Positions 1-33,465 of a stretch of DNA of 33,465 nt are shown here, piece after piece. The DNA lies in NCBI GenBank assembly GCA_029547025.1, contig JAKPQA010000273.1, positions 1 to 33,465 on the forward strand. Reading direction: 5' to 3'. Each line of letters begins with the position of its first letter. Positions within the stretch are counted from its first letter, which is position 1. The notes below the pieces were generated by a model. It ran no database searches, was not told where the DNA came from, and saw nothing but the letters and a program-made list of their open reading frames with translations. Source of the DNA: Armatimonadota bacterium (GTDB taxonomy: Bacteria > Armatimonadota > Zipacnadia > UBA1398 > JAKPQA01). The translations under genes were made by a program, and so were the position numbers.

Positions 1-76
1 TCTTGGGGTCGTTCCTGGAGCTGACACGGAACGGGTCCCGCTCAGGCGCCGGAGCGGCGGTATCAGCTTCAGGCAC
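1..76 (-). CDS. 5' end of a gene running off the left edge, possibly SpoVS-like
   Basis: Only the first 25 codons are in the window. A GTG start at 76 has a good ribosome binding site (AGAGGAG) five bases upstream. The visible protein begins with an Ala/Pro/Glu-rich stretch and ends in FRVSSRNDPK. That last segment resembles the first strand and loop of SpoVS/Alba-like small nucleic-acid-binding proteins, which begin with a hydrophobic-K/R-V-S/A pattern followed by a Ser/Asn-Pro-Asn/Lys loop. The resemblance covers only about ten residues, so the family call is tentative; that a gene starts here is more secure. It is the next gene of the leftward module after the resolvase-like gene, separated by 48 bases. 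Confidence 0.45.
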   Translation of the reverse strand, partial: MPEADTAAPAPERDPFRVSSRNDPK

Positions 77-104
77 GGGGGCTCCTCTGAGATCGTTACA
101 GATA

Positions 105-124
105 TCAGGGGAGCATAGCCCCTA
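105..124. other. Short hairpin in the 48-base gap (77-124)
   Basis: AGGGG (107-111) and CCCCT (119-123) pair around a seven-base loop, just after the stop codon of the resolvase-like gene and before the start site at 76. There is no T run after it on the minus strand, so it is not a convincing terminator. It could be a weak attenuator or an mRNA processing hairpin. Nothing else is visible in this gap. Confidence 0.25.
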
Positions 125-532
125 TCACACCGGGGGTCGAGCCTCCACTACAGGAGCAGGCTCGGGACCTTGGCCGGGGAGATGATCTGCCCACCCCGCA
201 TCGACCATCAGCTCCATGAACTCGGGCATGGGCATGATGGCCACCATCTGCTCGAAGTTCGGCCGCCCGTGCATGAGCACGGCGATGAAGCCGATGTCAG
301 CTCCGGCGTTCTGTGTCTCCTTCTCCAGCTGGCGCAGCCAGTCAGGGATGTTCCACTGACGCCCGGCCTTCACCTCGACGCACACGCCGTCCCAGCCAGC
401 CACGTCACCCTGGTCGAGCGCACCCTGGAGGCGGCGGCGCTCCACCCGTCGCTTGAGGTACGCCTGCACGCCACGGACGAAGACGTTCTCACCCTTGAGG
501 CCGATGCGCTTGGACTGCTGCGGGCTAGCCAT
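125..532 (-). CDS. PD-(D/E)XK nuclease, Holliday-junction-resolvase-like
   Basis: A 135-residue protein with the compact layout of archaeal/phage Hjc-like nucleases. An N-terminal helix carries Glu15 (GENVFVRGV), then comes an acidic residue (Asp43 in GDVAGWDG, or Asp48), then the E-x-K pair at Glu53/Lys55 (VEVKAG), and then a helix and strand (residues 62-100) typical of the fold. Such enzymes cut branched DNA or act as site-nonspecific endonucleases in recombination. The C-terminal 18 residues are Pro-rich and probably disordered. The ATG at 532 is chosen because it overlaps the stop of the upstream gene (TAATG) and follows GAGGGG at good spacing; a TTG 24 bases upstream is also in frame. 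A second nuclease of this fold lies at 3270-3650. The exact substrate cannot be read from the sequence. Confidence 0.7.
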   Translation of the reverse strand: MASPQQSKRIGLKGENVFVRGVQAYLKRRVERRRLQGALDQGDVAGWDGVCVEVKAGRQWNIPDWLRQLEKETQNAGADIGFIAVLMHGRPNFEQMVAIMPMPEFMELMVDAGWADHLPGQGPEPAPVVEARPPV

Positions 533-798
533 TACCAGGCCCCTCGGTACTGCCAAGCAGGACTCCCTGCCTTGGGTCGGCTCTCGATCTTGTAGCCCAT
601 CGCTCGTAGCTCACGAAGACGTCGAAGCCCTTCCATTCCGCCGCTGAGGGGGTGTACGAAGTACCAGCCGTCAACCCAGCCGTCGGGGCAGAGATACTTG
701 CCACCATCGAGCAGGATCCACCCCTGCCGCCCCGCCGTCAGGAGGGCCAGCACGGCTGCCTGGCGGGGGGTCAGCTCAGGTGGCCGAGCGAACGCCAC
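532..798 (-). CDS. Small winged-helix-like DNA-binding protein
   Basis: An 88-residue protein starting at a GTG whose first G is the last base of the upstream TAG stop. The N-terminus (LTPRQAAVLALLTAG) looks like the first helix of a winged helix. The C-terminal half, GMEGLRRLRELRAMGYKIES followed by a basic Arg-Pro-Lys-Ala-Gly turn and WQYRG, has the recognition-helix and wing pattern of small phage wHTH proteins. The central part (WILLDGGKYLCPDGWVDGWYF) is aromatic-rich. It probably binds DNA, either as a regulator or as an accessory factor for the neighbouring nucleases. No target site is apparent. An alternative is a structural wHTH without a regulatory role. Confidence 0.6.
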   Translation of the reverse strand: MAFARPPELTPRQAAVLALLTAGRQGWILLDGGKYLCPDGWVDGWYFVHPLSGGMEGLRRLRELRAMGYKIESRPKAGSPAWQYRGAW

Positions 799-1346
799 TA
801 CGCACCGCCGTAGCGGTCGCTGCGGCGGTTGGCGGGCTCCCGGCCGATGCGTCGGGACAGCTCCCGGCTGACGAAGTTGCTGGCCCGGTTGACGGACTCC
901 ATTGTGGCGGTGAGGGTCTTCATCGAGCGCTTGGCCTGCGCCGCAGCCTGCCGGGCCTCGACCACTTTCTCGTCGGCGGCGGCCGTGAAGCGGCGCTCGG
1001 TCACGGTGCCGGTGGCGCCCGCCTTGGCGATCGACTCGGCGATCTCGATCTGCGCCTTGGCCCACAGCTCGGAGCCTTCCTGCTCGGCCAGCACGCTGGC
1101 GAAGAAGCTCTCCCACACCACGTACTGCCGGAACAGCGACATGAGGAAGGAGTCACTCACCTCGGTGATGTCCTCGGGCAGCTCCGGGATGTCGAAGCCG
1201 GGGAGGTTGCTACCCCACGCCCGCCATGGCTCGGCGGCGGGCTGCGGCGGGGGCTCGCTTGATGGTGAGGACGGGAGCTGCGGGGAGGGCAGCTGGGGCG
1301 GGGGCGGTGAGGTCGGGCTGGACGACCCCGGGGGGCGACTGATCAT
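798..1346 (-). CDS. Conserved-looking phage protein of unknown function, Pro/Ser-rich N-terminus
   Basis: A 182-residue protein; I do not recognise the family. Residues ~5-42 are almost entirely Pro, Ser, Gln and Glu (disordered). The rest is predicted helical, with a C-terminal segment of alternating charged and Ala-rich helix (residues ~115-170, likely coiled coil) and a basic end (SRRIGREPANRRSDRYGGA). The ATG at 1346 has GGAG five bases upstream, which supports it, but it makes a 137-base overlap with the Cas4-like gene in another frame, and the Pro-rich part lies entirely in that overlap. A later start, for example the GTG at the Val in ITEVSDS, would shorten the overlap but has less support. 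It sits between the Cas4-like nuclease and a wHTH protein, so a role in DNA processing is plausible. Confidence 0.6.
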   Translation of the reverse strand: MISRPPGSSSPTSPPPPQLPSPQLPSSPSSEPPPQPAAEPWRAWGSNLPGFDIPELPEDITEVSDSFLMSLFRQYVVWESFFASVLAEQEGSELWAKAQIEIAESIAKAGATGTVTERRFTAAADEKVVEARQAAAQAKRSMKTLTATMESVNRASNFVSRELSRRIGREPANRRSDRYGGA

Positions 1347-2274
1347 TCGTGCTCCAACATAGTGTCCGATAGGCGCACTTCCTGCACGCCGGTGTGTCCA
1401 TCTTACGCTCTTCTGCCCAGGCCGGGCGGCTCGGGGCGATCCCGTAGCGGAGACCGTCGGCGACGGCCTTGGCACCGGCCAGCTGAGAGTCGATCAGCTG
1501 CTCGTTGTAGGTGAGCACGAACTCCTTGACCTTCTGGGTCGGCTTCCACTCGTAGATGAAGACGATCTCGTTGATCTTCGGCATGATCTGGTGGCCGATG
1601 AGGAGGTTCCAAGCCATCGCCATGCGGAGGTAGAGCATGCCCTGCCGGATGTGGGCAGCGAAGGGGCGCTTGATCCTCCACCACATCTGATCCATGGTGA
1701 TCTCCCCCTTGAGGAAGGAGTCATACAGGCTACCGTTCATCACCCGGACGGTACCGAGCCCGATGCTCTTCACCTCCAGCAGGCGGGGCTTGTCTGGCAG
1801 GATGAGCACGCCGTCGGTGTGCCCGATGAGGGCGTGGCTCGGCAGCGAGAGCGGCGCCTCCTTGTAGAGCCAGGGGTCGGGGTGCCCGCAGCGAGGGCAC
1901 GGCCCGAGGTCGCAGCTCTGGCCCCAGGTGTAGATCTCACACCGGAAGCACTTCCACTTCCCCCAGAGGATGCCCATCTCCTTGAGCCACAGCTGCCACT
2001 TGGCGTGGATGTCGTGGCCCTCCTCGAAGATGCGCAGCGTCTGGAAGCCGAAGTCCTCGGGGATCGCCAGGTGGGGGACGGCGATGGAGAAGTAGTCCTT
2101 CGTCGGGCACCAGCGGTTCTTGCTGATCTCGCTCGGGTGGAGCTGGGTCATGTCCCGGTCGCCGTCATCCGGGCGCTGAAGCACGTGCCGCTCGATCGCA
2201 CCGAGCACCACGGTGGTGTCCTTGTGCGTCTTGGCGTACGTGTCCAGCGCCTTGGATGTCGGCGAACCGCTCAC
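1210..2274 (-). CDS. Cas4/RecB-like exonuclease with Fe-S cysteines and a zinc-ribbon insert
   Basis: A 354-residue protein with the Cas4/AddB-type nuclease signature. His88/His90 lie in the first motif helix, Asp154 in GHTDGVL, Glu167-x-Lys169 in LLEVKS, and Gln211...Tyr215 (RQGMLYL) gives the QhxxY motif. The four cysteines expected for a [4Fe-4S] cluster are present: Cys56 (RWCPTKDYF) near the N-terminus and Cys297, Cys300 and Cys306 (CRKCAYRTLCW) near the C-terminus. An insert at residues 109-129 carries CxxC...CxxCG pairs (CFRC, CPRCG) that look like an extra zinc ribbon. Such enzymes resect DNA ends for RecA-dependent recombination, consistent with RecA two genes upstream of the preceding nuclease. 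GTG at 2274 is the start used; its ribosome site is weak. The Pro/Ala-rich C-terminal tail overlaps the next gene. Confidence 0.8.
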   Translation of the reverse strand: MSGSPTSKALDTYAKTHKDTTVVLGAIERHVLQRPDDGDRDMTQLHPSEISKNRWCPTKDYFSIAVPHLAIPEDFGFQTLRIFEEGHDIHAKWQLWLKEMGILWGKWKCFRCEIYTWGQSCDLGPCPRCGHPDPWLYKEAPLSLPSHALIGHTDGVLILPDKPRLLEVKSIGLGTVRVMNGSLYDSFLKGEITMDQMWWRIKRPFAAHIRQGMLYLRMAMAWNLLIGHQIMPKINEIVFIYEWKPTQKVKEFVLTYNEQLIDSQLAGAKAVADGLRYGIAPSRPAWAEERKMDTPACRKCAYRTLCWSTNDQSPPGVVQPDLTAPAPAALPAAPVLTIKRAPAAARRRAMAGVG

Positions 2275-2275
2275 A

Positions 2276-2626
2276 TCAGAAGCCGTGGGTGAGAATGCAG
2301 TTGCAGCCCGGGTGACGGCAGCCGTCCTCGCCGTGCGCCCCCTTCAAGGCGCCGTGCTCAGTGCGGGCGTGGGAGCACACCGAGCAGGAGGCGTCCTCAT
2401 TCTGGGGCAGGCCGTCGGGACCGGGCACGTAGACGGAGGACCCGTTCGCCACGTCCGGCACCACCCCGGCGAACTGCACGCTGAGCCCGGCCACCACGAT
2501 GGGCGACCCATCCATGGCCTGGAAGTTGTCCACGTGCTCCCGCAGTGCGGCCAGCACGTTGGCGGCGATGTCGTCGGGCACGAGCCCGTCGGGGGCTTCG
2601 ACCTTCACCTGAAAGAGGTAGTCCAT
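2276..2626 (-). CDS. Small Cys/His-rich protein, probable zinc binding
   Basis: A 116-residue protein. Residues 1-60 form a compact alpha/beta segment beginning MDYLFQVKVEAPDG. Residues 81-110 contain two putative metal half-sites: CSVCSHARTEH (Cys81, Cys84, His86, His91) and CRHPGCNC (Cys103, His105, Cys108, Cys110). I do not recognise the family; the spacing suggests one or two structural zinc ions. The ATG at 2626 is preceded by GGAGTATCTCAC, a leader very like the one in front of the rightward gene at 16543 (GGAGTATCACATC). The 35-base gap before it (2627-2661) is the largest between 125 and 9783. Its stop nearly abuts the Cas4-like start. Confidence 0.65.
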   Translation of the reverse strand: MDYLFQVKVEAPDGLVPDDIAANVLAALREHVDNFQAMDGSPIVVAGLSVQFAGVVPDVANGSSVYVPGPDGLPQNEDASCSVCSHARTEHGALKGAHGEDGCRHPGCNCILTHGF

Positions 2627-2661
2627 TGTGAGATACTCCGATGGTTGATAGGGGGTATGAG

Positions 2662-3270
2662 CTACTGGCCGGGGTCCGGCGGCTGAGCGGTGGGGTGCTT
2701 GTCCTTGGACGCTTCGAGGTCGGCCTGCACGAACATCTCCGGCGTCAGCTCCAGGTCACGCAGCTGGACGAGGAACCGCCAATTCTCACGAGTACCGATG
2801 GAGTCGTTGATGGCGTTGTGCAGGGCGTCAGTGCGCTGCTCCTCGTGGGGGAACGGGCCGTCCCAGCCCACGTCAGCACGCAGCTGCTCCAGGTCCCGGA
2901 TGAAGTAGGGCCATCCTTCGGGGAGATCATCCATGGTGCCGAAGAGCTGGCACACCAGCACCCAATCGTAAGCACCGCAGTCGGCCCAGAACTCAGGCGA
3001 CCAGGCGCCCTCTTCGAGGTGCTCGTTCACCCACTGCAACAGGACGTGAGCCGCCTCCTGCTTGCCGCAGCGGACGTACCGCACGCCGGGCGGGGGCTCG
3101 TCATCCAGGTGCGGGATGACTGCCACCTGGACGAAGGTGTTGGCGAGGCTCCGGTCGGCGTCCTCGAACACGATGTACAGGGCGGCCCCGCTCTCCGTGT
3201 TGATGCCGAGGGACAGCGGGATGATGGTGCTGCCGTCCTCCATGAACTCCGAGTCCAAGAAAAAGCGCAT
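2662..3270 (-). CDS. RNase AS-like DEDDh 3'-5' exonuclease
   Basis: A 202-residue protein opening with MRFFLDSEFMEDG, the hallmark start of the mycobacterial RNase AS group (DnaQ-like fold). Catalytic acids are visible as Asp6 and Glu8 (DSE), Asp102 (GAYDW), and His151 with Asp156 (HNAINDS), matching a DEDDh active site. The family trims adenylated 3' RNA ends; in a phage it may act in RNA turnover or as a general exonuclease. The C-terminal ~25 residues are charged and Pro-rich. The ATG at 3270 overlaps the upstream stop as TGATG, which fixes the start in preference to an in-frame start further upstream. Confidence 0.78.
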   Translation of the reverse strand: MRFFLDSEFMEDGSTIIPLSLGINTESGAALYIVFEDADRSLANTFVQVAVIPHLDDEPPPGVRYVRCGKQEAAHVLLQWVNEHLEEGAWSPEFWADCGAYDWVLVCQLFGTMDDLPEGWPYFIRDLEQLRADVGWDGPFPHEEQRTDALHNAINDSIGTRENWRFLVQLRDLELTPEMFVQADLEASKDKHPTAQPPDPGQ

Positions 3271-3650
3271 CACAGGCTCCCTTCGTAGCGGCTGATGATC
3301 TCGTGTGCCCATGCGAGGGCGTCTTCAACACGTTGCTCCATCAGCTCCAGGAAGTCGTCCTCCTGGAGAATGACATACTTCTTGCCGTCACGCCCGATCT
3401 GGACGTGGAACACCGGCATGCGGTCGGCGAGGATGGCGTTGGTACGCAGCTCCTCCAGGTCCTTGACCTTGACGGTGATCTGCTTCTCGCCGTCGGTGTG
3501 CTTCATCTCCCACAGGCACTCGTCGTCCCGCAGGTCGTTCTTGTGGCGCCACTGGTTGCCGGAACCGGCGTGCAGCGTGCCGCCCCTGATCTCGGCGATG
3601 CGGGCCTCCTGCGCCCGTGAAGCGTCGAGTGGCGTCTTCGGCCTACGCAC
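3270..3650 (-). CDS. Second PD-(D/E)XK nuclease, resolvase-like
   Basis: A 126-residue protein with GSGN (residues 29-32), an acidic pair at Asp39/Asp42 (NDLRDDE), the E-x-K motif at Glu48/Lys50 (WEMKHTD), a helix (KVKDLEELRTNAILADRM) and a strand (PVFHVQI). This is the order seen in Hjc/phage resolvase-type nucleases that process branched DNA. The GTG start at 3650 directly abuts the RecA stop and has AGGAG five bases upstream, a strong site. Being co-translated with RecA points to recombination intermediates as substrate. It differs clearly in sequence from the nuclease at 125-532, so the two are not recent duplicates. Confidence 0.75.
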   Translation of the reverse strand: MRRPKTPLDASRAQEARIAEIRGGTLHAGSGNQWRHKNDLRDDECLWEMKHTDGEKQITVKVKDLEELRTNAILADRMPVFHVQIGRDGKKYVILQEDDFLELMEQRVEDALAWAHEIISRYEGSL

Positions 3651-4772
3651 CTACTCCTCCAGCACGTACTGGCGCACGGCGGCGTCCAGCTCGGCTTGGA
3701 GCGTGAGGTCGCTGAGCACCTCCTTGTAGGCGGCGTCGCCACCGTTCCAGCGGTACTTGGCCTTGCCCGTGCTCTCGTCCACGGGGCCGAAGGAGTACCA
3801 CGAGCCCGCCCGGGTCACCACGTCGTACTGCATGGCGACGGTGAGGATGTCCTTCACCTTGTCGATGGCCCCGGCCTTGTAGAGCCCGTCCCCGGCGTCG
3901 TCGGTGTAGAAGTCCACCTGGGCCGTGCGCTCGGCGGGCGCCGTCTTGTTCTTGATGGTGCGGGCCTTGATGCGGAGCCCGACCTTGAACCCGCCCTCCT
4001 GGATCCACTCCAGGCGGCTGAACTCGACTCGGGTGAAGAAGGAGTAGTTCTTCCCCTTGCCGCCGGGCGTGATCTTCGGCGTGCCCTGCGGGCTGAAGCC
4101 ACCGATCTGGTCACGCCACTGGTTGATGATGATGCCGAGCACCGGGCGGTCGGGCTGGGTGAGCGAACGCTTGATCGCCTTGCCCGACTTGCGCATGAAG
4201 AGGTTGAAGAGCTTGGCGCGGGTCCCGACGGTCAGCTCGTCCATCGACTTCTCCTCCTCCAGGAGGGTGGTCAGCGCCGGGTAGGAGTCGATGACCACGC
4301 AGTCGCAGGCTCGGGCGTTCAGCCACTCGGTGACGACCTGGAACGCCTCCTCCATGATGTTGGTCCGGACGATGTACACCCTCGACAGGTCCACGCCGAG
4401 GCGCACCGCCCAATCGAGGACGAAGTGCTCGGCGTCGATCCAGAGCACGGTCCAGGTCGGGTCCTTGGCCTGGTTGGCAGCGATGGTCTTGAGCACCATG
4501 GCCGTCTTGCCGTTCGACTCGTAGCCGATGATCTCGTTCCACTGGTTCAGCGGCCAGCCGCCGCCCAGCATGAGGTCGAAGGCGAGCACGCCGGTCGTGC
4601 AGCGGAGCACGGACTGGTCATCAATCTCGCTGCCGAGGAAGAGCGAGCCCTCGCCCAGCTCCTTCTCGGCCTTGGCGATGAGCGCCTTCATGTCGGCGTC
4701 GGAGGCCCGCTCGATCGGCTTGCCGCCGATGGTCGTGGGCTTCTTCGCCTTCTTGGTATCGGTATCAGACAT
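3651..4772 (-). CDS. recA: RecA-like recombinase
   Basis: A 373-residue RecA/UvsX-type ATPase. Walker A is GYESNGKT (83-90), the DAEH segment (113-116) carries the catalytic Glu, and Walker B is VVIDS (159-163). The NQWRDQIGGF segment followed by the TPGGKGKNYSF loop (~218-245) corresponds to the RecA DNA-binding L2 region. It catalyses strand exchange for recombination-dependent replication and repair. The C-terminal ~100 residues differ from bacterial RecA and include a YDVVTRAGSWYSFG segment, as often seen in phage RecA-like proteins. The start at 4772 overlaps the upstream stop (TGATG). It lies between the zinc-ribbon protein and a resolvase-like nuclease. Confidence 0.93.
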   Translation of the reverse strand: MSDTDTKKAKKPTTIGGKPIERASDADMKALIAKAEKELGEGSLFLGSEIDDQSVLRCTTGVLAFDLMLGGGWPLNQWNEIIGYESNGKTAMVLKTIAANQAKDPTWTVLWIDAEHFVLDWAVRLGVDLSRVYIVRTNIMEEAFQVVTEWLNARACDCVVIDSYPALTTLLEEEKSMDELTVGTRAKLFNLFMRKSGKAIKRSLTQPDRPVLGIIINQWRDQIGGFSPQGTPKITPGGKGKNYSFFTRVEFSRLEWIQEGGFKVGLRIKARTIKNKTAPAERTAQVDFYTDDAGDGLYKAGAIDKVKDILTVAMQYDVVTRAGSWYSFGPVDESTGKAKYRWNGGDAAYKEVLSDLTLQAELDAAVRQYVLEE

Positions 4773-5302
4773 CAGGCTCCTTGGGCTGCCCAGGTTGATT
4801 GATCACCTTGCATGGGGATCCGGCCGGTGAATCCGCAGTCGTAGCACTGCGGGGCGGCGCCGCCGTTGAGGCTGCGCACCCCGGCCTGCACGCCGCCGTC
4901 GCCGTTGCGCTCCATGAAGTGGGGGCCGCCGCAGTTCGGGCAGTGGTGTGTCCCTTGTCGAGCTGCGTTGGTGCCCTGCCACGTGCCGGAGAACACGGCC
5001 TGGCGCAGAGCCTCGGGCGTCTGGATCGCCTGCTTGCTGAAGTTCTGCATCTGCGGCGGATACACACCCTGCGGTGGGTAGCCCTGGGGCGCCTGCGGCG
5101 GGTAGTAGCCCTGCGGGAGCCCCTGCTGCTGGGGGTACGGCATCGGACCCTGGGGCGCCGGGTAGTTGCCCGGCGGCATGACGGCGGGGCCTGGCTGCGG
5201 GATGTAGAACCCCTGCGGCGGGCCGATCGGCACCGGGGCCTGCGGCTGTTGCTGCTGGACGATCGGGGCCACCCGGCGGGCGTACCAGTCTGCGTTGCTC
5301 AC
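4772..5302 (-). CDS. Zinc-ribbon protein with Pro/Gln/Tyr-rich N-terminus
   Basis: A 176-residue protein. Residues ~14-85 are low complexity, made of Gln, Pro, Gly and Tyr with repeated QGYYPP and PPQG units. The C-terminal third has a four-cysteine zinc ribbon: CPNC (121-124) and CYDC (153-156). No enzymatic motif is visible. ATG at 5302 overlaps the DNA polymerase stop by four bases (ATGA). Its position between the polymerase and RecA suggests a DNA- or protein-binding accessory factor. The disordered tract resembles that of the SSB-like protein on the other side of the polymerase in composition but not in detailed repeat units. Function unknown. Confidence 0.65.
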   Translation of the reverse strand: MSNADWYARRVAPIVQQQQPQAPVPIGPPQGFYIPQPGPAVMPPGNYPAPQGPMPYPQQQGLPQGYYPPQAPQGYPPQGVYPPQMQNFSKQAIQTPEALRQAVFSGTWQGTNAARQGTHHCPNCGGPHFMERNGDGGVQAGVRSLNGGAAPQCYDCGFTGRIPMQGDQSTWAAQGA

Positions 5303-7356
5303 TTCGCCTCCAGCCAGTTGTCGCCGATCCCAGCACTGGCGATCAGAGGGACCGGGCCGAGAGCAGGGCGTCCGTTGATGGTGACACCCTGCATGTAGTG
5401 CGTCACCATAGCACCGACCTGCTCGGCCTGGAACGTCGGAGCCTCGACCATGACCTCATCGTGGACCGTCAGCTCCAGGTGGGCGTCGGGAGCGTACTGC
5501 TTCAGCCCGTAGTGGAGGTCGATGAGGGCCTTCTTCATGATGTTGGCGGCGAATCCCTGCACGAGGGCGTTGATGGCCTGGCGCTGGCCGGAGGCACGCA
5601 CCTTGAAGTCGTCGCTCATCAGCTCCTTGATCCGCCGTCGGCGGCCGGAGCCCGGGATGACGACGTACGGCGGCTCGCCGATGGGGTTGCGGGGGTTGCC
5701 CCGGCGCAGAGCAGTGAGTAGCTCACGCTCCTTCCACCCGGGCACAGCACTGAAGCGCTGGAAGTAGCGCTCGATGAAGAGCCTCGCCTCCTCCACGGAC
5801 CGGCCGGTGATGGCGGCGACTCGGTACTCGCTGGCGCCGTAGCCGACGGAGAAGTTGACCTGCTTGCCGACGTTGCGCTCGGCGTCGCCCACCACCTCGA
5901 TGGGGAGCCCGAGCATGGACGACGCAGCCTCGGCGTGGATGTCCATCCCGCTGGCGAAGAGCCGGATCATCTCAGGGTCGTTGGCCAGGTAGGCGATGCA
6001 GCGCAGCTCGATCTGGTCGTAGTCGGCCACGATGAGCTTGTGGCCCGGGGCGGCGGCGAACACCTCACGGAGCTGGGTGCCCTTGTCGGCACCCTTCTTC
6101 GGTCGAGGAACCTGCTGGAGGTTCGGCCCGGAGCTGGAGAGGCGCCCGGTCTCCGCACGGTGCTGGTTGAAGCTCGTGTGGATGCGGCCGTTGACTCGGG
6201 CCTCGGTGAGTGACACCACGAACGCCGACTTGAGCTTGTGCTTCGCGGTCCACTCCAGGAGCGCCTTGGCCAGCGGGTTGCTGTCGGCGTAGTGCTCCAT
6301 CACGGCCTTGTTGAGCTGGGGCTCGTTGGTCTTCTCGGTGTAGGTGAGGGGCTTCAGGCCCTGGCCGCCCTCGCTCTTGGGACCGAAGAAGTAGTGCCGG
6401 AGCTTGCTCTTCAGCGTCAGCTCGAACTGCTCGCCGCAGATCTTCCAGATCTCCAGCTGGAGCATGCGGATGTCGGCGTCGAGCTGGCGGCCGATGGCCT
6501 CGATGACCGCCATATCGGTATAGACACCAGTGTTCTCCATGGCGAGCAGCACGGTGAGCAGTGCGCACTCCAGGTAGTACGCCTCCTCCAGCTCCTCGGC
6601 GGCGAGGCGGGGGCGGTTGTTGCACCAGTAGGTCCAGGTGTAGAACACGTCCTTGGCCAGGTACCGGGCGATGTCGTAGAGCCCCTCCTCGACCACGTGC
6701 TTGCCAAGATTGGGGTAGAACTCGTCCCGGGCCTCCTTGCGGCGTGCCTTGGCGCCGAGGATCCACTGCGTGATGAGCGGCTTCAGGGCGTAGTCGGGGC
6801 GGCTCTCGTCCAGAACGTGGGTCAGGAGGATGGTGTCCTCGAACGGACCCGGGGGCATCTCGGGGTAGTACTTCCCGATGGACATGATGTCGAACTTGAC
6901 GTTGTGACCGATGATCGTCTTGCCAGAGAAGAACAGGGGCTGGAGGATCTCGAAGGCGATGTCCGGCCGGAGCTGGCGGGGCACAGGACCGAACGTGGCC
7001 GGGTGTGTCACACTCACCAGCCGGGGCTTCGTCATCCTCGTGCCGGTCTTGTCGTTGGCGTAGGGGCGCACCGTCGAGTAGTCAGGCTCCTTGGCCGTGA
7101 ACTCCGGCGTGATCTTGGGGCCGTGGGGGTGGCCGATGGGGATCAGGGCAACCTTGCCGTACGTGGCGAGGCCGATCCACAGCACCTCGTTGAGGGCTGG
7201 CGTCGGGGCGATGGTGGTCTCCACGTCGAGCACGAACGCCGGGTGGGCCATGAAGTAGCTCACGACCTCCCGCAGCTCTTGCTCGGTGGTGACGAGGTGG
7301 GGAGCCACCCGGGGGAATGCCGGGTGGCTCACCTCCTCCAGAAGCGGGACGCTCAT
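5299..7356 (-). CDS. polA: Family A DNA polymerase with 3'-5' exonuclease
   Basis: A 685-residue protein lacking a 5' nuclease domain. The exonuclease motifs are ExoI FVLDVETT (Asp44, Glu46), ExoII GHNVKFD (Asp156) and ExoIII YLAKDVFY (Asp236, Tyr239). The polymerase motifs are A, VADYDQIELR (Asp445); B, RNVGKQVNFSVGYG with Arg494, Lys498, Phe502 and Tyr506 in the O-helix register; and C, VHDEVMVE (His632, Asp633, Glu634). All catalytic residues are present, so it should be an active proofreading replicative polymerase. The O-helix aromatic is Phe, as in E. coli Pol I. The ATG at 7356 overlaps the SSB-like stop (ATGA); the frame is open further upstream, but that part is antisense-like sequence inside the SSB gene. 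Confidence 0.96.
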   Translation of the reverse strand: MSVPLLEEVSHPAFPRVAPHLVTTEQELREVVSYFMAHPAFVLDVETTIAPTPALNEVLWIGLATYGKVALIPIGHPHGPKITPEFTAKEPDYSTVRPYANDKTGTRMTKPRLVSVTHPATFGPVPRQLRPDIAFEILQPLFFSGKTIIGHNVKFDIMSIGKYYPEMPPGPFEDTILLTHVLDESRPDYALKPLITQWILGAKARRKEARDEFYPNLGKHVVEEGLYDIARYLAKDVFYTWTYWCNNRPRLAAEELEEAYYLECALLTVLLAMENTGVYTDMAVIEAIGRQLDADIRMLQLEIWKICGEQFELTLKSKLRHYFFGPKSEGGQGLKPLTYTEKTNEPQLNKAVMEHYADSNPLAKALLEWTAKHKLKSAFVVSLTEARVNGRIHTSFNQHRAETGRLSSSGPNLQQVPRPKKGADKGTQLREVFAAAPGHKLIVADYDQIELRCIAYLANDPEMIRLFASGMDIHAEAASSMLGLPIEVVGDAERNVGKQVNFSVGYGASEYRVAAITGRSVEEARLFIERYFQRFSAVPGWKERELLTALRRGNPRNPIGEPPYVVIPGSGRRRRIKELMSDDFKVRASGQRQAINALVQGFAANIMKKALIDLHYGLKQYAPDAHLELTVHDEVMVEAPTFQAEQVGAMVTHYMQGVTINGRPALGPVPLIASAGIGDNWLEAK
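7003..7013. repeat. Odd palindrome GTGTG-T-CACAC
   Basis: A perfect 11-base dyad inside the DNA polymerase gene, with the shared 9-mer GTGTCACAC at 7005-7013. Confidence 0.4.
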
Positions 7357-8540
7357 CCCTCGGACGACAGCTCCATGGCGACCTGCTGGAGGTCGCTCAT
7401 CGAGGCGTACTCGATGACGCTGGCGTCGTAGCGCTGGGCGGCAGCGGCCGTCACGGCCTCCTGGCTGGGCAGGATCATGCCGTACTGGCTGACGATGGTC
7501 GTGGGCTCGATGGGCCACAGCGTCGCCGCCTCGCCCTGGGCCTTGGTGACGGCGTACCAGCTCTTCGTGATCGGCCCGGTCTTGGCGTCCATGCTCCAGT
7601 CACGGAGGCGGTTGAAGATCTTGGCGCCAACCTCCCAGAGCTTCACGACGACGGAGCCGTCCTCGGCGAGGAGCAGCACGTTGAACGCCGACACCGACTG
7701 CGGGCGGTCGGCGATGGCGCAGAGCGGGCAGTTCTGGCCACGGTGGGCGAGGCACGTGTACGCCCGCTTCACCGACTTGCGCTCGATGATCCGGTCCACC
7801 CAATGCCGGGAGTAGCTGGCGAAGGGCTCGGGGTCGAGGAACAGGATCACCGACGGGCTCGTGCCCGGCGAGAACTTGTTGGCGAAGCTGGACGTGGAGT
7901 CCATGACCTGCTGGGCGACACCCCACCCGGCGGCCGGAGCGGGCCGGTACGCCTGCTGAACCTGGGGGGCGGGCGGCTGCACCGGCACCGGGCCGGAGGC
8001 CTGCTGCGGGTAGGCAGTGGGCATGGGCTGCTGCTGGACCGGCGGCGCCACCACGGGCTGCTGGTACTGCGGCTGCTGCGGGGCGTACTGCGGCTGCGGC
8101 ACCTCCTGGACGTAGACCGGCTGGCCCTGCTGCGGGACGTAGGTGTCACCAGCGCCGTACACCGGGGCCGAGGGTGCCGGGGCGGCGGGCGCCGGGGGCT
8201 GCCACGCCTGCTGCGGGGCGGCCTGGGCCGGGTCCTGCCAGCCGGGGGTACCGGCGGGCTCGCCCATCGGGACCGGGACCTGCATCGGCGCTGCCGCCTG
8301 GCCCTGGTCGAACGTCATGGGCGCCGGAGCCTGCGGGAACGCCTGCTGCGGGAGCGGGGCGGGACCGGGCAGGGGAGCGGGGCCGGGGAGCGGTGCGGCG
8401 CCCGGGAGCGGGGCCATGACGGCGCCCTGGGGCACCGGGGGCTGGAGCTGCGACGCCTGGATGGCGCCGGGCGGCGGGGTCGGGGCCTGCTGCGGGGCCT
8501 GCGGGAAGGGCTGCTGGTACTGCTGGGAGGTGTCACTCAT
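7353..8540 (-). CDS. Putative ssDNA-binding protein (gp32-like zinc site) with long disordered N-terminus
   Basis: A 395-residue protein. Residues 1-~210 are Pro/Gln/Ala-rich low complexity. Residues ~211-395 form a folded domain with a metal site Cys263-x2-His266-x4-Cys271-x2-Cys274 (CLAHRGQNCPLC) within beta-rich sequence. The one-His three-Cys arrangement next to basic and aromatic residues (RHWVDRIIERKSVKR, KSWYAV) resembles phage T4 gp32-type SSBs, and the place between helicase/primase genes and polymerase fits. The acidic end (MSDLQQVAMELSSEG) is short. Unlike bacterial SSB or gp32, the disordered part is at the N-terminus. The SSB role is inferred; a different zinc-dependent replication factor remains possible. 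Confidence 0.65.
   Translation of the reverse strand: MSDTSQQYQQPFPQAPQQAPTPPPGAIQASQLQPPVPQGAVMAPLPGAAPLPGPAPLPGPAPLPQQAFPQAPAPMTFDQGQAAAPMQVPVPMGEPAGTPGWQDPAQAAPQQAWQPPAPAAPAPSAPVYGAGDTYVPQQGQPVYVQEVPQPQYAPQQPQYQQPVVAPPVQQQPMPTAYPQQASGPVPVQPPAPQVQQAYRPAPAAGWGVAQQVMDSTSSFANKFSPGTSPSVILFLDPEPFASYSRHWVDRIIERKSVKRAYTCLAHRGQNCPLCAIADRPQSVSAFNVLLLAEDGSVVVKLWEVGAKIFNRLRDWSMDAKTGPITKSWYAVTKAQGEAATLWPIEPTTIVSQYGMILPSQEAVTAAAAQRYDASVIEYASMSDLQQVAMELSSEG
8346..8414 (-). repeat. Tandem APLPG coding repeats in the SSB-like gene
   Basis: Codons 43-65 of the SSB-like gene encode four successive APLPG/APLPGP/APLPQ units, visible in the DNA as GGGAGCGGGGCCG-like repeats. The units differ by single bases, suggesting expansion by slippage followed by drift. 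Confidence 0.7.
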
Positions 8541-9073
8541 GACGGGGTTCCTTGTGGGGGTTGTGGTTGATGGACCTGGAGCCGGAGTGTGTCATACAGG
8601 GTATAGACACGCTCGGCGAACTTAGGGGTGGGAGGCCCTCCGTTGTTGAGGATGACTCCCTCTTCGGAGGCGATCTGGAGGATGCCCTCGATCTGTGCCC
8701 GGAGGTAGAGGCGGCGGCCCTTGGCCGTCTTGCCCAACGTCGCCAGCGGCGAGCGGGAGGGCATCGCCGAGCGGAACGGGGTGCCGGGTAGGAGGCCCTT
8801 GGTCTCCCAGCTGCGGATCGTGACGGGCTGTCGGCCGAGCGCCTCGGCGAGGGCACCGACCTGGAAGAACTCGTACTCCACGCCGTTGACGAACCGCATC
8901 AGCGGGTGCGAGTCCCACAGGATGTCGGGCTCGGGCACGGGAGCTTCGGGCTGGCGGTTGACGGGCGGGCGGCTGCCGGGGAACTCGTCGGTGTGAACGA
9001 ACTGGTGGCCGGTGCCGGGCTCCACGAGGTCGCCGAACTGGCTCCACGGGTCGGGCTGCGGTGTCATACTCAT
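8537..9073 (-). CDS. MerR-like helix-turn-helix protein
   Basis: A 178-residue protein. Residues ~68-98 (FFQVGALAEALGRQPVTIRS, then WETKGLLPG) match the MerR-type HTH and wing start. RRLYLRAQIEGILQIA (120-135) corresponds to the end of the wing and the following helix. The N-terminal 60 residues are Pro-rich and the C-terminus is short and polar; there is no effector domain or dimerisation coiled coil. The role is probably DNA binding, either as a regulator of this module or as a replication accessory. ATG at 9073 overlaps the upstream stop (ATGA), and the stop overlaps the SSB-like start, so all three are coupled. Confidence 0.68.
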   Translation of the reverse strand: MSMTPQPDPWSQFGDLVEPGTGHQFVHTDEFPGSRPPVNRQPEAPVPEPDILWDSHPLMRFVNGVEYEFFQVGALAEALGRQPVTIRSWETKGLLPGTPFRSAMPSRSPLATLGKTAKGRRLYLRAQIEGILQIASEEGVILNNGGPPTPKFAERVYTLYDTLRLQVHQPQPPQGTPS

Positions 9074-9783
9074 TGGTCCTCCAAGACCATGGCGTAGATC
9101 TCTCGGTAGGTGAAGCACGCCTTGAGCTGCTCATCGCTGAGTCGCCCGGCGAAGTTGAGGGCGTAGAGCTTGCCCTCGTCCAGCTCGATCTCGTCGTGAG
9201 CCGGGACGTGGGTGGTGGTGTAGACCTCTTCGGTGGGGATCCCGGCGTCGGCCAGGATGCGGTTGACCACCTCGGGCTGCACGGTCGCCGACACTCGGCG
9301 CTGGCGGGTGAAGCCGGTGATCGGCTTGCGGGGCTTGCCCGTCTTCGGGTCCGGCGGGCGCTCGACGGGCTCGGGCAGCATGACGGTGCGGGAGCCCTTC
9401 TCATCCACGGTGTAGGCGGTGGGCTCGGCGGCGAGGATCTCGTTGAAGATCTCCTCCTTCAGGCGCCCTTCCTGGGCGTCGGCCTGCTCTCGGATGCCCC
9501 GTGACTGGAGGTAGAGCCGGAACCTGGCGAGCAGGCGCTCCGGCGCCGGGAGCGGGACGAAGGCAGGGTCCTCGGGCTCAGGAGGTGCCTGCTGTTGAGC
9601 GGTGGCCTGGGCGATCATCTGCTCCAGAGCAGTGACTACCTGTTCCTTCTCGGCCAGGGTGACGGCGAGCTGGCCCTGGTAGAGCTGCGCACCGCAGTAG
9701 CAGTACACGCAGCGCCCGACCTGCTTCCACACACCGTGGTCGATGTGGTCCCGGAGGGACGGCTGTGGCTGCTGGTCGTTCAT
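9070..9783 (-). CDS. Protein of unknown function in the replication operon
   Basis: A 237-residue protein that I do not recognise. Near the N-terminus it has CVYCYCG (residues ~25-31), a possible partial metal site. A helical segment (~38-65) leads into a Pro/Glu-rich linker. A charged helical region (~78-120) and a domain containing KPITGFTRQRRVSATVQPEV and a C-terminal acidic part follow. ATG at 9783 overlaps the stop of the small membrane peptide gene (ATGA). The coupling to its neighbours suggests participation in replication, but nothing in the sequence specifies how. Confidence 0.6.
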   Translation of the reverse strand: MNDQQPQPSLRDHIDHGVWKQVGRCVYCYCGAQLYQGQLAVTLAEKEQVVTALEQMIAQATAQQQAPPEPEDPAFVPLPAPERLLARFRLYLQSRGIREQADAQEGRLKEEIFNEILAAEPTAYTVDEKGSRTVMLPEPVERPPDPKTGKPRKPITGFTRQRRVSATVQPEVVNRILADAGIPTEEVYTTTHVPAHDEIELDEGKLYALNFAGRLSDEQLKACFTYREIYAMVLEDQ

Positions 9784-9923
9784 GGGCACCCGCAAAGGGT
9801 GGCGGTGGGCTCTCGAACGCAGCGGCCGTTGAGGCCGGTGACCTCGCCGATGCCCCACATCGCCGCTACCAGCAGGATGACGGCGGCGAGCGCAACAACG
9901 GTGGTCCGGGTTACTCCTGCCAT
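9780..9923 (-). CDS. 47-residue single-span membrane protein
   Basis: A very short gene with a strong GGAGGAATC ribosome site before ATG at 9923. The peptide starts MAGVTRTT, continues with one hydrophobic span (VVALAAVILLVAAMWGI) and ends with a Cys-containing tail (RCVREPTATLCGCP) that could form disulphides or bind metal outside the membrane. Its stop overlaps the ATG of the downstream gene (ATGA), and its own start lies 13 bases inside the upstream small gene. The overlaps at both ends and the strong ribosome site make it credible despite its size. Function unknown. Confidence 0.6.
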   Translation of the reverse strand: MAGVTRTTVVALAAVILLVAAMWGIGEVTGLNGRCVREPTATLCGCP

Positions 9924-10009
9924 GATTCCTCCACAGCGACTGACCACTCGTGCCAGAGCCCGTAGGCGGCGGCAGCGAGAACGGCGGCGGTGACGATGAG
10001 CTTCTTCAT
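9911..10009 (-). CDS. 32-residue membrane-anchored peptide
   Basis: A 32-residue gene: MKKLIVTAAVLAAAAYGLW is a typical short N-terminal signal anchor, followed by an acidic tail (HEWSVAVEESWQE). The end of the gene contains the ribosome site for the next small gene, so the two would be coupled. The weak point is its own start: the sequence just before ATG (10009) is pyrimidine-rich with no clear ribosome site. Signal-anchor composition and placement favour a real gene. A role at the membrane (replisome anchoring, superinfection exclusion or similar) is speculative. Confidence 0.45.
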   Translation of the reverse strand: MKKLIVTAAVLAAAAYGLWHEWSVAVEESWQE

Positions 10010-10062
10010 GGGGGGAGAGTCGATCACAGATTAGTTGCTACGTCAAGTCATGGTGTCACTTG
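10010..10062. other. Short AT-richer gap before the two small membrane genes
   Basis: A 53-base gap, the only clear break inside 2662-16146. On the minus strand it contains CAAGT...ACTTG as an imperfect hairpin, a GTGACAC core, and TTGACG followed by AT-richer sequence. TTGACG could be a -35 element, but no good -10 box lies at the right spacing, so a promoter is not called. Confidence 0.3.
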
Positions 10063-11643
10063 TCAGAAGACTAGCGGCGTGTCCATGAAATCACGTAGCG
10101 ATGACAGTGAAAGCTCCAGGCCCCCCTTGGCGTCGATGTTGCGCCCATCCACCCAGGCGTCGCCGATGGCCTGCTTCTGCTCCAGCATCATCTTCTGGTA
10201 GTGGTCGATGGTGCCGAAGCCGTAGAGGTAGCTGATCAGGATCGTCGGCGCCACGGTGGACGTTCGGTCGATACGGGCTACCCGCTGGCCGAGCGTGCCC
10301 GCTGACCAGGGGAAGTCGTAGCTGATGAGGTGGGTGCCTCGGTCGAGGTTCACGCCGTAGGCACCTGCGTCGGAGCTGACGAAGGCCCGCACACCGGGGT
10401 TGGTGTTGAAGTTCTCGATGGCCAGCTGGCGGTTCCGGGGCGTGGTCGAGCCTGTCATGGAGACACACCCGAACCCCAGGTCCCGGATCTCCTTCTCGAT
10501 CATCTTCACCATCGACTTGAACACCGAGTAGATGACCACCTTGGCGTCGGGATCCTCCTCGAAGATCATCTTGAGCTGGGCCACGAGGGCGTCGAGCTTC
10601 GCCGAGCTGGCGGGCAGGTTGTCGAGGAGCCCGGCGGCATCCATCTCGGCGGCGTAGGCCGAGCCCGAGGCGGTGTTCGGGTCGTCGTAGTCCTGGGCGC
10701 TTGCAGAAAGCAGCGACGGGTGCGAGCACAGCAAGCGCATGGCGGTGATGCGGGCCATGACTAGGCCCTTGAGCTTGTTGTTGTCGGAGTTGCCCCCGCC
10801 GCCGTAGTGTGACTCCACGTCGAAGCCGCTGACGCCTCCGGCCATGGCCTGGTCGATGGTGTTACACAGATCGTCCCGGATGTAGTCGTAGAGCTTGGCC
10901 TGCTGGCCGGTCATGTGGACCGGGATGTCATTCTCGATGCGCTGGGGCAGGTACTCGGCGATGTCGGCCCGGCTCCGGCGGAACATGGCGTCGCCGAGGG
11001 TCTGCCGGAGGAGCGGGAGGTTGCGGTGTCCGACGGTCTTGCCCCACGGCGTGCGCACCAGGAAGGTCCGGTCGAAGTGCTCGGGGTCTCCCAGCACCGT
11101 GGGGTCCACGAACTGCATGATGGAGTACAGCTCCTCGGGCCTGTTCTCGATCGGCTGCCCCGATAGCCCATATCGGTAGCGTGCGTAGTGGCCCAGCATC
11201 TTGAGGCGCTTGGACCGCTTGGCGTTGAGGCCCTTGATGAACGTCACCTCGTCTGCCACGATGAAGTCGATAGGGAGATACTGCTTGATCAGGTCCCAAT
11301 CGTGTACGAGGGCGTCGTAGTTGAGGATGGTGTACCTGTACTTGTGCGCCTCCTGGTACTGCTGGGTGCGCTTCTTCTTCGACCCGTCGATCACGATCGC
11401 CAGCTCGGCGCTGTCCCACTTGGCCAGCTCGGCGTCCCGCCACTGGAACTTCAGCGAGCTGGGGCAGAAGATGGCGCCGCCCCGCACCGAGCCCTCCTCG
11501 GCCAGGATGCGGATGGTCTCGATGACGGTGCGGGTCTTCCCGGCGCCCTGCACGAGGGCGAGCAGGAGCGACCGGCGGCAGAGCGCCTCATCGACGGCAC
11601 TTTCTTGATACGGCCTTAGTGGCAAATGACTATGAGTCCCCAC
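10063..11643 (-). CDS. SNF2-type superfamily 2 helicase/ATPase
   Basis: A 526-residue protein with a complete SF2 motif set: Walker A VQGAGKT (31-37), motif Ia IFCPSSLKFQW, motif II VADEVTF (DEVT in place of DEAH/DEAD), motif III LSGQPIENRPEEL (160-172, characteristic of the SNF2 group), motif IV KVVIYSVFKSM, motif V SSDAGAYGVNL and motif VI GQRVARIDR. Such phage enzymes translocate on DNA and can remodel forks or displace proteins, comparable in role to T4 UvsW. The GTG at 11643 overlaps the end of the primase gene by 14 bases; a TTG at 11625 is an alternative start. No nuclease domain is fused. Confidence 0.88.
   Translation of the reverse strand: MGTHSHLPLRPYQESAVDEALCRRSLLLALVQGAGKTRTVIETIRILAEEGSVRGGAIFCPSSLKFQWRDAELAKWDSAELAIVIDGSKKKRTQQYQEAHKYRYTILNYDALVHDWDLIKQYLPIDFIVADEVTFIKGLNAKRSKRLKMLGHYARYRYGLSGQPIENRPEELYSIMQFVDPTVLGDPEHFDRTFLVRTPWGKTVGHRNLPLLRQTLGDAMFRRSRADIAEYLPQRIENDIPVHMTGQQAKLYDYIRDDLCNTIDQAMAGGVSGFDVESHYGGGGNSDNNKLKGLVMARITAMRLLCSHPSLLSASAQDYDDPNTASGSAYAAEMDAAGLLDNLPASSAKLDALVAQLKMIFEEDPDAKVVIYSVFKSMVKMIEKEIRDLGFGCVSMTGSTTPRNRQLAIENFNTNPGVRAFVSSDAGAYGVNLDRGTHLISYDFPWSAGTLGQRVARIDRTSTVAPTILISYLYGFGTIDHYQKMMLEQKQAIGDAWVDGRNIDAKGGLELSLSSLRDFMDTPLVF
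11273..11282 (+). repeat. Dispersed 10-mer GGGAGATACT, copy 1
   Basis: One of four exact copies in the window; here it lies inside the SNF2 gene, where the antisense codons read Gln-Tyr-Leu-Pro. See the separate finding. Confidence 0.5.
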
Positions 11644-12574
11644 GGATCCCCAAGCTGTGGCGGAACGCCTGGTAGAGGGAGTAGTCGTCGGCCACGTCGC
11701 CGGGGTCCTTCGCCACGTTGCCGTCCCGGTCCACGAGCCCGGTGTAGTCGAACACGATGGCGGGGCAGCCCCGGCGCCGGAGGCGGGCCATGATCGGCTC
11801 CAGGGCCTCCCGACCTGCCTTGTCGATGGCGGGGTTGTCCACGGCCACGACGACCATGGTGAAGTTCCGGGAGAGCAGGTCGAGCTGGGCGTCGCTGATG
11901 TAGACACCGAACGAGGCCACGGCCCAGACCCCGGCGCACCAGAGGCGCACCACGTCGAGCGGCGACTCCACGACCACGACGATCTTGACCGTCGGCGGGA
12001 TGAGGTGGAGCCCGAACAGGGTCGTGCTCTTCTCCAGCTCCTTCGGGAAGTTGTCCGGGCGCTGGCCGGTGGCTCGGTACTGGACGCCCATCAGCTCGCC
12101 GTGCGGGCTCATAATGGGTATCACCCACCTCTTGCCGTCGAAGTCCCAATGGAGGTCGTACATCTGGGCCGCCTCGGGCCGGATGAAGCGGTGCGCCAGC
12201 ATGTTCTCGGGCATCGGCGGGAAGCTCCGGAGCCACGGGAGGTCCATGATCATCGGGCTGGTCTGGGTGTAGACCGTCTCCTCCCGGGTGGCCCTGGCCA
12301 GGCTCGCCTCGATCGACTGCTTGGCCAGCTCGGACTCCAGGTCTTCGGGCACGACCTCGCCGACGGCACGGTACACGTCGGCCAGCCCGCCCTTGAACCC
12401 GCAGGAGTAGCAGATGTGGGCGCCGGTCTCCCGGTTGATCGACCACGCCTGCGTGTTGGTGTTGGCCCGGCCTGTGCGAGCCTCGTGCGCTGGGCAGAAC
12501 CCCGAGATCTCCTTCGCACCTACTCGAAGCCCTTGGATGCCGAGATCTTCTAGTAGAGGGAGTAGATCCAACAT
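11630..12574 (-). CDS. DnaG-like DNA primase
   Basis: A 314-residue compact primase. The zinc-binding domain has Cys27-x2-His30 (FCPAH) and Cys55-x2-Cys58 (ICYSCGF), the CHCC pattern of DnaG and T7-type primases. A TOPRIM domain follows with Glu203 (VVVESPLDVV) and Asp246/Asp251 (VAVDNPAIDKAG). It makes RNA primers for the helicase encoded immediately upstream. It lacks the C-terminal helicase-interaction domain of DnaG and the fused helicase of T7 gp4. ATG at 12574 overlaps the helicase stop as TGATG; an adjacent in-frame GTG at 12577 is an alternative. Confidence 0.9.
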   Translation of the reverse strand: MLDLLPLLEDLGIQGLRVGAKEISGFCPAHEARTGRANTNTQAWSINRETGAHICYSCGFKGGLADVYRAVGEVVPEDLESELAKQSIEASLARATREETVYTQTSPMIMDLPWLRSFPPMPENMLAHRFIRPEAAQMYDLHWDFDGKRWVIPIMSPHGELMGVQYRATGQRPDNFPKELEKSTTLFGLHLIPPTVKIVVVVESPLDVVRLWCAGVWAVASFGVYISDAQLDLLSRNFTMVVVAVDNPAIDKAGREALEPIMARLRRRGCPAIVFDYTGLVDRDGNVAKDPGDVADDYSLYQAFRHSLGIRGDS

Positions 12575-13890
12575 CACGGAGCCATCGTGAACGACTGGTT
12601 GGAGTTGGCACCCCCGGCCGGAGCGTTCGGGTCGGCGTTGGCCAGCATGATCTCGGCCTCGGCGTCGGTGACGTGGCGGATCGAGCCCTTCGTCCAGTCC
12701 ACCTCGATGTAGAAGTCGGCCTTCATCACGTTACGTCCGGCGATGACGCTGAACTTCGACAGGATGAGGCCGTCCTTGCGCTGGAGCAGCTTCTCGGCGC
12801 CGAGCAGCACGTCGGAGTCCTGGGCGAACGACTGTGAGTACATCGCCGTGCTCATGTTGACGCCGCCCTTGGCCCGGAACTGCGAGCCCTGGGTGGTGAG
12901 GATCACGGGGATGCTCTCGGCCTGAGCCATGCGCTTCAGCGCACGGGTGATGTTGGTCAGCGCCTGGCTGGAGCCCTTCGCCTCGCCCTCCTCGTCATCC
13001 ATGAGGTAGGCGCCGTCCACGAACACGACCCGGGGCTTGTACTGGCGGATCTTCGCCTGGATGGCGCTGACCGTGGTGACCGAGCTGGTGTCGGCCACAA
13101 GAGTGAGTCCCTCATGGGAGTACTCCCGGAGCTTGTGCTCCCGGGCGATGATGTCGATCTCCCGCTGGGTGATCGTGCCGTCGAGGATGGCGTTGTAGTC
13201 CACGCCGGAGACCATGGAGACCAGGCGGTCCTCCTGCTCGGCGGCGCTCATCTCGAAGGTGAAGAACATGGCCCGGCGGCCGACGGAGCGCACGTGCAGC
13301 GCCGAGTAGAGCGCCAGCGTGCTCTTGCCCGTCTTGGGCACGGCGACGATGGAGATGAGCTGGCCGTCCTGGTAGCCCCCCGTGATCGTGTCGAGGATGT
13401 CGAAGCCGGTCTCCACGCCCCGGAGGCCCGGGTTGTTGGCCCGGTCGATGAGGCGCTCCAGGGTGTTCTCCTGGAACATCGTGAAGTAGTCCACGTCCTT
13501 GCCCTCAGGCACCTCGAACCAGGCGGTCTGGAGGCCCTGCCGGAGCGTCTCGGCGAACCGGCGGCCCTTGTCGGGTCCCCCGTCGTCCAGGATCTTCATC
13601 GCCTCCTGCGTAGCGGCGAGGGAGATACGCATCCGCTTCCGGTCACGCAGCTCTTCCAGGTAGTACCTCAGGGGCTCGGGGTACTCGTAGACGGTGAAGG
13701 TCGGGTACGCCCGGTTGACCGAGGTGTGGTCGGGGACGGCCCCGTGCTCCTTCCAGTGCTCGGTGATCATCGTCCAGACCCGGAGGTTGGCCGGGTCCTC
13801 GAAGTACTCGTCACCGATGTGCATCTCGATGGCGGTGGCGATATCCCTATCGGTGATGATGCGGCAGAGGGCGCCGTGCTCGATGTCCAT
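12574..13890 (-). CDS. dnaB: DnaB-like replicative helicase
   Basis: A 438-residue RecA-fold hexameric helicase. A short N-terminal helical domain (1-~130, with a DnaB-like start DIEHGALCRIITDRD) precedes Walker A VAVPKTGKST (182-191), the catalytic Glu213 (FEMS), Walker B VVFVDG (288-293) and the sensor LTTQ (331-334). This is the motor unwinding DNA at the fork. ATG at 13890 overlaps the upstream stop (TGATG), which excludes a longer reading frame open upstream. Neighbours are primase downstream and, one gene removed, the DnaC-like loader. The Asn/Ala-rich C-terminal tail is short. Confidence 0.92.
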   Translation of the reverse strand: MDIEHGALCRIITDRDIATAIEMHIGDEYFEDPANLRVWTMITEHWKEHGAVPDHTSVNRAYPTFTVYEYPEPLRYYLEELRDRKRMRISLAATQEAMKILDDGGPDKGRRFAETLRQGLQTAWFEVPEGKDVDYFTMFQENTLERLIDRANNPGLRGVETGFDILDTITGGYQDGQLISIVAVPKTGKSTLALYSALHVRSVGRRAMFFTFEMSAAEQEDRLVSMVSGVDYNAILDGTITQREIDIIAREHKLREYSHEGLTLVADTSSVTTVSAIQAKIRQYKPRVVFVDGAYLMDDEEGEAKGSSQALTNITRALKRMAQAESIPVILTTQGSQFRAKGGVNMSTAMYSQSFAQDSDVLLGAEKLLQRKDGLILSKFSVIAGRNVMKADFYIEVDWTKGSIRHVTDAEAEIMLANADPNAPAGGANSNQSFTMAP

Positions 13891-14315
13891 CAGAACACCC
13901 CGCCGACGACGGCGTAGCCACGCTGGCCGTACCGCTGGATGCGCTGCGGGCTCGCCTCGTAGATCGTCTGGATGTCCTGGCGCCAGGCCAAGCTCGTGCA
14001 GAAGGTCTCGAAGTTGTAGGACTCCACCCCCGCCACGCCGATGTCGTAGCGCTGGAACCACTCGGCGGCGGCGTCAGCGATCGCCTGGCCCTGGAAGGTC
14101 ACCACGTCGATGAACATACTCAGCCGGTAGATCTTGTCCTGGAGGGACTTGATTGCCATCTCGGACCAGCGCCAGTTGTCGGGCTCGTCCAGCACCTCGA
14201 CGGGCACCCGGAGGCCCCGGCGCTTCTCCCGGTAGGTCGGGACGCAGAGGAGCCCCTCCAGCACCACGATGGATCGTGAGGTGCCCCACGTTGCAAGGTC
14301 GCCGCCCTCCATCAT
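13890..14315 (-). CDS. Small protein of unknown function between loader and helicase
   Basis: A 141-residue protein, not recognised. It starts with tandem ATGs (14315, 14312), the first of which overlaps the stop of the loader gene. The sequence looks alpha/beta: a strand RSIVVLEGLLCV, a basic turn YREKRRGLRV, a helix around EMAIKSLQDKIYRLSMFIDV, then a strand and helix ending in a Gly-rich GYAVVGGVF. Its position between the DnaC-like loader and the DnaB-like helicase, overlapping both, suggests a helicase-loading or fork-assembly partner. No catalytic motif is evident. Confidence 0.6.
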   Translation of the reverse strand: MMEGGDLATWGTSRSIVVLEGLLCVPTYREKRRGLRVPVEVLDEPDNWRWSEMAIKSLQDKIYRLSMFIDVVTFQGQAIADAAAEWFQRYDIGVAGVESYNFETFCTSLAWRQDIQTIYEASPQRIQRYGQRGYAVVGGVF

Positions 14316-14935
14316 GCCCCCAGCTGCGGGAGGTTGATGATCGTGGCGTACTCCGTGAGGAGCCGCCCGAGCATGGAGTTGGGCGGCGGGAGCTTCCGGC
14401 CGCAGAGCACGGTCACGAGCCCGAGGTCGAGCCGCTGCTTGATGAGCTTGTCCAGCTCCATCTGCTTGTAGTCGGGCAGGTCCCAATAGAAAAGTTCATC
14501 AATGACCAGGGGCTCGATCATCGTGAGCTTCAGGAAGGCGTTCTCGTAGACCCGGAACTCCTCCCAGAGCATGTCGTTGCGGGTGTCGTTGACCAGCATG
14601 CGCTCGTACCAGCGCTTGCGCTCCAGATCCTCGACGTAGCGTGACTCACTCCAGTAGCCCATGCGGTGGGCGCCGCAGAGCATGGCGGCGTACACGCCGA
14701 GCCACGTCTTGCCGGACTTGTACTCGCCGTGGAGATACAGACACCGTGAGTCGTCGTCCTCGGCCCACTCCTTCATCCGCACGTGCATGTTGATGCCCCG
14801 GTGCGGGAGCTTGGAGGCGCTGAGGTGGAACACCCGGGGGTCGCCGGGCATCGTCGCCGTCTCGGCCACCACGGTGCTGATCGGCTTGCCGATGTCGGTG
14901 ACCGGCCGGAGGTGGGGGATCTCGTCGTCGCTCAT
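14312..14935 (-). CDS. DnaC-like helicase loader (AAA+ ATPase)
   Basis: A 207-residue P-loop ATPase with Walker A GEYKSGKT (70-77) and Walker B PLVIDEL (142-148), followed by LVTVLCGRKLP, a sensor-type segment. Size and arrangement match DnaC/IstB-type loaders: a ~50-residue N-terminal part for helicase contact and one AAA+ core. It would load the DnaB-like helicase at the origin or at forks, using the initiator encoded just upstream. ATG at 14935 overlaps the initiator stop by four bases (ATGA). A C-terminal ARG-finger region is not obvious, so the family call rests on the P-loop, size and gene order. Confidence 0.82.
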   Translation of the reverse strand: MSDDEIPHLRPVTDIGKPISTVVAETATMPGDPRVFHLSASKLPHRGINMHVRMKEWAEDDDSRCLYLHGEYKSGKTWLGVYAAMLCGAHRMGYWSESRYVEDLERKRWYERMLVNDTRNDMLWEEFRVYENAFLKLTMIEPLVIDELFYWDLPDYKQMELDKLIKQRLDLGLVTVLCGRKLPPPNSMLGRLLTEYATIINLPQLGA

Positions 14936-16146
14936 TGGGCCGCCCGGAACTGCTCAGGGATATACACATCGACGGGCGCAGCCTCCTCGGCGGCCCGGCG
15001 AGCACGATACGCCTCCTGCTGGGCTCGGAAGGCATCGGCCGTCTCGTCCACGGGGGCCGCAGCCTCCTGGGCACGGCGCAGCTTCTCGAAGTCCTTGGCC
15101 ATGTACCGGAACACCGGCATCCGATCACCAGGCTGAGGGACCTCTCCGGAAGCGACCATCGAGCAGTAGGCCACGATGGCCTCGGCCGCCGCCTCCTCGG
15201 AGCCGCAGCGGGGGATCAGATCCTTGTTCAGCCAGGCGTGGAAGACGGACTTCTGCGAGCCCGCCCAGGGCTGGAACGGGAGCGAGAGCTTGTTGACGGC
15301 CGCACGGGTCTTGGCCCACTCGGACTCGAACAGCAGCCCGAGCCGGAAGGCAGGGGCGTGGGTCTTCTTCGGCTTCTGCACGTGGTCGTCGGGCTGGGAC
15401 TCTGGGGCTCCCAGGTCCACGCCGTTCGTGGGTCGCTTCAACTCGTCCTCCTCGACGGTCGCAGACAGTATCACACTCCTGGGTCGGCGGGGGCGAAGCC
15501 GCCGCACTTCTCTAGAAGTACTACTCTCTCCCTTACTATCTATGGTGCTCGTGGGGAAGGAAATACCCTCCAAAAAGCCCGAGATTTCGGGGGTCTCAGG
15601 CTGTAGCAACAAAGTTGCGAGCGTGCCATTCTGGCACTCTGAGAATGCCAATTTGGCACTCTCACCGCTGAAGACTTCCTGCGCCAGCTTGTCGTCCAGC
15701 ATCAGGATATCAACAACACAAGCAAATGTGACCCGGTAGACGGGGTACTCGCCGGGCTTCTTGAGGGACGCCACGGAGCGCACCTCGGAGGTCATGACGC
15801 CTGCCTCGTGGAGCATGGTCAGGTGCCGGTGGAGCGACCTGAGTGACACACCGAAGCGGTCGGCCCAATCGCTCATGCTCTTCGTCTGGACCCAGGCCCA
15901 GGGCTCGGCCGGGTGGCTCCGGCGGATGATCTCGGCCAGCAGTCCTCCGGCCGGTCCGAGTCGGTTGTTCTTCGCCCAGCGCTGCGCATTGTTGGCGGCG
16001 GTGGTGCGGTAGCGGTAGAAATCTCTGCGCATCTCGTCCTGAGTAGGGTGTTGCGCTGCGTGGTAGATACCGTCTATGTTGGAAGGCGTACGCAGCGGGT
16101 GTTGGCTGTAACGGTTGCTCGGTGTTGATGTCGGTGGTGGAGACAC
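14932..16146 (-). CDS. Replication initiator-like protein (winged helix N-terminus)
   Basis: A 404-residue protein. Residues ~84-140 contain a winged-helix domain (KSMSDWADRFGVSLRSLHRH followed by LTMLHEAGVMTS and a wing). A poorly ordered Ser/Thr/Pro-rich linker (~160-260) and a helical C-terminal domain (~265-360, LLFESEWAKTRAAVNKL...WLNKDLI) follow. This is the architecture of phage initiators such as lambda O: an origin-binding N-terminus, a linker and a loader-interacting C-terminus. The gene directly precedes the DnaC-like loader, as O precedes P. The linker DNA carries clustered dyad repeats (15506-15662). The GTG at 16146 is only marginally spaced from AAGGAG; ATG at 16032 (residue 39) is an alternative start. 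Confidence 0.72.
   Translation of the reverse strand: MSPPPTSTPSNRYSQHPLRTPSNIDGIYHAAQHPTQDEMRRDFYRYRTTAANNAQRWAKNNRLGPAGGLLAEIIRRSHPAEPWAWVQTKSMSDWADRFGVSLRSLHRHLTMLHEAGVMTSEVRSVASLKKPGEYPVYRVTFACVVDILMLDDKLAQEVFSGESAKLAFSECQNGTLATLLLQPETPEISGFLEGISFPTSTIDSKGESSTSREVRRLRPRRPRSVILSATVEEDELKRPTNGVDLGAPESQPDDHVQKPKKTHAPAFRLGLLFESEWAKTRAAVNKLSLPFQPWAGSQKSVFHAWLNKDLIPRCGSEEAAAEAIVAYCSMVASGEVPQPGDRMPVFRYMAKDFEKLRRAQEAAAPVDETADAFRAQQEAYRARRAAEEAAPVDVYIPEQFRAAQ
15624..15640 (+). repeat. Iteron-like repeat 1
   Basis: TGCCATTCTGGCACTCT: a 5-3-5 dyad followed by CTCT. It matches repeat 2 at 15 of 17 positions, starting 22 bases earlier, i.e. about two helical turns, so both would face the same side of the DNA. 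Confidence 0.65.
15646..15662 (+). repeat. Iteron-like repeat 2
   Basis: TGCCAATTTGGCACTCT: the dyad here is six bases per arm (TGCCAA-T-TTGGCA). Same CTCT flank as repeat 1. Its mismatches to repeat 1 fall only in the dyad centre. Confidence 0.65.
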
Positions 16147-16233
16147 TCCTTCGTTGGCCGGTTGTGGTGACCTGACGGGCTGACCATACAGCCAGCACCC
16201 CTGCGGTGTCTACCAAGGCAGAGGAATCTCTCG
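16147..16233. promoter_or_regulatory. Divergent intergenic region between replication module and rightward cassette
   Basis: An 87-base region between the GTG of the leftward initiator gene and the GTG of the rightward membrane protein gene. By position it should hold promoters for both directions. A rightward candidate is TTGTGG (16162-16167) with CATACA (16185-16190) at 17-base spacing, but it matches consensus poorly. On the minus strand AAGGAG sits directly at the initiator start; on the plus strand AGAGGAA lies eight bases before 16234. No convincing operator repeats were seen here. Confidence 0.4.
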
Positions 16234-16530
16234 GTGATCCATCTCGTGCTCGTTGCTCTCGCAGTCCACCTCGTCTCGACGGTGTTGACCATGCAGCCGC
16301 TCACGATCACGCTGCCCCGTTGGGCCTGGCACTCCGTGTGGGGTGTTGTGTGTGTCACTGTAGAGTGTGTTACTGTCGGCGGCGACCACTGGCTCCAGGG
16401 CCTGGCCGCCGGAGGGCTCGCACTCATGCTGAGCCGCTTCGATGATTTCCTCGTGACGGCTGCCGACCTGGCGCTGCTGCGACTCAAGCGTGCAGCCTTC
16501 GATCTGCGCACCAAGCCCCCAACCCCATAG
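16234..16530 (+). CDS. Small multi-span membrane protein
   Basis: A 98-residue protein, first gene of the rightward cassette. Hydrophobic segments lie at residues ~2-20 (IHLVLVALAVHLVSTVLTM), ~33-50 (HSVWGVVCVTVECVTVGG) and ~53-67 (WLQGLAAGGLALMLS). An amphipathic basic C-terminus follows (LLRLKRAAFDLRTKPPTP). The GTG start at 16234 has AGAGGAA at good spacing, and the stop overlaps the ribosome site of the next gene, which supports co-translation. Size and topology would fit a holin, but no endolysin is adjacent; a membrane effector or sensor tied to the two following genes is another option. Function not established. Confidence 0.58.
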   Translation: MIHLVLVALAVHLVSTVLTMQPLTITLPRWAWHSVWGVVCVTVECVTVGGDHWLQGLAAGGLALMLSRFDDFLVTAADLALLRLKRAAFDLRTKPPTP

Positions 16531-16542
16531 GAGTATCACATC
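16529..16542 (+). promoter_or_regulatory. Ribosome binding site of the Acb2/Tad1-like gene
   Basis: AGGAG (16529-16533) overlaps the upstream TAG stop and lies nine bases before ATG at 16543. The leader GGAGTATCACATC resembles that of the leftward gene starting at 2626 (GGAGTATCTCAC). Confidence 0.7.
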
Positions 16543-18231
16543 ATGGCAATCATGCACTTCGTCGCCGGTACCGGCACGATGCCCAAGGCCGAGGCCAAGG
16601 CCGTCCTCAACGACCTCTGGGCCGCCGAGGACCACCTCACCCCCACCGGCCAGCCCGTCGGGATCTACTTCGTCATCGAGGCGCAGGTCGATCCGGGCGA
16701 GGGTCACCAGTCCATCGTGGAGTGGATGCACGAGCAGGGACTGACGTACTACGTCATCTCGCCCCCCGGCCAGCAGCCGCACGTGCTCTACAACGGAGCC
16801 ACCCAGGTCATGGACGGTGCGGCGATCACGCCCTTCATCTACGCCCAGAGCGCCGTGGCGCAGGGCATGCCGGTCCAGCTCCTGGCGCTGTTCGTGGACG
16901 CCTCCAACGAGAACCCGCTCGACGCCCAGCTCGTCCAGACGGTGGAGTCCTTCACCGATGCGGGCTACCCGGCCAAGGCGATGAACGCCCAGATGTGGGA
17001 CCTCAACATGACGGCGCCCGAGGAGGCCGTGGTCGATCCGGCCCAGACCGCCGTCGCTCAGCTCCCGCAGGCGGCGCCCGTCGCTCCGGTGCAGCAGGCG
17101 CCCGTCGCCCCGGCGATGCCCGCCCCCGTCGATCAGACGGCCGCTCCGGCCGGTCCCGTCGGCCAGGTGCAGGCGCCCGCCTTCATCCAGAGCCCGCCCG
17201 AGCAGCTGGCGGCACCCGTCGCCCCCGCTCCCCTCGACCCGGCGGCGCAGGCCCAGGCCGACGCCTACCAGCAGCAGCTGGCGGCCATCGAGGCCCAGCA
17301 GGCGCAGCTCCCGGCGGCACCGAACCCGCCCTCCGTCGAGGCCCCGGCCAACCCGAGCCCGGCGCCCGCCCCGGCCCCGGCCCCGGCCGGTGGTGTGCGC
17401 TGGCCCACCGACGGCGAGCTGGACGAGATGACCATCGCCGACAAGCGCACGCTGGGCAAGGACCTGTTCGCCAAGAACCTCATCCCGGCGCCGGTCGCCG
17501 ATGATGGCCGGGCGCCCAGCTGGAAGGCCGGTGACCCCATCGTCCTCGCCATCAAGCTCGGTCGTGCCGCCGCCCTCGGCACTCCCGCTCCGGAGGCCAC
17601 GGCGCCGCCCGCCGCCGTCGTGGAGCCGGTGCAGCCCCCGACGCCCGCCGGTCCCCCCGGGATGACCCTCACCGAGGCCGTCGCTGCCCAGCACGGCGGC
17701 GTGCTCCCGTCGTACATCACGCCGCCGGTTACCGAGGGTTCGGTCGTGCCGGTCGCTCCGGGCCAGGTCGTCAGCGCTCCCGTCCTGCCGGTGGCGGCCC
17801 CCGCCGACTACCAGGTGGCCATGTCGGCGTCGGCCGGTGAGGAGGAGATGTCGGCCAACGCTCTGCCGCCGGGCGAGCCCACCACCCTCGGCCAGCTCAC
17901 GCCCGAGCAGTTCGCCCAGCAGGGCAAGGACATGCTGGAGCACCGGGCCACCGAGCGTGGCATCGAGATCTTCCGCTCGAACTTCCCGGTGGCCACCATC
18001 GGCACCGAGACGGCGAACGACATCTCCCTGCTCCACGAGCACGGCAAGGACTTCGCCGAGGCGGTCTACCGCATCACCGGCCGCCGGAGCCCGGAGCTGA
18101 CCGTGGCCATCAACAAGGTGCAGGAGGCCATCTTCTGGGCCGAGGCCGCCATCACCCGCTACGACGGCGTGGAGCCCGACATCAGCTTCATCACGCAGTC
18201 CCCGGCCTTCCCCAAGGAGCCGCAGGTCTGA
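16543..18231 (+). CDS. Multidomain protein with C-terminal Acb2/Tad1-like hairpin domain
   Basis: A 562-residue protein in three parts. Residues 1-152 look like an alpha/beta Rossmann-type domain: strands HFVAG, GIYFVIEA, TYYVIS and LLALFVDAS alternate with helices. Residues 153-285 and 345-440 are Pro/Ala/Gln-rich linkers around a small folded segment (286-345, TDGELDEMTIADKRTLGKDL and onward). Residues ~465-542 contain a helical hairpin: ISLLHEHGKDFAEAVYRIT, a GRRSPE turn, then LTVAINKVQEAIFWAEAAIT. The second helix matches the pattern (alternating A-L-T-K-L-E-E-A-x-F-W-A-N-A-A-I-x-R) that I associate with Acb2/Tad1 proteins, which sequester cyclic oligonucleotides or gcADPR to block CBASS or Thoeris. 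Fusion to a large N-terminal region is unusual, as characterised family members are short. The family call is from memory of the pattern. Confidence 0.68.
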   Translation: MAIMHFVAGTGTMPKAEAKAVLNDLWAAEDHLTPTGQPVGIYFVIEAQVDPGEGHQSIVEWMHEQGLTYYVISPPGQQPHVLYNGATQVMDGAAITPFIYAQSAVAQGMPVQLLALFVDASNENPLDAQLVQTVESFTDAGYPAKAMNAQMWDLNMTAPEEAVVDPAQTAVAQLPQAAPVAPVQQAPVAPAMPAPVDQTAAPAGPVGQVQAPAFIQSPPEQLAAPVAPAPLDPAAQAQADAYQQQLAAIEAQQAQLPAAPNPPSVEAPANPSPAPAPAPAPAGGVRWPTDGELDEMTIADKRTLGKDLFAKNLIPAPVADDGRAPSWKAGDPIVLAIKLGRAAALGTPAPEATAPPAAVVEPVQPPTPAGPPGMTLTEAVAAQHGGVLPSYITPPVTEGSVVPVAPGQVVSAPVLPVAAPADYQVAMSASAGEEEMSANALPPGEPTTLGQLTPEQFAQQGKDMLEHRATERGIEIFRSNFPVATIGTETANDISLLHEHGKDFAEAVYRITGRRSPELTVAINKVQEAIFWAEAAITRYDGVEPDISFITQSPAFPKEPQV

Positions 18232-18266
18232 ACCAAGACGCCAGGGCATGCCGAGCGCCTGGACAG

Positions 18267-18311
18267 GAAGGCCCGTCGGGTGGTGACGCATCACTTCCCC
18301 GGCGGGCCTTC
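18267..18311 (+). terminator. Long hairpin between the Acb2/Tad1-like and RyR genes
   Basis: GAAGGCCCG (18267-18275) pairs perfectly with CGGGCCTTC (18303-18311). Inside it GTGGTG and CATCAC pair with one G-T wobble around ACG. What follows is TGCTTGAT rather than a T run, so it may act as a partial terminator, an attenuator that sets the ratio of the two proteins, or an mRNA-stabilising hairpin. The rest of the 119-base gap holds a smaller CCAGG/CCTGG hairpin (18241-18262) and the AAGAGG ribosome site of the next gene. Confidence 0.55.
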
Positions 18312-18350
18312 TGCTTGATACCCATATCCCAAGAGAAGAGGTACACCATC

Positions 18351-18728
18351 ATGAGGAAGTTCACACCCGAGGAGATCGCCAAGGTCACCCACCAGGCCAA
18401 CCAGGCGCTGCGTGAGATCCTGGGCGAGGAGGGCGACAACCCGAGCTGGGACGACGCCCCGTTCGACCAGCGTGAGTCGGTGCGCATCGGCGTCGTCGGC
18501 ATCATGGAGGGCAACACGCCCGAGCAGAGCCACCAGCTCTGGCTCGACACCAAGCGTGCCCAGGGTTGGACCCACGGCAAGGTGAAGGACGCCGAGGCGA
18601 AGACGCACCCGTGCTTCCTGCCCTACGAGGAGCTGCCGCCGGAGCAGAAGCTCAAGGACCACCTGTTCTCGGCGATCATCAAGACCTTCGTCGGATTCGC
18701 CTACGCAGAGGAGCACGGAGGGGTGTAG
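18351..18728 (+). CDS. RyR-domain protein
   Basis: A 125-residue protein. An N-terminal helical part (residues 5-55, with PSWDDAPFDQRESV) leads into the RyR signature: TPEQSHQLWLDTKRAQGW (56-73), HGKVKDAEAKTHPCFLPYEE (75-94) and LPPEQKLKDHLF (95-106). The HPC-PYxELPxxxKxxD core is typical of the single RyR repeat found in many phage proteins. RyR domains in bacteria and phages have been proposed to sense nucleotides or nucleotide-derived second messengers; the phage function is not established. ATG at 18351 follows AAGAGG with ten-base spacing. It is the last gene of the rightward cassette and probably cotranscribed with the preceding gene. Confidence 0.82.
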   Translation: MRKFTPEEIAKVTHQANQALREILGEEGDNPSWDDAPFDQRESVRIGVVGIMEGNTPEQSHQLWLDTKRAQGWTHGKVKDAEAKTHPCFLPYEELPPEQKLKDHLFSAIIKTFVGFAYAEEHGGV

Positions 18729-18737
18729 TATCTCCCT
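18728..18737 (-). repeat. Dispersed 10-mer GGGAGATACT, copy 2
   Basis: Non-coding copy, reading AGTATCTCCC on the plus strand from the last base of the RyR stop codon, immediately before the structured RNA candidate. Confidence 0.5.
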
Positions 18738-18810
18738 CGTAGCACCGGGTACCCACGAAGCGGCTGAGACGGTGTACGGCATCCCTGTTCGAGTCAGGGC
18801 CAGCTGCTTC
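18738..18810 (+). ncRNA. Structured RNA candidate with a tRNA-like T arm
   Basis: A 73-base stretch between the RyR gene and the terminator. CCCTG-TTCGAGT-CAGGG (18783-18799) is a perfect T arm with the tRNA consensus loop. It is bracketed by a ten-base helix, GAAGCGGCTG (18757-18766) with CAGCTGCTTC (18801-18810, one G-U). A third helix, CGTA-G-CACCG (18738-18747) with CGGTGTACG (18770-18778), has one bulge and would make a pseudoknot with the ten-base helix, or compete with it. No anticodon arm or normal D arm can be folded and no canonical acceptor pairs, so it is not a standard tRNA. It could be a tRNA mimic, a processing signal or a degenerate tRNA. Confidence 0.35.
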
Positions 18811-18815
18811 AGAGC

Positions 18816-18845
18816 GAGAGCCTCGGTCTTCGGGCCGGGGCTCTC
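18816..18845 (+). terminator. Strong hairpin terminator between convergent transcripts
   Basis: GAGAGCCTCGG (18816-18826) pairs with CCGGGGCTCTC (18835-18845) over eleven positions (one G-U) around an eight-base loop containing TTCGG, followed by TTCGTT. It sits between the end of the rightward cassette (18728) and the stop of the leftward fibre-like gene (18850), so it can serve both directions. Confidence 0.8.
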
Positions 18846-18849
18846 TTCG

Positions 18850-19725
18850 TTACCCGATGATGCCGTTGGCCACGACGCCCGAGGAGCGCCAGTTGGCGTC
18901 GCTGAAGATCGTGCCGTAGTGGTCGCCGGTCGAGACCGGGAACACCACGCCCCCGGCGTCGTAGGCGTCCTGGAACGAGTCCACCGGGCCGAGGGACACC
19001 ATCGACATCGACATCTGCTGGAGCGTGGCGGTGAAGTGGGCCGGGTTCTCGTCCACGGCTCCCGTGAGCGTGGGGGTGAGCACGCCGTCGGCGAAGCTGT
19101 AGGTCAGGGCCTTCTGCTCGGAGGCGCCGAAGTACTCGAAGCGCCAGCGCAGCTCGTCGTTGGGAGCCATCATCACCAGCTCGGTGTCCTTCAGCACGAA
19201 GGGGTACTTGGCCGTGTCGGCGGGCGAGATGCCGGTGTCGAAGGGATAGGCCGACTGACGCACCGAGGCGCCCGGCCAGCTCTGGCCACGGTAGAAGCCC
19301 ACCGAGCCCGACATCGAGTGGCTGGTGAAGCCCCGGAGGCTCCACTGCACCAGGAACATGCGGGAGAGCCCGTCGGCGGGGGCGATGTACTTCCAGCCCG
19401 CCAGGTCGGTCGTGGGGCGCAGGAGGGCCGTGATGCGGCTGAAGCGGGTGGCCTGCGAGGCGATGAGCTTGCTGCGGAGCCAGAACCAGTCGGGGGCGTC
19501 GGTCTCGACCCGGCCCGGCCAGTCCGGATCCTTGTAGGTCCAGGTCGTGTCCCGGTCGAAGGGGATGCCCGAGGTCGTGTCCTCAGTGACACCCTGGAAC
19601 GACTCGATGCCCACCGAGGGACGGAGGGTGTCGTAGATGTCGCCGATGTCGGAGGGCTCGATGCCGCCCTCGTCCTGGTCGTTGCTGAACTTCGCCTTGA
19701 GCTGGGGGGCGGTACGGTCGGGCAT
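18850..19725 (-). CDS. Putative tail appendage or receptor-binding protein
   Basis: A 291-residue protein, last gene of the tail module. There is no clear motif; it is rich in aromatic and beta-favouring residues (WTYKDPDWPG, WKYIAPADGL, SVGFYRGQSWPG), typical of phage adhesion domains. The start MPDRTAPQLKAKF is like that of small proteins placed at the distal end of phage tail operons. The ATG at 19725 overlaps the upstream stop (TGATG). The call rests on position after the minor tail proteins and on composition; an alternative is a chaperone or a head decoration protein. Confidence 0.5.
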   Translation of the reverse strand: MPDRTAPQLKAKFSNDQDEGGIEPSDIGDIYDTLRPSVGIESFQGVTEDTTSGIPFDRDTTWTYKDPDWPGRVETDAPDWFWLRSKLIASQATRFSRITALLRPTTDLAGWKYIAPADGLSRMFLVQWSLRGFTSHSMSGSVGFYRGQSWPGASVRQSAYPFDTGISPADTAKYPFVLKDTELVMMAPNDELRWRFEYFGASEQKALTYSFADGVLTPTLTGAVDENPAHFTATLQQMSMSMVSLGPVDSFQDAYDAGGVVFPVSTGDHYGTIFSDANWRSSGVVANGIIG

Positions 19726-22199
19726 CAGATCTCCTCGATCTCGGTGACGGGCGTGCTGCTCACGTCCTTGACGGGAATGAACAGCTCCCCAGGCCAACAG
19801 GGTAGACGGATGCCGTACACCTCGTCCCACTGCGGGATCACATCGGCGCCTTCGGGCACGTAGCCCCAGGCTGCGCCGCCGACCCGGTGGAGCACCGTCA
19901 GGTCCGTGAGGTCGAGCTGGCCCAGCAGCTCGGGCACGAGGCCGCCGGGCGTGCCGGGGTCGGGAATGAGGTGTGTCACACCCAGCGTGGCGCCAGCGAT
20001 GCCGGTGGCCAGGAGCTTGTCCCGTGCCTCCTGCACCGAGGCGTTCTCGTCAATGATGATCGTCGGCGAGCTGACGGCCCCGTACGGAGCGAGGTCGAAG
20101 ACGGCGCCGTCCTTGGCCACCTCCTCGGTGTACCCGAACAGGTAGGCGTCCTGATTACGGCGGTCGTTGTAGTAGAGGGAGTAGCTCCGGTTGCGGAGGT
20201 TCATCAGCGGGTCGGGAGCGTAGGGCACGATGGCCCCGGTGTCGCCCCACGAGCCGTACCAGCTGAAGTCGCCCTGCATGCCGGTGTGCCAGTCGCCGTC
20301 GAAGAACCCGAGCTGGGCGGCATTGTTGTCCACCAGCACGTTGTCCACCCACATCTCCTCGCCCAGGAACTCCAGGCGGAAGCACGCCTCCTCGGCACGA
20401 TCCGGGAGCTGCACGAGGTGCCGGAGCGGGTGGAACACGGCGTCCGAGCTGACGCTGACCCAGGGACCGTGGGTGTAGCTCGGCACCAGCTTGGCGGGGT
20501 CCCACGTCACGAGGCCGATGCGGGCGAGCCCGGTGCCTGCGACCTGGGCCTCCAGCGACATGAAGCGGTCCTGGCTGACGGCGGTGGGGAAGAGGTTCGA
20601 CTCCAGCACGATGCGGTTCATCGTGACGGCCTCGATACTCCCTATCGAAGGGAGATACTCATACGGATCGCCACCCGTGATGTGGCCCGACTTCGGCCGG
20701 GCGCCAGAGCCCAGCGGGCGGGGGCCGGGCACGCCGACGGTGCCGCTGTTCACGATGTCTATGTCGCCGTTGGTGCGCCAGCCGAAGGCAGCGAGGGGGA
20801 CCGTGGAGAGGAACTCCATCGTCAGGATCTCGGTGACCTTGTTCTCGTTGCCCGGCGTGGTGGGATTCGGCAGGCCGGTGAAGCTCAGGGGCTCGGTGCC
20901 GAACTGCACGAGGTAGTTCGAGGCCGACGACGGCACCCAGCGCCCGGCGATCTGCATCACGAACCGGCCGTTGACGTGCTCGCCTGCCTCGGGGATGAGG
21001 GGGTTCGAGACCACCGTGGTGCCGCCGAGCTGGTTGGTGTCGAAGCCGACGGCCACGATGCCGGTGTTGAACTCGGCGCCCGCCACGATGACGAGTGACT
21101 CCTCACTGGTGAGGTCCACGCCCGAGATGCCGTAGAGCACGGCGTTGAAGGTGCCGATGGCCCGGGTCCCGGCCAGGGCGCCGGTCTTGTCGAGCCCTGC
21201 AGCGATCGAGCTGATCTCCACCGACGTGGGCTCGACGGTCGTGATGGCCACGAGCCAGCCGTCGGAGCGCAGCGTGAACCAGGGGTCGGGGAGGATGTCG
21301 TACACCTTGGGGTCGGCCCCGGCAGCGTCGAACACGAAGACCCAGACCTTCACGTCAGGGTCGCTCGGGGCGCCCGGCAGGCCGAAGGTTCCAGAGCCGA
21401 AGGTCCCGGTGCCGAAGGTGCCAGCGGTCAGCCCGATGGTCACGTCCATGTCGCCCTCGGCGTCGCCGGACAGCTCGTAGAGCTTGCTGTAGGTGACACC
21501 GTTCAGCAGGCCGTTGACATCGACCTCGAAGCTGGGGTTGGCCACCATGTTGGTGCGCTGGGGCAGCATCCACGAGTGAGCGCAGCGAGAGGGCTCCCAC
21601 TCGGTCTGCGGCACGCTCATGTTGATGGTGCCGGGAACGAGCTGCGGTCCGGCCGGGGGGGCGCTTCCGATGGAGGACCATGACACGATGTAGAAGTCAG
21701 GCAAGCCGCCGACAGCCAGCCAGATTGAAGCGTTGGCCACGGGCTCCCAGCTGACGGTGAGGGTGAACTCGTAGACCCCCGCAGCCAACGGCCCCTCAGG
21801 CTGGTTGACGCCGATCACCGGAAGGATGAACTCCCCATGGGAGATACTCAGGTGGGCCGAAAGTGTCGGTCCAGCAGGCTGCGAGTGCACCTCGATGGTG
21901 GCCGACGTGGCCTCGGTGATCGTCTCTCCAACGAACGGGAACATGCCCACGGCCGAGACCGGGAAGCCGAACACGTTGATCCCGCCAGGCAGCTCCACGT
22001 CCCCTGCCTCGACACTCTCGGGGTTGGTGACCCGCAGCCTCACGGAGAATGAGGTAGTCACTGCCCCCTCGTCTCCTCCGGAGAGAGCGAAGAGGACAGC
22101 GCCGCCGTCTCCAGTGACGTGGAGTAGAGCACCCACGCTCTGAGGCAGGGCAGGGGTAACGGTGGGCCCGGACGCAGCGCCCGCAACGAAGATAGGCAT
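19725..22199 (-). CDS. Large minor tail / fibre protein with carbohydrate-binding-like domains
   Basis: An 824-residue protein, beta-rich throughout. It has a short FGTGTFGSGTFGLPG repeat near residue 270 and, around 600-660, EEMWVDNVLVDN followed by GFFDGDWHTG and SWYGSWGDTG. Such W-x-DNV and FFDGD...W segments are common in actinophage minor tail proteins, where they end jelly-roll, carbohydrate-binding-like domains. It most likely contacts the cell envelope. Codons near 20636-20664 contain two GATACTC direct repeats. ATG at 22199 overlaps the upstream stop. Receptor specificity cannot be inferred. Confidence 0.68.
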   Translation of the reverse strand: MPIFVAGAASGPTVTPALPQSVGALLHVTGDGGAVLFALSGGDEGAVTTSFSVRLRVTNPESVEAGDVELPGGINVFGFPVSAVGMFPFVGETITEATSATIEVHSQPAGPTLSAHLSISHGEFILPVIGVNQPEGPLAAGVYEFTLTVSWEPVANASIWLAVGGLPDFYIVSWSSIGSAPPAGPQLVPGTINMSVPQTEWEPSRCAHSWMLPQRTNMVANPSFEVDVNGLLNGVTYSKLYELSGDAEGDMDVTIGLTAGTFGTGTFGSGTFGLPGAPSDPDVKVWVFVFDAAGADPKVYDILPDPWFTLRSDGWLVAITTVEPTSVEISSIAAGLDKTGALAGTRAIGTFNAVLYGISGVDLTSEESLVIVAGAEFNTGIVAVGFDTNQLGGTTVVSNPLIPEAGEHVNGRFVMQIAGRWVPSSASNYLVQFGTEPLSFTGLPNPTTPGNENKVTEILTMEFLSTVPLAAFGWRTNGDIDIVNSGTVGVPGPRPLGSGARPKSGHITGGDPYEYLPSIGSIEAVTMNRIVLESNLFPTAVSQDRFMSLEAQVAGTGLARIGLVTWDPAKLVPSYTHGPWVSVSSDAVFHPLRHLVQLPDRAEEACFRLEFLGEEMWVDNVLVDNNAAQLGFFDGDWHTGMQGDFSWYGSWGDTGAIVPYAPDPLMNLRNRSYSLYYNDRRNQDAYLFGYTEEVAKDGAVFDLAPYGAVSSPTIIIDENASVQEARDKLLATGIAGATLGVTHLIPDPGTPGGLVPELLGQLDLTDLTVLHRVGGAAWGYVPEGADVIPQWDEVYGIRLPCWPGELFIPVKDVSSTPVTEIEEI
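19970..19982. repeat. Odd palindrome GGTGTG-T-CACACC
   Basis: A perfect 13-base dyad inside the large minor tail gene, with the shared 9-mer GTGTCACAC at 19973-19981. Confidence 0.4.
20650..20659 (+). repeat. Dispersed 10-mer GGGAGATACT, copy 3
   Basis: Lies in the large minor tail gene beside a second GATACTC (20634-20640); CTCCC and GGGAG flank TATCGAA as a small inverted repeat. Confidence 0.5.
21839..21848 (+). repeat. Dispersed 10-mer GGGAGATACT, copy 4
   Basis: In the same large minor tail gene but in a different reading frame from copy 3: the antisense codons here read Ser-Ile-Ser rather than Tyr-Leu-Pro. Confidence 0.5.
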
Positions 22200-22705
22200 C
22201 AGTACTCACTCCAGGCGAAGAACAGCAGGGACGAGAGCGTCGCCGGGTGGTCGACATCGGCCATGAGCAGTACGGGAGAGTCGAGCCGCACCATCGAGAT
22301 CACCGGCCGGTACTTGCCGTCCAAGGTGCCGTTGTACCAGAACGCCAGAGCGATGATGGGCGTCGCCGTGGGAGCCCCGGTGCCCGTGATGAGGAAGTCC
22401 TCGGCCAGCTGCACGAAGTTCTGCGAGTCCGACGTGCTCACGTAGTAGGGCGCCAGGCCCGCCGTAGCGGTCTGCACGAGGTCGCCGCCTACGAAGGTGC
22501 TCGGGGTCTGCCAGTGCGGGCTCGTGAGCAGCTCGGACAGCTCGGTGATGGTCGCCCAGCCGCTCACCGTGGAATCGTCCTCCAGGTGTGGTGCTCGGAC
22601 GAAGAAGGTGACACCCACCTGGGGCAGGGGCAGGTCGTCCACGGCGGGGGCCGGAAGGAGGTCGGTGTGTCCCCTGAACCAGTTGCTGAAGATCGTCGTT
22701 GCCAT
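22199..22705 (-). CDS. Small tail protein of unknown role
   Basis: A 168-residue beta-rich protein without recognised motifs. It begins MATTIFSNWFRGHTDLLPAP and has polar, Thr/Ser-rich sequence with periodic hydrophobics. It sits between the gpI-like baseplate protein and the large minor tail protein, so it probably joins fibres to the baseplate or is itself a short fibre. It is separated by three bases from the upstream gene and overlaps the start of the downstream one. Nothing specifies its partner. Confidence 0.55.
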   Translation of the reverse strand: MATTIFSNWFRGHTDLLPAPAVDDLPLPQVGVTFFVRAPHLEDDSTVSGWATITELSELLTSPHWQTPSTFVGGDLVQTATAGLAPYYVSTSDSQNFVQLAEDFLITGTGAPTATPIIALAFWYNGTLDGKYRPVISMVRLDSPVLLMADVDHPATLSSLLFFAWSEY

Positions 22706-22708
22706 GGC

Positions 22709-24562
22709 CTACGCCCCCGAGGGGTCTCCCAGCACCTTGTCGCCGCCCAGGAGGTGGTCTCCGGGCTCCTGGGGATCGTGGCCCAGGCGGAAGAAGATAT
22801 CAGGCCCGTAGCTCACGATGCGGCCCGCCTCGTTCTCGGGGCTCACCATGACGGCGGCGATGAAGCGGGACGAGATGTTGGCGGCGTCGAACTCGATGAC
22901 GGGGCAGGCGAACTCGGCGGTCGAGGGAGCCTGGAACGTGCCGATGACGTACTCCCACGTGTTCGCCGTGGTGATGGTGGGGGCGTAGGTCTCGACGGTC
23001 AGCGCCAGCGGGTCGATGGTGCGGTACCCCTTGAACCGGCGGCTGAAGGCGTCGCTGAACGCCTCGTTGCCCTTCACCGAGCCACGGGAGTACCAGGCGA
23101 AGCCGAAACGTACGTTCGATTCGTCGGCGGTGACGGCCACGGGCTCGCCGGAGAACTGGTCCGGGCGCACGCCGGAGCGGGCGAAGTAGAACGAGAGGTA
23201 GTACCTCTTGCCACCGACGATCGGCACGCCGTAGAGCGTTGGGTTCTGCTCGATCTTCTTGTAGGAGTCCACGTCCTTCTGCACCAGCTTGGTGCCGATG
23301 CCGCAGGTCGCTGCCAGGCGGCTCGTGATCTGGCCGAGGCCATTGGTCTTCCAGGCTGCGCCGTCCCAGACCGGCGCCAGGCGCATCACGCCCCGACCGA
23401 GCTTGAGCTTGGGCGTGCGGGTCTCGACGGCGGGCGGGTTGATCTCGGACGTGAGGCTGATATCGGTATCGAGCGTTCGCACGAAGTCGATGGCCGGGCC
23501 GTGTAGCTGGCCGAGCTGCTCGGCGACGTTGGCCGCCGGAGTGGCCCAATGTCCCGTGGCGTTCAGGAACTCGGAGTCGTCGCTGACCAGCATCTCGTTG
23601 CGGCCCGGCGTCACGACAGTGACATACTGGCTGGCCGTTTCGATGAACGCCTCCAGGCCCGGGACGGTGCCCCGCAGGCGGGCCAGCTCGTTGGCTCGGG
23701 CCGTCACCCGCCGGAAGCGCACGTCACCGAGCGCCGAGCTGGGCTGGATGCCGAAGTTCTGCTCGCCCAGGGCTCGGTAGAGCTGCATCGGCGCCCGGTC
23801 GGCCGAGTAGATGTCCTCGACGCCCTCGGCCTCGGTGCGGATGAAGTCGAGGTTGTAGCCCATCACCGACAGCAGGCGCCGGAGCGGGCTCTTGCCCACG
23901 CCAGCGTAGGAGTCGTCGTCCACCCAGCGGTAGTACGGCGGGAGCATGTCCCAGAGGATCTGCTCGTGGCCGTAGTTGACCGGGACCAGGCAGTGCGCTC
24001 GCTTCACGAGCTGCCAGTCGTAGGGGTTGGTCTTCACGAAGAAGGAGTAGTAGTACCACCGGCCGGGCTGGAGGTTGGCGTCGATGGTGCCCCAGAGCTT
24101 GAGGTTGGTCTCGGTGTCGAAGACCGGATCCACCTCGTTCCGGCGGCGCAGCACGATGGGAGTGCCGTCGTTCGGCGTGGCCGGGAATCCGTAGCCCGAG
24201 CGGGTGACACACATCCAGCTGAACTTGGACAGGTCGGCCGTGTCCACGCCCCAGCGCAGCGCCAGAGCGCCGAGCTTGTCGGGCTGGTGCGCCAGGGCGT
24301 TGACCTCCAGCAGGGCCTCGCTGGCGTCCACCACGGCCGCCGGGACGGGCGGGAAGCGCAGGTACGCCGGGTAGGTCTGGTACACCACGTTCGATGGCGG
24401 GATCCATGGTCCGTAGGGGTCCAGGTCTGGGCGCAGGACCACTTTGTCGGCCGCCGATGCCTCTACCCACTCCTGGCGCTCCGGCGAGTACTCACCACGA
24501 ACCTGATCACCTCCCCAGGGCTCCTCGGAATAGCCCCACTGGTAACTGTCGGGGCTGCTCAT
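22709..24562 (-). CDS. Baseplate protein, P2 gpI-like, with inserted binding domains
   Basis: A 617-residue protein. Residues ~215-310 (LPPYYRWVDDDS, SVMGYNLDFIRTEAEGVEDI, FRRVTARANELARLRGTVPG, LEAFIETAS) match the gpI/wedge-type pattern in which a Leu-Arg-rich helix is followed by GTxxGLE. Both flanking parts contain beta-rich, WYYYSFFV- or RYYLSFYF-type strands, similar to each other, which look like carbohydrate-binding-type jelly rolls. In P2-like and other contractile phages gpI follows gpJ and completes the wedge. Here only the small PKD protein intervenes. ATG at 24562 overlaps the PKD gene stop (ATGA). The extra domains suggest that it also bears adhesion functions. Confidence 0.68.
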   Translation of the reverse strand: MSSPDSYQWGYSEEPWGGDQVRGEYSPERQEWVEASAADKVVLRPDLDPYGPWIPPSNVVYQTYPAYLRFPPVPAAVVDASEALLEVNALAHQPDKLGALALRWGVDTADLSKFSWMCVTRSGYGFPATPNDGTPIVLRRRNEVDPVFDTETNLKLWGTIDANLQPGRWYYYSFFVKTNPYDWQLVKRAHCLVPVNYGHEQILWDMLPPYYRWVDDDSYAGVGKSPLRRLLSVMGYNLDFIRTEAEGVEDIYSADRAPMQLYRALGEQNFGIQPSSALGDVRFRRVTARANELARLRGTVPGLEAFIETASQYVTVVTPGRNEMLVSDDSEFLNATGHWATPAANVAEQLGQLHGPAIDFVRTLDTDISLTSEINPPAVETRTPKLKLGRGVMRLAPVWDGAAWKTNGLGQITSRLAATCGIGTKLVQKDVDSYKKIEQNPTLYGVPIVGGKRYYLSFYFARSGVRPDQFSGEPVAVTADESNVRFGFAWYSRGSVKGNEAFSDAFSRRFKGYRTIDPLALTVETYAPTITTANTWEYVIGTFQAPSTAEFACPVIEFDAANISSRFIAAVMVSPENEAGRIVSYGPDIFFRLGHDPQEPGDHLLGGDKVLGDPSGA

Positions 24563-24960
24563 GTCGTGGACGTTCCGGAGGGGCGCCGTACCGTGAAGGC
24601 GGGGCGCCGGGGGTCAAGTGGGGTGTGCTGGAGCCGGAGCGGGATCTCGCTGGGCTCGGCGGGCAGCGCCAGGGACTCTCGGTAGACACGCAGGAGCTTC
24701 GAGGCCGTGGCCTGGAGCCCGTGCGAGTCGGTGACCGTGACGCTGATGGTGTACACCCCGGCGACGGTGTACTGGTGCTGCCGGAAGCTGACCGAGACGG
24801 TATCGACGGGGGAGCCGTCGCCCCAGCTGAAGACGTAGTTGACCAGGGTGGCGCCATCGCTGAAGACGGGCACCGCCGTGGCGACCACAAGGGCGGGCTC
24901 GGCGGGGTACGCCGTCACCGAGTCGTGGTCGAGGGTGAGGGTGATACTCGGGGAGGCCAT
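24559..24960 (-). CDS. PKD/Ig-like domain protein in the baseplate cluster
   Basis: A 133-residue protein. Residues ~10-93 form a PKD-type fold, shown by NYVFSWGDGSPVDT and HQYTVAGVYTISVTVTDSHG, the usual WGDG and H-x-Y-x2-x-G-x-Y-x-V pair of signatures. The C-terminal ~40 residues are Pro-rich and basic, ending RRPSGTSTT. Such Ig-like modules in phages bind glycans weakly or decorate the virion; a free-standing one between gpJ and gpI is less common. The ATG at 24960 overlaps the gpJ stop (TGATG). It could be a baseplate decoration or a spacer for fibre attachment. Confidence 0.75.
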   Translation of the reverse strand: MASPSITLTLDHDSVTAYPAEPALVVATAVPVFSDGATLVNYVFSWGDGSPVDTVSVSFRQHQYTVAGVYTISVTVTDSHGLQATASKLLRVYRESLALPAEPSEIPLRLQHTPLDPRRPAFTVRRPSGTSTT

Positions 24961-26522
24961 CAGGTCACCAGACCGCCGTAGCCGGTCACGGAGAGGCCCT
25001 GCTCCTGCGTCACGAGGTTGCCGTCGAGGATCTCGGGGCGGATGCGGGGGATCTTCTTCCGGGGGGTGTGAACGTCGGACACGAGCCCGGCGGCGTTGGC
25101 CTCCACGGTGTTGCCGTGCATCTCGGTGAGCACCACGTAGTCCACGCCCTCCACGCCCGTGGCGGCCCGGTACACCTGTCCGATGGAGATGCGCTGGCCG
25201 AAGTCCACGGCGTTGAAGTTCACGAGGGCGAGCACGGCGGTGCGCACCCGGTCCACGGTCTGGGCACGGTTGAACCCGGGGACCACGTGAACGTCGAGGG
25301 AGATCACGATATCCTCCCACCCCTGGTTGTCCTTCTGCCACACGTCCTCCACGAACACGTGCGAGCCCAGGAGCTTCTTGTCCTCCAGCGAGGCGCTGAC
25401 GAGCGCACGCAGGCGGCCCATCTCGGTGAGCCCGTCGGTGAGGTCGCTGTCGCCGTCGGGCAGGATGCCGGAGTTGTTGGCGATGCGGACGTTCACCGAG
25501 CTGTAGACCTCGCCGTAGGCGATGGCCTTGCCGATGCCGGGGACCTGCATGGTGAGTGACACATAGTCGTTCAGCGTCACGGCACGGTGCTGGGTGTTGC
25601 TCGTGCGGGGGATGGAGAACCGCATGGTCTCCACGGACTCGGGGTCGGCGCCGCCGAGCGGGTGGTCGTAGTTCGACACGCTGAGGGTGGCCGGGATCGA
25701 GCCGGTGAGGGCCGATGGCTCCAGGGTGTTGATCTCGCCGGGCGGGATCTCGTTGGCCTTGGCCCCGATGCCGAAGCGGTACGAGGCCCGGATCTCCACG
25801 TTGGTCGGCGGGATCCGGCCCGCAGCGTTGTCGCCGAAGATCACGTGCGTGAATCCCTCGTCGTCCACGTAGGTGGAGAAGGCGCTCTGAGTGGGCCGGG
25901 CGAGCACGACGTTCTCGACGTAGCTCCAGTCCACCAGCTGCCCCGCCTCCAGCGTCTGGATGCCGACCGTGCGGTAGATGACACCCTTGTCGGGGAGGAT
26001 GAACTCGGCGTTGGGGATGCCCTTGCTGAGCCCGAGCGAGGCGCCGGAGACGGTGAGCCCCTCGGTGGCCAGGAGGGGTATGTCGAGCTGGCCCGGGAAG
26101 ATGGTCAGGTCCATGTCGGTCTCGAACGTGGCCTGGATCTCGCCGGAGCTGCTCACTCGGGTCCCTGCGGGGATCGTGAAGATGGCCTCGTCGGCGCCGA
26201 GAGAGACCCGCAGGATGGCCGTGGCGGCCTGCTGGCCGATGGGCGTGTAGCCGAACTGGTCGGCGATGTAGAGCACGCTCCGGCGCAGCTGGGCGGTGCC
26301 GAGGAACGCCTCGGAGCCCACCCGGTCGATGTAGAAGTGCATCACGTCGCTGGCGTGGGCGAACAGCTCCAGGAGCAGCGTGCCGAAGTCGCCGGGCTCG
26401 CCGAGGGTGATCCACTCGGGGAAGATGCCCTGCCCGATGCCGACCAGCATCGCACGGGTGGCATCGAAGTCCCGTGACGTGTAGTCGAGGACGATCTGGT
26501 TGGTGCTGGTGTCGTCAGCCAC
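24960..26522 (-). CDS. Baseplate wedge protein, gpJ-like
   Basis: A 520-residue protein with the baseplate J layout: an N-terminal TSRDFDATRAMLVGIGQ segment, a GDFGTLLLELFAHASDVMHF helix, a beta domain with TIPAGTRVSSSGEI, IPPGEINTL and YRFGIGAKANEIPPG, then the core NYDHPLGGADPESVETMRFS and the C-terminal wedge part ending near KIPRIRPEIL. It builds the baseplate wedge with the gp25-like protein, which overlaps it by eight bases. The GTG at 26522 has GGAG six bases upstream. Family membership is clear from motif order even without a database search. Confidence 0.88.
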   Translation of the reverse strand: MADDTSTNQIVLDYTSRDFDATRAMLVGIGQGIFPEWITLGEPGDFGTLLLELFAHASDVMHFYIDRVGSEAFLGTAQLRRSVLYIADQFGYTPIGQQAATAILRVSLGADEAIFTIPAGTRVSSSGEIQATFETDMDLTIFPGQLDIPLLATEGLTVSGASLGLSKGIPNAEFILPDKGVIYRTVGIQTLEAGQLVDWSYVENVVLARPTQSAFSTYVDDEGFTHVIFGDNAAGRIPPTNVEIRASYRFGIGAKANEIPPGEINTLEPSALTGSIPATLSVSNYDHPLGGADPESVETMRFSIPRTSNTQHRAVTLNDYVSLTMQVPGIGKAIAYGEVYSSVNVRIANNSGILPDGDSDLTDGLTEMGRLRALVSASLEDKKLLGSHVFVEDVWQKDNQGWEDIVISLDVHVVPGFNRAQTVDRVRTAVLALVNFNAVDFGQRISIGQVYRAATGVEGVDYVVLTEMHGNTVEANAAGLVSDVHTPRKKIPRIRPEILDGNLVTQEQGLSVTGYGGLVT

Positions 26523-26949
26523 TGCTTGCTCCGTTCTGAACCACGACCGCCAGGGAATGCTCGATCAGCCTCGTAGCGTAGAGCACGTCGATGAGCACGA
26601 CGTTCCTGCCGTCGGAGTCGATGCCTCGGATGCTCAGCTCGGTGGGCTCGGTGATGAGTGTCACACTCTTGATCGTGGCCCGTGGCACCAGGATGCCCAG
26701 GCGCTCCTTGACCGTGGACGCCACGTCGGCACGCACGAGGGAGTCGGCGCCGTCGAAGAGGAGGCTCTGGATGTCGGCGCCGTAGTCCGGCCGCATGACC
26801 CGCTCCTTGGCGTTGGTCACGAGGGCGTCCACGATCTGCTGGCGCACGATCTGGCCGTAGTCCTGGGTCACAGGAACACGCCCGCCGAGGATCCGGAAGA
26901 CGCCTGTGACGTTGCCCTGTCGGGTCGAGATCGTGGAGAACTTAGCCAT
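26515..26949 (-). CDS. Baseplate wedge protein, gp25-like
   Basis: A 144-residue protein of the gp25/gpW lysozyme-like wedge family. VTQDYGQIVRQQIVDALVTN is followed by RVMRPDYGADIQSLLFDGAD, the well-conserved R-x-P-x-Y/F-G motif, and a C-terminal strand pair with SIRGIDSDGRNVVLIDVLY. It binds the gpJ-like protein and initiates sheath assembly. ATG at 26949 overlaps the hub gene stop (TGATG); a GTG one codon upstream is also in frame. Confidence 0.9.
   Translation of the reverse strand: MAKFSTISTRQGNVTGVFRILGGRVPVTQDYGQIVRQQIVDALVTNAKERVMRPDYGADIQSLLFDGADSLVRADVASTVKERLGILVPRATIKSVTLITEPTELSIRGIDSDGRNVVLIDVLYATRLIEHSLAVVVQNGASSG
26656..26668. repeat. Odd palindrome GAGTGT-C-ACACTC
   Basis: A perfect 13-base dyad inside the gp25-like gene. 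It contains the 9-mer GTGTCACAC that also occurs at 7005-7013 and 19973-19981. Confidence 0.4.
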
Positions 26950-28058
26950 CACGCAACATTCTGCCAGCTGGACACCCAGGTGTCACCGGACAGCCGGAGG
27001 GTCGGGCGTGCCTGGCGGCCCCAGAAGGGCTCGGCACGCAGCTGGGTGGCCGGTCGGGGCTTGTCCCGGACGAGCATGAGGATCTGCTGATAGGAGCTAT
27101 CGGACAGGATCGTCTTCGCCCCGACCACGAGCCACATGCCGTCGTTGGTGTCCACCGTCGTGTTCGAGAGGCCGGTTACCACCTCCACCACCGAGCCCAC
27201 GTTGATGCGGGCATTGCCCCGGACCCGGGCGGTGGCCCGGTAGTTCCAGGCATCGACGTTGCGGGTCAGACTCTCGGCCTGCATGCGGGCTCGGGCAGCG
27301 TCGGGGATATAGACATCGCTGTGGAAGTGGATGCCGTCCTCGTTCACCTTGCGGGTGGTCCCGGCGCTGGTCAGGTAGGCCCACTTCGGGGTGTGCGAGA
27401 TGCGGTCGCTCTTGGACGTGGCGAGCGGGGTGAAGTCGATCAGGAGCGCCTTCTCATCGAAGGTGTTCGTGCTCTTCATGAGCCGCACCACGGCCTCGCC
27501 CTTGTTCAGCGTGCGGAGCGGGTCGATGAGGCGGATGACGCCATTGTAGACGGCCACGATGAAGGAGATACCGTGGGCCGCCTTGACGATGGTGCCCCAA
27601 TCCGACTCGGTGGTCTGGCTGAAGGCGGGCCACAGGTAGTCGTTGGGGTCGGCGACGACGGCGAGCCGGTGAGGTGCCGCCACGCTCTTGGCGATGGCCT
27701 CGGTGGTCTGCGAGGCCCAGAAGCGAGGGTCGCCGCCGGTCATCTTCCACGAGGCCGACATCAGCGTGAGGGTCACCAGCGGGTTCTTCTGGAAGTCCTG
27801 GGCCTTCTCCACGGCGCTCACGTAGCCGTTGAAGTTGCCGACGCCGGAGCTGCGGGTGCCCCAGCTGAAGGCGATCGGGCTGTCCCTCCAGCGTGCCGGG
27901 TCCTTCTCGGCCACGAGCACCTTCATGGTGAGCACGTCGTGCTTGCCCTCCACGGTGTCGATCTCCAGCTCCCGAGGCGTCCACCCGGACACGGCTGCGC
28001 CCCCGACCAGGATGCCTGAGACGGGGAGCTGCTGCTGGGAAGCGGAGACGGTGCTCAC
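26949..28058 (-). CDS. Baseplate hub protein, gpD/VgrG-like
   Basis: A 369-residue protein. An N-terminal beta domain with DVLTMKVLVAEKDPARW and a central SQTTESDWGTIVKAAHGISF segment resemble the gpD hub, in which an S/T-E-W/F-x-x-L/I-x-x-A helix is a typical mark. The C-terminal barrel (RATARVRGNARINVGSVVEV, then DGMWLVVGAKTILS) also fits. The hub forms the central trimer below the tail tube. The GTG at 28058 overlaps the LysM gene stop (GTGA). The order LysM, hub, gp25, gpJ is the standard contractile-tail arrangement. Confidence 0.82.
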   Translation of the reverse strand: MSTVSASQQQLPVSGILVGGAAVSGWTPRELEIDTVEGKHDVLTMKVLVAEKDPARWRDSPIAFSWGTRSSGVGNFNGYVSAVEKAQDFQKNPLVTLTLMSASWKMTGGDPRFWASQTTEAIAKSVAAPHRLAVVADPNDYLWPAFSQTTESDWGTIVKAAHGISFIVAVYNGVIRLIDPLRTLNKGEAVVRLMKSTNTFDEKALLIDFTPLATSKSDRISHTPKWAYLTSAGTTRKVNEDGIHFHSDVYIPDAARARMQAESLTRNVDAWNYRATARVRGNARINVGSVVEVVTGLSNTTVDTNDGMWLVVGAKTILSDSSYQQILMLVRDKPRPATQLRAEPFWGRQARPTLRLSGDTWVSSWQNVA

Positions 28059-28384
28059 TCAGGCACCACCAGGATGTCACCCATCTTCAGGTCGAAGGGG
28101 TAGCGGACCTGCGGGTTGGCGTCGGCCAGCTCCCACCAGCGCCCGGGGTCGCCGAGGAGCGTCGTGGCGAGGAGCTGGAGGGAGTCACCCTCCCGGGCCA
28201 AGATCTCGTCGGGCACGTCGGTGTCGGCCGTCGAGGAGACCAGCGTGCGGTAGAGGGTGTCACGCACCGTGAGCAGGGGCTCGCCTGCGTCGTTGAGGTC
28301 GATCTGGCGGCGCTCGGAGTAGGTGTGTGTCGTGGTGAAGACCCGATCGGCCTCCTGGTAGCGGGACTCAGCGGAGAGGGCCAT
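28055..28384 (-). CDS. LysM-domain baseplate protein
   Basis: A 109-residue protein with a LysM domain at residues ~60-109: ILAREGDSLQLLATTLLGDP, GRWWELADANPQVRYPFDLK, MGDILVVPE. LysM modules bind peptidoglycan; in contractile tails this small protein (P2 gpX/T4 gp53-like) links hub to baseplate or tail tube. ATG at 28384. Five bases separate its start from the stop of the upstream ParB-like gene, while its own stop overlaps the hub start. Confidence 0.9.
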   Translation of the reverse strand: MALSAESRYQEADRVFTTTHTYSERRQIDLNDAGEPLLTVRDTLYRTLVSSTADTDVPDEILAREGDSLQLLATTLLGDPGRWWELADANPQVRYPFDLKMGDILVVPE

Positions 28385-28389
28385 GGCGC

Positions 28390-28746
28390 CTACTTGTACG
28401 GGAGGTCGTTGTGGTTGACGGGCACTTCAGTATCAGGGTCGATGTCGTTGGCCGTGAAGGCCCGATGGTGGCCGTTGCGCAGGAACTCACCATTGCGGAA
28501 GGTAGCACCTTCGTGCTCCGGCCAGCCGCTGAGGTGATACACACCCACAGGCTCCTTGACCCCTTCGTGAGCGATGCCCTTGTATAGCCCGGTCGAGCCC
28601 GCCACAGCTACCTTCTGTTCAGCCAGTGCGCCGATGTCGCCCTTGGTCTGGTAGGCATCGCCGATCTGAATCTTGGCAGGATCCACAAGATCCCGGGCGG
28701 GCCGGAACATGTCGAGCTGCTGGAACTGCTGGGGGTTGAGGCTCAT
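28390..28746 (-). CDS. ParB/sulfiredoxin-fold-like protein 1
   Basis: A 118-residue protein. The C-terminal part (FRNGEFLRNGHHRAFTANDI, then DPDTEVPV) has the signature of the ParB/sulfiredoxin fold, in which an N/D-G-x-H/N-R motif (NGHHR, 91-95) binds nucleotide. It shares GHH-x2-A-x5-IDP-x4-PV with the next upstream gene, so the two are diverged relatives. Some ParB-like phage proteins are nucleases or CTPases. There is no DNA-binding HTH. ATG at 28746 has GGGAGGAACG before it, a strong site that rules out the GTG twelve bases upstream. Its place in the tail operon is unexpected. Confidence 0.62.
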   Translation of the reverse strand: MSLNPQQFQQLDMFRPARDLVDPAKIQIGDAYQTKGDIGALAEQKVAVAGSTGLYKGIAHEGVKEPVGVYHLSGWPEHEGATFRNGEFLRNGHHRAFTANDIDPDTEVPVNHNDLPYK

Positions 28747-29066
28747 CGTTCCTCCCACTCGACCGGCAGCTGCATCTGCGGGTCGATCTCGAAGGCGGCG
28801 GCGATGTTGTGGTGGCCGTCCTGGATGGCGTGCTCGCCGAGGCGGCCCTCACGTCGGAGCTTCACCGGGTGCGTAGCCCCCTTGGTGGCGATGGACTTCA
28901 CCATGTCCACGGGGGTCTGGCCGAGCTTGACCCGCCACATGTGTGGGGCTCCGGCGTACTTGGACTCGTCCTGCTCCAGCGACGCCGTGTGGCGCAGCTG
29001 AGCGGCCGTCATCGTCGCCGGGAGGGCGTCGGGGAACTGGCGCTGGCTGAGGTTGTTGATGTTCAC
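28743..29066 (-). CDS. ParB/sulfiredoxin-fold-like protein 2
   Basis: A 107-residue protein with RREGRLGEHAIQDGHHNIAA (71-90) and FEIDPQMQLPV. The DGHHN motif (83-87) corresponds to the D/N-G-H/N-R nucleotide-binding motif of ParB/sulfiredoxin-like domains, with Asn in place of Arg. An earlier segment, WRVKLGQTPVDMVKSIATKG (44-63), resembles the family's first strand and helix. The GTG start at 29066 overlaps the stop of the NlpC/P60 gene (GTGA), and its stop overlaps the start of relative 1. Whether it retains catalytic activity is doubtful because the Arg is replaced. Confidence 0.6.
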   Translation of the reverse strand: MNINNLSQRQFPDALPATMTAAQLRHTASLEQDESKYAGAPHMWRVKLGQTPVDMVKSIATKGATHPVKLRREGRLGEHAIQDGHHNIAAAFEIDPQMQLPVEWEER

Positions 29067-30625
29067 TTCCCACCCCCGATGCCCTGCGCACCGGCCAGGG
29101 CGGGCCGGAGGAGGTAGTTGAAGCTGGACGCCACCGAGGTGGCCGACTTGTCGAACTCCCCAGCCTGGGGCGAGACCGACTTGCCCCGAGCCTCGATGGT
29201 GCGGATCCGGCCGGGGCTGACCGACACCACCATAGCGATATGTCCATCACCGCCGGAGCGGCGGAACAGCAGGTCGCCGGGCTTGGCCAGCAGGGTGAGG
29301 CGGTCGGCGACACCCGAGGTGCTCTGCCAGGTCAGCACCTTCTGGACCGTCGTCCACCCCGAGCTGTTCCAGAAGTCGAGCATGGTGGCCGTGGTCGGGT
29401 AGGTGGACTTCCCGAAGATGCCCTGGGCGCCGATCGTCTGGAACGCCTTCCAGATGAAGCTGGAGCAGTCCCAATACCACGGCGTGGGCTTCCCCGCCCC
29501 GTGCTGGGTCCGGCGCCCCTGGTCGTAGCGAGGGCCGCCCGACTGAGCGAACAGCTGCTGGGCCGCCATCAGGGCGTTGGAGGCGATGGTGTTGTTCACC
29601 GGGGTCGTCATCTGGAGCGTGTTGGCCACGCCGCCGGACGAGGTGCTGGACGATGAGCCGTTCCACCAGGGGGTCGCCTGGCTCACGCTCGTGTTCACGG
29701 CCGACGCCAGGAGGTTCGCCGCCGAGCCGCTGCTCCGGAAGACCCGGACGGCCTCCTCCACGGAGCGGGTGTTGGCCAGGCCGTCACCGAGCGTCGTGTC
29801 GTAGGGGATGAGTGCCTGGTAGGCGGCGATCTGCTGGCGAGCGTCGAGCCCGAACGGCTCCCGGAGCGGGCCGAAGTAGTTGATCAGGAGGGTGATATCC
29901 ATCTCGCAACGGACCGGCACCATGTTGTGGAGGAACTTCGTGAAGCGCACCTGGCTGTTGGTGGGCTTGCCCTGGACCGTGAGGTCCTTGCTGAACACGA
30001 CAGTGACATCCTCAGGATTCACCATCATGACGCCGTTGTCGGGCACGGTGTTCGGGGTGCCGCCCGGGGGGACGTTGCGGAGCACGGCGTCGAAGAAGGC
30101 CATGTCGTGGAGCACGCCGACGTTGGCCCAATCGGCCTTGTTCGTCCAGGGGCCTCGGGCCGTCGCCTCCACCTGGCGGTCGAACACCAGGCTGAAGCTG
30201 AACTCGATGATCGAGGGCGGCGCCACGAGGTTGCCGCTCTGGAACACGGTGTTGAAGGGGTCGATCGCCGCCTGCTCCAGGTAGCTGGCGTACTGGCGAG
30301 TGATCTTCTCCGGGTTGTACATGAACCGGAGGGACATATCACTCAGCGGGTTGGCGGGGTTGCGAGCCGCCCGGCGCACGAACCCACGCTGGATGGGCTG
30401 GCGGTCGCCGGGGAGCAGGCTGCCGCCCGTGCTCGTCTCGAACGGCAGGTTGGCCCGGCCGAACTCCTCGATGAAGGTGGCGACCTCCTGCTGCTGCCGG
30501 TGCCGAGAAGAGGTACTCACTGTCGGCGAGCTGGAGCCGATCATCCCGCCGACGGTGCCGAACGAGGACAGCCCGACAGGACTGCTCGACACCCCCGAGG
30601 GGACGTAGCGGTTCATGACCCTCAT
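29063..30625 (-). CDS. Tail tube/baseplate protein with NlpC/P60 peptidase domain
   Basis: A 520-residue protein. The N-terminal part (RFMYNPEKITRQYASYLEQA, then PSIIEFSFSLVFDRQVE) resembles tail-tube-associated 'injection system tube' proteins. Residues ~370-505 form an NlpC/P60 peptidase: catalytic Cys ~384 in WDCSSFIWKAF, His ~460 in DGHIAMVVSV and a polar third residue near TIEARG. It would cut peptide cross-links of peptidoglycan during tail penetration. ATG at 30625 overlaps the tape-measure stop (ATGA). A Ser/Gly-rich linker (residues ~300-330) joins the two domains. Confidence 0.82.
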   Translation of the reverse strand: MRVMNRYVPSGVSSSPVGLSSFGTVGGMIGSSSPTVSTSSRHRQQQEVATFIEEFGRANLPFETSTGGSLLPGDRQPIQRGFVRRAARNPANPLSDMSLRFMYNPEKITRQYASYLEQAAIDPFNTVFQSGNLVAPPSIIEFSFSLVFDRQVEATARGPWTNKADWANVGVLHDMAFFDAVLRNVPPGGTPNTVPDNGVMMVNPEDVTVVFSKDLTVQGKPTNSQVRFTKFLHNMVPVRCEMDITLLINYFGPLREPFGLDARQQIAAYQALIPYDTTLGDGLANTRSVEEAVRVFRSSGSAANLLASAVNTSVSQATPWWNGSSSSTSSGGVANTLQMTTPVNNTIASNALMAAQQLFAQSGGPRYDQGRRTQHGAGKPTPWYWDCSSFIWKAFQTIGAQGIFGKSTYPTTATMLDFWNSSGWTTVQKVLTWQSTSGVADRLTLLAKPGDLLFRRSGGDGHIAMVVSVSPGRIRTIEARGKSVSPQAGEFDKSATSVASSFNYLLRPALAGAQGIGGGK

Positions 30626-33465
30626 GCGTGCCTCGCAATGACATCGGCCAGATCCTGCTCAACCTGGGTGGCCAACACCCTACTCACTTCACGGAGGTCG
30701 CCCGAGCTGGCGTTGCCGGTGACCTGCACCTTCAGCTCGATAGGCATATGGACTTCGATCTTGGTCTGGGCCACTCCAGCGGCTGCACCCGTCTCCAGGC
30801 CGCCGGGGTAGTTCGGGCGGATGTAGGCGTCGGTCAACGACTTGAGGCGGTCGGGGCGGTTCAGCGGGATAGTGACCTCGGGGCCTTCGCCGACACCGAT
30901 GATCTGCGGCCCGTTGAAGTGTGTCCCTCCCATCTCGTACCAATGCGGGCTCTGGCGTTGCCAGAAATCCCACGCCTTCTGAGGGTTGCCGTACCGCTGT
31001 TCGATGTACTTGAGGCCGTAGTCGATCTGCAACGAGGGGTCTGAGGTCTTCGATCCGCCGACGCTCGCCCAGGTGTCGTTCTTGCCACCACGGGACTTGT
31101 CCATGAACTGGAACAGCCCATAGGCCGACGAGGAGGGGTTCTGGGCCGTGGGGTTCCACCCCGACTCGTGCATGACGAGCTGGTCGAGGGCGTCCCAGTA
31201 CTGGCCCCATCCCTTGGCCTGGAGCTTGGCGAGGGCGATCTGCTTGGCCGACCCCGTGGCTCCTCCGGCGAAGTTCTGACCAACAGTGACACCACCATTC
31301 CCAGCCGCCGCTGCCGCCGCTGCCGCCCTGGAGACGGCCCCACTCATGAAGCCTCCACCGGAGCTGCTGGGGTCCTTCCAGAAGCTACCAGCGCTGCCCT
31401 CCACCTCGACGCCCTGGCCGCCGGAGGCGCCGTAGACGCCGGTGAACGGGTTGAACTGCTCCATGCCCGGGAACTTGGACGAGAGGAGCGAGAACAGGCC
31501 CTTGCCCAGTGTCCCGATGGGGTTGCTTTCCTGGATCTTGGCCATGAGAGGGCTGAAGTTTCCACCCACCAGCGCAGCGATGGCCGACATCCACTCGACA
31601 CCTTTCGCCGCTGCATCCACAGCGGCACCTGCCACGTCGGACGCAGCCCCACCGACCTGAGCACCCACCTGGGTCCCAGACGCCCCGAACAGAATCCCGC
31701 CGATGCCTGCGCCCAGGATGCTGCCGATCGAAGCACCACCCCCACCGGACACCATGGCGTCGGCCTGCTCGAAGAGTCGCTTCTTCTCGTCAGCGGTCAG
31801 GGCAGAGCCCTTGGCGGCCGCAGCCTCAGAGACCAACCTCCGCTTCGTGGCGTCGTCGAGGCTGTCCCCGGGGTCGCCGATACCCCCGATACGGGCGCCC
31901 TTGTTGCCGAACACCGGCACCGTGCCGGGCATGCCGACATGCCACTTCTCTCCATGGTGAGAAGCCGAGTCGAGCCCGTACTTGTGGGCGTTCTTGGCGA
32001 TCCAGTCGTGCTGGCTGGAGGGGCCGAGGTCAGCACTGATGCCCTGGCTGTGGCTGCTCTGGCCGGTGGGGGCGAGGTTGCCTACGCCCTTGCGGCGCAG
32101 GCGCTCCTGGGTGCCCCCGTCACGATGGCCGCTGACGATCTGGATCTGCGGGTTGTCCCGCATCATGGCGCTGAGGCGCCCCTGCATCGACGGCGTGAGG
32201 TGTGACATACCGCTGCCGGTTGGGCCGTAGCTGCCTGCACCACCACGAGCGTCCCCGAAGGACGCCGTGCCGCCTGTACCCACGTAGCCGGGGTCACCGC
32301 CACCAAGACTGAACCCAGCGACACTCATGCCCGTCAGCGCCTGCGTCGTAGCACCCACGACCGACGGGCCGGTGTGCGTGAGGAGCTTGTAGAGCATGTC
32401 GGCGATGGGCGTGGGGACCTTGTCCATCGCCTGACCGAGCCAGCCAGCAATCTGCCCAAGCATCGAGTCGAGGGACTGGCTCAGGAACGTCTGGAACCCA
32501 GCGTCGGTACGCTCCCGGGTGGCGTAGTGCTTGTACATCGAGCCGCCGCCGAGGACGTTCTCCGAGGACGCCAGGGTGAAGTCACGGCGAGCCTTGTTGC
32601 TGAAGCCCCGCAGGCGCTCCATGGCGATGTTGTTGTTCCCCGGGCCGCCAGAGCCGCCGGAGGGGGCGCCGAACATCGTGTCGAAGTCCACCTGACCCTG
32701 GGAGCTGCCCGAGTAGGCCGCCTTCGTCATGGCGTACTGCCAGAAGGCGTCCTGCATGTACTCCTCGACCTGATTGGTCCGGAACCATGCGTCGATGTTG
32801 GAGCCCGGGAAGTGCTGGGTCTCCAGCTCCTCCTTCGTGAACGCCTTCCCCCGCTTGGCGCCGGGGCGCTGGCCCTCGAAGAAGCGCAGGATGCCCTCGG
32901 CCCACTGCTGGAGCGTCTTCGTCCCGCCCCCGGAACTCTGCATGGAGAAGGCGCCGCCGGTCAGCATGACCTGACGCTGCACGCCCTTGCTCATCTGGTT
33001 GCCGAGCCCCATCACGATGTCCGGGGCGGCCACCGAGGGGTTCATCATCTGGAACTGGCGGGCAGCGCCGAAGAAGCCGCCGGAGCGGCCCGACTTGTCG
33101 TCAATGGTGAAGCCCATCCGGGACGCTTGGTCGGTAGCGCCGAGGATGCCCTTCATCGACCCACGGATGGGGATGGACTCGCTCAGGATGCCGATCAGCT
33201 CTTCGATGCGGTCCTGGCCCTTGCGCCCCATGCGGTTGGCGGTCGGGCCGAGGTACTCACTCATCGTGAGCGCTGCGTCCCGGTTATCCTCCACCCGGTT
33301 GTAGGCCAGCTGGATGGGCTTCATCAACAAGGCGGTGATGCCCTCGGCGATGGCGCCGAAGCCGGTGGCCGTGGAGCTGTTGAGGCCCGACATGAGCCCG
33401 GAGATACCACTGTCTCCCAGGGACTCCATCATCTTACTGACGATGCCGCCACCGCCGCCACCGCC
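30622..33465 (-). CDS. Tape measure protein, C-terminal part, with M15 peptidase and lytic transglycosylase domains
   Basis: The frame is open to the right edge, so only the last 947 residues are here. The N-terminal visible part is Gly/Ala/Met-rich and helical. At ~435-512 is an M15/VanY-like peptidase (VSGHRDGGTQERL, SSHSQGISADL, EKWHVGMPG with the metal-binding His/Asp/His). At ~755-850 is a lytic transglycosylase-like domain (LVMHESGWNPTA with catalytic Glu, SSAYGLFQFM, GLKYIEQRYGNP). The end (TIPLNRPDRLKSLTDAYIRP, EVHMPIELKVQVTG) is typical of tape-measure C-termini. It sets tail length and opens the wall. The Gly codons at the right edge show that the gene continues beyond the ATG at 33432. 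Confidence 0.85.
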   Translation of the reverse strand, partial: GGGGGGGIVSKMMESLGDSGISGLMSGLNSSTATGFGAIAEGITALLMKPIQLAYNRVEDNRDAALTMSEYLGPTANRMGRKGQDRIEELIGILSESIPIRGSMKGILGATDQASRMGFTIDDKSGRSGGFFGAARQFQMMNPSVAAPDIVMGLGNQMSKGVQRQVMLTGGAFSMQSSGGGTKTLQQWAEGILRFFEGQRPGAKRGKAFTKEELETQHFPGSNIDAWFRTNQVEEYMQDAFWQYAMTKAAYSGSSQGQVDFDTMFGAPSGGSGGPGNNNIAMERLRGFSNKARRDFTLASSENVLGGGSMYKHYATRERTDAGFQTFLSQSLDSMLGQIAGWLGQAMDKVPTPIADMLYKLLTHTGPSVVGATTQALTGMSVAGFSLGGGDPGYVGTGGTASFGDARGGAGSYGPTGSGMSHLTPSMQGRLSAMMRDNPQIQIVSGHRDGGTQERLRRKGVGNLAPTGQSSHSQGISADLGPSSQHDWIAKNAHKYGLDSASHHGEKWHVGMPGTVPVFGNKGARIGGIGDPGDSLDDATKRRLVSEAAAAKGSALTADEKKRLFEQADAMVSGGGGASIGSILGAGIGGILFGASGTQVGAQVGGAASDVAGAAVDAAAKGVEWMSAIAALVGGNFSPLMAKIQESNPIGTLGKGLFSLLSSKFPGMEQFNPFTGVYGASGGQGVEVEGSAGSFWKDPSSSGGGFMSGAVSRAAAAAAAAGNGGVTVGQNFAGGATGSAKQIALAKLQAKGWGQYWDALDQLVMHESGWNPTAQNPSSSAYGLFQFMDKSRGGKNDTWASVGGSKTSDPSLQIDYGLKYIEQRYGNPQKAWDFWQRQSPHWYEMGGTHFNGPQIIGVGEGPEVTIPLNRPDRLKSLTDAYIRPNYPGGLETGAAAGVAQTKIEVHMPIELKVQVTGNASSGDLREVSRVLATQVEQDLADVIARHA

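Follow-up and report, generated by a model that had tools for sequence, protein, structure and literature searches.

Tandem dyads inside a phage initiator gene on an Armatimonadota contig mark a probable lambda-type replication origin

An interval of about 180 bp, at approximately 15485-15662 of the window (the whole 33,465-bp contig analysed here), is very probably a phage replication origin of the lambda type, lying within the gene for its own initiator. The contig belongs to a 6.3 Mb draft genome and contains phage genes; because it is only a 33 kb piece, an additional origin may lie elsewhere. It is very rare for the origin of an uncultivated phage to be located, and here a candidate could be placed to about 180 bp from sequence. 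An earlier note on this DNA had drawn the origin at 15506-15662. That span does hold the repeats and the AT-rich tract, but the candidate origin reaches further, taking in a GC-rich hairpin at 15485-15504. Systems of this kind are already known; what appears new, within the literature searched, is the clade, the iteron and the evidence from comparison of relatives.

The replication genes lie on the minus strand in the order winged-helix initiator, AAA+ loader, small protein, DnaB, TOPRIM primase and SNF2 helicase. The initiator gene (14932-16146) encodes 404 residues and matches PHROG 270, replication initiation, at E 1e-3. Directly downstream is the gene for an AAA+ helicase loader (14312-14935; 25% identity to the loader of the related locus L062, E 6e-7), which is DnaC-like, as the earlier note had proposed, and not P-like; the relatives' loaders match the PHROG 50 DnaC-like helicase loader profile at E 1e-20. 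The remaining genes are a DnaB-type replicative helicase (12574-13890; PHROG 19, E 7e-53), a TOPRIM DNA primase (11630-12577; PHROG 47, E 1e-29) and an SNF2-type helicase (10063 to about 11616; PHROG 62, E 4e-88), which closes the conserved module. Between loader and DnaB, here and in nearly all relatives, sits a conserved protein of about 140 residues (13890-14312), with 51 phmmer matches among the relatives and no match in a PHROG search; it is likely an uncharacterised replication factor. On the plus strand, upstream of the initiator, 16543-18231 encodes a 562-residue protein carrying an Acb2/Tad1-like hairpin at its C terminus (Pfam E 4.6e-6); on visual inspection, its N-terminal part is similar to the products of genes upstream of the initiator in relatives. 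Also on the plus strand, 18315-18728 encodes a RyR-domain protein (Pfam E 1.8e-11) that matches PHROG 5154 as well. The heptamer GGTGTTG, present in five copies at 16047-16342 in the divergent promoter region, was set aside, six other 7-mers being equally dense.

The centre of the candidate origin is a tandem pair of putative iterons located about 480-530 nt inside the initiator gene. Iteron 1, the first in the sense direction, occupies 15641-15662 of the minus strand and iteron 2 occupies 15619-15640; each is a 22-bp imperfect palindrome with the dyad TGCCA-N3-TGGCA, at a distance of 22 bp. The inverted repeats themselves read TGCCA-att-TGGCA at 15646-15658 and GTGCCA-ttc-TGGCAC at 15623-15637. 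The near-identical 17-mers of the earlier note, TGCCATTCTGGCACTCT (15624) and TGCCAATTTGGCACTCT (15646), are exactly 22 bases apart and agree at 15 of 17 positions. TGCCA-N3-TGGCA occurs exactly twice in the 33,465 bases, both times in this tandem. As 22 is not divisible by 3, the copies fall in two reading frames and do not form a protein repeat. Two iterons are recognisable here, and most relatives have three or four.

All five inverted repeats reported earlier within about 160 bases were found where they had been placed, but only the two described above look like iterons. One of the other three is a minor dyad, GCAAC-aaa-GTTGC (15606-15618), 18 bp from iteron 2 and out of the iteron phase. 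Another, CCCGA-gatt-TCGGG (CCCGAAATCTCGGG) at 15578-15591 of the minus strand, is followed by CTTTTT and, read along the gene, resembles a terminator; this stem and T run sit between the iterons and the AT-rich tract, inside the initiator gene. Two terminator-like stems were found in the region, compared with 0.6 expected. The last, ACTTCT-ct-AGAAGT at 15506-15519, falls within the AT-rich tract.

That tract (15506-15577) is the putative unwinding element. The AT content of the gene, and of the whole contig, peaks in the 60 nt from 15506 (0.57), and the tract is purine-rich on the sense strand, with a plus-strand pyrimidine fraction of 0.68 over 15506-15545, which bears out the pyrimidine-skewed, AT-richer stretch of the earlier description. 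The AT-richest 60 nt of the gene lie 88 nt past the first iteron here and 56-130 nt past it in most relatives. A GC-rich hairpin, CGGCGG-N8-CCGCCG (15485-15504), closes the AT-rich side, and hairpins are present at the corresponding place in many relatives. Enrichment of TAG triplets resembling a DnaA-trio in the tract was weak (1.4-fold). GC skew, which the earlier note had offered as a check, gave no support: in four relatives of 92-99 kb the skew tracks gene strand and does not switch at the site, and skew within the window was uninformative.

The number of inverted repeats is in itself unremarkable, since at least three perfect repeats with arms of at least 6 are found per 160 bp in about 2% of windows. 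We scored tandem dyads (T) by two dyads together with their mutual identity, against a null of synonymous shuffles in which protein and codon usage were fixed. The initiator gene reached T = 32, compared with 24.8 +/- 1.1 after codon shuffling (z 6.3; none of 400 shuffles scored as high), and six other genes of the contig showed no signal in the same test (z -1.3 to 1.3). Codon choice collapses over 15442-15741 of the minus strand, where rare codons abound and GC3 is 0.48-0.76, compared with about 0.9 in other genes; none of 3,888 background windows scores as low as the codon-rarity minimum within this segment. This argues for selection there on the DNA rather than on the protein.

The initiator is predicted to comprise an N-terminal winged helix (approximately residues 60-140), a low-confidence linker and a helical C-terminal domain. 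Residues 162-259, a span that covers the iterons and the AT-rich tract, have a pLDDT below 50 in the structure model, which is in line with a disordered linker, as had been suggested for the part of the gene that holds the repeats. Models of the winged-helix domain matched MarR-type regulators in the PDB, and viral matches were to GpO-N, DnaD and RepA-like proteins; a single-sequence structure model of the initiator was poor and was set aside. Matches of the protein to O-like profiles were weak (E 1e-3 to 0.07), with sister-family relatives reaching 5e-12. Translation of the initiator may in fact start downstream of the GTG at 16146, for example at an ATG near 16032. Rare codons also occur at the 5' end of the ORF, at 16012-16146.

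Direct protein searches with the initiator in phage and GTDB collections, IMG/VR and 200 related genomes returned no close relatives. Relatives were reached through DnaB, which led to more than 100 IMG/VR loci from uncultivated phages (L002-L117); in those whose module was read out, the genes ran initiator, loader, small protein, DnaB, primase and SNF2. Among them, the L070 initiator is 24% identical to that of the window over 390 residues (E 3e-19). Its aligned site reads GTGCCA-CTT-TGGCAC, with its half-site recurring 22 bp away (TTTGGCACTTA twice), and the dyad is followed by an AT-rich tract with TAGTAGTAGTAG and then by a GC hairpin. It is the sole TGCCA dyad in 15 kb of L070, and L070 is the only locus of the module found with the window's motif. 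Considered singly, the L070 repeat is weak (p about 0.04-0.07), and codon shuffling of L070 produced the dyad in 2.6% of cases. The dyad match could partly reflect protein conservation, because the residues C and GT are common to both there. Shared motif, period and place nevertheless appear telling in combination.

Dyads at the matching place are widespread in the module, although mostly of another sequence. Significant tandem dyads were found in 18 of 20 dereplicated module initiators, so that the conservation in relatives proposed earlier as a check was borne out both by these arrays and by L070. Most module relatives carry GGTCA-N4-TGACC iterons; others have TGTCA-N4-TGACA (L110), ATGTGAC-N5-GTCACAT (L064 and L069) or, in L062, a perfect 21-bp tandem. 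Putative homology between the initiators of the window group and the GGTCA-iteron sister family is based on gene order and a profile match (E 1.8e-6); the sister family in turn matches the PHROG 'replication initiation' and 'O-like' profiles at up to 5e-12. Adjacent main-lineage iterons in 29 distinct regions are spaced at 22, 23, 33, 34, 44, 45 or 57 bp, two further matches about 220 bp off being outside the arrays. These spacings are helically phased, near 11 bp, and 60% of them are not multiples of 3. The flanks of the dyad arms vary in pairs: the outermost pair is complementary in 36 of 45 cases, compared with 21 expected, these being related sequences and not independent. In the 92-99 kb relatives the dyads cluster in the initiator gene only. 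A concerted change separates the close relatives L064 (5190-5260) and L066 (5350-5420): the three iterons have all changed, with GTGAC..GGTCAC in the one and GTGCCATCTGGTCAC in the other.

We also took an approach based on DNA alone, scanning all IMG/VR contigs for two TGCCA-N3-TGGCA dyads at 22 bp with nothing else required. This yielded 14 stretches, duplicates among them. Six distinct stretches (L159/L169, L160, L162, L165, L168 and L170) lie inside genes with matches to phage replication profiles (replication initiation for five, a DnaD-like loader for L170), the dyads being just past the winged helix; these six contigs contain no DnaB, loader or primase related to those of the window. The control motif TCGCA-N3-TGCGA, of the same composition, also gave tandem pairs in O-like initiators and so is not a true negative. 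These genes are therefore marked by tandem dyads of diverse sequence, and the scan is not proof that TGCCA is special. A scan with wider gaps was rejected as mixed, being dominated by unrelated repeats spaced at 29 bp. L176, L185, L186, L226 and L230 have many TGCCA-N3-TGGCA pairs, mostly at this spacing and outside long ORFs; these are large phage contigs with several such pairs in each 10 kb, perhaps promoters or operator arrays.

A simple DNA pattern thus recovers replication initiators in unrelated phages, and the layout is conserved across a large clade. A broader proposition is about as likely as not: helically phased tandem dyads in the linkers of winged-helix initiators would mark phage origins in general and irrespective of sequence, with TGCCA-N3-TGGCA recurring in phages whose replication genes are otherwise unrelated, and with motif and protein changing together between lineages. 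If it holds, DNA alone would be enough to locate origins and initiators in viral contigs that lack annotation. The dyads also provide candidate binding sites for the study of initiator-origin co-evolution.

The origin would work as follows. Initiator dimers would contact the two 22-bp dyads through their winged helices, all on the same face of the DNA, and the complex would open the adjoining AT-rich tract at about 15506-15577. Gene content suggests that the DnaC-like loader would deliver the DnaB encoded by the phage itself to the opened strand, and that the phage primase would then start synthesis. The dyads might instead be operators, through which the initiator or a phage repressor regulates transcription of the replication genes while replication starts elsewhere. 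The likeness of the winged helix to MarR-type regulators, the terminator-like stem just past the dyads and a GC skew that lends an origin no support all fit such a role. We consider it unlikely, as the dyads are 480-530 nt into the gene, far from the promoter, and are mostly accompanied by the gene's AT-richest tract and often by a hairpin; their recurrent placement in replication initiators, in phased arrays of three or four copies, suits an origin better.

It is very unlikely that the repeats are a by-product of a peptide repeat in the linker, or of a recent DNA duplication, rather than binding sites. Linkers tolerate repeats, and in L062, L063 and L064 the unit is indeed 21 bp and in a single frame, but here the period of 22 runs through two frames without a peptide repeat, and most main-lineage spacings likewise depart from multiples of 3. 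Paired changes that preserve dyad symmetry, the same motif in an initiator as distant as that of L070 and the failure of every codon shuffle to reach the observed score also speak against a by-product. Dyads can fold on either strand and a terminator-like stem is nearby, so an RNA hairpin in the transcript, acting in attenuation or stability, could be envisaged; this we regard as extremely improbable, given an Rfam search without a match and a helical phasing of the copies that is expected for DNA binding and not for RNA.

The lambda origin has four iterons, and the lambda loader is of the P type. The window differs in iteron sequence, in having two iterons and not four, in its AAA+ DnaC-like loader, in the GC hairpin after the AT-rich tract and in that its phage carries its own DnaB, primase and SNF2 helicase. 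It shares with the lambda and Stx-phage origins a position in the middle of the initiator gene, imperfect inverted-repeat iterons, an AT-rich tract and a loader gene next door; the lambda-like layout noticed earlier, of dyads, tract and adjacent loader, is thus upheld, and is conserved in relatives. The iterons that the lambda O protein binds are 19-bp imperfect inverted repeats located midway along gene O; unwinding requires at least two of them together with the AT-rich tract, and this minimum suffices (PMC7466680). O-like and HTH phage initiators (PHROG 270, 391, 428, 678 and 1032) resemble the window protein in their N-terminal winged helix and in a linker with in-gene tandem dyads, including the identical TGCCA-N3-TGGCA pair at 22 bp in six distinct contigs, although the window protein matches them weakly (E 1e-3). 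In iteron plasmids the iterons are usually direct repeats outside the rep gene; their origins resemble the window in having initiator sites spaced at 22 bp that adjoin an AT-rich element. The IMG/VR module shares its gene order, homologous DnaB, primase, SNF2 and small protein, phased in-gene iterons and AT-rich tract with the window, and differs in its iterons, which are mostly GGTCA-N4-TGACC as against TGCCA-N3-TGGCA.

Follow-up and report, generated by a model that had tools for sequence, protein, structure and literature searches.

An Acb2/Tad1-family hairpin at the C-terminus of a conserved tail/replication-junction protein in a BRock-like phage

A gene for a 562-amino acid (aa) protein, located on a contig of 33,465 nucleotides from an Armatimonadota genome bin (the whole contig is referred to here as the window), raises the question of what a helical hairpin of the Acb2/Tad1 family does at the end of a large phage protein. 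A sequence-only reading of the window had described this fusion as a possible undescribed counter-defence architecture, in which the capture of a ligand could be coupled to binding, hydrolysis or membrane localization.

The open reading frame (ORF) 16543–18231 on the + strand is a real gene, as its GC content at codon positions 1, 2 and 3 (0.74, 0.50 and 0.94) follows a coding pattern and a Shine–Dalgarno-like sequence lies at the usual distance from the start codon. Coding on the antisense strand was considered and rejected, since the ORF 16210–18294 has a GC content of 0.90, 0.49 and 0.73 at the three codon positions and shows no such pattern. The 562-aa translation of the sequence-only reading was confirmed and the limits it gave to the domains were nearly correct: an alpha/beta domain at residues 1–147, a small helical domain at 290–345, disordered tethers and a hairpin at 488–539. 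Absent from it were two further helices (233–254 and 454–471), the inversion of this single gene and the existence of orthologues. The gene is laid out as follows.

16529–16533, + strand: Shine–Dalgarno-like AGGAG, 9 nt upstream of the ATG at 16543
16543–18231, + strand: the 562-aa gene, inverted relative to all flanking phage genes
16543–16998, + strand: N-terminal Rossmann/SLOG-like alpha/beta domain, residues 1–152, from AlphaFold2 and orthologues; common to the relatives
16999–17397, + strand: first tether, rich in Pro/Ala/Gln, residues 153–285; pLDDT 34–39 over much of its length
17239–17304, + strand: predicted helix inside the first tether, residues 233–254; pLDDT about 90
17398–17577, + strand: small helical SAP/Rho_N-like domain, residues 286–345; helices with pLDDT of about 80–93
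17578–17901, + strand: second tether, rich in Pro/Ala, residues 346–453; pLDDT mostly below 50
17902–17955, + strand: additional helix N-terminal to the hairpin, residues 454–471; pLDDT about 75
18004–18159, + strand: Acb2/Tad1-type helical hairpin, helices 488–512 and 517–539, from AlphaFold2 and a Pfam match to residues 491–539

The window is contig C217 of a 6.3-Mb bin and its content is that of a phage. On one side of the gene lie the tape measure, LysM, gp25-like and J-like baseplate genes. On the other side lie those for DnaB, primase, helicase, DNA polymerase, UvsX/RecA, a Holliday-junction resolvase and a Cas4-type exonuclease. Both blocks, as well as the immediate neighbors 14932–16146 and 18850–19830, are on the − strand, and between them only the target has the opposite orientation. 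The RecA of the window is nearest to those of the Streptomyces phages BRock and LuckySocke (38–39%) and the gene order agrees with both. The window thus comes from a phage of the BRock type, with a contractile tail. This phage is probably split over several contigs of the bin, as the terminase on contig C99 and the portal on contig C118 are 47–50% identical to those of LuckySocke. We infer that C99, C118 and C217 make up one phage, with the interval between terminase and portal divided between contigs. Genes of a BRock-like phage for the terminase, portal, scaffold and capsid are found in the regions L201 (G000:C99:1-6000) and L202 (G000:C118:4000-10183), and the ends of these two contigs have near-identical coding sequence in common.

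Two other genes of the window were noted in passing. The Holliday-junction resolvase (3270–3650, − strand) ends in a C-terminal helix, EQRVEDALAWAHEIISRYEGSL, encoded at 3273–3338, which is absent from all orthologues examined. It is the sole other ORF in the window that resembles helix 2 of the target hairpin (VQEAIFWAEAAITRYDG), with a phmmer E-value of 0.005 over 439 ORFs and 1.2 for the next. With the family helix profile the E-value is 14. This likeness was first spotted by eye and is weak for that reason; the resolvase and the target could have a docking helix in common. A small ORF inside the tail block (28743–29066, − strand) appears by eye to be ParB/Srx-nuclease-like (LRREGRLGEHAIQDGHHNIAAAFE), which is an unusual location.

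The assignment of the hairpin depends principally on Pfam. Residues 491–539 match PF24729 (Acb2_Tad1_hairpin) at 27.2 bits with an E-value of 4.6e-6 when the whole protein is searched, only 0.2 bits above the curated cut-off of 27 bits. Residues 436–562 alone reach 29.8 bits (E 7e-7), and nothing else in the 6.3-Mb bin passes the cut-off. The first 9 of the 58 profile positions, the binding motif included, are unmatched in this protein. Of the 439 stop-to-stop ORFs in the window, only this one is recovered with a hairpin profile made from IMG/VR members (E 5.6e-6); the pattern used to collect these members came in part from the helix of this very protein, and the Pfam score is the sole independent test of membership. 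AlphaFold2 predicts the paired helices with a 4-residue turn between them (pLDDT about 75), and helix 2 retains the residue pattern of the family, E-(x)3-A-(x)2-K-(x)2-E-A-x-F-W-A-x-A-A-I-x-R. A phmmer search of the hairpin against the PDB gave no match. The fold search with the full-length model was dominated by the N-terminus, with no Acb2 or Tad1 among the 50 matches listed.

The narrow margin over the cut-off, the unmatched binding motif and the empty PDB search are what would be expected of an ordinary amphipathic helical hairpin that has neither ancestry nor assembly in common with Acb2 and Tad1. Such convergence is improbable, however, given the E-value of the C-terminal piece, the family pattern retained in helix 2 and the lack of any other match over the cut-off in 6.3 Mb. 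The joining of an Acb2/Tad1-family hairpin to a large phage protein, as first read from the sequence, is thus a real observation with a marginal score.

The arrangement differs from that of the characterized family members. Acb2 (T4 Vs.4 and Pseudomonas phage p26; PF24729), which has the same helical hairpin and the conserved helix-2 core, is a stand-alone protein of about 90 aa, whereas here the hairpin terminates a protein of 562 aa. Tad1 (Thoeris anti-defence 1; 7uav, 8kbe) belongs to the same hairpin family and has an N-terminal antiparallel beta-sheet directly before its helices. In the present protein, by contrast, a disordered region with one helix precedes the hairpin, and the Rossmann-like domain is more than 300 residues away.

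A small separate hairpin protein could also be made besides the long one, from an internal start at ATG 17848 (residue 436) or ATG 17821 (residue 427). An AGGAGG sequence does lie at 17840–17845, upstream of ATG 17848, but it is separated from this codon by only 2 nt, it may be there by chance since its letters form in-frame Glu codons, and the region has no promoter-like site on the + strand. This makes a second product very unlikely.

Direct searches of phages, viral contigs and genomes with the full-length sequence returned no relatives, and the tblastn matches to the N-terminus in phages were chance ones only. A search with the neighbor 14932–16146 and a viral scan with the Holliday-junction resolvase were equally without relatives. 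The relatives were reached via other neighboring genes, DnaB for a distant group and baseplate J for a close group, and then by profile search. Orthologues are present in BRock, in LuckySocke and in about 30 distinct sequences of IMG/VR.

The baseplate J route led to phages with 44–52% identity over most of J, in which the corresponding slot holds orthologues with phmmer E-values of 7e-14 to 2e-7. This close group comprises about 16 distinct sequences that have the slot, the N-terminus, the tether and probably the SAP-like segment in common with the target. Wherever homologues of the tail genes 22709–24562 and 19725–22199 lie on the stretch covered, these orthologues directly follow them, and the replication block of the relatives is syntenic with that of the window. 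The slot of the target, between the tail block and the DnaC/DnaB block, is also that of the BRock group. The IMG/VR orthologues (L073–L092 and L181–L195) are about 290–350 aa in length with a mostly acidic or Lys-rich tether, compared with 562 aa here. BRock gp120 and LuckySocke gp104 share the genome slot, the N-terminal fold and an Ala/Lys-rich tether.

In the distant group (L009–L063), the slot protein has a GxG alpha/beta domain at its N-terminus, then a small segment that reads ‘ETLEMMP..LVKRMAK’, and ends in a short domain. The profile of this group matches the close-group members L073–L075 with E-values of 5e-9 to 3e-7 and weakly reports the target as the sole ORF among the 439 of the window. 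An hhalign comparison of the target with the distant group scored 28.2, against at most 21.2 in 150 shuffles. Since slot, sequence and fold agree, the target, the close group and the distant group are one family, and an undescribed protein family of the tail/replication junction in BRock-like phages is thereby defined. Outside the hairpin, the protein is old and conserved among phages rather than a scaffold built for counter-defence.

The orthologue is also inverted relative to the tail genes in L089 (16546–17541, − strand) and in L191/L192 (5980–6846), so the gene has been flipped repeatedly at the junction. An assembly chimera was rejected in view of these inverted copies and of the relatives that occupy the same slot. 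Among the distant relatives, L013 (6711–7190, − strand) and L035 (6976–7575, − strand) carry at the junction a gene on the opposite strand that, judged by eye, resembles Dps/ferritin (FMAHGYHWNVEGQDFSQYH).

The N-terminal domain is modeled with a pLDDT of 86 and a pTM of 0.82. It matches the fold of BRock gp120 from the same genome slot (E 2.4e-5, TM 0.73). Its nearest folds otherwise are those of the SLOG superfamily (LOG/YvdD, molybdenum cofactor carrier protein, DprA and YspA), the members of which bind nucleotides. Matches to the PDB (molybdenum cofactor carrier, LOG) have a TM of about 0.5, the best E-value being 2.5e-3 at a TM of 0.46, and a DprA-like match was found among viral models (E 1.5e-4, TM 0.50). 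No SLOG family appeared in the Pfam search of the whole protein and no GGxGT-type motif was seen in this domain. The start of residues 286–345 aligns, in a partial alignment, with the segment of the relatives that has weak, sub-cut-off Pfam matches to SAP and Rho_N; Pfam has no match for this segment in the target itself. The SAP-like segment would bind nucleic acid. Pfam revealed no hydrolase or membrane domain, and membrane anchoring and a hydrolase role were both rejected on this ground.

It is the C-terminal tip that varies between members of the family. Judged from their sequences, the relatives end either in an amphipathic helix (e.g., L074, L083 and L181) or in beta-strands followed by a helix (e.g., L092, L183, L191 and L035). 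PF24729 was found in none of 15 and none of 26 IMG/VR records of relatives, some of which exceed 100 kb, and the further relatives from the profile search likewise had no hairpin. As the relatives are without PF24729 and their tips differ, the hairpin is a lineage-specific tip of a conserved protein, with the tip being swapped between lineages.

In BRock and LuckySocke, gp120 and gp104 lack the hairpin, which is instead a separate 70-aa gene (gp154 and gp72, respectively), one in each phage, between terminase and portal. The same interval in this bin, within the reach of C99 and C118, has no hairpin. The rest of the bin was also searched for a stand-alone copy, and no second hairpin was found in the 6.3 Mb. 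In a sample of 80 IMG/VR hairpin loci, the ORFs have a median length of 80 aa and reach at most 261 aa when counted from the first possible start; in 291 genomes of the phylum, the other matches over the cut-off lie in frames of 84–106 aa. No other fusion of comparable size occurs in either set. Thus, the part of the earlier proposal that concerns a new domain architecture stands, with no comparable fusion among the loci and genomes searched, while the counter-defence function is unproven. No paper on hairpin fusions was found among the open-access papers searched, which is not proof of absence. A same-phylum genome (L096, 1246–1641, + strand) contains a 132-aa frame in which a hairpin helix (NREASLAITKLEEALLWLKREKEK) is fused to a different N-terminus; it falls just below the Pfam cut-off.

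Whether the tip could capture a ligand depends on a small number of residues. In Acb2, Tyr11 (aromatic) and Lys26 (basic) serve the binding of cyclic dinucleotides, and Arg67, the Arg of GRE, belongs to the cyclic-trinucleotide site. These residues were positioned by aligning T4 Vs.4 to the solved p26 protein, with the numbering of chain 8h2j. The equivalent of Tyr11 is Val483 in the ungapped alignment or Ile486 in the gapped one, and the aromatic residue is lost in either case. The equivalent of Lys26 is Glu499 in the ungapped Pfam alignment and Lys502 with a 3-residue gap. Arg67 corresponds to Pro517 or to a gap, with Arg514 and Arg515 nearby, and its equivalent is probably lost or displaced. 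The conserved RFxFHP motif is lost as well, and the Asn of WANAAIAR is replaced by Glu534. The core of helix 2 is kept (F531, W532, A535-A536-I537 and R539, the last being the C-terminal Arg of the family). On this comparison, the partial loss of ligand-site residues weakens the sponge claim. It does no more than weaken it because members of the hairpin family are divergent; T4 Vs.4 itself, inspected by eye, has no Arg at the Arg67 position.

A tethered sponge is a possible though less favored function, in which a hexamer of the Acb2/Tad1 type would sequester a cyclic oligonucleotide or gcADPR while the remainder of the protein anchors it at phage DNA or at a replication or assembly site. The Pfam match and the prediction of one helix followed by two long ones, as in Acb2, are consistent with this, and the fused copy could have taken over the role of the stand-alone hairpin that BRock and LuckySocke possess and that is absent from C99 and C118. 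This last point depends on the union of three contigs in one phage, and the substitutions listed above argue against a sponge. The bin also has no CBASS SMODS nucleotidyltransferase and no ThsB, which says little as the bin may not be the host. Cyclic-nucleotide capture, as proposed from the sequence, is so far unsupported.

An oligomerizing tip is at least as likely as a sponge. Acb2 and Tad1 assemble as hexamers (PMC12043709; PMC10419184). The hairpin would act chiefly as a self-assembly module, given that its family forms hexamers and that it replaces an amphipathic helix that is probably of the coiled-coil type. The present hairpin was modeled as a monomer only, and its oligomeric state is taken from the family. 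Assembled hairpins would bring a number of N-terminal and SAP-like domains together in a single multivalent particle, and cyclic-nucleotide binding, if any is left, would be an additional and unproven activity. The partial loss of ligand-site residues alongside the retained helix-2 core favors such a role; the family’s C-terminal Arg and the lysine that the gapped alignment places at the Lys26 position count against it. On balance, the likeliest reading, with about an even chance, is that the hairpin tip of this conserved modular junction protein of BRock-like myophages serves chiefly for multivalent assembly.

Assembly and capture could also be combined. In this unlikely arrangement, an oligomeric hairpin tip would sequester a cyclic nucleotide, the tethered SLOG-like domain would bind a nucleotide-derived ligand and the SAP-like domain would bind nucleic acid, giving an anchored sponge for two signals. 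If true, immune signals would be captured at the site of phage replication.

The hairpins of Acb2 and Tad1 have been known as small, stand-alone sponges, and here a member of their family occupies the exchangeable end of a conserved phage protein with several domains. Either the sponge architecture extends to anchored, multivalent forms, or a PF24729 match in a large protein calls for a binding test before it is labeled anti-CBASS or anti-Thoeris.
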